Positions 1 to 42,329 of a DNA stretch of 42,329 nt are shown one piece after another. The stretch comes from a virus. Each line of letters opens with the position of its first letter. Within the stretch, counting starts at the first letter, position 1. The notes beneath the pieces are model-generated. The model made no database searches, was not told the origin of the DNA, and saw only the letters and a program-made list of their open reading frames with translations. Position numbers and translations under genes: made by a program. Location: positions 1 to 42,329 of the IMG/VR virus record IMGVR_UViG_3300031857_000425; one strand, written 5' to 3'.

Positions 1-2
1 TT

Positions 3-449
3 GGTTATTGGCGTAAGGCTAATGCCGTTCATGGTTGGTTTGTCCGTGAGTGTGCTAATGGCGTAGATGAGTGCCAAGAAATACCAGTTAGCAAGATCAA
101 GTTGATGGAATTACAGGCTCTATGCCTCTCGGCTCTAGTAAAGCGAAGCCAAGACCCAGCTCCGTTGGAAGAAACCGAGAGCCCTAAATCCTCAAGGTCA
201 GTTCCAGTTGATGGAGAAAACATTGGCGAGTGGCTGGCAAATCAAATGAAGATGGAAACAACGCTGGCAGTAATGGAGAAACAGTTTGAGGACACCTCAG
301 ACCCACTACGACCAGTTGCTGGTTTCTTCTTCGGCGGCACAGAGAAAGACCAGTATTACTATGCCGACCTGCTCCAGACCGCAGAGATTATTGCGGAAGC
401 ATTAGAGAACTATCCAGATGGTGAGTTCATCTACCAAGCCAGTTGGTAA
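3..449 (+). CDS. Conserved phage protein of unknown function, 5' end outside window
   Basis: The frame is open from the left edge, so the gene is cut at its 5' end. An internal ATG at 102 is not the likely start, because the residues before it (GYWRKANAVHGWFV, then a Cys-containing stretch) look like a conserved N-terminus. The C-terminal half carries GFFFGGTE followed by a tyrosine-rich DQYYYADL. As I recall, this pairing of an aromatic 'YWRKAN..H.WFV' start with 'GFFFG....YYY.DL' occurs in small proteins of many unrelated phages without an assigned function. No catalytic motif or membrane segment is visible. It is followed 13 bases later by a hairpin terminator. The frame is certain; the function is unknown. 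Confidence 0.75.
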   Translation, partial: GYWRKANAVHGWFVRECANGVDECQEIPVSKIKLMELQALCLSALVKRSQDPAPLEETESPKSSRSVPVDGENIGEWLANQMKMETTLAVMEKQFEDTSDPLRPVAGFFFGGTEKDQYYYADLLQTAEIIAEALENYPDGEFIYQASW

Positions 450-462
450 TCCGTCCAGCGAG

Positions 463-489
463 CGCCCCTGCCGAAAGGTGGGGGCGTTT
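463..489 (+). terminator. Hairpin terminator after the first gene
   Basis: Arms CGCCCCTGCC and GGTGGGGGCG pair over 10 positions (two G-U) around a GAAA tetraloop. They are followed by only TTT before C, so the U-tract is short and termination may be partial. Confidence 0.6.
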
Positions 490-511
490 CGCATGTCCGG
501 CGCTCGCATTG

Positions 512-600
512 TTTGTGTTGGCCCACCCGCCCCATTCTCTTTCAGAGGGAACAGTAAGTAAAGAGAGATGCCGGTGAGCTGGGAAGTGCGACACGCCGAG
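512..600 (+). promoter_or_regulatory. Repeated leader element, copy 1
   Basis: The element begins with TTTGTGTTG (512-520), continues with a CCCACCC-N-CCCC tract (522-533), then a hairpin at 535-551 (TTCTCTT, loop TCA, GAGGGAA, one G-U in the stem and one next to the loop). AAGAGAGA (561-568) and CGACACGCCG (589-598) follow. The same order of parts recurs at 1269, 2347 and 3466. The hairpin sequences differ between copies but still pair. No convincing -35/-10 pair fits the conserved part. It lies between the terminator of the previous gene and the gene at 688. A short reading frame of 22 codons (568-636, starting MPVSWEVRHAEV) begins right after the purine tract and could be a leader peptide. 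Confidence 0.7.
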
Positions 601-671
601 GTTAAGCAAATGCAGGGAAATGTCGGTGAGCCGTAATACAGTTCTCTCACTAGGCAACACCGCCTAGTTAT

Positions 672-683
672 CTGATAGGAGAA
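672..683 (+). promoter_or_regulatory. Start-associated sequence CTGATAGGAGAA, copy 1
   Basis: CTGATAGGAGAA ends 4 bases before the ATG at 688 and supplies the Shine-Dalgarno AGGAGA. The identical 12 bases precede the ATG at 1424, so conservation extends beyond the ribosome binding site itself. Confidence 0.55.
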
Positions 684-687
684 ATAA

Positions 688-1167
688 ATGACAGTTAAGG
701 AAAACCTTACTGTTGGAAGGGGTGTCGAGGCTATTAACGCTCTCGTCAATTCTTTCCAAGACGCCCAAGAGTTCTCACCTGAACTCGTCGCTGATATGGC
801 AGAAGTAGTGTCTGCCGACATCCAAGTCCGAGATTACTTACTCGGTCTGCCCCTAGAACTATCTGTAAAAGATAGTATCCGCTTCGCAGAAGCCATTATT
901 CCCCTAGTGGAAGAGAAGCACCGCGCCCCTTGGTACGCAGTTCTATCTGCTTACCATTACGAGAACGGCGATACTGAACTCGCTTATCTCGCACTTACCG
1001 AGTGCCAAAAGTTGGCACCCGAGTATTCACTAGCAAAATTGCTAAATCGTGTCTATGGTGCAGGTTGGCCAGCCCCAGCTTTCGCCAGTATGCGAAATGA
1101 ACTACATCCAAAGGTCAAGGCTATGTTGGATGAAACCCACGAGAATGTTATCTCTCCTATCGAGTAG
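688..1167 (+). CDS. DUF4192-like protein (C-terminal part of the family)
   Basis: This 159-residue protein starts at an ATG 4 bases after an AGGAGA site. Residues about 90-140 read 'APWYAVLSAYHYENGDTELAYLALTECQ..APEYSLAKLL.....AG.PAP'. That pattern (a helical hairpin with an (R/N)GD-x-x-LA step, then 'P-x-Y-x-LA-x-LL' and a Pro-containing tail) is the signature I know from the C-terminal part of actinobacterial DUF4192 proteins. The host family is longer, so the phage version appears shortened. Function is unknown in the family. The gene stands alone between a repeated leader and a strong terminator, so it is probably transcribed by itself. It is a useful indicator of an actinobacterial host. 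Confidence 0.65.
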   Translation: MTVKENLTVGRGVEAINALVNSFQDAQEFSPELVADMAEVVSADIQVRDYLLGLPLELSVKDSIRFAEAIIPLVEEKHRAPWYAVLSAYHYENGDTELAYLALTECQKLAPEYSLAKLLNRVYGAGWPAPAFASMRNELHPKVKAMLDETHENVISPIE

Positions 1168-1183
1168 GTAAACGGAAGGGAAG

Positions 1184-1219
1184 GCTCCCCAGCTACGGCT
1201 GGGGGGCTTTTTCTTTTTC
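1184..1219 (+). terminator. Strong intrinsic terminator
   Basis: GCTCCCCAGC (1184-1193) pairs with GCTGGGGGGC (1198-1207), with one G-U. A T-rich tail TTTTTCTTTTTC follows directly. Confidence 0.85.
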
Positions 1220-1231
1220 ATGATCCACAGC

Positions 1232-1264
1232 TGGCGCCACAGCAAAGAGCTGTGCGAAGCGCCA
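1232..1264 (+). other. Long bulged hairpin ahead of leader copy 2
   Basis: TGGCGC-CACAGC (1232-1243) pairs with GCTGTG (1249-1254) and GCGCCA (1259-1264), with a 5-base loop and a 4-base bulge CGAA. It ends 4 bases before TTTGTGTTG of copy 2. Leader copy 4 also has a hairpin ending just before TTTGTGTTG (3437-3463). Confidence 0.6.
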
Positions 1265-1268
1265 AATG

Positions 1269-1344
1269 TTTGTGTTGAATGCCCACCCACCCATTCAACC
1301 CTAAAGGGTTATATATATAAGAGAGACACGCCGCGACACGCCGA
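1269..1344 (+). promoter_or_regulatory. Repeated leader element, copy 2
   Basis: TTTGTGTTG (1269-1277), GCCCACCCACCC (1281-1292), hairpin AACCC-TAAA-GGGTT (1297-1310), an AT stretch ending in AAGAGAGA, then GACACGCCG at 1325-1333 and CGACACGCCG at 1334-1343. In this copy only, TTGAATG and CATTCAA flanking the C-rich tract could also pair. The AT-rich ATATATATAA after the hairpin is the most -10-like stretch among the four copies. Confidence 0.7.
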
Positions 1345-1408
1345 CCGGCCAAGGTCCCACACTTTCGTCCGGAATTCGATACTTTGGGTCCGTGGAAATT
1401 CCACATCC

Positions 1409-1420
1409 CTGATAGGAGAA
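1409..1420 (+). promoter_or_regulatory. Start-associated sequence CTGATAGGAGAA, copy 2
   Basis: Identical to 672-683. It lies 3 bases before the ATG at 1424 and marks that ATG as the true start, rather than the longer in-frame extension back to 1220, which runs through the leader element. Confidence 0.55.
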
Positions 1421-1423
1421 GTT

Positions 1424-1960
1424 ATGTACAAAGTTAAGTACTACGTCACAGACGTAGAAGGTAATGAAGTAGAGAGCGCCACGACTTATACAAATGAAGA
1501 TTTTGGAAGTTATGTCGATGCTGCTAATTGGTTGAGAGAAGAGAGTGAATGGTTCGTTGAAGCATGCACTATCGATACCAAGAATAACCCTGAGTGCGTT
1601 GAGGTTGCGGATGATCTAAAAGTTGTTCGTATTGCTCCTCGCTTAATCAATGAGCCAATCAGAGAGATTCCGCTGCTTGCTGGGATCGAAATTGAGAGCG
1701 CTACCCAAAAAGTATTGGAGGTTCAAAATGATTTCCACTTTAGATTCGAAGGCTCCAACTACCAATGGACACAGTTCATCGGCGAGCGTGGCGTTGTCGA
1801 GTACTGGAAGAAGGACGGTATACAGTTCGAAGGTGGTGACGACAATGTCGTCTACGACATCTTTGGGGAAGACATCTCTGAAGTATTCAATAACAACCTC
1901 GGTATCCACTGTAACCACGTTTACCGCCAGGAATGCCGTCGCTGTGGAAAGGCCGACTAA
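1424..1960 (+). CDS. Hypothetical protein with C-terminal Cys/His cluster
   Basis: The product is 178 residues. The start was set by the AGGAGA site 3 bases upstream of ATG 1424. The N-terminus (MYKVKYYVTDVEGNEVE) looks like a beta hairpin, and residues 50-150 are mixed and acidic. The last 15 residues hold a C-x-H-x(5)-C-x2-C cluster (CNHVY..ECRRCGKAD), which looks like a small zinc-binding end. No family is recognised. It is first in a run of three overlapping small genes: its TAA shares one base with the ATG of the next gene. A DNA- or protein-binding role is possible from the zinc-like tail, but nothing more specific can be said. Confidence 0.75.
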   Translation: MYKVKYYVTDVEGNEVESATTYTNEDFGSYVDAANWLREESEWFVEACTIDTKNNPECVEVADDLKVVRIAPRLINEPIREIPLLAGIEIESATQKVLEVQNDFHFRFEGSNYQWTQFIGERGVVEYWKKDGIQFEGGDDNVVYDIFGEDISEVFNNNLGIHCNHVYRQECRRCGKAD

Positions 1961-2130
1961 TGCCAACGTTTATAGCCAATATTGTGACTCAGCAACTCTT
2001 CATCCAAGCCAGGGATGAGGAGGAGGCTGAGGCCTTATACGATGCCTATTTCAATGAAGAGGACACTGAGGACAAAGTCGAATTCTGCGATTCCAATGTG
2101 TTCCACTATATGGAAGTGAGTTCAATGTGA
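1960..2130 (+). CDS. Small acidic hypothetical protein
   Basis: The product is 56 residues and starts at the ATG that overlaps the previous stop (TAATG). A longer version from 1933 is possible but would overlap the upstream Cys-rich tail in another frame, so 1960 is preferred on coupling grounds. The sequence is a beta-strand start (MPTFIANIVTQQLFIQA) followed by a very acidic helix (DEEEAEALYDAYFNEEDTED). It resembles other short phage proteins with an 'I.A.d.eeA...' pattern, but no family is recognised. Confidence 0.6.
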   Translation: MPTFIANIVTQQLFIQARDEEEAEALYDAYFNEEDTEDKVEFCDSNVFHYMEVSSM

Positions 2131-2264
2131 GCGCCCCAACTATCCAGGATGCCCTGGAGTGGATTGATACCCACATACATCCCGAAGGAGATCTGTGTGA
2201 ATGCCAATGGTGTGTGCTTTATTGGAATCTGATCCTGATCCAAAGAAGCTTGGAGACTAGCTAG
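2127..2264 (+). CDS. Small Cys-rich protein, GTG start
   Basis: This 45-residue frame opens with GTG overlapping the previous TGA (GTGA), the same coupling seen elsewhere in the window. It reads MSAPTIQDALEWIDTHIHP, then a C-x-C-x2-C cluster (CECQWC), a hydrophobic stretch and a stop. It ends 13 bases before a strong terminator, which supports a real last gene of the unit. The Cys spacing suggests metal binding. The function is unknown, and its shortness leaves some doubt. Confidence 0.5.
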   Translation: MSAPTIQDALEWIDTHIHPEGDLCECQWCVLYWNLILIQRSLETS

Positions 2265-2277
2265 TAGCTAATCTCAG

Positions 2278-2318
2278 CCGGTGCGGGGGCCTATCACCCC
2301 GCGCCGGTTTCTTTTTTT
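2278..2318 (+). terminator. Strong intrinsic terminator
   Basis: CCGGTGCGGGG (2278-2288) pairs with CCCCGCGCCGG (2297-2307) around the loop GCCTATCA. TTTCTTTTTTT follows. The eight-base loop is identical to that of the hairpin at 3393-3422. Confidence 0.88.
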
Positions 2319-2346
2319 AGGGAATGCCTGCTCCCAAAGCCAAATG

Positions 2347-2441
2347 TTTGTGTTGACCCACCCTCCCCTTATCCCTTCGGGATAGGGTAAACGGAGAGAG
2401 ATGTCAAGCCGACACGCCGTAAAGATTGTTGCGACACGCCG
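2347..2441 (+). promoter_or_regulatory. Repeated leader element, copy 3
   Basis: TTTGTGTTG (2347-2355), a CCCACCC-N-CCCC tract to 2368, and the longest hairpin of the set (2367-2387: CCTTATCCC, loop TTC, GGGATAGGG, nine pairs with one G-U). GGAGAGAG (2393-2400) follows, then GACACGCCG at 2411-2419 and 2433-2441. As in copy 1, an ATG (2401) directly follows the purine tract and opens a 28-codon frame (to 2487) beginning MSSRHAVKIV. The peptide shares R-H-A with the leader frame of copy 1 because both read through the CGACACGCC motif in the same frame. Confidence 0.7.
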
Positions 2442-2513
2442 AGCTAAATCCCAGCTGTGTGGGATCCAGCTAGTAGCTTTCTCCTAGCTCAGATAGGGCG
2501 AAGAGAGGAACAA

Positions 2514-2843
2514 ATGTCAACAAAAGAGAGATCCTGCGAAGAGAGAATCGCAGAAGAGATGAAAGAGAGAGAGCTGCAATTCAAAGAGATGATGGAGAAT
2601 CCCAACCATGATGACTACTTTGATGACCCAGCTTTAGCTATTGATCACCGTAAGCTAACCCGAGTTATCCTCAGTACTGGCGGCCCAGCTGATCGCATTG
2701 AAATCGAACATTCGTTCGGTGAAGTGGATGCTGTTTGGTATGTCTACCAAGATTGGTATGACGGCGCTCGCCGCGAAGTATTGTCTTCCAGCCCACTTTG
2801 GGCCTATGCTGTGAACCTAATCGAGATGGGAGTAATTGAATGA
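2514..2843 (+). CDS. Hypothetical protein
   Basis: The product is 109 residues. ATG 2514 follows GAGAGGA with good spacing and is preferred over the upstream in-frame start at 2457, which lies in the leader. The N-terminal 40 residues are highly charged and rich in E, K and R, probably a helix. The remainder (DHRKLTRVILSTGGPADRIEIEH...AVWYVYQDWYDGARREV) looks like a compact alpha/beta fold in which a basic 'aWYvYqDWyDga' segment stands out. No family is assigned. It is first of three genes linked by ATGA overlaps and probably co-transcribed to the hairpin at 3393. Confidence 0.75.
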   Translation: MSTKERSCEERIAEEMKERELQFKEMMENPNHDDYFDDPALAIDHRKLTRVILSTGGPADRIEIEHSFGEVDAVWYVYQDWYDGARREVLSSSPLWAYAVNLIEMGVIE

Positions 2844-3073
2844 ACCTTATGACAAGAGGGGCCCTGCGCGGCCGCACACTGCAAAACGGTGCCCTATGCC
2901 TGGAAAGCTGGCAAATTAACCTGGATGAACACGTAGTACTAGCGTTGCGTGATCATTCCTTTGATCCATATGTAGTTTGGACCTCTAGTGACGACGGTAA
3001 CTGCTCCCGCGGCGATTACTGTCAGACGATCCAGGAAGCAATTGCATGCGCTGAGCGGAGGGCTGGACTATGA
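2840..3073 (+). CDS. Hypothetical protein
   Basis: The product is 77 residues and starts by an ATGA overlap with the previous gene. The sequence has a basic start (MNLMTRGALRGR), a central beta-rich part with aromatic residues, a C-x(6)-C pair (NCSRGDYC) and a helical end. No signal peptide or membrane segment is evident. The pattern 'PYVVWTSSDDGNCSRGDYCQTIQEAIACAERRA' resembles small phage proteins in which a regular 'W......g.y...l.eA...a..R' motif occurs, but I cannot name a family. Confidence 0.7.
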   Translation: MNLMTRGALRGRTLQNGALCLESWQINLDEHVVLALRDHSFDPYVVWTSSDDGNCSRGDYCQTIQEAIACAERRAGL

Positions 3074-3378
3074 AAAGCGATGCCATCAGCTGGAGCGAGC
3101 TCGCAGAGCTTACTCATGAGACACAAGTTGCTAAATTTGGTTTTTGTAGCTGCGAAGACGGTCCGAAGAGCTATTCGGACTGTCCCCGCAAGAGATCCGA
3201 GATTGATGACCTGGTCGATACGTACGTAAACACGTTAAAAGACGGCCAGGACGGCCACGATGCGGAAGCTTTGGACCTGATCCATCAGATCTATAGCATG
3301 AATGGCACGGAAGCTACCGACGGCGAGTGCCTGGATCTAATGCTGGAGGTATTGACAGAGTGGAAGAGGTACTACTAG
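3070..3378 (+). CDS. Hypothetical protein with N-terminal Cys cluster
   Basis: The product is 102 residues with an ATGA overlap with the gene before. It carries C-x-C (FCSCEDG) near residue 26 and another Cys near 38 (DCPRKR), possibly a small metal site. A long acidic helical region follows (SEIDDLVDTYVNTLKDGQDGHD..). The rest is helical. No known family is recognised. It is the last gene of its unit, followed 14 bases later by a hairpin without a U-tract. Confidence 0.7.
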   Translation: MKSDAISWSELAELTHETQVAKFGFCSCEDGPKSYSDCPRKRSEIDDLVDTYVNTLKDGQDGHDAEALDLIHQIYSMNGTEATDGECLDLMLEVLTEWKRYY

Positions 3379-3392
3379 TCTGACATTCTCGC

Positions 3393-3422
3393 CCCGGCCA
3401 GCGGCCTATCACGCTGGCTGGG
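3393..3422 (+). terminator. Terminator-like hairpin without U-tract
   Basis: CCGGCCAGCG pairs with CGCTGGCTGG (one G-U) around the loop GCCTATCA, identical to the loop of the terminator at 2278. No T-tract follows, so it may be a decayed or Rho-assisted terminator. Confidence 0.5.
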
Positions 3423-3436
3423 TGCGAGCTCACAGC

Positions 3437-3463
3437 TTTTGCGGCCGATTCTCGGCTGCAAAA
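3437..3463 (+). other. 12-bp hairpin abutting leader copy 4
   Basis: TTTTGCGGCCGA pairs with TCGGCTGCAAAA (one G-U) around a TTC loop. The TTTGTGTTG of leader copy 4 begins three bases later. A-rich and T-rich ends make it terminator-like in both directions. Confidence 0.6.
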
Positions 3464-3465
3464 AG

Positions 3466-3530
3466 TTTGTGTTGGCCCACCCACCCCATTTATTCCTAGG
3501 GAATAAGGGAAAGAGAGAGAGGTGATGCGA
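3466..3530 (+). promoter_or_regulatory. Repeated leader element, copy 4
   Basis: TTTGTGTTG (3466-3474), a CCCACCC-N-CCCC tract (to 3487), hairpin TTATTCC-TAG-GGAATAA (3490-3506), then AAAGAGAGAGAGG (3510-3522). An ATG at 3525 opens an 8-codon frame. Only a degenerate version of the CGACACGCCG motif follows nearby (about 3549). The next gene starts more than 350 bases downstream, unlike copies 1-3. Confidence 0.65.
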
Positions 3531-3882
3531 ATCACAGCTGAAAATGCTTGACACAGCCGATCCGGCCGTGATAGCCGAAGAGCTACCGGCCAAGTAGCAA
3601 TTGTCGACAAAGCTACTTATCGATTCCGGCTACTGCCAAATGTCGACAAAGCGACACTGCGGATATGGCCAGATTTACAGCCCTATGGCAGAGAGAGCTA
3701 TCTGATAAGAGAGAGAGAGCTAAGAGAGCTCCGACACGCCGAGAGAGCTATATCTTCGAAATACTAGGAATATGGGTTGTCGGAGGGTATTGTCTGCCAG
3801 GTAAGTCATAGGTATCTATATGCCTATCCAGTAATCGATATACGATTACCGCGAAATTCACTTACAGATAGAAGATATACCG

Positions 3883-4059
3883 ATGATAAAGGAAGTTCAG
3901 CTACCTAAGCTAAACTCACGTAAGAAAGTATCTACCTGCATAATCGATACCGAGACTAATGAAGTACTTGTATATGCAGAATTAACTCCAGCATCTACCA
4001 AGCGTATGATTAAGGAATACGCTATCTATGGTATCTATGCAGAAGTGAAGGTGGCATAA
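3883..4059 (+). CDS. Small basic hypothetical protein
   Basis: The frame gives 58 residues beginning MIKEVQLPKLNSRKKVSTC and ending AEVKV, and its TAA directly abuts the ATG of the next gene at 4060. The sequence is basic at the N-terminus, has 'CIIDTETNEVLVYAELTPAS' (a likely beta hairpin) and a tyrosine-rich end. The upstream Shine-Dalgarno is weak (AGAAGATATACCG). The exact junction with the next gene and codon use like its neighbours support it as real. Function is unknown. Confidence 0.65.
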   Translation: MIKEVQLPKLNSRKKVSTCIIDTETNEVLVYAELTPASTKRMIKEYAIYGIYAEVKVA

Positions 4060-4647
4060 ATGGCTACCGCGGAATTGACCCTATATAAGGGCTACACAAT
4101 TGCAATTGACTATGACTCTGATCCACAGAATCCCCGCGAGTGGGATAACTTCGGCACTATGGTATGTATGCACGGCAGATATGCCCTAGGTGACTCATTC
4201 CGTATCGATAACCAAGACTTGCATTCATGGCAAGAAGTCTATGACCATATTGAAACTGAGTTAGGTGGCATGGTCATCCTTCCCCTATATCTCTACGATC
4301 ATTCAGGGCTATCTATCAAGGTAGGCTCATGGAATGGCATAGTCCAACATGCAGGTTGGGATAGTGGGCAGGTCGGGTTCATATTCTGCACCGACGGCGA
4401 TATGGTCCGTGAAGGTATTGCAACCCTTGACCAAGCCGAAGCCCTATTGCGTGGCGAAGTCAATACCTACGATAAGTATCTTCGTGGCGACTTCTATACC
4501 TACCGCATTACCAAGGCTGAGACATGCGAAGCTTGTAATCACACCACGGAAAATTTTCAGGACTCCGTAAGTGGATGGGAGACAGCCGACGATGCTATGA
4601 AAGAGGCTATGCAAGTAATCGACTATCTAAGTGGGGAGCGTATCTAA
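4060..4647 (+). CDS. Conserved phage protein of unknown function
   Basis: The product is 195 residues and starts exactly after the previous stop. The central segment 'MVILPLYLYDHSGLSIKVG.....HAGWDSGQVGFIFCTDGDMVRE' matches a pattern I recall from widespread hypothetical proteins of large phages ('LPly.YDHSG.t......cpWDSGqVGfIy.t'). The C-terminal part holds C-x2-C (TCEACNH) and a helical tail. No catalytic site is known in the family. It begins a run of seven closely linked small genes (gaps or overlaps of 0-4 bases) reaching to 5841. Family membership is fairly sure; function is not known. Confidence 0.75.
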   Translation: MATAELTLYKGYTIAIDYDSDPQNPREWDNFGTMVCMHGRYALGDSFRIDNQDLHSWQEVYDHIETELGGMVILPLYLYDHSGLSIKVGSWNGIVQHAGWDSGQVGFIFCTDGDMVREGIATLDQAEALLRGEVNTYDKYLRGDFYTYRITKAETCEACNHTTENFQDSVSGWETADDAMKEAMQVIDYLSGERI

Positions 4648-5003
4648 TGACTATCCAAGAGCGAGTATTAACTGGCGACTTATCTTTCGATCAGTATTAC
4701 GCCGAGTATGCCAAGTCCCTGATCCCTACGGATATTGAGGGAGCATCCCACTACCGCGTTAAGGCGCTTAAGTTGTTCGAGCATTCAAGAGGAGTGGCGT
4801 GGAAGGCTAGTATCTACTACAACAATAAGAAGATCGGCCAAGTCGATAACGATGGCAACGGCGGATGTAACTTTTATACCTTCAACACGCCTGAGATACG
4901 ACACGCCTATGAGAGCTTCGTGAGAAGTAATTACCCTGAGACAGTCTATGATCGTGACGATCACTTTATCGAATACCTAATGGAAAGAGACGGCGTTGCA
5001 TGA
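4647..5003 (+). CDS. Hypothetical protein
   Basis: The product is 118 residues. ATG 4647 overlaps the previous TAA by one base and is preferred over the in-frame start at 4575 inside the upstream gene. It begins MTIQERVLTGDLSFDQYYAEYAKSLIP. The middle 'WKASIYYNNKKIGQVDNDGNGGCNFY' looks like a beta-hairpin module ending in GNGG, and a helical region follows. A similar 'i.y..kkiG.v.ndG.GG...y' signature occurs in other phage hypothetical proteins. No function is known. Confidence 0.72.
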   Translation: MTIQERVLTGDLSFDQYYAEYAKSLIPTDIEGASHYRVKALKLFEHSRGVAWKASIYYNNKKIGQVDNDGNGGCNFYTFNTPEIRHAYESFVRSNYPETVYDRDDHFIEYLMERDGVA

Positions 5004-5212
5004 ACACTGAACACCACTTTATAGTTAAGTACGTATCCGGCATGGGCTGGATGTGGGATATTGCATCCGAAGAGATACGATTCCCGGAAGGCACAGTATG
5101 GACCGGCGACCGGTGGGTTATCTCTGATAGCTCACCGGAAGTCAACCAAGCCGACCGAGAGGTATGCGAACAATTAATGAGATCAATTGATGTAATGAAC
5201 GGAGACTTCTAA
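5000..5212 (+). CDS. Hypothetical protein
   Basis: The product is 70 residues with an ATGA overlap with the upstream gene. It is tryptophan-rich (GMGWMWDIASEE, VWTGDRWVIS) and compact, probably beta-rich with a C-terminal helix. No family is recognised. Its stop shares one base with the next start. Confidence 0.68.
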   Translation: MNTEHHFIVKYVSGMGWMWDIASEEIRFPEGTVWTGDRWVISDSSPEVNQADREVCEQLMRSIDVMNGDF

Positions 5213-5391
5213 TGAAAATAACCGCCAGCGCAACTATCACTTATGACACAGATGATGTATTATCTGAGCTAAGACGGGACTATCCGGAAGATAGTTTTGA
5301 TGAGAAGGACGCCAAAGAGATGATTCACAACTGGATACGTGATGACTTCGGAGGTCTACTGATCGAATACACAACAATAGAAGAGAGCTAA
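5212..5391 (+). CDS. Small acidic hypothetical protein
   Basis: The frame of 59 residues starts by a TAATG overlap with the preceding stop and ends one base before the next ATG. It begins MKITASATITYDTDDVLSELR, is acidic, and ends in a helical 'KEMIHNWIRDDFGGLLIEYT'. Tight linkage on both sides is the main support. No function is known. Confidence 0.65.
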   Translation: MKITASATITYDTDDVLSELRRDYPEDSFDEKDAKEMIHNWIRDDFGGLLIEYTTIEES

Positions 5392-5392
5392 T

Positions 5393-5677
5393 ATGGCCAA
5401 GAAGATTAATTATACTTTTAGTGCTGATCTAACAAAAAACACCGAAAAGGGTGGCGCATGGATCGGTCACTATGTAATACGTGATGACCAAGAGAGTGCA
5501 CCAAAGGGTCAGTTCAAAGCATGGGCTAACGCTTCAGCTGGAAAGAGATGGCTGAAAGCAATGGCCGCCGAGCACACACCACGCAAGAGCGTAAAGCTTG
5601 AAGCTGGAGAGAAGCTTGATGAAAAGGGTAAGCCAGTAGTATTTAAAGGTTCGTTTGCATATAAAGGAGAAGCTTGA
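5393..5677 (+). CDS. Small basic hypothetical protein
   Basis: The product is 94 residues, lysine- and alanine-rich, with aromatic residues spaced through it (MAKKINYTFSADLTKN, GAWIGHYVIRDD, GKRWLKAMAAEH). The net positive charge would allow nucleic-acid binding, but no fold is recognised. Its stop overlaps the next start (TGATG). A Shine-Dalgarno AGAGAG lies upstream within the previous gene. Confidence 0.68.
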   Translation: MAKKINYTFSADLTKNTEKGGAWIGHYVIRDDQESAPKGQFKAWANASAGKRWLKAMAAEHTPRKSVKLEAGEKLDEKGKPVVFKGSFAYKGEA

Positions 5678-5841
5678 TGGATATCTTGCCTGATCCGCTA
5701 ATTGAACCGATTAGCCCTAGCATCCGTCGAGAAGATATCGACGAAGACGAAGATGATTTTGAGATTGAAGAAGAAGAGTATGACGGAGATTATGATAAAC
5801 ATGCTCTCGACGAGATCCGGTTTGGGTTTCACCAAGATTAA
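5677..5841 (+). CDS. Small, extremely acidic hypothetical protein
   Basis: This 54-residue frame opens with an ATG that overlaps the preceding TGA and follows AAGGAG. More than a third of its residues are Asp or Glu (REDIDEDEDDFEIEEEEYDG), and it ends with an aromatic tail. Strongly acidic small phage proteins can act as DNA mimics, but composition alone does not show that here. It is the last plus-strand gene, and 100 bases lie between it and the convergent terminator. Confidence 0.62.
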   Translation: MDILPDPLIEPISPSIRREDIDEDEDDFEIEEEEYDGDYDKHALDEIRFGFHQD

Positions 5842-5940
5842 CTGAGCTATGAGAGAGTCAAAGCGGTCCTAACCTTTCTTACGCCAAGGATAGTCATGAT
5901 CGGTCCCTATCAACCGTAGCTATACCTGCTCTCAAATAGA

Positions 5941-5971
5941 AAAAGCCCCCTGCTTCTCACAGGGGGCTTTT
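5941..5971. terminator. Convergent bidirectional terminator
   Basis: AAAAGCCCCCTG and CAGGGGGCTTTT pair perfectly over 12 positions around a 7-base loop, with T-runs on each strand. It serves both the plus-strand left arm and the minus-strand operon ending at the ribonucleotide reductase. Confidence 0.92.
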
Positions 5972-5980
5972 AACTTTTAA

Positions 5981-8005
5981 CTATGGTTTTGGTACTTCAC
6001 AGAAGTCAGTACTGCAATACTTCTCACCGATCGCATCGGCAGCCATACCGGCGTACACGTCAGTAAAGTCAATAGGCAATAGCTTTAATGTGTATTCATC
6101 GTAGACTTCTTTAGTTGTCTGCGTGTACGGCATTTGAGGATACACAGCGTTACCCATTGGTAGGAAAGAGACAGTCTTTAGCTGGCCATCGAACATATGT
6201 AGCACAGTGCCAACCGCATCCTTTTCTTTCTCTGCATCGAAAGAGATAGTTACTGAAACTGAGTTATCAGACCAGTAACGCTGAGCTGTAGCGGCAAGAG
6301 AAGTCTTTTCATAGATTGATACGTCCTTCTCTGATCGCAAAGCTTGTGACTTGATTGGAAAGAACACTACGCTTGTAGTCTTAGGTGACTCACTAGCTGG
6401 TTCTACCACGTAACCGGATGCTTTAAACAAAGGAAGCATTGGATCATCGTTAGCAAAGCGGATAGCTCTCATGAAGTATTCTCCGCCCGGTGTCCAGTGG
6501 ACTCCAGGTGATTCACCGGCTAGGATCGATACAGTTCCGGATGGCTTTACAGTTGTAGTCTTAATTGACTCACGAATACCCAGCCATTCAGAATAGGTCT
6601 TGTCGTACTGCTGGACTGAGGCGTAACCTGCGTCCATCCAGTCACGAAGTGTTGGCATACCTACACGATCTGCAAAGTTAGCTACACCGGACATTGAAGT
6701 TCCGATACGGCGATTGCGTTGCATGATTGCATTGGTTTCTTCCCAGTGAGTAGGAAGGAGTGTTACAGTTTTGGCATATAAATACGCAAACTTTAATGTG
6801 CGCTTGAAGTCTTCAAGTGAGTCATGTCGATTGAGGTATGTCTCTACCAAAGTACAGCATTCAAAGCTTTCAAGTGATTGTTCAGCGCATGGGTTGTACC
6901 CCGCGGCTCTGTGGTCCTTATTGTTTACTGGATCAATTAGACGGCCATACTTGCGTGTGACGTCCATCCAAATAACTCCAGGCTCACCATTGAGTGCAAT
7001 AGCTTCAGTGATCTGGCTGAGGTCATCGCCAACACAAACTTCGACGCTGTTGTTGCTCATCCAGGCCCATCCTGGGTTTTTTGGATCATACGAGTTACGC
7101 TCTGGGTATACCTCAGCGTTCTTTAGGTTTAGAAAGTCTTTATCATCAAGACGACCCATAAGAAGCTCAGCACTACGGCGGACATTGCCAGATACAACGC
7201 ACACTCCAATAAGGTTGCCAAGATCCGCGATGTCTTTACGAGTAAGTTTTTCACCGGCACGTCCCTTAAAAATAGATCGGATGTAATTGTGTAGCTTCTC
7301 TAACGGCTCGTGTCCGGCCGCGGTTCCGCCAAAGGTTTTAATCGGAGTACCGGCTGGTCTGATCTGTGTGTAATCAAATACTGGGCTCTTCTGATCTGGT
7401 TTAAGGTAGCTGTTGATGATGAGCGCGACTGACTCAACCCAACCTTCACGGGTGTCTGGGATAACGATTGGTGCGGTGTCTGGTTCCGGTGCATAGATGG
7501 TAAATTCCTTATCTGCGCCCTTGTCATCGAAGCCAACTCCCACGCCAAGCATGGAGGCTTCCATAAGGAAGGCGAATGGTTTTGCCGGATCAAGCTTCGT
7601 CATTGAAGACGTTGATACGAATGAACAGTTCTGTAATGCCGCTGAGTTCTTCTGCTCATTGACGAGTGGTGTACCCATAACCCAAAGTCCGCGTCCTGGC
7701 GGGGTCCACTTTAGATTGAACAGGCGATCAAAAGCTTCTTTAGCTGATGCCTGAGCTTTAGCGTCTGACCAAGGTAGTCGCTGAGCTTTTGCGTGATCCT
7801 TTTGGATCGAGTACATGCCATTGATGACCCGCTCGCAAACGTCAACCCATGTCTCTTTGGTTCCGTCAGCTTTTAGCCTGGAATAAGTTCGAAGGAAAGT
7901 AATCTCTCCTACTGAATTACCGGCCGCATCCGCATACCCCCAAGGTACTTTCTTCTCCTTGTATGAGCTTACGAAGTCGTCTGCTAAACGAAACGATAGT
8001 GACAT
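5981..8005 (-). CDS. nrdJ: Class II (adenosylcobalamin-dependent) ribonucleoside-triphosphate reductase, monomeric type
   Basis: The product is 674 residues. It reduces ribonucleotides to deoxyribonucleotides for phage DNA synthesis using vitamin B12. The key cysteines match the Lactobacillus-type monomeric enzyme: Cys127 (NCSFV) and Cys384 as the substrate-level disulfide pair, the thiyl-radical Cys373 and Glu375 in NPCAEQ (371-376), and the C-terminal shuttle pair Cys664/Cys669 (YCSTDFC). 'PSGTVSILAGESPGVH' is the phosphate-binding loop typical of the family. The start has GGGAGG 7 bases upstream. The enzyme needs no partner subunit, so one gene suffices. It is the last gene of the minus-strand block and ends at the convergent terminator. 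No cobalamin riboswitch was found in the 110 bases upstream. Identification is secure. Confidence 0.95.
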   Translation of the reverse strand: MSLSFRLADDFVSSYKEKKVPWGYADAAGNSVGEITFLRTYSRLKADGTKETWVDVCERVINGMYSIQKDHAKAQRLPWSDAKAQASAKEAFDRLFNLKWTPPGRGLWVMGTPLVNEQKNSAALQNCSFVSTSSMTKLDPAKPFAFLMEASMLGVGVGFDDKGADKEFTIYAPEPDTAPIVIPDTREGWVESVALIINSYLKPDQKSPVFDYTQIRPAGTPIKTFGGTAAGHEPLEKLHNYIRSIFKGRAGEKLTRKDIADLGNLIGVCVVSGNVRRSAELLMGRLDDKDFLNLKNAEVYPERNSYDPKNPGWAWMSNNSVEVCVGDDLSQITEAIALNGEPGVIWMDVTRKYGRLIDPVNNKDHRAAGYNPCAEQSLESFECCTLVETYLNRHDSLEDFKRTLKFAYLYAKTVTLLPTHWEETNAIMQRNRRIGTSMSGVANFADRVGMPTLRDWMDAGYASVQQYDKTYSEWLGIRESIKTTTVKPSGTVSILAGESPGVHWTPGGEYFMRAIRFANDDPMLPLFKASGYVVEPASESPKTTSVVFFPIKSQALRSEKDVSIYEKTSLAATAQRYWSDNSVSVTISFDAEKEKDAVGTVLHMFDGQLKTVSFLPMGNAVYPQMPYTQTTKEVYDEYTLKLLPIDFTDVYAGMAADAIGEKYCSTDFCEVPKP

Positions 8006-8115
8006 TTGTAGCCTCCCGTGTTAAGTGAAAATATAGTTTATGTACTTTAAAGCTGTGGTTCGTCGTGAAGGACGTTCCAGGTTATGCTAGTAGCCTCTTA
8101 TCTGATAATAGGAAA

Positions 8116-9585
8116 CTACTTTTCTTCGGTTAAATCCTTAATAATCCTGGTTGTCTGCTCCTCATTTAGACCCCCAGCTGGAAGCTCATTGAGTACCTGA
8201 GCTCGTTCTCCGAAGATGGAACTTAGCACACCTGCCGACCCTTGTCGCTCCACCGTCATGCGAATAAACTCACGTGAGTCATCCAATTCTTTGGTGGTTT
8301 TGATTAACTTAAACAGGCGATCAATTTCTTGCGAAACGTTCGGATCTGCGTATCCACCGTTCATTTCTTCAGCAAAACGCATAAAAGCAACACGTTGACC
8401 CTGCATTTCTATGATGGCATTGATCAAACTCTTTAGCTGTTCTTTGGTCTTTACCTCTACCGGTAGGTTGAATGCACAGGTACTTTGAGGCTTGAAAGCC
8501 GGGCAATTTGAGGCAACAAAACAGGTATCGCATGCCCGCAAACTGCTAGCTTGGGACTGGATCACAGGTATATCTTTAATGACTCCGTGCTCGTCAACTT
8601 CGGTCTTTACGTCGTATCCAAACACCGGTAAATTGACAATTTCGTCTGGGTTTCGTGGTTCAAGTTTCCGCATCTGAACACCCTTATTATCAGATACGGC
8701 GGGGGTCATTTCCCCACTTTGCTCCACTTCACTCCCCTCACTATTATCAGATAACAGCTCGTCATCTTCGCTATGGTTCATTGTGTTTATCCTCATTTCA
8801 AACTGCTCATATGACCATACCGCGAGCTTACACACCTCTTGGGGATCGTCTTCTAAAATCTTATTTGCATCGAGTCCGGCCTTAGTGTAAACACCTTGGT
8901 ACCGAGCTCTAGCTTGTTCTTTCATCTTCTTTGGGTAGCGTACTAGCCTAGTGCCATCCCAGACTATAGTCTCGCCATGCAACATAGGGGACATCCATGA
9001 CATGGTGCTAGCTGACTCAACCTTAACTTGGCGTAGGTTATCCGGTTTAGCACAGCCCAGCGCATGGAAACGGGTTCCGTCTTGTATGACGTGAGCTCTT
9101 GTAGCGCTTGCAAGCTGGGAATTAGACTCTATCGCATCCCCAGGTATGGCTATATCCAAATACACGTCTACAAGCTTCTTGAGGCCTTTGAGGCCCGTTT
9201 GCGGGTTCCACACAGGCTGGAATTTACCTGGCGGGACCTCAGACCAAGCGGTCTTTCTTTGATTGTCGACAAAGTCTTCTGGTACCCATTCGCCATTGAT
9301 CTCTGTAAAAGCTGTAAGACGATCAATATTGTTGGCAATAAAGTCCTCGTACTCCGCGGCAAATACCTCTAGGTCTAGCCGATCTAACCTTGTACCCTTT
9401 GGGATTCCCGGATGGACATAAATATAAAAGTCCTTGCCAAAGTAGTTTTCTAGAAGGTAATCACTCTTCTTGGGCAGGCCGCGCTTCATTAAACGCCAAT
9501 AGCTGACCCCAACATGGTTAGCTGTTGTGGTCTCCAGCAGGGTTCGATTACTTGGTACTTCTGCGCCCAAGTAAATAATTTTCAT
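8116..9585 (-). CDS. tRNA-guanine-transglycosylase-like (DpdA-like) protein with Cys-rich C-terminal domain
   Basis: The product is 489 residues. Residues 1-268 open with 'MKIIYLGAEVPSNRTLL....ANHVGVSYWRLMKR' and later have 'FHALGCAKPDNLRQVKVESASTMSWMSP' (173-200). This is reminiscent of phage TGT-like proteins, where 'h..G.......S.DSssW' follows the barrel, including actinophage DpdA-type enzymes that insert 7-deazaguanines into DNA. An acidic linker (269-300) leads to a second domain with Cys352-x2-Cys355-x5-Cys361-x8-Cys370 and a helical tail ('MQGQRVAFMRFAEEMNGGY'). The usual TGT zinc ligands are not obvious in the first domain. The start overlaps the HAD-like gene by four bases. The assignment rests on motif memory and is moderate. 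No preQ0 synthesis genes lie in this window. Confidence 0.5.
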   Translation of the reverse strand: MKIIYLGAEVPSNRTLLETTTANHVGVSYWRLMKRGLPKKSDYLLENYFGKDFYIYVHPGIPKGTRLDRLDLEVFAAEYEDFIANNIDRLTAFTEINGEWVPEDFVDNQRKTAWSEVPPGKFQPVWNPQTGLKGLKKLVDVYLDIAIPGDAIESNSQLASATRAHVIQDGTRFHALGCAKPDNLRQVKVESASTMSWMSPMLHGETIVWDGTRLVRYPKKMKEQARARYQGVYTKAGLDANKILEDDPQEVCKLAVWSYEQFEMRINTMNHSEDDELLSDNSEGSEVEQSGEMTPAVSDNKGVQMRKLEPRNPDEIVNLPVFGYDVKTEVDEHGVIKDIPVIQSQASSLRACDTCFVASNCPAFKPQSTCAFNLPVEVKTKEQLKSLINAIIEMQGQRVAFMRFAEEMNGGYADPNVSQEIDRLFKLIKTTKELDDSREFIRMTVERQGSAGVLSSIFGERAQVLNELPAGGLNEEQTTRIIKDLTEEK

Positions 9586-10043
9586 TCTTGGACCCGGGGA
9601 TCTTCTACAAACGACTCTTGCTGTTTAACTATCTCTTCAACAATATCTGACCAGCTTTTAACGCCTTGACGGCTATCCGGCCTAAAATCTTCTTTAATGT
9701 AGCTTGGCTGTAAAAACATCAAAGTTGTAATTCCTGCCTCCAGTAGTCGCTTACCCAATACTGGATCGGAGCATATCACCATCTCAACCGGACCTTGCGA
9801 GCGCACCCACTCGACCTGTCTCCATTCTGGAAAATCTGTCATTCCAGGAATGTCGGTACCGATTAGATCATCAAGTTTATTTATCTTATGCTGTTTTAAC
9901 CAAACGTCATCTTTTTTCTTGTCAGCACACAAAAGCAAAACTTTATTATTTTCATTTAATAATTTGTATAAACCAAGTCCTTGGTAAATAGGGCTTCCGG
10001 TATGGCTACGAAGTACGCCATCTAAAAACATTACAAACGCCAC
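9582..10043 (-). CDS. HAD-like hypothetical protein
   Basis: The product is 153 residues, with a GTG start 8 bases after GGAG. It begins MAFVMFLDGVLRSHTGSPIYQGLGLYKLLNEN, which has the 'hhhhDG(V/T)L' first motif of HAD hydrolases. 'KVLLLCADKKKDDVWLKQHKI' follows in the place of motif II. The usual second Asp of DxD is replaced by Gly, so phosphatase activity is doubtful. It overlaps the TGT-like gene by four bases (ATGA), so the two are likely made together. It may assist in nucleotide or base handling, but that is inferred from position only. Confidence 0.5.
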   Translation of the reverse strand: MAFVMFLDGVLRSHTGSPIYQGLGLYKLLNENNKVLLLCADKKKDDVWLKQHKINKLDDLIGTDIPGMTDFPEWRQVEWVRSQGPVEMVICSDPVLGKRLLEAGITTLMFLQPSYIKEDFRPDSRQGVKSWSDIVEEIVKQQESFVEDPRVQE

Positions 10044-10073
10044 AGTTTATGCTCCAATGTAGTTGGGTGAATA

Positions 10074-11006
10074 TTATCGTTTAGCTGATAAGGCGCGTCT
10101 CACTAAAGTACTTGCGTCTGGTAGTTCCATGCCATAAGTTGAAGCCTCAAATTCTTTTTTGCTCTTTGTATTTAATTCTTTAAGTTGTTTTAATGCTTGA
10201 ATAGTTCCGGCAGACTTTCCTGACTGCCAACGATAGTTAGCTACATCAGAATAACCTTGACCGCTTGGGCTGAAAGCTGTCTTTCGACCTTGGTGGATCA
10301 TATCAAACAGAGCTGACCCCTGCTCTACCGCAAGCTTTAATGCAGCTTCAGCATTTCTTCTTGAGCTGTCAGTAGTTGCAGACTTAATATCGTTTAATGC
10401 TTTGGTATATCTTTCTAGAATTTCCATAGTAAACGAAGTGTCTCTAGTTACTGTCTGATCCCACGCTTTATTGATTGGAGCCTTTTTAATTTCCGGCGCT
10501 ACAGTCCAATCATCAGTTGTTAATGAGTAAGCGGCATAAGGCTTTATTGATCTAATATCAGACTTTACGTTTACATAAAAGGTAAGCTCGTATGCTTCTA
10601 AAAAGTTTTCTGTTATTGGGTGAAGTTCGTTTCTAAAATCTTCGTTAAACATGTCTGCAATCTGCTGGTCACTCAAAGCCTTGTACTCTGGGTTGGTCTG
10701 GCGGAACATAAGATAGTTCACGCCGATCAAACAGTCTAGGTCCGCTGGAGTTCGAGCGGCCGACCATTGATACGACACAGCTGACCCAGCTAACCAAACG
10801 TGTAGGTAAGCTTCAGGGTGATAGTAATGCTTACGCAAATGCTCAAAAAGGATACGTAAAATTGCCGACCTAACGGCTGGAACCAATTTGTTATCCCTAA
10901 ACAATCTAGGATCTAGGCCGACGCCTGGGGTGCTGAAATAAGAAGTTTCAGAAGGGACTACCTCGACTGGGGTCGCCTGTGCAACCAACGCATCGTAGTA
11001 GTTCAT
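10074..11006 (-). CDS. Nucleotidyltransferase-like protein
   Basis: The product is 310 residues. Residues 70-96 read 'VWLAGSAVSYQWSAARTPADLDCLIGV', which gives the Gly74-Ser75 ... Asp89-x-Asp91 pattern of the nucleotidyltransferase (polymerase beta-like) fold. The rest includes 'YELTFYVN' with possible further acidic residues and a helical C-terminus rich in Lys. Similar proteins occur in actinophages without a tested function. The substrate is unknown. It lies 8 bases downstream of a small Cys protein gene and is followed by the HAD-like/TGT-like pair. Confidence 0.5.
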   Translation of the reverse strand: MNYYDALVAQATPVEVVPSETSYFSTPGVGLDPRLFRDNKLVPAVRSAILRILFEHLRKHYYHPEAYLHVWLAGSAVSYQWSAARTPADLDCLIGVNYLMFRQTNPEYKALSDQQIADMFNEDFRNELHPITENFLEAYELTFYVNVKSDIRSIKPYAAYSLTTDDWTVAPEIKKAPINKAWDQTVTRDTSFTMEILERYTKALNDIKSATTDSSRRNAEAALKLAVEQGSALFDMIHQGRKTAFSPSGQGYSDVANYRWQSGKSAGTIQALKQLKELNTKSKKEFEASTYGMELPDASTLVRRALSAKR

Positions 11007-11013
11007 TTAACTA

Positions 11014-11220
11014 TTATAGTTCTTTTTCCTTCTGTTCTTTGTAGATAACGTCCAAACGACGCATCTTTTCTTCATCATTCTGCACTTGAGGCTTTGTCAT
11101 ATATCCACACTCATGGTGTGCATTAATAAATGATTGTGCCCAAACCATAGCAAGTGTTTCGTTGTCCGAAGTATCAGCTTGAAACGATGCTTCGCATTTG
11201 CAAGTCATCTCGATGAACAT
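11014..11220 (-). CDS. Small Cys/His protein of unknown function
   Basis: The product is 68 residues. Cys7, Cys9, His35/His36 and Cys38 (CKCEAS ... NAHHECGY) could form one small metal site, and the C-terminus is charged and helical. The ATG follows GGTAGGAC. A candidate promoter sits at 11248-11263, just upstream. No family is recognised. Confidence 0.62.
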   Translation of the reverse strand: MFIEMTCKCEASFQADTSDNETLAMVWAQSFINAHHECGYMTKPQVQNDEEKMRRLDVIYKEQKEKEL

Positions 11221-11247
11221 ACGGTGTCCTACCTTCCATGGGGTGTA

Positions 11248-11263
11248 GGTACAGTATACCGCT
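11248..11263 (-). promoter_or_regulatory. Candidate promoter motif AGCGGTATACTGTACC
   Basis: On the minus strand AGCGGTATACTGTACC contains TATACT, a good -10 hexamer, about 35 bases before the ATG at 11220. A near-identical string (AGCGGATATACCGTACC) stands before the gene at 16443. No clear -35 is visible. Confidence 0.4.
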
Positions 11264-11545
11264 TTAGTCGGTAGCTGTTCCTAGTGAACCCAATGGGTTA
11301 ACGGTGCCATTTTGGAGGTTTTCAATGACTGTACCGGCAATTTCCTCACGAATTAGGGCTTCGTACAGCTCACGGGAGGCAATCTTCATGTCTAGGAAGG
11401 TGGCTTGACGGGCTACCTTAAAAGGCTTGGTCAAATCACCAACAGCTCCAAATGATCCGTTTGGCTTTTGGAACAAAATAAAAGCAATATTTGCTTCTGT
11501 TACTTCTACCGCGTCTTCGATCGGTGCTGTGTTCTCTTCGCTCAT
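11264..11545 (-). CDS. Hypothetical protein
   Basis: The product is 93 residues. The ATG at 11545 overlaps the upstream TAA by one base. The longer in-frame start inside the upstream gene is rejected on that ground. The sequence starts MSEENTAPIEDAVEVTEANIAFILF and contains 'QKPNGSFGAVGDLTKPFKVARQATFLDMKIASRELYEAL', an alpha/beta arrangement with a conserved-looking 'A....l......EL...l...ei'. No function is known; similar small proteins appear in actinophage genomes near structural or metabolic genes. Confidence 0.68.
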   Translation of the reverse strand: MSEENTAPIEDAVEVTEANIAFILFQKPNGSFGAVGDLTKPFKVARQATFLDMKIASRELYEALIREEIAGTVIENLQNGTVNPLGSLGTATD

Positions 11546-12093
11546 TAGTTGTATAGTCCTTTTTCTGTATAGGCTTTCTTTTGTACGAACGACTTTACCA
11601 CACAAAAGTCGCAAAGGTAAGTTTTGACCTTGGACTTGCCTAGGCCAGCATCCTTGCGTTCTGCGTCAGTCTTTGGTGTTAATACTTTACGGTCGGTCTT
11701 GTAATCAGCGCAATCAGCCTTTGGCCGGTTGTGCAGGGCATAACAACTCATGGCGTCATCTGAAAAAGTAGCTTTGACGTTATAGAAGTCTGTACCGAAT
11801 ACGTCAAGGCCACTGGACCCGCCAAGTAGCTGAGCTTTGATCTGTTTTAATGTGGACTCGCGTCCCTCTTTAGACATCCAGAAAAATGAATCGCAATCAA
11901 AGATGCGGCCTACGTGGCCCTTTTCTCCATGCCAATCAACAAGCGGAGGTAAAAATGGATTATCGGATTGATCATACTTACCATCACCTAGATACTTGCC
12001 TGTTTTGGTGTATGGAGCTTCTTCGATAGTTTTGCAGGTATAGCAAACAACTATGTTAAGTAGATCTTCGCCTTGTTTTAATTTACTTGCCAA
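11545..12093 (-). CDS. Cys-rich protein, probably zinc-binding; TTG start
   Basis: The product is 182 residues. It starts at TTG 12093, placed six bases after AGGAG (no in-frame ATG nearby fits). Paired cysteines occur at 17/20 (CYTC) and 161/164 (CDFC), with single ones at 67, 117 and 128. The first and last pairs look like split zinc ribbon halves. The N-terminal 'CYTCKTIEEAPYT' and the 'HGEKGHVGRIFDCD' segment appear in hypothetical proteins of actinophages as I recall them. No enzymatic motif is visible. Confidence 0.65.
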   Translation of the reverse strand: MASKLKQGEDLLNIVVCYTCKTIEEAPYTKTGKYLGDGKYDQSDNPFLPPLVDWHGEKGHVGRIFDCDSFFWMSKEGRESTLKQIKAQLLGGSSGLDVFGTDFYNVKATFSDDAMSCYALHNRPKADCADYKTDRKVLTPKTDAERKDAGLGKSKVKTYLCDFCVVKSFVQKKAYTEKGLYN

Positions 12094-12131
12094 TTTATGC
12101 TCCTAATTGTTGGACCGAATACTATCGTACT

Positions 12132-12485
12132 TTAGTGGAACATGTCCCCTTCACGGGCTACGGATCCGCGGTCTAAGAATATTCGACGGCCGTTTTCAAA
12201 TTCGTCAGCTCTTGGGTTTCTGTTTTCAATTCCTGCTGTGCCACGCATATCAAGGGTGTTTTCGTCAGCCTCAGCAAAGTTAACATGTCCAGCACCTGGA
12301 TAAAATGGGGCATTGTAAGGAGCTTGATCACCCTCAACTCTTACAGTGTAATCTGCTCTGTTTCTTTCTGGGTTTCTATCCATACCAGAATTTCCACGCA
12401 TAAAACCTAAAGCTGCGCCCATGTCTTGAAGGCTTCCAACTTGACGGGCTGCGTCTGGTCCGCGATCCGGTAGACGATTAAACAT
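12132..12485 (-). CDS. Hypothetical protein, low complexity
   Basis: The product is 117 residues, rich in Arg, Asn, Gly and Asp (NRLPDRGPDAARQ, GIENRNPRADEFENGRR), and probably disordered. It starts at the ATG that overlaps the upstream stop. It belongs to a run of six small, tightly overlapping genes (12132-13922) of similar Arg/Pro/Asn-rich composition. They may be virion-associated or assembly proteins, but that is only a guess from composition. Confidence 0.6.
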   Translation of the reverse strand: MFNRLPDRGPDAARQVGSLQDMGAALGFMRGNSGMDRNPERNRADYTVRVEGDQAPYNAPFYPGAGHVNFAEADENTLDMRGTAGIENRNPRADEFENGRRIFLDRGSVAREGDMFH

Positions 12486-12694
12486 TAGTTGCTACCTGGG
12501 TTTACTTTTGCTGGCTCTTCTGAATTAATAAAGCCATAGTTCATGTATGGGTGCAGTCCAGCGCGGTTCTTAACCACGAGCTGGTCGCCCATGCCGGCAT
12601 CAACAGTTGTGTTTGGACGGCGCTTACGATACTTGCCGTCTGTTGCGCCTTCTAATAGTTCAGCGTTTTCTGAACGTGCTTTACGAACTGTCAT
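12485..12694 (-). CDS. Small basic hypothetical protein
   Basis: The product is 69 residues with a basic N-terminal half (MTVRKARSENAELLEGATDGKYRKRRPN) and a Gly/Asn-rich end. The stop overlaps the next start by one base, and the ATG overlaps the upstream stop (ATGA). No family is recognised. Confidence 0.6.
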   Translation of the reverse strand: MTVRKARSENAELLEGATDGKYRKRRPNTTVDAGMGDQLVVKNRAGLHPYMNYGFINSEEPAKVNPGSN

Positions 12695-12909
12695 GCCATT
12701 CGGCCTTTCACTAAGTTAACCTTCTTGCGTCGACTGCAAGATGGGCAAAGCTGATCTTCAATACTACGCAATGATTGTAGTGGGTTCATTGTCATTCCAC
12801 ACCCTGTACAGCTCTTGGAACCGTTATAAATAGTCTCCAAGGACACATCTGTGGCTCCGGCCATGCCTTCGCCCATACCATCTGTAAATAGACCAACGTC
12901 GTTTTTCAT
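12691..12909 (-). CDS. Small zinc-ribbon protein
   Basis: The product is 72 residues with Cys34-x2-Cys37 (CTGC) and Cys55-x2-Cys58 (CPSC) separated by 17 residues, a typical zinc-ribbon layout. A basic patch RRKK follows the second knuckle. It begins by an ATGA overlap. Nucleic-acid or protein contact is likely; the partner is unknown. Confidence 0.65.
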   Translation of the reverse strand: MKNDVGLFTDGMGEGMAGATDVSLETIYNGSKSCTGCGMTMNPLQSLRSIEDQLCPSCSRRKKVNLVKGRMA

Positions 12910-13262
12910 ATAGCACTTCCCAATGTGTTTCGGCTTGTTGACTGCGTTGTGTTAGGGGTCTGGCTAAAGTCAGACTCTACACGTTGCTGTCCGCGGCGCG
13001 GCATATCAATTATATCCTCAACGCTAATCTCGTCCTCGCTATACCCGTATCTGGCTGGGAATAGCTGAATCTGTGGAAGCGGTGGGCGAACAAATTCTTG
13101 GATCTCTTCAGCTGTCATGTTTAATGCCGCTAGGGATTGGCTCAACAAACGCTCTTGATTGCTTTGGAATGGCCCAATATATTCTTGAGGTGGGTAAGCC
13201 GCCTCTAATGGAGCTGTCCAAGGACGTGGAGCATAAACCCCATCAGAATATCTACCGGCCAT
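12906..13262 (-). CDS. Hypothetical Pro-rich protein
   Basis: The product is 118 residues with an aromatic/Pro-rich start (MAGRYSDGVYAPRPWTAPLEAAYPPQEY), a middle helical stretch (NQERLLSQSLAALNMTAEEIQEF) and a Ser/Thr-rich tail. Overlaps on both sides tie it to the small-gene run. No function is recognised. Confidence 0.6.
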   Translation of the reverse strand: MAGRYSDGVYAPRPWTAPLEAAYPPQEYIGPFQSNQERLLSQSLAALNMTAEEIQEFVRPPLPQIQLFPARYGYSEDEISVEDIIDMPRRGQQRVESDFSQTPNTTQSTSRNTLGSAI

Positions 13263-13387
13263 TACTTGTAACCCCCTGGCATTGTTTGATCCTGTGTTGG
13301 GTTAGACGAGTTAATCTTTGGAACTCTATTTGGATTAGACGAGCGATCTACCGGAGTAGTAACTGGTGATTGAATAAGTGAATTCAT
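13262..13387 (-). CDS. Very small Pro/Asn/Ser-rich protein
   Basis: This 41-residue frame (MNSLIQSPVTTPVDRSSN...) starts one base after the upstream TAA and ends by a one-base overlap with the downstream ATG. That is the same packing as its neighbours and the main reason to accept it. A longer in-frame start at 13516 would run deep into the upstream gene and is not used. It is probably disordered. Confidence 0.5.
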   Translation of the reverse strand: MNSLIQSPVTTPVDRSSNPNRVPKINSSNPTQDQTMPGGYK

Positions 13388-13388
13388 T

Positions 13389-13922
13389 TTACTTCCAAGC
13401 CGGACGCATACGAGCCATTTGATCAACACGTCGCTTATCAAGTGACTGCGGTGAAGTGCTACGCATGTTAGCTTTACCATCATTTGGTAGGTGTGGAGCT
13501 GGAGCGGCCATTGCATTTTCTACACCGCGTTGAACGCGATAAACATTGCCATCTTTAACAGCTTTCATCTGTCGTGATATTCCCCTAAAGTTTTCTAAAC
13601 CTTCTGGGTAATAGTAATCTGACGCATCAATGCGTTCACCGCGGTGAACACCACGTTGATATGAACGCTGACCAATGCGTACCTTTAAACCATCTAATAC
13701 TTTATCTGAAACGCTAGATGGGCGCCCACGGTCATCACGGCGTGAACGAATGGTGCCTAAATAACCGTCTGGATATTCTGCTTGTGGTTGGCGACCGACA
13801 CCCATTCGGGCAAAGTCAAGCTCAGAGCGAGCGATAGGAACTCCGCCTCCGCCGTACGTGGTATTAGTACCATACATACCGGAAGCGCCGAGGTTTTGTA
13901 TATTTTGATGTGGTGCGCCCAT
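13389..13922 (-). CDS. Hypothetical Arg/Gly-rich protein
   Basis: The product is 177 residues. The N-terminus is Gly-rich (MGAPHQNIQNLGASGMYGTNTTYGGGG). Later parts are rich in Arg, Asp and Tyr, including 'YPDGYLGTIRSRRDDRGRP' and 'KRRVDQMARMRPAWK' at the end. No hydrophobic core is obvious, so it is probably largely unfolded. It lies 4 bases downstream of the metallophosphoesterase gene. Confidence 0.6.
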   Translation of the reverse strand: MGAPHQNIQNLGASGMYGTNTTYGGGGVPIARSELDFARMGVGRQPQAEYPDGYLGTIRSRRDDRGRPSSVSDKVLDGLKVRIGQRSYQRGVHRGERIDASDYYYPEGLENFRGISRQMKAVKDGNVYRVQRGVENAMAAPAPHLPNDGKANMRSTSPQSLDKRRVDQMARMRPAWK

Positions 13923-13926
13923 GTTC

Positions 13927-15135
13927 CTATGGTAAGCGGTTTTCTCCTGCTAAAACTGCTAAATCGCGTCGTGGATCATAATCTGGACCAACAACTAATG
14001 AAACAATACCGGTTGGTGACTCTAATCCGCTCTTGTCGCGGAACCAGGCGCTTCCGCCATCCATAGCTGGCACTTGGATCCACAATCGTGGACCAATTTG
14101 GTCTGCTCTAAAGTGATGAAAGTGTCCGGTCATTAATACATCTGAATATCCTACCGGTGTACGACCTGTCGCTTGGCCAGCAATCCACTTGCCCATATCT
14201 TTTGATTGGTGCCCATGTGCTAAACCTAAAATTGTTCCACCTAAGTCAATAGCTAGTGTTGCATGATCAGCTGACGGATATCTAAACACTACGTGTGACA
14301 AAGCTGGGTTTTCTGCACAAGCATCTTGAACTGCCGCGGCTACTTCAACTTGCCATGAATCTGTTGGATCAGTCATCATAATTCTATGTGGCTCATCGTG
14401 GTTACCTGGAACTACTGGGATAATTAACTCTTCACACAATGGTGCAAAAGCTTTTATCCATGCCATAAGGATGCGACGGCCGACTCGTACTTGCTGCGTG
14501 ACTCCAAGATCGCTTCGTCCAATGACCCTGCCACCTTGTGAAGTACTTCCTTCAATGCAGTCTCCGAGTTGAGGTAACACAACTGTACCAATCGGTCTTC
14601 CAAGTGCGAGTAACTCTTTGTGTCTTCCAACAGCTTCATCAATTGCAAGCAGGACTCGTCTAACTGTTGCTTCAGTACCCCCATTTGCGTCTTTTCCATA
14701 TTGAGTGTCTCCAATAGCATAGATAGCAAATAGTGGGCCTTTAGGAGCCTTGGTAGGTCTTGGTTTATAGTCATTGATCTCCTCTACTAAATCATCATAA
14801 TCTATATCGTTCTTATCGTTTACGTTTTTTGCTGGCTTGATCGATACTCTAGCAGCTTCTAACCATTCACCGTCATATCTTTGCCAACGGGACTTTCTTA
14901 TACTAATTACTTCCCATGTTTCTGGGTCTAAATCAAAATCTTTAAATAACTCTACCGCATCAGGTAACTCACCGGCATTTCTTGGGGTTGATATGAAAAA
15001 CCCGCCATCTTCGCTAATATCTAACCGAGCTCTCCACTCTTGTGGAACGTTTGATGCTTTTAAATCTGAACCTGGGTTTGAAAGGTCTCCTATTGTTTTA
15101 CTTAATACCTCTGACAAACTTAATTTTTCCGACAT
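13927..15135 (-). CDS. Metallophosphoesterase (calcineurin-like)
   Basis: The product is 402 residues. The C-terminal two thirds carries the calcineurin-like metal motifs in order: GDTQ (142-145, where GDxH is usual), GDCIEG (Asp192), GNHD (Asn245, His246, Asp247), the GHQ at 308-310 and GHFHH (His338, His340). These residues bind two metal ions and hydrolyse phosphoesters. Gln instead of His in the first motif is a deviation, which I recall as common in actinophage relatives. The first 130 residues form a separate domain with 'EWRARLDISEDGGFFISTP' and an acidic/Lys linker. The substrate (nucleic acid or nucleotide) is unknown. It overlaps the small gene before it by 16 bases. Confidence 0.85.
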   Translation of the reverse strand: MSEKLSLSEVLSKTIGDLSNPGSDLKASNVPQEWRARLDISEDGGFFISTPRNAGELPDAVELFKDFDLDPETWEVISIRKSRWQRYDGEWLEAARVSIKPAKNVNDKNDIDYDDLVEEINDYKPRPTKAPKGPLFAIYAIGDTQYGKDANGGTEATVRRVLLAIDEAVGRHKELLALGRPIGTVVLPQLGDCIEGSTSQGGRVIGRSDLGVTQQVRVGRRILMAWIKAFAPLCEELIIPVVPGNHDEPHRIMMTDPTDSWQVEVAAAVQDACAENPALSHVVFRYPSADHATLAIDLGGTILGLAHGHQSKDMGKWIAGQATGRTPVGYSDVLMTGHFHHFRADQIGPRLWIQVPAMDGGSAWFRDKSGLESPTGIVSLVVGPDYDPRRDLAVLAGENRLP

Positions 15136-15356
15136 GAACAGTAACCTCTCATATGTTGTCTAAAAGCAGTAATTTTAAATGGTAATTTTTCTTGTTCTGC
15201 AAGCTCGCTATACAAATTTGAACAAACAATCTTACTTTCATTTTGCATTAGTAGCGCAAAAGCTTGCTGTTCTTCATCTTTAAGCCCGTTGATCCAAGTT
15301 GCAACAACGCACTCAAAATCCACTTCTTCTAAATGCTTCTTCAATATGTCTAACAT
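15120..15356 (-). CDS. Small DNA-binding-like protein
   Basis: The product is 78 residues with GGGAG upstream of its ATG. It is helical, with 'LKDEEQQAFALLMQNESKIVCSNLYSELAEQEKLPFKITAFRQHMRGYCSCRK'. The last part looks like the recognition region of a helix-turn-helix ('lPf..TafR.HmrG.C.C'), and similar short proteins are found in actinophages. The Cys-x-Cys end may bind metal. It overlaps the metallophosphoesterase by 16 bases. The 147-base gap upstream probably holds the promoter for this pair, but I see no clear hexamers. Confidence 0.55.
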   Translation of the reverse strand: MLDILKKHLEEVDFECVVATWINGLKDEEQQAFALLMQNESKIVCSNLYSELAEQEKLPFKITAFRQHMRGYCSCRKN

Positions 15357-15503
15357 TTACTCTCCCTGTTGGCATCGTGGTGAATGCCTGGTGCATAACA
15401 TTAGCACACAATGGGCAAAAAGGACATGAAAAAGGAGCAGTTTACGTGGCCATGCTCAGGGCCCTTATCGAAGGTAGCGACCTTGCGACAAACTAAATAT
15501 ACA

Positions 15504-15998
15504 CTACTTGATCTTGATTGTCTTTGGCTTTAGTTCTTCTGGAAGCTCTCGCTCCACGTTGATGGTTAGTAGTCCGTCTTTTAAGCTAGCGTCTTTAACT
15601 GACATATACTCCCCAAGGATAAACTGCTGGGACCATTGACGTTCAGCAATACCTTGGTGTATAACCTCAGTGCTAGTAGTAATTTCTTTTACCTTGCTCT
15701 TAACTGTAAGGATGTCCTTTTCAACCGTGATCTCGATGTCATCCTTTGAATAACCGGCAACCGCGAGCTCAACTTTATAGTTGTTCTCGTCAATCTTAAG
15801 CAGGTTATATGGGGGAAACGAAGCAGGCTTCTTGTTTTGAGCTAGTGGCGCCCAGCGCTGAAGCTGATCATGAAACCCTAAGAAAAACTGATCACTAAAT
15901 AGTGAAGGCAGGGTTACGGTTTGAACAGTATGAACTGTAGGTTTTTTAATGTGTTCCCACTTTTCTGTGGGCCATTGTTGGTGCATGCCTGATGCCAT
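15504..15998 (-). CDS. hsp20: Small heat-shock protein, Hsp20/alpha-crystallin family
   Basis: The product is 164 residues starting at ATG 15998 with AAGGAG 8 bases upstream. An in-frame extension to 16064 is rejected. An alpha-crystallin domain covers about residues 52-150: 'ENNYKVELAVAGYSKDDIEITVEKDILTVKSK' and 'RQWSQQFILGEYMSVKDASLKDGLLTINVERELPEE' match the IbpA-like consensus. The C-terminal I-x-I (IKIK) that docks in oligomers is present. Such ATP-independent chaperones hold unfolding proteins. Phage copies are known in cyanophages and freshwater phages and are thought to help particle assembly or host stress. The terminator at 16053 ends the transcript before it, so it probably has its own promoter. 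Confidence 0.92.
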   Translation of the reverse strand: MASGMHQQWPTEKWEHIKKPTVHTVQTVTLPSLFSDQFFLGFHDQLQRWAPLAQNKKPASFPPYNLLKIDENNYKVELAVAGYSKDDIEITVEKDILTVKSKVKEITTSTEVIHQGIAERQWSQQFILGEYMSVKDASLKDGLLTINVERELPEELKPKTIKIK

Positions 15999-16052
15999 AA
16001 TATATCTCCTTAGACGATATAAGTTAATTGGGCCTCGGATGAGCGCCCGGTA

Positions 16053-16086
16053 AAATAATAACACCCCGCCTGTTAGGACGGGGTGC
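16053..16086 (-). terminator. Intrinsic terminator (minus strand)
   Basis: On the minus strand CACCCCGTCC and GGCGGGGTG form a strong stem with a short TAACA loop, followed by TTATTATTTT. It follows the stop of the gene at 16102 and separates it from hsp20. Confidence 0.85.
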
Positions 16087-16101
16087 TATTGGTAATACTT
16101 T

Positions 16102-16443
16102 TTAGTAGTTAGCTGCGCCTTCAGAAAATGAAGGTGACTGACGGTTCTTTGCAGGCTTAATAATGCGACCGTTGCTCTGTGTTGCGCCAGCTTCTGGAGC
16201 TACTGATGCTTGGTACTTTACGCTAATGCCGTAACGAGCACCTCCGCGAGCACCTTGGCTAGTTACCTTTGTACGTGAAGGCTTAGCTTGCTTGTACGGA
16301 TCAGTTCCGCCCTTAGCGTTGCCAGTCTTCTTTACAAGTGTTCCTCGTTCAGGAGCTGCTACTCGTGCTTTTGCGCTTGAAGACGCTGACGGCGACATTG
16401 ATGCCGGCGCAAGTGGCTTCGAGTTCTTAGTTGAATCTTTCAT
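16102..16443 (-). CDS. Basic Ser/Ala/Lys-rich protein
   Basis: The product is 113 residues, almost without hydrophobic residues and rich in Ser, Ala, Lys, Gly and Pro (KNSKPLAPASMSPSASSS, GNAKGGTDPYKQAKPSRTK). It is predicted to be disordered and strongly basic, like histone-tail or scaffold-type nucleic-acid-binding proteins. AAGGAAACC precedes its ATG, and the promoter-like motif at 16478 lies about 40 bases upstream. It is a single-gene unit bounded by that motif and by the terminator at 16053, which suggests high, separate expression. Confidence 0.68.
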   Translation of the reverse strand: MKDSTKNSKPLAPASMSPSASSSAKARVAAPERGTLVKKTGNAKGGTDPYKQAKPSRTKVTSQGARGGARYGISVKYQASVAPEAGATQSNGRIIKPAKNRQSPSFSEGAANY

Positions 16444-16477
16444 TTGGTTTCCTTTGGCCTAAAGGGGTTTCATTAAA

Positions 16478-16493
16478 GGTACGGTATATCCGC
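16478..16493 (-). promoter_or_regulatory. Candidate promoter motif shared with 11248
   Basis: Minus-strand AGCGGATATACCGTACC, preceded by TTTAT. It also allows TTGTTG-17 bases-TATAGC as a -35/-10 pair. It matches the string at 11248 in 15 of 16 aligned bases apart from a one-base insertion, in a non-coding gap where chance conservation is unlikely. Confidence 0.45.
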
Positions 16494-16506
16494 TATAAAT
16501 ACAGGC

Positions 16507-16785
16507 TTAATTCGCAACAATCGAAAAGACAATAGCGCTAATAGTGCCATCGTGGCTTTCAATAGTGGCAAATCCTGGAATACAAGCTAGATCGATACCT
16601 CTTGGGGCGGTGTATCCACGGGCGATAGCAATAGCTTTAACTGCCTGGTTTACGGCCCCTGCACCTACGGCACGGATCTTGCACGATCTTGTTTCATATA
16701 CGCTGTGAGCAATTGCTGAAGCTACAGCTTGTGGGTTACTTCCTGCGCTTACGCGTAGAACGTTCTCATCTGTTGATTCGGTCAT
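16507..16785 (-). CDS. spoVS: SpoVS-family protein
   Basis: The product is 92 residues. 'VLRVSAGSNPQAVASAIAHSV' followed by 'IRAVGAGAVNQAVKAIAIARGYTAP.GIDLACIPGF' is a near-complete match to the SpoVS family (a ~86-residue Alba-like fold). In Bacillus SpoVS affects septation and sporulation, and related proteins are suspected to bind nucleic acid. A phage copy outside a spore-former is notable. The family is certain, but the role here is not. It probably acts as a nucleic-acid-binding or host-modulating factor. Confidence 0.92.
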   Translation of the reverse strand: MTESTDENVLRVSAGSNPQAVASAIAHSVYETRSCKIRAVGAGAVNQAVKAIAIARGYTAPRGIDLACIPGFATIESHDGTISAIVFSIVAN

Positions 16786-16861
16786 GTGATACCTCGGTTT
16801 ACGAATAGTGGGCCCCGCGGTAATTATTATGAGGGAATTACAGGTATATGTAAGGCTAAAC

Positions 16862-17029
16862 CTAATCTATAGGGGTTGGTGCGGTGGCTAAAGTCCCGCA
16901 AAGGGCGCACTCCATATCTAACATATACAGGGAAATTTGCCCATCTTCGAACATGGCTTTAACGTTCCACAATGTGGACCCGCAAATACAAACCTCTAAA
17001 GGCTGATCTTTATCTCTTAGGTCTAACAA
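16862..17029 (-). CDS. Small zinc-finger protein, TTG start
   Basis: The frame of 55 residues has Cys14-x-Cys16 (VCICGSTLW) and Cys41-x2-Cys44 (CALCG). Its end, ATAPTPID, gives a typical small phage zinc protein pattern ('CxCGs..w.vka.fe.geis.Y.ldm.CalCg..ATAPtP.D'). No ATG precedes the first Cys pair in frame. TTG 17029 has AGGAG six bases upstream and lies inside the end of the upstream gene (20-base overlap). The Cys pattern makes the frame convincing; the start is less sure. Confidence 0.6.
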   Translation of the reverse strand: MLDLRDKDQPLEVCICGSTLWNVKAMFEDGQISLYMLDMECALCGTLATAPTPID

Positions 17030-17234
17030 TGAAGTCTCCTGCTACATGTCGCGCCACTTCAATGTATACCTCAGCATTAGAAAACAGATCCTCCGGATGG
17101 TATAGCTCATCTGGTTTACATCCCCAATTGTGTTTTAAATACTCTTTTAGACCTGGCACCAAATTGTCGACAAATTCTCCAGGGGTCATGTACCCCAATT
17201 CTCTTAACTCTTCTTCGTTACGTTTCTTACTCAT
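17010..17234 (-). CDS. Small hypothetical protein
   Basis: The product is 74 residues. ATG 17234 lies in an ATGA overlap with the FmdB-like gene upstream. A TTG 12 bases earlier sits directly on the Shine-Dalgarno and is rejected. It is charged and helical (MSKKRNEEELRELGYMTPGEFVDNLVPGLKEYL), with one Cys. No function is recognised. Confidence 0.65.
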   Translation of the reverse strand: MSKKRNEEELRELGYMTPGEFVDNLVPGLKEYLKHNWGCKPDELYHPEDLFSNAEVYIEVARHVAGDFIVRPKR

Positions 17235-17398
17235 TGACCGCCCCAACCTCCGCCTTTAAAGTGCACTGATGGAGGGGTAAAGACTTTAGTCATAAAGTTT
17301 CCGCACTTATCGCACGTTGGTCGTGTAGTTGCGTCAAACGCTATGTGTAGCTCTACAGAGCTATCACAAGGTATGCAAGCAAAATCATATTTAGGCAT
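17231..17398 (-). CDS. FmdB-like zinc-ribbon protein
   Basis: The frame of 55 residues begins MPKYDFACIPCDSSVEL and has Cys8-x2-Cys11 and Cys29-x2-Cys32. Its end reads 'TPPSVHFKGGGWGGQ'. Both halves fit the FmdB/CxxC_CXXC_SSSS regulatory-protein family (an N-terminal 'MP.Yd..C..C' zinc ribbon ending in 'hFKGgGw'). In bacteria such proteins are putative regulators; the function in phages is unknown. It is coupled on both sides (TAATG at the start, ATGA at the end). Confidence 0.75.
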   Translation of the reverse strand: MPKYDFACIPCDSSVELHIAFDATTRPTCDKCGNFMTKVFTPPSVHFKGGGWGGQ

Positions 17399-17937
17399 TA
17401 CTTCTCCCGAAACTTTGGATCCTGTAGCTTATCGTACACCTCTTTTTCATATGCCAGCGTGTGGGTGCCGGATACAAGGCGAGCTAAGGCATACGAGTCT
17501 GCTGCATTATCATCGGTAATGTCGACATTCCATTTTTTGTAAACGTGCAATAACATTTGGCTTTTTGGGACACCCTGCCCTTTGCCGGTAACATATTTTT
17601 TAAGTGTGGTTGGTGGAACAATAAGCGGGTAAATGCCAAAATCTAACAAAGTTAATTTAACCATGCCACCAAGCTCTCCCAGCATATTAGCCATCTGTGA
17701 TCCAAACGCGTAGCCTTCCATAGCTACATCCTCAACTTTATTAAATTCGTATAACCAATTCATCACATGAGTTTGTATATCCCGTAACCGGTTAATTCCG
17801 CCTTTTTCTGACTTATACACTTCGCAATAAAAAGCGTCGTCTTGCAGTGCGGTTATAGCAAATCCGCTATAAGACTGGTCTATACCCAAATAAACTGGGC
17901 GCTCCCGGTCAATTGAATTCTTGTGAAATACTTTCAC
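17398..17937 (-). CDS. ruvC: RuvC-like Holliday junction resolvase
   Basis: The product is 179 residues starting at GTG 17937, which overlaps the preceding TGA. It carries the four-acid RNase H-like core: Asp20 (LGIDQSYSGFA), Glu73 (AMEGYAFGS), Asp138/Asp142 and Asp146 (DNAADSYALA), plus the RuvC-type 'LKKYVTGKGQGVPKSQM' segment before the last acids. Such enzymes cut four-way junctions and help resolve branched DNA before packaging. It lies in a recombination cluster with an Hjc-like nuclease, a Cas4/RecB-like nuclease and a RecA-like recombinase. Confidence 0.9.
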   Translation of the reverse strand: MKVFHKNSIDRERPVYLGIDQSYSGFAITALQDDAFYCEVYKSEKGGINRLRDIQTHVMNWLYEFNKVEDVAMEGYAFGSQMANMLGELGGMVKLTLLDFGIYPLIVPPTTLKKYVTGKGQGVPKSQMLLHVYKKWNVDITDDNAADSYALARLVSGTHTLAYEKEVYDKLQDPKFREK

Positions 17938-18431
17938 GGCGTGAGCCAAGGGGCCCTACCGACGGCTTTATTAAGGTTTACGCGTCGAGTAATCTCACGG
18001 TTGATAAACGAAATATCTTTAGAAAGCTTCTCGGACATCATTTGAATCAAGCTATGGTAATTAGACAGCTCTTGGTATTTATCTGCTTTATCACGGTAAA
18101 CCTCATCTACCTCAATCTCAGCATCTATAAGGGCTACTGCTTTCCCGCCAGCCTTCATCGTTAATTTTTTTCTAGCCTTCTCTATAACCATTTCTTTTTC
18201 AGCTTCAGCTTTATCTGTATGTGCACACCATACTTGTAAGTTAATAAACTCTAAGTAAGCTACATACTTTGCGTACAAATCCATTAGGTTTTCATCGCCC
18301 ATAGACGTTACATCTTCTGGCAGTGATGGGGGATCGTAGCTGTAGCCTTCGTTTAAGGACAACCCTTGACCTTTTAATCGACTAATAGCTCTCTTGCTAG
18401 CTTCTGCTAGCTGTAACTCAATTGGACTCAT
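17934..18431 (-). CDS. Coiled-coil hypothetical protein
   Basis: The product is 165 residues. ATG 18431 is chosen because AAGGA lies 8 bases upstream; the in-frame ATG at 18455 is less well placed. It is mostly helical with heptad-like stretches (ENLMDLYAKYVAYLEFINLQVW, DKAEAEKEMVIEKARKKL, YQELSNYHSLIQMMSEKLSKDISFINREITRR). It lies between the Cas4-like and RuvC genes, overlapping both (14 and 4 bases), so it may be a partner of DNA-processing enzymes. No family is recognised. Confidence 0.68.
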   Translation of the reverse strand: MSPIELQLAEASKRAISRLKGQGLSLNEGYSYDPPSLPEDVTSMGDENLMDLYAKYVAYLEFINLQVWCAHTDKAEAEKEMVIEKARKKLTMKAGGKAVALIDAEIEVDEVYRDKADKYQELSNYHSLIQMMSEKLSKDISFINREITRRVNLNKAVGRAPWLTP

Positions 18432-19278
18432 CTTCGTATCCTTTGCATTTGGCACATCCTGTAGCAGCTATGTTACACGCAGGGGCTACCTTGGCGTCAA
18501 CCGCATCACAAATCATCTTTGCTGCGTCAAACAATTCGGTAATACCAAAATCGCTTTTAGGAACTACAAACTCTTTAGCTTCCTGGTTTGCTTTTGACTC
18601 ATAAATAAGCACAGCTTCTTGCGGCACATCTTTGTATCCCAGTAACTCAGCAAGTTTCATATAAATCTGTACCTGGGTTATGTGCTTCATAAAAGGCTCT
18701 TTAACAGCCTTCCATGTCTTTTCTACATCGTTATTGTTTTCTTTTAAAAGTTCAGGTACTTCATATCTTAGGGTTCCGGCACCAACTGATTTAATCTCAA
18801 GCATTAGTGGGTTTCCAAAACCCTTTAACCAGCCATCAGAATGACCAGATATCTTTAATGGTTCGTAATCTAAAGGTACTTCGTTATAACGTAAATACTT
18901 TGGATCTACTTTATGATCTGACGGTACGCCCCAAAAAGTATCTTTACAATCTGTGCAATACCACTGGCCATATAACTTATCCATCTCTTTAAACCAGTTT
19001 TGCCATTTAGCATGAATAGCGTGTCCTTCTTCAAACACAGACAACAGCTTAAATGAATAACTGCGAGCATTGGGCTCTCTACCGGTTAAATGAAAATATG
19101 ATGCTCTGTAACACCAATCAGATCCAGCCATTTCTGATGGGTGTAGAACATTTGTTCGACGCGAGTCATCGCGTGGGCTAGATAAAACGTGACGCTCAAC
19201 TGATGCTAGTACCCTACTTGGGACCTTTCCAGCAGCTATAAAATTCTTTAATGATCCCGTAGGTTTGTATGCGCTCAT
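18418..19278 (-). CDS. Cas4/RecB-like PD-(D/E)XK nuclease with Fe-S cysteines
   Basis: The product is 286 residues. The nuclease core has His89 (GHAIH), Asp148 (GHSDGWL), Glu161-x-Lys163 (LEIKS) and Gln202..Tyr206 (TQVQIYM), the order seen in RecB-family nucleases. Cys56 (WCYR) plus Cys268, Cys275 and Cys278 (ACN...GCAKC) give the four-Cys iron-sulphur arrangement of Cas4/AddB-type enzymes. A second C-x2-C (108/111) is unexpected and may hold zinc. It likely degrades or trims DNA ends in recombination. No CRISPR array or cas1 accompanies it, so an adaptation role is not supported here. Confidence 0.88.
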   Translation of the reverse strand: MSAYKPTGSLKNFIAAGKVPSRVLASVERHVLSSPRDDSRRTNVLHPSEMAGSDWCYRASYFHLTGREPNARSYSFKLLSVFEEGHAIHAKWQNWFKEMDKLYGQWYCTDCKDTFWGVPSDHKVDPKYLRYNEVPLDYEPLKISGHSDGWLKGFGNPLMLEIKSVGAGTLRYEVPELLKENNNDVEKTWKAVKEPFMKHITQVQIYMKLAELLGYKDVPQEAVLIYESKANQEAKEFVVPKSDFGITELFDAAKMICDAVDAKVAPACNIAATGCAKCKGYEDESN

Positions 19279-19290
19279 TGGGGTAATCTA

Positions 19291-19605
19291 TCACGATTTA
19301 CGTGTGTCTACCCACTCCTTAAACGTTAGCCCAGCTTTTTTAGCTTTACGTTTTAACGCATTTCTTTCACGGTGGGACATACCGCCCCAGATACCGTGCT
19401 GTTCATCCATCTTGTCTGCATACAACAAACATTGTTTACGAACAGGGCATTCTGGTAATCCATCTTTGCCGTAGCAAACTGCTTTAGATACTTCTGCTAT
19501 GACTCTGTATTTAGATTTGTCTCTGGGAGGGAACCAGAGCTCTGTGTCCATGCCTCTGCACTTGGCTTTGTATCGCCAAGGTTCTGGTCCTGCGTTGTCG
19601 TACAA
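19291..19605 (-). CDS. whiB: WhiB-family Fe-S regulator, TTG start
   Basis: The product is 104 residues. It has the WhiB hallmarks: Cys16, Cys44, Cys53 and Cys59 for a [4Fe-4S] cluster, the GIWGG turn (71-75) and a basic C-terminal tail (RKAKK) for DNA contact. WhiB proteins occur only in Actinobacteria and their phages, where they bind sigma factor and can shut down host genes. The second and third Cys are separated by 8 residues rather than the usual 2. TTG 19605 has GGAG upstream and lies inside the preceding nuclease gene (109-base overlap). No later start would keep the first Cys. Confidence 0.9.
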   Translation of the reverse strand: MYDNAGPEPWRYKAKCRGMDTELWFPPRDKSKYRVIAEVSKAVCYGKDGLPECPVRKQCLLYADKMDEQHGIWGGMSHRERNALKRKAKKAGLTFKEWVDTRKS

Positions 19606-19922
19606 GTATGCTCCTGAAGATTCTGGCGCAGTTCCAGAAAATCATCTTCAGTTAAGATAACGTAATTCTCGTTATTCAAACTAATTCCGAGGACCGGAGT
19701 CCGACTGTCAAGAATTGCTTCTTTAACAATCTTTTCCAAAACCGCCGCTTTGACGGTAAAGGAGGCTTTGCCAGTCCACTTATGTTCAATTAACAAATCA
19801 GTGGAACGCACATCACCTTTCCGACTCCAAAAAGCTCCGCTTGCAGCACTACGCTGCCCGCCGATCTTTTTAGCTAATCGGTCCTCATGCTTCTTAGATT
19901 CTTTTTGGCCCTTACTCTTCAT
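19497..19922 (-). CDS. Hjc-like PD-(D/E)XK nuclease
   Basis: The product is 141 residues starting at ATG 19922. It has Glu13 (KHEDRLAKKIGG), 'SAASGAFWSRKGDVRSTDLLIEHKWT' with Asp37, Glu46 and Lys48, and a following 'VLEKIVKEAILDSRTPVLGISL.NENYVILTEDDFLEL'. This order (E, then GD, then ExK) is that of archaeal Hjc-type Holliday junction nucleases and related phage endonucleases. Its last 35 residues, outside the core, are Thr/Ser-rich and are encoded in the region that also encodes the start of WhiB. The start overlaps the RecA-like gene by 11 bases. Its substrate may be Holliday junctions or other branched DNA. Confidence 0.75.
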   Translation of the reverse strand: MKSKGQKESKKHEDRLAKKIGGQRSAASGAFWSRKGDVRSTDLLIEHKWTGKASFTVKAAVLEKIVKEAILDSRTPVLGISLNNENYVILTEDDFLELRQNLQEHTCTTTQDQNLGDTKPSAEAWTQSSGSLPETNLNTES

Positions 19923-20955
19923 GAGCAAACTTAGATCCCGCTTTAATGGAATCTAAAACATCCCGTTCAAGGGCCTCTTTGAGATCAATCTCTTCCCGTA
20001 TTGAGCTAAGCATAGCATCACTACCCTGCCACTGTCGATCGGCATAGCGGTAGTAGGCTCCAGCTCTAGTAATCACCTTGTTAATAATTCCCATAGCAAC
20101 TACCTCTTTAGCAAAATCAAACTCTCCAGCCGGAACGGTTTCTCCCTCTGAAAAGTAAAAATCAACTGTAGCCACTTGGGATGGAGCTGCTGACTTATTT
20201 TTAATAATACGGGCTTTAATTGATTGCCCAATACGTCGTTTTTCTTGACCTGTACCAGCTTCAATCCACTCATCGCGTCTAACCTCGGTACGAGTAAAGA
20301 AGGCGTAGTCCTTTCCAAGACCACCTGGTGTGGTTCTAGGATCCCCATACATAACGCCAATCTTCATACGGTATTGGTTAATGACAATCCCAATAAATGG
20401 TCGTTCTGGGGCAATTAATGATCTCCTAGAAGCCTTACCTACCTTACGGAAGAACTTGTTGGTCAGGAGGGCACCACGACCTACAGTTGATTCCTCCATC
20501 TCCTTATCGTCCTCTGCTGAAGGGACCAAGGCAGGTAAAGAATCAATAACAATACAATCGACCGCTTTACTTTCTGCAAACTGAATAACCGCTTCATAAG
20601 CTTCCTCCATAATATTAGTTGATACGACATAGACACGTGAAGCGTCAACGCCACAAAGTGCTGCATAACCTGTTACCCACTCTTCAGCTGCAACCCATAC
20701 TGTTGTGAACTCTGGATTAAGTTTTTGATTAGCCGCAACAGTCTTTAATGCAAGTGCAGTTTTTCCATTACTAGCTTCACCGATGATCTCGTGCCATTGA
20801 TTAGGGGGCCAGCCGCCGCCTAAAGCTACGTCAATAGAAAGTGAACCGCTAGTAAATCTTGCTGGGGGATCAATGATGTCTGATCCTTTAACAATAGTTC
20901 CTGCGCCAAGCTTCTTGTTAATTTTATTAATTACCGCTGTTGCGTCTGCATTCAT
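19912..20955 (-). CDS. recA: RecA-like recombinase
   Basis: The product is 347 residues. Walker A is GEASNGKTAL (59-68) with Lys65, and Walker B is CIVIDSL with Asp138. 'TTPGGLGKDYAFFTRTEVRR' and 'FIGIVINQYRMKIG' match loop L2 and neighbouring RecA motifs, and 'FDFAKEVVAMGII' fits the C-terminal core. It carries out strand exchange for phage recombination and repair. Length is about that of bacterial RecA. It is tightly packed between the Pro/Gln zinc protein and the Hjc-like nuclease, forming a recombination operon. Confidence 0.92.
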   Translation of the reverse strand: MNADATAVINKINKKLGAGTIVKGSDIIDPPARFTSGSLSIDVALGGGWPPNQWHEIIGEASNGKTALALKTVAANQKLNPEFTTVWVAAEEWVTGYAALCGVDASRVYVVSTNIMEEAYEAVIQFAESKAVDCIVIDSLPALVPSAEDDKEMEESTVGRGALLTNKFFRKVGKASRRSLIAPERPFIGIVINQYRMKIGVMYGDPRTTPGGLGKDYAFFTRTEVRRDEWIEAGTGQEKRRIGQSIKARIIKNKSAAPSQVATVDFYFSEGETVPAGEFDFAKEVVAMGIINKVITRAGAYYRYADRQWQGSDAMLSSIREEIDLKEALERDVLDSIKAGSKFAHEE

Positions 20956-21317
20956 CCTAAGTGTCCAATGATTGTTGTTGGGTTAAATCCGCCGGTTGGT
21001 ACTTGTGTAGCTGGTGTAATAGGTCCCCCTGATTGGCCTCCTTGGCCAATAATACCAGTACCTAAACCACTACCAGATTGTTGAATTGGATAACCGCAAT
21101 CATAACAACGAGCTTTAGCTCCCTCAAGACTTGCATAATTTCCACTACCGCAACCAGGACAACGTGGAGCTTGTGGTTGTGATTGTTGCGACGGAGGATA
21201 CGTCGGTTGTTGAGGTTGTACATATTGCGCCGGTTGTGGTGCCACATATTGTGGTTGTGGTGTTGATTGTTGATTTGGCTGTGCACCTAATTTATTTGCC
21301 CACCAATTACTGCTCAT
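20952..21317 (-). CDS. Gln/Pro-rich protein with a zinc ribbon
   Basis: The product is 121 residues. Residues 12-51 are a Gln/Pro/Tyr repeat region (QPQYVAPQPAQYVQPQQP), and a zinc ribbon (Cys53-x2-Cys56, Cys71-x2-Cys74) follows. The tail is Gly-rich and ends FNPTTIIGHLG. It is probably disordered outside the ribbon. ATGA overlap with recA suggests a partner in recombination or replication, for example recruitment of polymerase or recombinase. No direct homologue can be named. Confidence 0.68.
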   Translation of the reverse strand: MSSNWWANKLGAQPNQQSTPQPQYVAPQPAQYVQPQQPTYPPSQQSQPQAPRCPGCGSGNYASLEGAKARCYDCGYPIQQSGSGLGTGIIGQGGQSGGPITPATQVPTGGFNPTTIIGHLG

Positions 21318-21777
21318 CTATATCCTCCATGTTTATAAACCCAGTAGGTACTGATGTTGGGTTAATTATTTGTAAGTTAGTACCTACAGAAAAGGTACCG
21401 ACTAACGTTGATAATGCTACAGCTTTAAACAGACTGTGCATAATTTCAGTTGGCATTCCGTCTGCAAGCGCTGATAATTCTGCGGAATCATCAATCTCTT
21501 TTAGTTGAATGGTTGTAAGAATGTTGGCACTGATCTCTGCCATTTGCTCTAAAAACGGCATGTATTGTTGAATGGCAAGTAGTCTGTTATCGCTATCCTC
21601 TTGCTCTTTAATATGTCCTTCTTGGCTGACCCGGTTTAGACCGATTAGCTCAGCTAGATCATTCTCATCATACAAAGACGTGTCGTACATATACCAGCGG
21701 ACAATAGTGCTTACTGGGATATCTACCCTATGAACCACATATTCATCACGATTAAATAGACGACGGAGCCATTTCAC
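21307..21777 (-). CDS. Conserved hypothetical protein next to DNA polymerase
   Basis: The product is 156 residues starting at GTG 21777, which overlaps the polymerase TGA (GTGA). The N-terminus is basic (MKWLRRLFNRDEYVVHRVD), and later parts are helical with a short apolar stretch (LFKAVALSTLVGTFSVG). Its position between polA and the recA pair suggests a replication role; no motif identifies one. Confidence 0.66.
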   Translation of the reverse strand: MKWLRRLFNRDEYVVHRVDIPVSTIVRWYMYDTSLYDENDLAELIGLNRVSQEGHIKEQEDSDNRLLAIQQYMPFLEQMAEISANILTTIQLKEIDDSAELSALADGMPTEIMHSLFKAVALSTLVGTFSVGTNLQIINPTSVPTGFINMEDIDEQ

Positions 21778-23753
21778 TTAGCATCTCCCCACTTTTGGAC
21801 AACCGCCATGTCTGCTACCAATGGTATAGGCAATAGGTTAATGCCTTCCATAGCCTCTTTAATTGCGGCTTTTGTATCCTCAACTAGGTTATCCGGGGTA
21901 AGGGTAACAATTTCATCGTGTACGGTAAGAATGATATTTGCCCCTTTGGGAAGAAGGTCTTGGGCTCGTATCATAGCAAGTTTAATAATGTCTGCGGCTG
22001 ACCCCTGGATACGTGTGTTAAAAGCCTGACGTTCAGCGCTTGCCTTAAACCCTATGTTCCTAGACGTAATATCCGGAAGGTAACGGCGCCTGTTTAAAAT
22101 CGTTGTCACATAGCCCAAGTTCCTGGCAACCCCTATAACTGTAGTTTTGTACTCATTAACCGACGGGAACTTCTCAGCAAAGTCATTAAGAAGCTTTTTA
22201 GCTTCGGGAACCGTACAGCCAATAGATCGTGAAATCTTGTCTGGCCCTACTCCATAAGCCATAGCTAGTACAAGTACTTTACCGGCCTTGCGATCTACTC
22301 CCATAGTGTTACCTACGGTTGTATAAATGTCCCCGCCAGTTAAATAGTTATCCATCATGATTGGATCTTTAGACATAGCGGCAATAACACGTGGCTCAAT
22401 CTGTGAGTAGTCAGCTACTACAAGCTTGTAGCCTTCTGGTGCAATAAATAAATTTCTAATAGCTTTACCGTGCTCGGTATGCGGAGCCGGTACGTTCTGT
22501 AGGTTTGGGTTACGGCTAGAAAATCTACCGGTCTCTGCGCCCCATTGAATAAAGTCTGCGTAGATCCGGCCGTTAACAAGTAAGCTCTCACGCTCTTCTG
22601 TCTTAGCTTTTCCGTTAGTAGTCTTTACCACTTCACCACCAAGATATGGAATTACGTAGGTGCTCAACAATTTATTTAAATCTGAGTATTTTAGTAGGGC
22701 ATCTACCAGCTCATCTTTACCTCTAAAATCTTCTAAAGCTTCAGCTGATACTGAGTAATCTTTATAAGTTAAAGACTGCTCGCCCTTCTCTTTAGCTTTC
22801 TTCTCACCTTTACCGGTAAGCACGTGTGTGCGTAAACCGCGGCAACCCTCCTCTTTAGGGCCATAAAGCACATACTGCTTATCGCCATTCGAGTTCATAT
22901 TAAAAATGCCAGCTATGGAATAAATCTCTGCTTTTACTTGTTCAACTTCTTCACTTAACTTATCGTACAAAATCTGTAGTTGATTCATATCAATGGGTGC
23001 GCCAGTAAGTTTCATATGGCACAACACAGAAAGAACATCCATCTCTAATGCCATAACCTTTTCAACATTTGCAGCAGCAAGCTTTGGCGCTAAAACTTTC
23101 CAAAGCATAAATGTGTACTTGGCATCAAGGAATGCGTACTTAGCAACCTCATTAAAACCATAAATCTCAACCATATGGCCAATGCCTTTTTCCATAGAAA
23201 AGCCAAGTTCTCTTTGAAGGCAATCATCAAGGCCAAGCTTTCCCTTGTTTTTATTATCATAAAGAAAAGACGCCATAAGGGTGTCAAAATAAGGGCCGGA
23301 AGGTATTTCTCCGCCATAATATTTAGCTACTGAGCTAAGGTCAAACCCAAGGTTGTGACCAATTGTTAAAATGTTCTCGTTAAAAAATAAAGGTTTTAGC
23401 GCTTCAAAGACTTCTGCTGGGAATAACTGTGTAGGAGGTGCTCCGAAAGATTTAACAGCTTTTTTGCGATCTTTAGAATAATCGCTGTCACGGATCGGCA
23501 AACCTGCCAATACACGTTTCTCTCCTTGGGGTGTAAGTGGAAAAGTTTCTGACTCAAATTCACCATGCGGGTGGCCAAGCGGAATAACATCACCGCGGCC
23601 ATGTGTTGAAAAACTAAGCCATAGTACTTCGTTAACTGCTGGAATGACACGTTTATCTCCTACGGTTTCGCAATCGTAAGCAAAAGCATCTTGCTTTAAA
23701 TAGTACGCAACCATCTCATCAAGTTGTTCTTTAGTGGTAATAATGTGTTCCAT
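21774..23753 (-). CDS. polA: DNA polymerase A family with 3'-5' exonuclease
   Basis: The product is 659 residues. Exonuclease motifs are DCE (Asp27, Glu29), NLGFD (Asn134..Asp138) and Y-x3-D (206-210). Polymerase motif A is DYSQIEPR (448-455), the O-helix contains Lys492 and YG at 500-501, and motif C is HDE (612-614). No 5'-nuclease domain is present, as is usual in phage PolA. At the position equal to E. coli Phe762 it has Leu496. Such Leu762 enzymes are associated in viral ecology with slower, possibly temperate lifestyles. It replicates the phage genome with the DnaB helicase and primase encoded upstream. A hairpin at 23777 precedes its start. Confidence 0.95.
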   Translation of the reverse strand: MEHIITTKEQLDEMVAYYLKQDAFAYDCETVGDKRVIPAVNEVLWLSFSTHGRGDVIPLGHPHGEFESETFPLTPQGEKRVLAGLPIRDSDYSKDRKKAVKSFGAPPTQLFPAEVFEALKPLFFNENILTIGHNLGFDLSSVAKYYGGEIPSGPYFDTLMASFLYDNKNKGKLGLDDCLQRELGFSMEKGIGHMVEIYGFNEVAKYAFLDAKYTFMLWKVLAPKLAAANVEKVMALEMDVLSVLCHMKLTGAPIDMNQLQILYDKLSEEVEQVKAEIYSIAGIFNMNSNGDKQYVLYGPKEEGCRGLRTHVLTGKGEKKAKEKGEQSLTYKDYSVSAEALEDFRGKDELVDALLKYSDLNKLLSTYVIPYLGGEVVKTTNGKAKTEERESLLVNGRIYADFIQWGAETGRFSSRNPNLQNVPAPHTEHGKAIRNLFIAPEGYKLVVADYSQIEPRVIAAMSKDPIMMDNYLTGGDIYTTVGNTMGVDRKAGKVLVLAMAYGVGPDKISRSIGCTVPEAKKLLNDFAEKFPSVNEYKTTVIGVARNLGYVTTILNRRRYLPDITSRNIGFKASAERQAFNTRIQGSAADIIKLAMIRAQDLLPKGANIILTVHDEIVTLTPDNLVEDTKAAIKEAMEGINLLPIPLVADMAVVQKWGDAK

Positions 23754-23776
23754 ATAGTGCTCCTTATTACGCAGAT

Positions 23777-23803
23777 GGGGCTAATGCAAATAGCACTAGC
23801 CCC
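23777..23803 (-). other. Hairpin between the ssDNA-binding protein gene and polA
   Basis: On the minus strand GGGGCTAGTGC pairs with GCATTAGCCCC (11 positions, one G-U) around a 5-base loop. No T-tract follows. It may attenuate or stabilise the transcript between the abundant binding protein and the polymerase. Confidence 0.6.
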
Positions 23804-23819
23804 GTCCGCAATGAATTAA

Positions 23820-24494
23820 TTAGAGAAGGCTGTCTGCTACTGCTTCAAGTTCTTCCCATGTCGGAGCCTTAATGGCCGAAGCGTCAAACGGAGTTAATGC
23901 TGCGATTGCTGCTTCTTGTGATTCAACGTCAATGCCCCAGTCCTCGAGAAGATCACGAGCCTTAACTGGGTTAAGGTGATAGACGGTGCTTTGCATCTTG
24001 CCTGTACGGCTGATTGCCCAGTAGTTCTTTGTTAAAGGACCAGCTGGTGAAAAATGTGCTGCATGTAGTGTCTTATAAAGGCGTGGGCTTGCGATCATCA
24101 TCTGTCGCTCGACACCGCCTGGGACACTGAGGTTAGCAATGCTGAAAGCTTTCTTGTCTTCCGGCTTGCTACCTAGCTTTACACACAATGGGTCGTTTGC
24201 ACCCAATGAAATGTAAGAACGTTTGCCACTTGTTTTCTGTGACAAGAAGTGCTGCTTGTAAACAGCAAATGGGCCATTTGGATCAAGGAACTTGATGATC
24301 TGATATTCACCATCAGTGAACTTGAACTCAGATGGAAAGTCGCCTGAAGCGACTGATGATTTTTCTGCTGCATCCCAGCCTGATTGAACTACAGGCTTTG
24401 ATGTTGCTTGCATTGGGCGAGACTCAATTGGAGTGTTCACTGTTGCGAACGCATCGGTCTCTGGGACATAGTCCTCTGTACGGTTTACTGCCAT
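23820..24494 (-). CDS. Probable single-stranded DNA-binding protein
   Basis: The product is 224 residues. The core 'FTDGEYQIIKFLDPNGPFAVYKQHFLSQKTSGKRSYISLGANDPLCVKLGSKPEDKKAFSIANLS' resembles the OB-fold, gp32-like proteins of phages ('ikfLd..Pf..y..Hw......kRsy.c.....C.lC..G..p..k..f.v.dl'). Most of the zinc cysteines of that pattern are missing. The Pro/Thr-rich N-terminus and acidic C-terminus (..TWEELEAVADSLL) also fit a single-strand binding protein. It lies directly upstream of the polymerase. The assignment is motif-based and moderate. Confidence 0.55.
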   Translation of the reverse strand: MAVNRTEDYVPETDAFATVNTPIESRPMQATSKPVVQSGWDAAEKSSVASGDFPSEFKFTDGEYQIIKFLDPNGPFAVYKQHFLSQKTSGKRSYISLGANDPLCVKLGSKPEDKKAFSIANLSVPGGVERQMMIASPRLYKTLHAAHFSPAGPLTKNYWAISRTGKMQSTVYHLNPVKARDLLEDWGIDVESQEAAIAALTPFDASAIKAPTWEELEAVADSLL

Positions 24495-24514
24495 ATGTTT
24501 TTCATCCTTTTGTT

Positions 24515-24988
24515 TTAGTTTTCATTGTTTTCATTTGCTCGGATTTGACTCCAAGCCTCGGCGATATCCAAAGATACTTGCCGGTGTAAAGGCCATTCTA
24601 TGCGCTTTGTGTGCAATAGTCCAGCCTTATCTAGTATTTCTACTAGCTTTTCCACCATGGCTCTTGAATATAACCGCCTCCCTGCGTGGTCTTTTCCGTG
24701 AACATCCTTCTTGGTTGGAAGTCTGTACGGAGAAGCTGGTAGGTAACCTTCTTTGATCCAAGCACGTATTGAAGCAATTGGGCGACCTACTGCGGCAGCT
24801 ACAGCACCAATAGTAAACATCTCAATGTCTTTGCCATTGGGTAATGTCTTTTTGAAAGGCTTGGAATCCCAAGTGGTATCCAACTCTATCTCAGGTTTTT
24901 TAACCTCTATTGGTTTGCGTTTCCGCTTACTGCCTGGATAGTAATTATCCAAGTCAGCAAAAGTAGAATTGATTAGATCATCAGTCAT
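24515..24988 (-). CDS. MerR-like helix-turn-helix protein
   Basis: The product is 157 residues, starting at ATG 24988 (the longer version from 25090 is read inside the upstream gene). Residues 57-88 (MFTIGAVAAAVGRPIASIRAWIKEGYLP) form a MerR/excisionase-type winged-helix start, and 'GRRLYSRAMVEKLVEILDKAG' continues it. A Lys/Arg-rich stretch (KRKRKPIEVKK) precedes the fold. Such phage proteins may regulate replication genes or act in DNA transactions. No metal or ligand domain follows, so it is not a metal sensor. Confidence 0.7.
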   Translation of the reverse strand: MTDDLINSTFADLDNYYPGSKRKRKPIEVKKPEIELDTTWDSKPFKKTLPNGKDIEMFTIGAVAAAVGRPIASIRAWIKEGYLPASPYRLPTKKDVHGKDHAGRRLYSRAMVEKLVEILDKAGLLHTKRIEWPLHRQVSLDIAEAWSQIRANENNEN

Positions 24989-25394
24989 TCGATGCTTTAA
25001 CCAAGAATGCGTAAGAAATTTTAGATGGGAACATAGTATCAACGTCAGCTTCTGAAAGCTCTCCGGTATAAACGCAAGACATGATTGCATCTTCTTGCAA
25101 AACTGGAATCATTTTTACGCACTTGTCATAGATGCCACGCTCTTTAAGAAGCGTTTCAGCTACATCCATGTCAAGGGATTTTGATACACGTCGTTGTTGT
25201 GTGAGGGTTACTTCACCTGTAATTTCATCCTCAACTTTAAGGATGACGTGACCGCGGTCATCTGTTTCACCAGCGGCTTCAACTGTAGATTTAAGACGAG
25301 ATTTTAATTCATCTTGTCTTTTTGTTAATAACTCAATTTCTTTTTTAAGTGATAGATATTGACGTAAGTTAGTTTTAATATCGAGTAGGCTCAT
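24981..25394 (-). CDS. Coiled-coil hypothetical protein
   Basis: The product is 137 residues. Residues 8-40 are a heptad-type coiled coil (TNLRQYLSLKKEIELLTKRQDELKSRLKS), followed by a beta-rich part (GHVILKVEDEITGEVTLTQQ) and a helical end. AAAGGA precedes ATG. A promoter (25449-25478) and an inverted repeat (25417-25432) control it and the genes that follow. Function is unknown. The small beta domain with a coiled coil resembles other actinophage proteins near ssb and polA. Confidence 0.65.
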   Translation of the reverse strand: MSLLDIKTNLRQYLSLKKEIELLTKRQDELKSRLKSTVEAAGETDDRGHVILKVEDEITGEVTLTQQRRVSKSLDMDVAETLLKERGIYDKCVKMIPVLQEDAIMSCVYTGELSEADVDTMFPSKISYAFLVKASND

Positions 25395-25416
25395 ATGTTT
25401 TCCTTTGTTAAGCTTT

Positions 25417-25432
25417 AGAGCACTTGTGCTCT
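25417..25432 (-). promoter_or_regulatory. Inverted repeat in the 5' leader (operator candidate)
   Basis: AGAGCAC and GTGCTCT form perfect 7-base arms around TT. It lies just downstream of the predicted -10 (25449-25454), about +10 to +25, where a bound repressor would block transcription. Confidence 0.6.
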
Positions 25433-25448
25433 GTAGCGTCTTAAGGAA

Positions 25449-25478
25449 AACTTACACCCGGCCACTGACAGGTGTCAA
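25449..25478 (-). promoter_or_regulatory. Sigma-70-type promoter candidate
   Basis: On the minus strand a perfect TTGACA (-35, 25473-25478) is followed after 18 bases by TAAGTT (25449-25454), a moderate -10 with TG before it. The direction is towards the coiled-coil, MerR-like, ssb and polA genes. Confidence 0.55.
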
Positions 25479-25481
25479 CTG

Positions 25482-25625
25482 TTATTTGGCGTTATTAGCC
25501 TTTACGCCCCGGTAACCGGTCTTCTTCTTGTTCATTGAGCCTGGCACCTTAAACCCTGTGCCTTTAGGCATGTTAGCTTTGCGGATCTCTAAAGCCTTAG
25601 CAATCTTGTCATGGTGCTTACCCAT
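25482..25625 (-). CDS. Small basic protein
   Basis: The frame of 47 residues reads MGKHHDKIAKALEIRKANMP..., with 15 Lys/Arg and a Gly/Lys-rich end (NKKKTGYRGVKANNAK). It opens inside the end of the ribbon-helix-helix gene (8-base overlap). The basic, Gly-Lys character suggests nucleic-acid binding. No family is recognised. Confidence 0.6.
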   Translation of the reverse strand: MGKHHDKIAKALEIRKANMPKGTGFKVPGSMNKKKTGYRGVKANNAK

Positions 25626-25770
25626 GAGAATCCTTTGCGTACGCCTCTAAAGCCTCAATAATGACTGAGGTAACTGTTACCCCATCTTTGGCTGCTTTGT
25701 ACTGTACGGCCTTCCAGAGGTCGTCAGGGACCCGTATGGTGCGGGTCGGCGTCTTAGGTGCGTTAGGCAT
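25618..25770 (-). CDS. Ribbon-helix-helix (Arc/CopG-type) DNA-binding protein
   Basis: The frame of 50 residues reads 'PTRTIRVPDDLWKAVQYKAAKDGVTVTSVIIEALEAYAK', the classic RHH pattern: a beta strand RTIRV, then two helices with 'G.tvtsvI.eAl'. Such dimers bind short palindromes as repressors. There is no Shine-Dalgarno, but TACACT lies six bases before its ATG (25777-25782). That spacing fits a -10 of a leaderless transcript, common in actinobacteria. The palindrome GTGTACAC overlaps that site and could allow autoregulation. The longer inverted repeat at 25417 is another possible target. Confidence 0.8.
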   Translation of the reverse strand: MPNAPKTPTRTIRVPDDLWKAVQYKAAKDGVTVTSVIIEALEAYAKDSHG

Positions 25771-25787
25771 CTGACTAGTGTACACAC

Positions 25788-27455
25788 CTAAACAGTGGCC
25801 ATGTATAGAAACTCCTTTAAACTGCCAACATTCATGGGTATCCCGCCCTGTTCATCGATGCCTTCGCCATCTACCACCGCACTTGCCAAGGCATTTTTCT
25901 GTTGTAAAGCCTCGTATTGGCGCTCCTCAATAGACCCAGAGATGATGACATCTTGAATAACAATTGACGGCCAAGTAGAAGAAGCTCGCATAATACGGCC
26001 GTTGCGCTGGACCGCTCCACCTGAAGACCAAGGCAAATCGTAGTTAACCAACAAGTTAGCTGCTGGTAGATCTACGCCGTACCCACCGGCGTCTGAGCTA
26101 ATAAGAACACGAATAGCTGGATCAGTGTTAAATGCAATCTTGTTTTCTTCTTTAGTCTTAGCATCTAATTTACCGGAATACTTGCGGCATTGATCTGGCC
26201 CTAAACCGTTAGCAATCATGTCTAACATATCAACATAGGTAGCAAAGATAACTACCTTGTTTGCTGGGTCTAAATCTAGGAAGTCTTTAACATACCCAAT
26301 TAAATACTCAAGCTTTGGTGAGTCGTTAATGCCGTCTAACAAACCAGACTTTACTAACTCAGAAGCATAAGCTGAACCGCCTTTAGTTCCAAAAGTAGGT
26401 GTCATTTGACTAAATCTAGCTACAGTTCCGTCCTCGTCTTCATCTTCCCACAAAACTGTTTTATCAACAGCATCATACTTTCTAGCACTAGTACGCAAAA
26501 GATCTGGGTGTGAGCAAAGCATCTTCAAGCAACCAATTTTAGACATGATACGACCGCGTATCTCGTCTTCAGGCCCACCGCCTTTTTTCTCATAACCGTA
26601 ATGAGCTATGAGGTTGAAGGAAGCACCAAACAAATTCTGCGCTTCATCTAGATCACGAATTAAATCTTCAACAATGGTGCTGTACAGCTTAGAACCCTTA
26701 CGATCTAAAATAATTCGTACCGGGTCTTTGTGAATTGAATCTGGAAGAAAGGGAGCTACATCCGGATCTTTCTGAGCTTTACGTACGCAAGCTTCTTTTA
26801 ACTTCTCATGCAATGTAGGCAAATTACGGTAGCGCTGTACGCCGCCCCAATTGTTACGAACAATAAAGGCTGAGTCAAAGATATCAAAACGGCCTAGTAC
26901 CCCAGCGTCTACAAACTGCATAATGCTAAATAGCTCTTCTGGTTTACCATTCTCAATTGGAGTACCGGTAAGAGCGTAGCGGTATGGTGCGTTGATAAGT
27001 CGCTTTACTGCTTTTGATCGTTTAGATCTAAAAGACTTGATGGCTGTTGCTTCGTCAAGGACGACAAATCCTCGTGGTAAATCTTTGATGGAATCCCAGT
27101 CGTTAACAATTTGCTCGTAGTTAAGAATGATGTAATCAACCCCTGAAGCCCGCCAGTCCATAGCTTCGGCGTACTGCTCTGCTCTTTTCTTTGGCGTTCC
27201 ATCAATAACCAAAGCGCGTGAAGTTCCATCGGTAAATTTCTCAATCTGATTAGCCCATTGATATTTCAATGAGGAAAGACAGATTATAAGCCCTGGCTCT
27301 TTAACTTTGTTCTCATCCATCAAACGTTCTATAGCAGCAATAGTAAGAACTGTTTTACCTAGACCAAGGTCGTAGGCAACTAAAACCTTATGGCGTTCAA
27401 CCATACGGTCTACGGCTTCCGGTTGGTAGGGAAGTAAAGTTCCTTTAAAGGTCAA
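25788..27455 (-). CDS. SNF2-type DEAD/DEAH helicase
   Basis: The product is 555 residues. Walker A is DLGLGKT (29-35), motif II is DEAT (134-137), motif III is LTGTP (162-166). The second RecA fold has 'KVVIFATYVDMLD', 'VLISSDAGGYGVDLPAANLLVNYDLPWS' and motif VI 'QRNGRIMR'. These are SNF2-family translocase motifs as found in phage helicases. It may remodel replication intermediates or protein-DNA complexes. TTG 27455 is the only suitable start and overlaps the dNMP kinase by 11 bases; no strong Shine-Dalgarno is seen. Confidence 0.88.
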   Translation of the reverse strand: MTFKGTLLPYQPEAVDRMVERHKVLVAYDLGLGKTVLTIAAIERLMDENKVKEPGLIICLSSLKYQWANQIEKFTDGTSRALVIDGTPKKRAEQYAEAMDWRASGVDYIILNYEQIVNDWDSIKDLPRGFVVLDEATAIKSFRSKRSKAVKRLINAPYRYALTGTPIENGKPEELFSIMQFVDAGVLGRFDIFDSAFIVRNNWGGVQRYRNLPTLHEKLKEACVRKAQKDPDVAPFLPDSIHKDPVRIILDRKGSKLYSTIVEDLIRDLDEAQNLFGASFNLIAHYGYEKKGGGPEDEIRGRIMSKIGCLKMLCSHPDLLRTSARKYDAVDKTVLWEDEDEDGTVARFSQMTPTFGTKGGSAYASELVKSGLLDGINDSPKLEYLIGYVKDFLDLDPANKVVIFATYVDMLDMIANGLGPDQCRKYSGKLDAKTKEENKIAFNTDPAIRVLISSDAGGYGVDLPAANLLVNYDLPWSSGGAVQRNGRIMRASSTWPSIVIQDVIISGSIEERQYEALQQKNALASAVVDGEGIDEQGGIPMNVGSLKEFLYMATV

Positions 27456-27972
27456 CTTTGATCTTATTCTTTAGATCCTCAATCGTTCCATCATTGAGGA
27501 TAGTTTCGTCAAATATCCATGGATCCATGGCTGTTTCTGAAATGTGTCCGTTTACAGGCTCAACACCCGGGCGTTCAACTTTCCAAATCTGACCACCCTG
27601 AGCTTTAATAGCGGCAGCTTCATTTGGAAACCTAACATCGGTAATAACATAACGTTCTTCTTGTGGGTCTTTAATCTGTGACAAAGTCATGGCTACCCAT
27701 AGGTAATCGTCAATTAACTCACGCCCAGCTACTCCTGTGTTTTGTAGCAACATACGTACTTGGGGTTCCTGCTTAGCTTTATCCCATCCATCACGATCAA
27801 CCAAGCCTTGCAAGTAACCGCTAGGACTACAAGCAACTAGTGGGTTAATAGCGTATAAAAAATCTTTAATTGGTTGGGCAAAAGCAAGCTGAGTAAATCC
27901 ATGGTAATCAACTAAAATGTCAGCCACTGTGTTTTTGCCTGATTGGGCATAACCCGCAAGTCCAATAATCAT
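27445..27972 (-). CDS. Deoxynucleoside monophosphate kinase
   Basis: The product is 175 residues. It starts MIIGLAGYAQSGKNTVADIL, a P-loop with Lys13 in the GYAxSGK(N/D)T form that is characteristic of phage T4 gp1-like dNMP kinases. 'MLLQNTGVAGRELIDDYLWV' and 'YVITDVRFPNEAAAIKAQGG' are the other family blocks. It phosphorylates dNMPs to supply precursors, alongside the ribonucleotide reductase. ATGA overlap with the primase gene. Confidence 0.88.
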   Translation of the reverse strand: MIIGLAGYAQSGKNTVADILVDYHGFTQLAFAQPIKDFLYAINPLVACSPSGYLQGLVDRDGWDKAKQEPQVRMLLQNTGVAGRELIDDYLWVAMTLSQIKDPQEERYVITDVRFPNEAAAIKAQGGQIWKVERPGVEPVNGHISETAMDPWIFDETILNDGTIEDLKNKIKVDL

Positions 27973-28889
27973 ACTTTTCCTCTCACTATATGTTTTGCTG
28001 TTTCTAGGCCAGACTCTATCTCAACCTTGCTCATACCGCCAACATCCTTCATATCTGTGTGTGAATAATTAAAAAACCAAGCTTCTTTGCCCATCTCTTT
28101 ACATAGGTCAAGAAGGGTTAAAGAGGCGGCTTTACCGGCTTGGTCATTATCTAAAGCAATAACTAAACGATCTGCACCCCGCAATAAATTAAACTGAGCC
28201 ATAGACACTAAAGCCCCATACGTAGCAACACCGCCCATGATTCCTAATGAGGCAAGGCGCACTACATCAAGGGGTGATTCAACAACAACCATTTGACCAC
28301 CAACGTATTGTTTATAACCAAATAAAGCTGTGCTCTTTTTTACTTTAGCTGGTTGGTTATTAAAGTATCGGCGGTCATACCCCTTTTCCTGCCACCCCAT
28401 TAACTTCTCTGTAAGTGGATCTCTAATAGGCATAATCCAATTTTTCTTTCTAGAATCCCACATAAGCTCGTATGCCCTAGCAGCATTTAAAGTTAAGCCG
28501 CGAACAGCCAAAGCTTCTTCTGGTGGGTCAACAAAAGCATGAAGCATAGACTCAGTTACAACTAAAGTTTCTTCAAGAACTGGTTTCTTTTCTTCTAACA
28601 ATCGAGTAAACCTAGACATCAAACTACCGGTTGACCCAAGCCACTCACGAGCTTTATCAAACTCAATCTGCTCTACATAGCTGATTAAAGTGTAAAGACC
28701 TCCTTTAAATCCACAAGAAAAACAAATGTGCTGTCCGGTATCTGAGTTAATCCACCAAGATGGGTTCCGGTCTTCTTTACCTGTGCGCTCTGCATGTGCA
28801 GGGCAGTACCCCTGGATCTCATCGCCTCGTGTGTTAACCGCTTCAATACCAAGGCGAGATAACGTATCTGTCATCTCTTCTACGGTCAT
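27969..28889 (-). CDS. dnaG: DNA primase with CHC2 zinc and TOPRIM domains
   Basis: The product is 306 residues. The zinc site is Cys29, His32, Cys56 and Cys59 (YCPAH ... CFSC). The TOPRIM fold has Glu204 (VVVESPLDVV) and Asp247-x-Asp249 (ALDNDQAG). It makes RNA primers and is coupled to the DnaB gene by an ATGA overlap. It is short compared with bacterial DnaG and lacks the DnaB-binding domain seen there, as in many phage primases. Confidence 0.92.
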   Translation of the reverse strand: MTVEEMTDTLSRLGIEAVNTRGDEIQGYCPAHAERTGKEDRNPSWWINSDTGQHICFSCGFKGGLYTLISYVEQIEFDKAREWLGSTGSLMSRFTRLLEEKKPVLEETLVVTESMLHAFVDPPEEALAVRGLTLNAARAYELMWDSRKKNWIMPIRDPLTEKLMGWQEKGYDRRYFNNQPAKVKKSTALFGYKQYVGGQMVVVESPLDVVRLASLGIMGGVATYGALVSMAQFNLLRGADRLVIALDNDQAGKAASLTLLDLCKEMGKEAWFFNYSHTDMKDVGGMSKVEIESGLETAKHIVRGKV

Positions 28890-30112
28890 AGATCCTCTAC
28901 ACCTAGCTCTCTAAATAATCCGTTGTTCCAATCCCACACTAACGATACTTCTGAAAGACCGGCGTTACGTGCAGCTACAACACGGAGCAATCGAGTGTCA
29001 TCTACCAACTCATCTTCACGCTGTAGACCAAAGATAACATCAGCATCTTGATGGAAAGAAGATGAATAACCAATAGCGTCAGCTGTAACTTGGCCTTTCT
29101 TCATTTTCCAATTAAGAACCTGAGTAGAAATAACTACCGGCTTGTTAATTTTTTGAGCCAAACGCTTTAATGAGCGAGTGATGTTAGTAAGCGCTTGTGG
29201 GGTGTTTGACTCTCCGGTTTGCTCATCAATCATCAAATAAGTACCATCAATAAATACGATGTCTGGATTCTTGTTTTGGATCTTGCTGGCAACACCGCTT
29301 ACTGTCTGTCCGCCAGATGAATCAATAAACCAAAACTTATCTCTCATGTTTTCAATGCCATCAATAATCTTGTAGTACCGCGCCTGCTCTTCATCGGTTA
29401 AAGTACCGGTCATTAAACGCCTGTGGGAAACCTTTGCCTTCATAGCGTAGTAACGGCTTTTCTGCTCGTCGTTGCTCATCTCAAATGAGTAAAACATTGG
29501 GACCTTACCGGCTAGGTGACAGTTCTGTGCAATCTGCAAAGCAAGCGTTGATTTACCTGTCTTTGGTGGAGCAATAATTACAATGAGCTGACCAGGCTGT
29601 AAACCAGAGGTTGCTTCATCCATAGTTGGGAACCCTGTAGGTAAACCAAGTAAGCCAGGGTTGTTCTTGCGATTCTCGTATTCTTCTTTTGCGGACTTAG
29701 CAGCTTGTGTAACTTCTAAGTCATTTGACTTAGTTAAACCATCTTCTTCAAGTTTAATAATTCCGCGCTCCATAGCTTGGAGTGCACCCTCGTGATCTTG
29801 TTCTTTTTCTATAACCTCTAAAGCTGAGCCAAGTGTGGCAATAATTCTTTGTTTACGACGCGCATCAACAAGACAATCAATTAAGTATTCAACAGAGTCA
29901 TTAACTGGTACGGGAGAATATGCTGGAAAATTTTGATTAATAACTTCAAGGCTTGGGCACTCACGGTACTTTGCATTGTGAGCAAGTAAAAAACTAACTA
30001 CTTTACGATCAGCTGCATCAGCAAACCAAGACTCATTAATGTTGTTTTCTAGAAGTGGTGTAAGAGTTCGATCTTGAACAACCTTACTAAGGAGCTGTGC
30101 TTCGTGATTCAT
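28886..30112 (-). CDS. dnaB: DnaB-like replicative helicase
   Basis: The product is 408 residues. An N-terminal helical domain (1-120) is followed by a RecA-like core with Walker A APPKTGKST (181-189), 'MFYSFEMS' and Walker B 'DIVFIDGTYLM'. 'KPVVISTQVLNWKMKKGQ' and 'DADVIFGLQRED' match the H3/H4 motifs. It unwinds DNA at the fork, loaded by the DnaC-like protein encoded upstream. Confidence 0.93.
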   Translation of the reverse strand: MNHEAQLLSKVVQDRTLTPLLENNINESWFADAADRKVVSFLLAHNAKYRECPSLEVINQNFPAYSPVPVNDSVEYLIDCLVDARRKQRIIATLGSALEVIEKEQDHEGALQAMERGIIKLEEDGLTKSNDLEVTQAAKSAKEEYENRKNNPGLLGLPTGFPTMDEATSGLQPGQLIVIIAPPKTGKSTLALQIAQNCHLAGKVPMFYSFEMSNDEQKSRYYAMKAKVSHRRLMTGTLTDEEQARYYKIIDGIENMRDKFWFIDSSGGQTVSGVASKIQNKNPDIVFIDGTYLMIDEQTGESNTPQALTNITRSLKRLAQKINKPVVISTQVLNWKMKKGQVTADAIGYSSSFHQDADVIFGLQREDELVDDTRLLRVVAARNAGLSEVSLVWDWNNGLFRELGVEDL

Positions 30113-30516
30113 AACCGATTAAAATCCAATCCCCAGTGGCCGTATTGTGCTGTTCGAGTAGGTATGTCTATCACACCAATCACTTCTGGTCTATACGGAA
30201 GTTCTTCCAATATATCCTTCTGCGATTTGTAAGAACTAAAATATCTAAATGGATTAGTTCCCATTTTATCAAGTTCTTCTACAAAGAAGGTTAACTCTTC
30301 TTCGTCCATGGTAAATGACACCAGCTCAAGGGTGATCCCCTGTCTGCTTGTGTACACATAAAGATAACTTAATATATCTTTACGTATTTTTTTATTAGCT
30401 TTAGAAACCGTAAATACTTTTAAAACTTTTTTAGGCGTGAGCTCTACAATTAAGAATACATCTTCTGTAACTAATATTCTTTTGGGGAGCTCGTTGCTGA
30501 TATCCCCGTTTTGCAT
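30109..30516 (-). CDS. Hypothetical protein in the replication operon
   Basis: The product is 135 residues. ATGA overlaps dnaB. Beta-rich (RILVTEDVFLIVELTPKKVLKVFTV) then helical, ending 'GVIDIPTRTAQYGHWGLDFNRL'. No motif is recognised. Its position suggests a helicase or primase accessory role, but the sequence does not prove this. Confidence 0.6.
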   Translation of the reverse strand: MQNGDISNELPKRILVTEDVFLIVELTPKKVLKVFTVSKANKKIRKDILSYLYVYTSRQGITLELVSFTMDEEELTFFVEELDKMGTNPFRYFSSYKSQKDILEELPYRPEVIGVIDIPTRTAQYGHWGLDFNRL

Positions 30517-30519
30517 TAG

Positions 30520-30834
30520 TTATAGAACCTCAACCTTACCAAACTTTATAATAAAGTCTCTAAATTCTTCGTTTGATTCTCTTGCTCGCTCTGCATCTTC
30601 TGGTGTAGCTCGGCTAGAAATTTCTAACGGGTAATTACCGTTGTTAAGTTCAATCCTTGCTTTTACAAAAGTAATGTGCTTGCACTTCATCCGGCTTGCA
30701 AAGCCTGGGCATGTGCAGTAAAACTCGTTCGGGTCGCCAACGGACACTTCGTAAATTCCAGGCCCAGACGTGCTTGTATTAGGCAGGAACACCTGCACTA
30801 GTTTTAAATCAGTACGCACTATGTTCTCTTTCAT
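30520..30834 (-). CDS. SWIM-type zinc-finger protein
   Basis: The product is 104 residues. Cys40-x-Cys42-x8-Cys51-x-His53 (CTCPGFASRMKCKH) is a complete SWIM zinc finger, a module that usually binds DNA or protein. The rest is alpha/beta without other motifs. It overlaps the DnaC-like gene by four bases. It probably helps replication initiation or regulation. Confidence 0.78.
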   Translation of the reverse strand: MKENIVRTDLKLVQVFLPNTSTSGPGIYEVSVGDPNEFYCTCPGFASRMKCKHITFVKARIELNNGNYPLEISSRATPEDAERARESNEEFRDFIIKFGKVEVL

Positions 30835-31520
30835 TTACGTAGATCTCCTCGTGATGACTCGATTGGTAGGTAACTAAATATTTCATGTACGAAGCTTTCT
30901 GTCGAGTCTCCATACAGCCCAGCCCAGTCCTCACGTTTGATGTTCGTAGTGATAATGGTAGGCAATCCGTTGTTAAAACGGGTTCTTAACACATGGTGAA
31001 GCATATTTTTTTGCCACCCTGAAAGGCTAGCATGCTCTCTTCCAACATCGTCTAGGATCAAAACTCTGATGTTATAAGCATCGTTGGCGCACTCCCCCAT
31101 GATACCTTCGTAGATTACCTCTTGGTCCTCTGACCATCCCTCAATCTGAGAACCCTTTAAATCTAAGAGACCGCTATAAGTGATGAAGTAACAAGGGCGA
31201 ATTAAAGTGTTTGAGTCTTTAACGTCAAAGGCCTCAAGAGAAAATGTAGTCATGATTTCTTGAAGAGTAGCTAGCGCAAGAGTTGTTTTACCCTGTCCCG
31301 GGGTTCCATAAAACATAAGTCCCTTACCGCAAGAAGATTTACCAGTAGCTCTGATAAATAAACCTTGGTTTGCGCCAGCTACCCAAGTTTTAATTTTTTT
31401 AAGTGTGTCAGGTTGTACATCTTTGCAGTCAGACAAAGTCCAACCCAATCGAGCAAGTGGGATACCAGCCATCTTTACCCAAGTACGTCGCCGTACTTTT
31501 AAATCATCAACTTTGAACAT
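30831..31520 (-). CDS. dnaC: DnaC-like helicase-loader ATPase
   Basis: The product is 229 residues. Walker A is GTPGQGKTT (72-80) with Lys78, Walker B is VLILDDVG (153-160), and 'PTIITTN' (187-193) is the sensor 1 segment. This is the DnaC/IstB AAA+ arrangement. It loads DnaB at the origin. It has no N-terminal zinc motif. It overlaps the winged-helix gene by 14 bases. Confidence 0.85.
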   Translation of the reverse strand: MFKVDDLKVRRRTWVKMAGIPLARLGWTLSDCKDVQPDTLKKIKTWVAGANQGLFIRATGKSSCGKGLMFYGTPGQGKTTLALATLQEIMTTFSLEAFDVKDSNTLIRPCYFITYSGLLDLKGSQIEGWSEDQEVIYEGIMGECANDAYNIRVLILDDVGREHASLSGWQKNMLHHVLRTRFNNGLPTIITTNIKREDWAGLYGDSTESFVHEIFSYLPIESSRGDLRK

Positions 31521-32361
31521 CGTTTACCCAATCCCAAGACTTCTCAGCTTTAACCTTTTCGGTTTCGATATCTTCTGGAGTAACCATAAGACGTTCAGCT
31601 TGAATCTTCAACCCCGCAAATTGTTGAATAAATCTTTTCCAAATATGCTCTGGGTCGTTAATTGATTTATCGTGTTTAATCTGTTGGAAGTACAGGTCAA
31701 TCATGATCTTTTCGATAGCTCCGTTAGTGCCATGCGTTGATTGTGCTTGAGCTAAAGCTATACGGAACCTGCTTGTTGAGACCGACCAAGGCTTAACGTG
31801 CCACAGCTCGTGCATGCGGTTAGCAAACTCAAACGCAGTATCTGTAACACTCCAATTAGCTGGGTCGGTTGATCGCTTCTTAATCCAAGATTCTCTTTTT
31901 TTAGCCGCAGCGTCTTCTTTTGCTTGGTACTTGGCTACCCGTGCCCGGTGCCGGGCTTGCTCTATATCTTCAGGATCGTAAGGTGCTGGAAAATCGTCCA
32001 CGCTTGCTCCAATCTTTAAATCGTACTCTTCATAAGTCTCCTCGGGTCCCCCGAGATAATTGGTTTGCTTCTTGCTAAATATGCTATTAGTTATTAATAA
32101 GCTATTTAGTGGAGTGGGCTGTATCAGTAAGCAGGTTTCTGGCGTCCAGGAATCGGGCTCCACAACATGGCTAATGGTCATGATATGGCCATTGATATGT
32201 TCTTTCTTAGTGACAATTAGCCCCGCTTCACGAAGCTCTCGAAGGCAGGCTGATATAGCCACCCGTCCTTCGGAAAATACCTCTGACAGGCTCTCAGCGC
32301 TTATCTGAGGCCTTGCCATGAGTAAATGCAGGTAGATACCTGTTGATCGGGCTGAAAGCAC
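31507..32361 (-). CDS. Winged-helix replication-initiator-like protein, GTG start
   Basis: The product is 284 residues. The first 60 residues (MLSARSTGIYLHLLMARPQISAESLSEVFSEGRVAISACLRELREAGLIVTKKEHING) are a winged helix of the type found in phage replication initiators (DnaD/O-type). The rest is charged and helical, with a Trp-rich middle. The GTG lies near an AAGG, not at ideal spacing; an ATG 42 bases downstream is the alternative. Just upstream of dnaC, it may bind the origin and recruit the loader. Confidence 0.68.
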   Translation of the reverse strand: MLSARSTGIYLHLLMARPQISAESLSEVFSEGRVAISACLRELREAGLIVTKKEHINGHIMTISHVVEPDSWTPETCLLIQPTPLNSLLITNSIFSKKQTNYLGGPEETYEEYDLKIGASVDDFPAPYDPEDIEQARHRARVAKYQAKEDAAAKKRESWIKKRSTDPANWSVTDTAFEFANRMHELWHVKPWSVSTSRFRIALAQAQSTHGTNGAIEKIMIDLYFQQIKHDKSINDPEHIWKRFIQQFAGLKIQAERLMVTPEDIETEKVKAEKSWDWVNDVQS

Positions 32362-32363
32362 TC

Positions 32364-33026
32364 CTAGACGCCTTCTTTGCCCTTTTTCATTTCTTCGACG
32401 ATGGCTTCCGCGAAGATTTTGGCGATGGCTTGGATTCCAAAGTAGAGATTGTCCAGCTCTTCTTCTTCGACGTCGCTTTCTTCTTCATCCTCGTCAGCTT
32501 CTTCGTCATCCTCTTCTTCGCCATCCTCTTCGTCCTCCTCCTCGACTTCAATCTTTTCTTGCTTAGGGATAGTTGGCTCCACTGTAGCTTTAATGTCTTG
32601 AGCCGGGTTAAGAGGGATCAAACCCTCGGTTAGGTCATAGCAAGGAATTTCCGCGTCCTTGCATGCTGCTAATGCGTTTTGGCAGTCTTTGTCTTCATCA
32701 GCCCATAAAAGAAACGTAGAGGCTTTAAGACCTTTAAGATGATCTACCGCATTTTTAATTGGGTTAGTTGATACGTTAAGGCTAGCTGATGGGATGCCAT
32801 CAAACTTTCCAGACTCTGTAGTAAATACCAGAATGTCTTTGCCTTTGTCTTTTGCTAACTGCGTTGCAAATGTTTGACCTTGACTTGGTCTTTCAGAATA
32901 AGCTAAAACTAAAGTTCCATTAGCGCCGTTTGAACTTTGGGCGTAATAGTAATCTTCCATTAAAGCTTCTAGATTAGCTCGGCTGGTTGCTCCGTTGCCG
33001 GCGACAAGCACATAATATTTGTCCAT
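32364..33026 (-). CDS. Acidic hypothetical protein with a long Asp/Glu run
   Basis: The product is 220 residues. The N-terminal 130 residues look like an alpha/beta Rossmann-like fold (MDKYYVLVAGNGATSRANLEALMEDYYY, 'DILVFTTESGKFDG', 'ASTFLLWADEDKDCQNAL'). Residues about 160-195 are nearly all Glu/Asp, and a short helical tail follows. Its ATG is preceded by a perfect AAGGAGGT. The acidic part could bind basic proteins or mimic DNA, but no function is shown. It is the first gene after the tail operon. Confidence 0.65.
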   Translation of the reverse strand: MDKYYVLVAGNGATSRANLEALMEDYYYAQSSNGANGTLVLAYSERPSQGQTFATQLAKDKGKDILVFTTESGKFDGIPSASLNVSTNPIKNAVDHLKGLKASTFLLWADEDKDCQNALAACKDAEIPCYDLTEGLIPLNPAQDIKATVEPTIPKQEKIEVEEEDEEDGEEEDDEEADEDEEESDVEEEELDNLYFGIQAIAKIFAEAIVEEMKKGKEGV

Positions 33027-33030
33027 AGGA

Positions 33031-33048
33031 CCTCCTTGGTAGGGGAGG
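33031..33048 (-). promoter_or_regulatory. Possible Shine-Dalgarno-masking hairpin
   Basis: On the minus strand CCTCC (33048-33044) can pair with GGAGG of the strong AAGGAGGT (33037-33031) in front of ATG 33026. The short stem and 8-base loop could limit translation until unfolded by ribosomes or a protein. It is weak on its own. Confidence 0.35.
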
Positions 33049-33059
33049 CACAGACTAGC

Positions 33060-35831
33060 CTATGTTTGAGGTTGCGCCAAGTAGACTGAAACTGGAGTTC
33101 CTGGAATTAAGTTTTCTGATAGCTTTGAGCCGATAAGTCGACTTATTACAGCAAACCGGTTCTTGTACAAATGGCTTCTGGCTGAGTTGGCGCTATTGCC
33201 TTCCCAGTACAAATCCGCAGGTGAACATGGGCCGTTGCTTCCATCAAAGTACGGCAGCAAGCCAGCAGAGTTTTCAAATAGCGCAGAATCAAACTTGATT
33301 GTTCGTGTGTTAGCGGTTGCCCATGCTACCTCTACAGCAGCGTATGCCGCAGTAGCTGGGGCTGTTGCTGTTACGTATGGGCGGATCCAGTCTTTAGCTG
33401 TAACTGTAGGTGTTGCAATACCTCCGGTGTTGTACAAGCCGTTAGCGCCAGATCTGACAGTAAATTGATCTTCAGTACAGCTAACAATAGTTACATTAGC
33501 CAGGTTATAGGTCGCCCCACGAATCATAGTAATACCGGTAATAGTTACTACCTGACCGACTGTAAAGTTATTTTGCGCCTTGTATGTGACAAGTGATCCG
33601 TCTCCAGATACGTCAGTGATATCAGCTATTAACTTTGCAGTTCTTCCGCTAACCGCTGATCCAATCAAAGCATAAGAAGAGTTATACCACTTGATTGAGG
33701 TGGTAACGGTATCTGCTGTATTCATACCCTGTGCGTACAAGCTAAACGTGTACGGAGTGTTTGGATAATGAATTGGCATTAATTGATTGTTTGTAGAGTT
33801 GTCCCAAGATCTTAGTACAACAGAAGATCCTGTAGCTGTTAGTTTTAGGGCATTACCGGCTAAAAAGATAGATCCACTGCAATCTGCTTCAGTTTGGTTA
33901 GCCGCTGTTTTTGCAAACTTAACAATCTTTCCACCACTACCTGTAATAACTGTGTGGGTTCCATTTAAGTCTGCGCCTACCCATGAAGATCCTGATATAG
34001 ATATAACATCGTTAATTTTAAAATCATGGCTTACCGTTAAAGTTAAAGTAACAACGCTATCTAAAATTGCCGCTCTACCGATAGTAAATACTGAAACTCC
34101 AGGCTCTTGGCTGGTGGTGTCAATTGTGTTTGTAGAATTAGTAGCTGTCCATGGTGCAATAGGGGATGCAAAGTTTGGATTTTTTAGCTCATTAATACGT
34201 GTAGCTTTAATTGTTAAATGCACTTGTCGAGCTTCATCAAAAGTAGTTGGGTTTGAATCTTGTTCAAACTGAAGGGCATCAAAGTAATGAAATTCGCTTC
34301 CAGCAGCGGAAGCAATTTGAATAGTAGGTACCGCATAGTATGACCCAGCAGGGGCTGTATCGGTAACAGATTTACGGCTACCGCTAACTAGTTCTCCTGT
34401 AGCGTTGTTGCTAGCTGTTCCTGAAGATTCAGAGATAAAAACACCAAAACGGTCATACCAACGAATTCCCATGGTTATAGATCTAGCTGACCCGCCGGTT
34501 ACTGTGTAGCCGCTGAAGCTGTAAGAAAGCGCAGCTGTTACCGGAATACCCTTTGTTAGTGGGTTAAATTTTGTAATATCTCCGTTAGTGTAACCGCATT
34601 CAATTTTTAAAGTAGCTGTGCTGCCTGATGCGTTCTTAACAGAGAGAACACCTTTTCTCTTGTTAGGGGTAAAGGTAGAGGATGTTGGCTCTTCCCATGG
34701 CTTTGGATAAGGTTTAATTGTTGGGTAAGCTTTAAACACTTTATTGTAAACATCTTGGGTTGGTACGTCAGCTCCAGTCAAAGCAAAGGAGATAGTTTTA
34801 GTGCCAACAGCTGTTACAGTAAATTGGTTATTGGTTGTGTTAAATAGGTTTAGTGGGAAGTTGCTTGTTGTAAATTTGTCGCCAACCCGATAGCCATGTG
34901 CTTTTTCTAGGGTAATTGTTGCTACGTTTGTTGCAATAGATGCTTGTAAAACTGTTTCAACTTTAATTGCTGACAATGTAGCCGTTCCGTTTAAGGAGCC
35001 CCAGTGCCCAATGCTCTCCTCAAATGATGAGTCGTTGTAGTCCAGCATTAAGTTATGACCCATTGTTAAACCATCAACAGATGGGTTTGGTTCTGTGCCT
35101 AGTGGTTTTGTGACAGCGTATCCACCAAAAGCTTTAATGTATTCTCTTAAACCTTGGCTGCTGCCTTTTTCTTTATTAATCTGTACTGCGTCACGGATCA
35201 AAATTCTAGATTGCTGGTATCCAATTTCTTTTTCGTAGTCGTACCCAAGTTGCTTTAAAAATAGTGGAACTAAAGCTCCGTTAGCTTTTTGAATATCATA
35301 TTTGTTATTAAGAAGTGCAACTACTGTGTGGGCGTGGTTTAATTCAAAAGCAAAAAGAGACATAAAGTTAAACAAGTCTTTGTTATCGTATTTGCCAGAG
35401 GCATCATACGCATTTTGTATTTTAGTAATAGTAGGTAGCCCATCGTACAAAGCGTTTATATATCCGTAGTCTTTAACAGATACACCTGTCGAGTCTCCCA
35501 CTCGAAGCCATGTGTATGTTACTGTTTCAAATACAAAAAGTGAGTAATAGTAATAGGCTCCTTTAACCAAGTTATTAGTATCATCGTAAACAGTTGGATC
35601 TGTCTCAATAGCAGCTTCTACAAGTAAATCGCCATCCCATGGATTTACCGGATAACCAAAAGAGTTACGAACAAGTCTAAGCTTTGACCACGTTCCGGCG
35701 GGGCTGTTCCACTTAACTTGTATATTGCCATAGCCACGAGGTTTAGCTGTAAACGAGGTCGCAATATACTGCGATGCGTTATCTGGACCGTAATAAGCTA
35801 AATTATAATAATTAATACCATAACGTGACAT
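33060..35831 (-). CDS. Tail/baseplate protein, gpI-like N-terminus with repeated beta modules
   Basis: The product is 923 residues. ATG 35831 overlaps the upstream TAA. Residues 130-245 (YDGLPTITK..NKDLFNFMSLFAFELNHAHTVV..LLIRDAVQINKEKGSSQGLREYIKAFGG) resemble the P2 gpI/baseplate end-protein fold that links the baseplate to fibres. Long jelly-roll-like parts follow (NP.F..SIAPW-type starts near 548). Three copies of a beta module ('a.tLt...HG.kvGD.vt..g....l.g.ytV....t.tf') lie at about 296-357, 588-657 and 735-808. A related module is in the next gene. It is probably the receptor-binding or fibre-attachment protein, but the target is unknown. Confidence 0.7.
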   Translation of the reverse strand: MSRYGINYYNLAYYGPDNASQYIATSFTAKPRGYGNIQVKWNSPAGTWSKLRLVRNSFGYPVNPWDGDLLVEAAIETDPTVYDDTNNLVKGAYYYYSLFVFETVTYTWLRVGDSTGVSVKDYGYINALYDGLPTITKIQNAYDASGKYDNKDLFNFMSLFAFELNHAHTVVALLNNKYDIQKANGALVPLFLKQLGYDYEKEIGYQQSRILIRDAVQINKEKGSSQGLREYIKAFGGYAVTKPLGTEPNPSVDGLTMGHNLMLDYNDSSFEESIGHWGSLNGTATLSAIKVETVLQASIATNVATITLEKAHGYRVGDKFTTSNFPLNLFNTTNNQFTVTAVGTKTISFALTGADVPTQDVYNKVFKAYPTIKPYPKPWEEPTSSTFTPNKRKGVLSVKNASGSTATLKIECGYTNGDITKFNPLTKGIPVTAALSYSFSGYTVTGGSARSITMGIRWYDRFGVFISESSGTASNNATGELVSGSRKSVTDTAPAGSYYAVPTIQIASAAGSEFHYFDALQFEQDSNPTTFDEARQVHLTIKATRINELKNPNFASPIAPWTATNSTNTIDTTSQEPGVSVFTIGRAAILDSVVTLTLTVSHDFKINDVISISGSSWVGADLNGTHTVITGSGGKIVKFAKTAANQTEADCSGSIFLAGNALKLTATGSSVVLRSWDNSTNNQLMPIHYPNTPYTFSLYAQGMNTADTVTTSIKWYNSSYALIGSAVSGRTAKLIADITDVSGDGSLVTYKAQNNFTVGQVVTITGITMIRGATYNLANVTIVSCTEDQFTVRSGANGLYNTGGIATPTVTAKDWIRPYVTATAPATAAYAAVEVAWATANTRTIKFDSALFENSAGLLPYFDGSNGPCSPADLYWEGNSANSARSHLYKNRFAVISRLIGSKLSENLIPGTPVSVYLAQPQT

Positions 35832-37552
35832 TAGACTGTAATGCCTCCAGTTACAGTAAGACCCCATGTGTAAGAGGTTGGTTTCTGCGGGATCTCGTTT
35901 AAGGCACAAATTATGTCATTAACAACAAGTTTAGTAACTCCACCGCCAATAACAGCTGTAGCTGTAATTGTTGTTCCAGAGCAAGCATAGGTAAATGTAG
36001 TTGTAGTTGGAATTGTTGTTACAACAAAGACTCCGTTAAAGTCGTTATCAACTCCAGTAACTTTTACAGTGTCTCCAATTTTAAGCCCATGAGCAGCAGT
36101 TGTACGTAATGTAGCAACTCCTCCAGCAAGTGTCTTTTGATCCACTACACGGGTAATATCTGCATCCGAACGAACAATTTTTGTAGGTTCGACAAAAGCA
36201 ACTCCGGGTACTGAGTTAATTGCAGATGTAATATCGTTAACTGTTACACGATCAGCAAAGATAACGTTATCAAATTGGAATAGTGTGTCTAATTTAGCTG
36301 TAACCTCAGAGAGAACAAGGCTTTGCTTATACTGAGGTAGGACAGTGATATCAGCATCGATAAACGCGTTAACGTATGATGGCGGTTGGAAAGTAATAGT
36401 TGTGTTAGCTGGAATCTTGTTGCTTAAATACGCCTTTAAACTAGTTACTGTATTGTTAAACACGTTTGAAGGCGTAACTCCGTCAAGGTTAACTCCTTTA
36501 TCACCAAACGGTGCAAAGTAAACAGTAACGCTTGTATAAACATCTGCAATTGCTACAGCCTTAGCTGCTCCGCCTTTAATACAAAGGTTAGCGTAATCAG
36601 AAAGTGATACAGCTCTTTCTAGTGTACGTAAACTCAATGGAGCATTAACACGAATGGCGTCGGTTGATTCAAAGTTTCCACCACCAGATGCAGCACCAGA
36701 GTCTGAAGCACTAATGTATTGGTTTAATACGCTAAGGCCTGATACACCATTAGTAAGAATGTACTTAATTGTGTTAACTCCAACATTTCCAGAAGATCCG
36801 CCACCAATACGATAAGTAGCTGTGATCTGAGCATTTACTGGTGGGATACGACCGCTTACGTTGTCACCAAAGACAACATAGGTAACGCCTTGGGCATTTG
36901 TATAGGTGCTAAAGACAGGGTCATAGTTTTGGTAATCAATTAAATATGGCACCTGTGTATAGCTGATACCGTTAACGGTTAAACTAACGCTCTTTTCAAT
37001 TACAGGGGTTTTAGAAAGCTTAAATACTTGGCTTGACTCACCATTAGAGGTACCAATAACTTCATTTGCAACGGTTACGCCTTGGTTTGCAGTTACTGTA
37101 ATTGATCCCGTAGCCGGCACCGTTACCGCTGTAGCGGTCTCAAAGATAATCTGTTGTGAGCTGCTGCTAGTAACGTTTGTAGTAGCTACCTGAGTTAGGG
37201 CTGGTACAACAATTGGGTTAGCAGTTGAGTTCTGAAAAGTTACTGTTACACGTGCAGCTGTGTTATTAGTTGCTTGGTACCCAAGGAGGCGAGCAAGCTG
37301 AAGTACGCTGTCGCGTTGGCTAGCTGTGGTAATAAACGACTCATTAGCAGCGCGATCAATGTAATAGTGCAACTGATCGCCCATGTAAGCAAACGCCTCA
37401 AGAATGGTCATACCAAAGTCAGCTGGATCGCGGTTTGTCCAGTTAGGGGCAAAATTAGGGATAAGAGAGACTAAGTCTTCCCGGATGGAACTGTAGTCCC
37501 TTGAGGTGTAATCGATCTGCGGGACATACTTTTTAACGGCCACTTCGTCCAT
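35831..37552 (-). CDS. Baseplate J/gp6-like protein
   Basis: The product is 573 residues. The N-terminal 120 residues ('YTSRDYSSIREDLVSLIPNFAPNWTNRDPADFGMTILEAFAYMGDQLHYYIDRAANESFI') match the start of baseplate assembly protein J/gp6, which joins wedge subunits. The core (ITATYRIGGGSSGNVGVNTIKYI) continues the family. A beta module of about 70 residues (471-539) with 'HGLKIGDTVKVTGV' is inserted near the C-terminus and matches those in the neighbouring tail gene. The start at 37552 overlaps the gp25-like gene by 20 bases. Confidence 0.88.
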   Translation of the reverse strand: MDEVAVKKYVPQIDYTSRDYSSIREDLVSLIPNFAPNWTNRDPADFGMTILEAFAYMGDQLHYYIDRAANESFITTASQRDSVLQLARLLGYQATNNTAARVTVTFQNSTANPIVVPALTQVATTNVTSSSSQQIIFETATAVTVPATGSITVTANQGVTVANEVIGTSNGESSQVFKLSKTPVIEKSVSLTVNGISYTQVPYLIDYQNYDPVFSTYTNAQGVTYVVFGDNVSGRIPPVNAQITATYRIGGGSSGNVGVNTIKYILTNGVSGLSVLNQYISASDSGAASGGGNFESTDAIRVNAPLSLRTLERAVSLSDYANLCIKGGAAKAVAIADVYTSVTVYFAPFGDKGVNLDGVTPSNVFNNTVTSLKAYLSNKIPANTTITFQPPSYVNAFIDADITVLPQYKQSLVLSEVTAKLDTLFQFDNVIFADRVTVNDITSAINSVPGVAFVEPTKIVRSDADITRVVDQKTLAGGVATLRTTAAHGLKIGDTVKVTGVDNDFNGVFVVTTIPTTTTFTYACSGTTITATAVIGGGVTKLVVNDIICALNEIPQKPTSYTWGLTVTGGITV

Positions 37553-37955
37553 TTCCTTCCACTAATAGCTCCCCGCTTCTGGAGAACAATCCGGTCTTAA
37601 TCTTTACGCTTTGTTGGGTGTCTTTATCATTATAACGGTAATAGACCTCAATAACTATGTTTCCATCAGCCGGGTCTACTGAGCCTTTGACGTTTTGAAG
37701 GGACAAGGCAGGTAAAAACTTTGAAAAAGCTCCACCGATAGTCTGTTGAATAAGGCTTACAGAATCATTGATGTTTTCAAACACTGTGGCGGCAACGCTA
37801 GTACCAAAGGTAGGGCGCATGATGCGCTCATTAAGGCTAGTCATGCAAACAAGGACTACCCGGTCTTGCCAGATCTTCTTTTCATCAGATGTGAAAGTCA
37901 CTGACCCATAGCTATCAAAAGCAAAGGGTAGTGTGATTGCTGTCTGGTATGCCAT
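37533..37955 (-). CDS. gp25-like baseplate wedge protein
   Basis: The product is 140 residues starting at ATG 37955, which overlaps the upstream stop. 'VVLVCMTSLNERIMRPTFGTSVAATVFENINDSVSLIQQTIGGAF' matches the GPW/gp25 wedge family ('...vl.T..geR.mrPdfG......f'). It forms the inner baseplate that joins the tail sheath. Despite its name the family has no lysozyme activity. Fits its neighbours: J-like and spike proteins. Confidence 0.9.
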   Translation of the reverse strand: MAYQTAITLPFAFDSYGSVTFTSDEKKIWQDRVVLVCMTSLNERIMRPTFGTSVAATVFENINDSVSLIQQTIGGAFSKFLPALSLQNVKGSVDPADGNIVIEVYYRYNDKDTQQSVKIKTGLFSRSGELLVEGNGRSGR

Positions 37956-38653
37956 TAGGCTATTTCTCCTATCCATAGTGGGAAGTTAGGGTCCCCGGCT
38001 AAATACATAACTCCAACTTTTGTTCCAGCATGCGGTTTATATTTACCAATTAAATTTAAAGTAGCAATAATACCTGGAATATTTGGGCGTGTTGGAGAAG
38101 TTAAAGAATTATGGCAAGTTAAAGCTACACTGTTGTCAGCAGAGCTAAATGCAAATTGTATGTAATCACCAACCTCAAGATCTACGATAAACGGTACGGC
38201 AGCTAAAACCTCGTTTGGGTTTCCAGCCATCGTCACACGACTGTTAGTATCTGGTATCGGTGTTCCATTTTTTAACACCCAAATATCTGCTTGAGCTGAG
38301 TTAGACCCGGGTTTTGAAAATTGAGCTGAAAATGCTAATAGGTAATCCCCAGATTCTTGAACCTTTATTTTTGTATTATCAACTAAAAGCATGTTGTTGC
38401 TGTCCGCTACTGTTGAAAAATTGGCAATTGTTGCTTGATTTGCTCCAGTAACCGTCTGATCTTCAGTGCTTATAACAGTAATGTATGGATAGTGGTTTTG
38501 TGAAAGACCCCCAGTAATAGAAGCAGCCCAGTTAGTTTCAGCAGATCCGGTTACTTGAGGTACCTGTAGTGTTACACGACCGCGGTTTTCTGGGTCATTG
38601 TTATTAACCACAATGCCTTCGTAAACTCCATAAAATCTTTGATCAAAGTTCAT
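37955..38653 (-). CDS. gp5-like OB-fold spike protein with inserted jelly roll
   Basis: The product is 232 residues. The first 60 residues (FYGVYEGIVVNNNDPENRGRVTLQVPQV.G....WA.S) and the last 30 (KPHAGTKVGVMYLAGDPNFPLWIGEIA) are the two halves of the gp5/VgrG OB fold that caps the tail tube. They are separated by a ~140-residue C1q/TNF-like jelly roll (about 60-203: '..ATIANFSTV....KIKVQESGDYLLAFSAQFS...IWVLKNG..I', 'DYIQFAFSSADNS'). In the usual short form the OB fold is continuous, so this is an insertion. No lysozyme or needle repeat is seen. The ATG overlaps the hub gene by four bases. Confidence 0.8.
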   Translation of the reverse strand: MNFDQRFYGVYEGIVVNNNDPENRGRVTLQVPQVTGSAETNWAASITGGLSQNHYPYITVISTEDQTVTGANQATIANFSTVADSNNMLLVDNTKIKVQESGDYLLAFSAQFSKPGSNSAQADIWVLKNGTPIPDTNSRVTMAGNPNEVLAAVPFIVDLEVGDYIQFAFSSADNSVALTCHNSLTSPTRPNIPGIIATLNLIGKYKPHAGTKVGVMYLAGDPNFPLWIGEIA

Positions 38654-39990
38654 CGCGCCCTCAATCTTTCTAGGCGCTCTGTAACAAATTGCTCTGTTAC
38701 TGGCTCTTCCACAATTGGGTCTAAAGATCTAGTGCCGCTTACCCATCGGGCAGGAGAAGTATCTCTATTGCTTACATTTAACTTAGCTCGGTTTTCAATA
38801 GTGCCAAAGCTTCCGCGCTCTGTTGCATTTACCGGTACTGTAATCCGGTTTAAATAGGTTACAGGGCGGATTTTTGTTTGACGAACTCCGTAAAGAACTT
38901 TTCTTATTGGGCGAGCTGGGGGGCGTGTGACTTCTCGACTATCTGGCCCAATAGAAGCTTCTCCTAATGAGTCAGAGCCTACGTGCAAAATAGTTGTATA
39001 GCGATGGCGGTTGCGTTCTTCTTCAATAATTTTGTGCTCAACTTTTAAAATAGTCCAAAAGCCAGAATAGTTTGAACCAATACCATTTAAGTAAACCGGC
39101 ATATCTGGTCGCAAAGATGCCGACCCTAATACTTCAGCAACAGCTCTATAGGGGAATGATCCGCGAAGGTCAGCGGCCTCTGACTCATACTTAGCTATTT
39201 CTGGGGTGTTAGCTACAGTGTCTGTTAAGAAAGAATCAAAGAATTCAGACTGTTCTTTTATTCTTGTAGACGCTTCTCTATTTTGTTGAGTAAATGACAA
39301 AGGAGTATTTGTAAATGTGTCAACGCCTGTAGCTGCTGGGGCCGATTTAACGTTTCCGTCATAATCCATATCTTCACCAATAATTGGTCTAAATGAGTAC
39401 AAAGTAGATCCAGCAGAGTCGTTTGCCTGTCGCATTGTAAAAGTTTTAGCTTCTTCTTTATAAAGATGAAAATCTTCGTGCATTGGTTGAAAATACAATT
39501 CTGTATTTGTAGCTCGAAGCGTGTAACCAGAGTGCTTAGCCAGTTTTACTAATAGTTCCCAGTCGGTATGACCGGATTGAGCAATTTGTGGGTAAACACG
39601 TGGGTGAGGCACCGAGTAGCAAACAAAGTTGTGCTTTTCTGCTATTTGTTGTGCTACCTGATCTGCCGTAATGTCTTTGTATATTGTTTGAGAAGGTTGG
39701 CGGAATGGGTAAGAAGCCCCAATAACAACCATTTCTGTAAAGTTTTTACCTGGTGTGCGGTCAGGTTTAATATGGTGGATATACCCGTAGATATCTCTTT
39801 TTTCGGTAACCGCGGCTATTGTTACCTGCACGGGAGATCCAGGATTAAGGATGTCATACGATACATCCCAATCTCTAAACTTAATTTTAATAATATCGTG
39901 TTTATATTTTTCTTGAATGATTTCAGCAGAGTACACAGAGGTAGGGCCAAAATCGGTTTCAGGAAAAATAACACGTATAAAATTAAACAT
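38650..39990 (-). CDS. Baseplate hub protein, gp27/gpD-like
   Basis: The product is 446 residues. It has the phage late control gene D / VgrG N-terminal pattern: 'GDIYGYIHHIKPDRTPGKNFTEMVVIGASYPFR', 'TADQVAQQIAEKHNF', 'WELLVKLAKHSGYTLRATNTELYFQP' and 'FWTILKVEHKI'. It forms the trimeric hub on which the spike stands. The C-terminal 100 residues are Arg/Pro-rich, perhaps for neighbouring contacts. It overlaps the LysM gene by 8 bases. Confidence 0.85.
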   Translation of the reverse strand: MFNFIRVIFPETDFGPTSVYSAEIIQEKYKHDIIKIKFRDWDVSYDILNPGSPVQVTIAAVTEKRDIYGYIHHIKPDRTPGKNFTEMVVIGASYPFRQPSQTIYKDITADQVAQQIAEKHNFVCYSVPHPRVYPQIAQSGHTDWELLVKLAKHSGYTLRATNTELYFQPMHEDFHLYKEEAKTFTMRQANDSAGSTLYSFRPIIGEDMDYDGNVKSAPAATGVDTFTNTPLSFTQQNREASTRIKEQSEFFDSFLTDTVANTPEIAKYESEAADLRGSFPYRAVAEVLGSASLRPDMPVYLNGIGSNYSGFWTILKVEHKIIEEERNRHRYTTILHVGSDSLGEASIGPDSREVTRPPARPIRKVLYGVRQTKIRPVTYLNRITVPVNATERGSFGTIENRAKLNVSNRDTSPARWVSGTRSLDPIVEEPVTEQFVTERLERLRAR

Positions 39991-40261
39991 TTGGAATCCT
40001 CAAAATTGTTCCAGGAGCAATAGAGGTAAAGTCTGTAATCTCAGGGTTGTACTCAGGGATGAGCCACCAAGACCTTGGATTTTGGTAATACTTAGCTGCA
40101 ATCTGGTCTAAACGCTCGCCTTGTGTGTATTGGTGCTCCCAATAGCTTAGGCGACCTAATGTTGAGAAAGTATAAAAAATAACAGGTTGTTCTGATTTAG
40201 TTGTGTTTGGGCTAAAAAAGTCAACAGTTGAGTACTCGTAACGAGATCCTTTAAATATCAT
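39983..40261 (-). CDS. LysM baseplate protein
   Basis: The product is 92 residues starting at ATG 40261 (TAATG overlap). Residues 42-91 (EHQYTQGERLDQIAAKYYQNPRSWWLIPEYNPEITDFTSIAPGTILRIPN) form a LysM/gpX-type module, which in myophages (tail protein X/gp53) helps connect hub and wedge rather than binding cell wall. The family is clear. Confidence 0.88.
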   Translation of the reverse strand: MIFKGSRYEYSTVDFFSPNTTKSEQPVIFYTFSTLGRLSYWEHQYTQGERLDQIAAKYYQNPRSWWLIPEYNPEITDFTSIAPGTILRIPNV

Positions 40262-41418
40262 TATCCAGCTCCAATTCCTGTACCAGCGAAGCATTCAATT
40301 GAAAGGGTAACTGTAGTTCTCATCGGTATCATATCTTGAGTAAACATATTGTGATTAATTGCAATGTTTGAAAGCCATCCAACATAGGATAAGTTGTTAA
40401 GTCGATCTGGGCCAAGAGATATGCCAAGAAGGGTAGGTTGTAGGTAACCAAGGTTAGCTGTGCGCTTACCCATTAAAGTTCCCCACTTTTCAACACCCAT
40501 ACCAGACCCGTTAATTGCTTTAAATAGGTACTCAAGATCAGCCATAGTGCCTTGGCGCATTAACGCCTCTAGCTGCTCGCCAAAAGGTTGTTTTTCTTGA
40601 CCTGGGTAGTAGGCTGTGTAAAATTTTGAATAATCATTAAAATCTTTAACTTTTGATGATCGAATACACGCAAAATCATTAACTCGGTCTAACAAAATAT
40701 TAAAGTTAACTGTTTCCTGACCTGGAAAAACACCAGACACAACACGTAAAGTGTCAGCAGCAGATGGGGTAATATCCATGTTTCTAGCTACGTTAGTAGA
40801 GATTTCTGACGGGTTCCAAAGGAATTGAAATCCCCATTTGCGGTCATCGTTTTTAAGCTCTACGCCTTCTGTAGTTTTAGCTAACTGCGCTGTAGCTTCA
40901 GCCAGGCTTTCTACTTTTCCAGAGTCTGTATTAAACTTTTGAAGAGCTGAAGCCGAGTGCCAGTACCAAATACGTCCACGACGGGTGCCGTGAAAAGACT
41001 CAGGGGTACTTGTGGCATTAAATACATCAGCAGCAAAATAACCGGTTTTATTATTTAAAACTCCAACATCCTGCGGCTCTTGCTCAACAGGTCGTACCGG
41101 CAAGCTCCAATTATGAGGAGGCAGATTAAACTTATAACCAATTGGATCTGGCACACCAACTTCAATGTCGTCCCCAGAACTTCCTCCAGCACTAGTTTTA
41201 GAAGCTGCTTGTGCCGTTTTGTCGGTTTCTACCTTGTTATTTTGAAGAGCACGTCGCTGCGCTTCTTCTTTGCTTACTGTTTCGTTTTCTAATTGAGCAG
41301 TAGTAAGAGCTAATTGTTTTTGTTGACGAGCAATTGCTTCTTCGTCAGTAGGCGTAGAACTAGCAGATACAGCGGTGGCAAAACCACTGCCTCCGTCAGA
41401 TAAAGTTGCAAAAGTCAT
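40261..41418 (-). CDS. Tail protein of the baseplate region
   Basis: The product is 385 residues. The first 90 are low-complexity, Ala/Gln/Glu-rich coiled coil (ARQQKQLALTTAQLENETVSKEEAQRRAL). The main part (KFNLPPHNWSLPVRP ... WGFQFLWNPSEISTNVARNMDITPSAADTLRVVSGVFPGQETVNFNILLDRVND) resembles the 'f..nPseis' beginning of baseplate proteins next to LysM genes in phages. Exact function is unknown; it may be the tube initiator or a chaperone-like adapter. Confidence 0.65.
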   Translation of the reverse strand: MTFATLSDGGSGFATAVSASSTPTDEEAIARQQKQLALTTAQLENETVSKEEAQRRALQNNKVETDKTAQAASKTSAGGSSGDDIEVGVPDPIGYKFNLPPHNWSLPVRPVEQEPQDVGVLNNKTGYFAADVFNATSTPESFHGTRRGRIWYWHSASALQKFNTDSGKVESLAEATAQLAKTTEGVELKNDDRKWGFQFLWNPSEISTNVARNMDITPSAADTLRVVSGVFPGQETVNFNILLDRVNDFACIRSSKVKDFNDYSKFYTAYYPGQEKQPFGEQLEALMRQGTMADLEYLFKAINGSGMGVEKWGTLMGKRTANLGYLQPTLLGISLGPDRLNNLSYVGWLSNIAINHNMFTQDMIPMRTTVTLSIECFAGTGIGAG

Positions 41419-42329
41419 TATTTACTAGCCGCCATTTCTATCATATTTGTATCTTGAAGGATACGCTTTACTGCTGCTGCAATATCTTCTGCATTTCCGC
41501 TTGGGACGTTGATATTAATTGTAACGCCTCCATAATTGTGAGCTGTTGTTGGTTTATTTGCATCAAAACCTGATGATCCAAAATATTGACTAAGTTGAGA
41601 GCTGGTAAGGTTTTTTGGACTAAAATTCTTTAATGCTTTAGAAAAAGCTCCAGTATTAACAGTTTCAATTAGCTGAGCAATATAGTCTGTCTCACCAGAT
41701 TCTTGTTTTGGAGTGTCGTCTGATGTATCTTGTCGTGGTTGTCCGCTTTGTACCCCAACAAGTCCAAGTTTTTTAGAGGTGTTATACCAAGCATCAGACC
41801 AACGCCCACTTCCATCAAATATTTTTTTTGCAGCTTTAGCATTTTCAAGTGGATCATATAGGTGTAAAGGTTCACGTTTAGGGTCGTTATATTTTTTCCA
41901 GTCTTTAAGAGATCTAATTTGGAATAAACCAATACTGTAGTCCCATTTATCGCTGGTAATGCCTTTATCACCCTCAGCGTTTGTTCTCCAACCTGACTCA
42001 AAACGTGAAACGTCAACAGCGTTTTCTAAGTCGTCTCCTTCAAAACCAGCCTGTGCCAAAATGTTTCTAACTTCAGCTTCATCAAGAGTTCTACCTTCAT
42101 GTGGAGCGTGTACACCGCCACCTTCGTGACGATTGCGTCGACCAACAAGATGATTAGGAATAATAACGCCATCAGTTTTTGGGATAAAAAGCTCAGGACC
42201 AAGCTCACCAACAATATATGGTTGCTCATCTGCAACTTTTCCACCCTTAGCTTTACCGCCAAGTCCCAACATTGCCAAGATTCCCTTAGCCATGTCTTGA
42301 CCTAAGCCGTTACCTCCACCAAGCATGGT
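41418..42329 (-). CDS. Tape measure protein C-terminus with lysozyme-like domain (partial)
   Basis: The frame continues beyond the right edge, so the 5' end is missing. The visible 303 residues start with Gly-rich sequence, then 'YIVGELGPELFIPKTDGVIIPNH', a hallmark near the end of tape measure proteins. A lytic-transglycosylase-like part follows, with the predicted catalytic Glu in 'DVSRFESGWRTNAEG' and 'DYSIGLFQIRSLKDWKK', then a final helix-rich tail. The tape measure sets tail length and the hydrolytic domain opens the cell wall on infection. The domain identity is good, but the full length is unknown. Confidence 0.8.
   Translation of the reverse strand, partial: TMLGGGNGLGQDMAKGILAMLGLGGKAKGGKVADEQPYIVGELGPELFIPKTDGVIIPNHLVGRRNRHEGGGVHAPHEGRTLDEAEVRNILAQAGFEGDDLENAVDVSRFESGWRTNAEGDKGITSDKWDYSIGLFQIRSLKDWKKYNDPKREPLHLYDPLENAKAAKKIFDGSGRWSDAWYNTSKKLGLVGVQSGQPRQDTSDDTPKQESGETDYIAQLIETVNTGAFSKALKNFSPKNLTSSQLSQYFGSSGFDANKPTTAHNYGGVTININVPSGNAEDIAAAVKRILQDTNMIEMAASK

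Follow-up and report, generated by a model that had tools for sequence, protein, structure and literature searches.

The PeSLs of T4-type phages are promoter-terminator composites. The stoperators of mycobacteriophage L5, at which a bound phage repressor stops transcription, are asymmetric sites of roughly 13 bp, dispersed between genes in one orientation, and are not known to carry a covarying foldback. Integron attC sites lie between single-gene cassettes and combine conserved ends with a paired interior of diverse sequence, while REP, ERIC and NEMIS are hairpin-forming, intergenic palindromic repeats with conserved ends. PeSLs, or promoter early stem-loops (Arbiol 2010; Comeau 2014; via PMC4503421), are described as repeated intergenic stem-loops with promoter elements, at gene borders of a plastic early region in which genes are shuffled. 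In cluster K mycobacteriophages, SAS is a short asymmetric repeat upstream of many early-type genes, and ESAS has an imperfect 17-bp inverted repeat with a variable spacer (PMC3203893).

The window analysed here, a 42,329-nt stretch of viral DNA, contains what seems to be a gene-boundary element not described before; no published account of it was found in the literature. Its core runs from GTTTGTGTTG(G/A) through CCC-N-CCC-N-CCC and the foldback arms to GAGAGA. It shares with PeSLs the association of stem-loop and promoter at gene borders, with hairpins upstream and -10-like sites downstream. The conserved T4-type early promoter inside the PeSL repeat was not found in the element, and neighbouring genes change at the elements, with breakpoints mostly at gene ends. 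Unlike that of a PeSL, the conserved part is neither promoter nor terminator: an invariant 10-mer is accompanied by foldbacks of three architectures that covary without being homologous, and operators and promoters vary from genome to genome and are not part of the invariant GTTTGTGTTGR.

The initial annotation had proposed cluster K SAS as the closest analogue. Both are short asymmetric repeats before many early-type genes, and dyad forms of the element are inverted repeats with a variable interior, of a sequence and position other than those of ESAS. SAS (GGGATAGGAGCCC) is tied to the start codon, whereas the element stands about 170 nt upstream, ahead of the promoter. GGGATAGGAGCCC was not enriched at start codons (0 matches at ≤2 mismatches; 8 with 3 mismatches against 6.4 expected), and membership of that system was not supported. 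The element recalls L5 stoperators in its dispersed, asymmetric, one-orientation sites, but its foldback covaries and it is without an identified repressor. It is like attC in its conserved ends and diverse but paired interior; the end motifs are unmatched, however, the integrase is absent from the 15 phage records searched, and the cassettes have their own promoters. REP, ERIC and NEMIS are likewise hairpin-forming and intergenic with conserved ends, whereas here copies in the same genome share their ends only and Y1 transposase is absent from the same 15 records.

Four copies in the window and their surroundings

The ordered set of TTTGTGTTG, a CCC tract, a possible foldback and GAGAGA was confirmed at 512, 1269, 2347 and 3466. 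The pattern GTTTGTGTTG-N(1-7)-CCCNCCC occurred four times on the + strand and not at all on the - strand of the window, with 0 matches in 60 random (Markov) sequences. The extent of the core had been missed: the preceding G and the following purine belong to it, giving the invariant tag GTTTGTGTTGR. A fifth TTTGTGTTG, at 7030 on the - strand within the ribonucleotide reductase gene, was taken as a chance occurrence.

All four copies are on the + strand, as are the features around them, and are of the HALF form. Copy 1 (511..568) comprises GTTTGTGTTG at 511-520, the C-tract at 522-532, a hairpin at 535-551 and GAGAGA at 563-568. It is preceded by a GC-rich terminator-like hairpin (456..508; folding z -3.0 for 444-511) and followed by the operator-like motif CGACACGCC (589..597) and a gene for a DUF4192-like protein of 159 aa (688..1167), belonging to a family with members between elements in several further contigs. 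A terminator hairpin with a T-run (about 1184-1218) and a second hairpin abutting the element (together 1184..1266; z -3.5 for 1219-1268) lead into copy 2 (1268..1326), with GTTTGTGTTG at 1268-1277 and GAGAGA at 1321-1326. This copy has a covarying stem, TTGAATG/CATTCAA, around its C-tract (1282-1292), and a second hairpin at 1298-1309; a gene of 178 aa assigned to no family comes next (1424..1960). Copy 3 (2346..2399) follows a terminator with a 13-pair stem and a T7 tail (2276..2319). It contains GTTTGTGTTG at 2346-2355, the C-tract at 2357-2367, the hairpin CTTATCCC-TTC-GGGATAGGG at 2367-2387 and GAGAGA at 2394-2399; its unit begins with a gene of 109 aa (2514..2843), and the last gene before copy 4 encodes 102 aa (3070..3378). 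Two strong hairpins (3380..3463; z -7.3 for the stretch), the second of which (3437-3463) abuts the element, precede copy 4 (3465..3518), which ends the array and has GTTTGTGTTG at 3465-3474, the C-tract at 3476-3486, a hairpin at 3490-3506 and GAGAGA at 3513-3518. A long non-coding stretch comes next; a CRP/GlxR-like palindrome, GTGATGCGAATCAC (3522..3535), follows the copy, and then TTGACA at 3548.

The stretches immediately upstream of the four copies had folding z values of -3.0 to -7.3, in agreement with the terminator-like hairpin originally noted ahead of each. The annotation had missed that every copy is then followed by CGACACGCC (589, 1334, 2410, 2432) or a TGTGA-N6-TCACA-like site (3522).

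Foldback structure and distribution of the element

Searches of IMG/VR contigs yielded 103 distinct HALF copies, together with 65 dyad and 21 mixed relatives. The contigs appear to be those of phages of abundant, hard-to-culture freshwater actinobacteria. The element was absent from 85,000 host genomes searched; eight matches there look like chance, the rest of the element being missing from them. The pattern was also absent from DSL-LC01, the nearest named phage by ribonucleotide reductase, and Rfam 15 at gathering score gave nothing near threshold in window positions 1-6100 and no match in 12 loci (102 kb). Elements form arrays of 3-13, clustered in one arm, with one per junction between units. 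Further tag matches examined elsewhere in the phage genomes were mostly the motif inside coding sequence, and were not accepted as extra copies.

Genomes carry either HALF copies only or DYAD plus MIXED copies. The sister genomes differ in that their tag closes a long dyad with CCAACACAAAC at its end, and one mixed copy has a branched fold closed by GTTTGTG/CACAAAC. The three forms interchange between genomes having gene families in common, and 10 of 51 gene families adjoin both form types. At five loci in dyad-type genomes the element is reversed relative to its genes.

Covariation of the hairpin had been claimed from its four copies, but a single contig with four unrelated arm pairs is not enough to demonstrate it. 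Because arm lengths vary, a covariance model was replaced by a permutation test and by analysis of a subset of fixed length. Compensatory changes were present across the family, mainly in the stem enclosing the CCC tract and not in the hairpin first described. The C-tract stem scored 0.676 against 0.252 ± 0.046, and 10.7 against 5.34 +/- 0.55 in a further comparison; within the window it is strong in copy 2 only. The named hairpins can be drawn, but on folding the cores of copies 1-4 proved no stabler than shuffles (z +0.39, -1.70, -1.47 and -0.26), and over 102 copies the pairing excess was small (12.57 against 11.97 +/- 0.22) and equalled by some shuffles. Dyads folded with a mean z of about -8.8. 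A four-tract G-quadruplex on the G-rich strand was rejected by eye; many copies have three tracts only and dyads none. The larger claim, that the early arm has a genuine shared element bearing structure, was upheld by the many related phage contigs with compensatory changes.

A proposed boundary between transcription units

The element is placed after the upstream stop codon and terminator hairpin, and before the operators and -10-like sites of the next gene. The tag lies a median of 168 nt from the start codon (10-90%: 150-203), with -10-like sites a median of 120 nt downstream of it. A -10-like site 40-60 nt ahead of the start was found in 33 of 78 units, against 6.5 +/- 2.4 in shuffles, by an expression picked after the sequences had been viewed and with no clear -10 in the window's own four units. 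After the 103 HALF copies we found CRP-like sites (49), CGACACGCC (25), GTTAT repeats (23) and DnaA boxes (8), as compared with 0 in one shuffled set; DnaA boxes also followed 37 of 83 dyad-type copies. Since these operators and -10-like sites intervene before the start codon, the element lies upstream of the downstream promoter, and only read-through would transcribe it. The proposal of a leader was not supported by this analysis; the observation that the element itself lacks a -35/-10 layout was. TTTGTGTTG was rejected as a promoter -35, as its spacing varies and the -10-like sites are located elsewhere, and the element's place upstream of those sites does not correspond to a nut- or put-type antitermination site, found in the transcript directly after the promoter.

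Our preferred reading, to which we assign a probability of roughly 0.4, is that the element works as a boundary (insulator) between transcription units, is bound via its invariant tag and, incidentally, provides a joint at which genes are shuffled. At the level of sequence, its position, the GTTTGTGTTGR tag, the covarying foldback, its confinement to these phages and the exchange of one form for another between genomes are established. In the early arm of related actinophages, the boundary would separate each early gene's terminator from the operators and promoter that serve the following gene. A putative host or phage protein would recognize the tag. The foldback, forming in RNA from read-through or in DNA that is locally unwound, may help to stop or uncouple leakage out of the preceding gene and would leave every small gene under its own operator. 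As units are bracketed by one common short tag, the boundaries would also act as joints for their exchange between phages. Against this, the HALF hairpins are weak, and neither intact form is an intrinsic terminator because no T-run follows; the reversed copies are incompatible with a purely RNA-level role, and most units already have a terminator, so the backstop may be redundant.

Alternative explanations and significance

The element could instead be kept primarily for cassette swaps by recombination at its short conserved ends, with regulation secondary, either in the manner of PeSLs or as folded single-stranded DNA like that of attC. The invariant ends and variable, paired interior do recall attC. 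Matching junctions of related elements had only one flanking gene in common in 189 pairs and both in 43, and successor-gene conservation was lower across the element (0.26) than within a unit (0.44), but any border between units would be expected to show changed neighbours. Just ahead of the tag, HSP starts were about twice as frequent as expected (43 against 21); sharp recombination breakpoints at the tag were not found, similarity breakpoints falling mostly at gene ends. The form of the element goes with the genome and not with the gene, indicating that the cassette does not carry it along. The 15 phage records contained no tyrosine or serine recombinase (PF00589, PF00239; controls positive), phage integrase, resolvase or Y1 (HUH) transposase; a Y1 enzyme might still come from the host. 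We consider this explanation rather unlikely.

Less probable still is a role in RNA. Transcripts from read-through, or 3' UTRs, would fold at the element and then undergo processing, by RNase III for instance, or binding, and the upstream mRNA would be tuned in this way. Such a role is consistent with the mostly uniform orientation relative to genes and with the dyads, which are near-perfect long hairpins. Their folds are richer in G-U pairs in the sense than in the antisense direction (114 against 36, partly driven by a few related copies), but a strand-neutral count gave no clear bias (33 G-T against 24 A-C). Reversed copies, HALF folds as weak as shuffles and the terminator already present upstream also argue against it.

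A function for the downstream gene as leader, as first annotated, or as promoter element is improbable. The element's orientation matches that of the gene and its distance to the next start codon is fairly constant; yet, besides the intervening operators and -10-like sites, the upstream stop is just 60-100 nt away with that gap mostly hairpin, the variable foldback length precludes sigma-type spacing, and a Sigma70_r2 gene was found in only 1 of 15 records. It is equally improbable that the copies are sites on DNA, similar to centromeres or gyrase sites, where a protein of replication, partition or the nucleoid binds, and that the gaps between units are simply a convenient place for them: the inverted-repeat architecture, dispersed copies, and DnaA boxes and exact parS-like palindromes in the same regions would fit, but copies occur one per unit junction in a single arm, phage ParB (PF02195) is absent from all 15 records, and there is no candidate protein.

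There is a small chance that the element represents a novel type of phage site. A single invariant tag of 10-11 nt would be recognized along with a structure of freely varying sequence (a C-loop hairpin, a long dyad or a multibranch closed by GTTTGTG/CACAAAC), and the site would serve to bracket and exchange genes under individual regulation, with no integrase dedicated to the task. If recognition extends to the foldback itself, the site would be unusual, its sequence diverging freely while shape and tag persist. As a mark of every early-gene border, the element offers a simple sequence handle for the takeover genes of freshwater actinobacterial phages. It shows how such phages may keep small genes under separate regulation, and would provide a second, independent example of modular shuffling as in T4-type phages.

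Copies in the window and in other phages

Small rightward genes fill the left 5.7 kb of the 42,329-base IMG/VR virus fragment, and the remainder carries mostly leftward genes, including those for DNA polymerase A, DnaB, an SNF2-type helicase, primase and ribonucleotide reductase, along with weak baseplate matches. The four copies of the intergenic repeat (511-568, 1268-1326, 2346-2399 and 3465-3518, + strand) are exact in the core. Matches to the pattern GTTTGTGTTG-N(1-7)-CCCNCCC number four on the + strand and none on the - strand, and the pattern was absent from 60 Markov sequences, each of window length, so the four copies are not due to chance. Their fold stability is ordinary for their base composition. 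Past the last element of the array, a long non-coding stretch (3536-3900) contains TGTCGACAAAG repeats and GCTACTGCC; similar stretches follow the last element in six other IMG/VR loci (L006, L015, L034, L064, L066 and L070) and are candidates for an origin or major regulatory region.

The initial annotation had proposed a search of related contigs. An IMG/VR scan for TTTGTGTTG-N(0-6)-CCCACCC returned at least 118 stretches; among those listed, a sizeable part were chance matches within genes, and the others showed the full layout. Together with two further scans, for the CCCTCCC and CCCGCCC versions, this gave at least 103 distinct copies of the HALF form (tag, C-tract, foldback and GAGAGA), all of which also end in GAGAG or AAGAGA; the set corresponds to the 105 copies of the partner-shuffle stem test minus two chance matches. 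Each of 29 whole records had one to many matches to the true pattern, mostly in short arrays, and none to a reversed control pattern. A search of 85,000 bacterial and archaeal species genomes yielded eight pattern matches, all without the remainder of the element, and no Rfam family matches it.

Covariation and sister forms

The family core consists of an A/T-rich stretch of 3-4 nt, GTTTGTGTTG, G or A, a spacer of 0-6 nt, CCC-N-CCC-N-CCC, an arm, a foldback, GGGA, a short tandem repeat and GAGAGA. Spacers of at least two bases are, as a rule, reverse-complementary to the sequence immediately 3' of the C-tract. The mean score of this C-tract stem was 10.7 with true partners, compared with 5.34 ± 0.55 when partners were shuffled among copies. 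For the 18 distinct copies whose spacer is 3 nt long, the paired fraction of cells was 88% (shuffles, 66.5 ± 3.2%), both sides had changed in 24 cells (8.8 ± 2.3) and the covariation score was 0.676 (0.252 ± 0.046), a signal that was lost when the partner was slid by one column. Covariation of a hairpin had been claimed from the window alone; it is present, mainly in the C-tract stem. The hairpin originally described is a second foldback downstream of that stem, and its pairing showed a small excess (12.57 as compared with 11.97 ± 0.22 for shuffled partners).

The tandem repeat between GGGA and GAGAGA has units of 2-4 nt and varies among HALF copies (TATATA, GTAGTAG, GTTGTTG, GTATGTATG). Among 53 HALF copies whose spacer is a single nucleotide, such as that at 3465-3518 in the window, C(A/G)TT precedes the loop and GGGA(A/G)T follows it; the two purines always match (16 A/A, 18 G/G, none mixed).

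In other contigs a long inverted repeat of at least 59 nt (DYAD), GTTTGTGTTGGG...CCCAACACAAAC, has the same tag as its left end. DYAD interiors are mutually unrelated and mostly self-complementary, and their folds are far more stable than those of shuffles (mean z -8.8 and -8.5 on the two strands). A third form, MIXED, has the C-tract 3' of the left tag and ends in a TTGG-hairpin-CCAA unit followed by CACAAAC; one copy gives a multibranch fold closed by GTTTGTG/CACAAAC. Oriented loci comprised 120 HALF, 65 DYAD, 21 MIXED and 21 with the left tag only. In most genomes the copies are either all HALF or a set of DYADs with a single MIXED, yet 10 of 51 gene families adjoin both HALF and DYAD; form is therefore a property of the genome and not of the gene. 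The three forms look interchangeable, and the feature common to all is the tag.

For 47 dissimilar DYADs, the strand-neutral stems held 33 G-T and 24 A-C mismatches, which fits either an RNA or a DNA fold; the G-U excess in thermodynamic folds (114 versus 36) is owed partly to a few related copies.

Position relative to genes and promoters

With orientation set by genes from a rough gene caller, 71 of 91 HALF copies lie between two genes sharing their direction. They are placed 3' of the upstream gene's stop codon and hairpin (fold mean z -2.2 for the 55 nt upstream), and DYADs often directly follow a terminator T-run. A few copies (L010, L021, L033, L042 and L074) run opposite to their genes. 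The reversed element in L021 follows the stop of a phage ECF-type sigma factor gene (1975-2469, 164 aa), the sole sigma match in 15 of the longer records.

Operator-like motifs downstream of the element vary by genome: a TGTGA-N6-TCACA palindrome in 49, CGACACGCC in 25 and GTTAT repeats in 23 of the 103 HALF copies, and DnaA boxes in 8 of these and in 37 of 83 dyad-type copies. None of these classes occurred in a shuffled set. Perfect DnaA boxes (TTATCCACA) precede many single genes downstream of DYADs (e.g. L024, L026, L042 and L154), suggesting DnaA-linked regulation or titration. Of 78 units, 33 (shuffles, 6.5 ± 2.4) have a -10-like hexamer 40-60 nt 5' of the start codon, and its median distance downstream from the tag is 120 nt. 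This count is indicative because the motif expression was picked after viewing the sequences; the distance peak relative to the start codon is the stronger point. The window's own units were assigned operators and one TTGACA, and no others. As these motifs fall between element and start codon, the element appears to lie upstream of the downstream gene's promoter, outside the leader, and the 'leader' of the initial annotation is not supported. Between the -10-like site and the Shine-Dalgarno, the 5' UTR holds a second sequence-diverse hairpin in the window (640-690, ACTAGGC-AACACC-GCCTAGT) and in L024, L055 and L096.

Possible gene exchange and known systems

Clustering of array genes showed the same families recurring in many orders. 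Comparisons of successor genes gave the same gene in 44% of cases within a unit but in 26% where an element intervened. Of the element pairs that had a similar flanking gene, 189 were similar on one side only and 43 on both. The compared array sequences are old (65-70% identical), so that similarity mostly stops at the gene end and exact joints are not readable.

Pfam models for tyrosine recombinase, resolvase, Y1 transposase and ParB had no match in the 15 longer records, some of which may be incomplete. The defining features of integron attC (tyrosine recombinase or resolvase), REP/RAYT (Y1 transposase) and a phage-encoded centromere (ParB) were thus absent from these records. That of cluster K SAS was likewise not found, and a nut-type site does not fit an element 5' of -10-like sites. 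The retrieved loci, 1.4 Mb in total, contain nine exact copies of the parS core GTTTCACGTGAAAC (L022:666, L026:2469, L031:2729, L064:5609, L070:2390, L101:2417, L103:2292, L135:9151 and L151:489), several near an array element; phages with the site in which no ParB gene was found may use host ParB.

The sequences document where the element lies, that its tag is invariant, that its foldback covaries, that its forms interchange and that it is restricted to these phages. It is best read as a boundary separating early genes that are each regulated on their own. A protein would bind the tag, and the foldback, in a folded molecule that may be RNA or DNA, would help to uncouple the downstream gene from read-through of the upstream one. 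Such boundaries would naturally also act as joints for gene exchange, and in kind the T4 PeSLs are therefore their closest counterpart. We group the element with a known kind, regulatory elements of intergenic regions that bracket modular early genes; there is a smaller chance that recognition of a tag combined with freely varying structure is something new.
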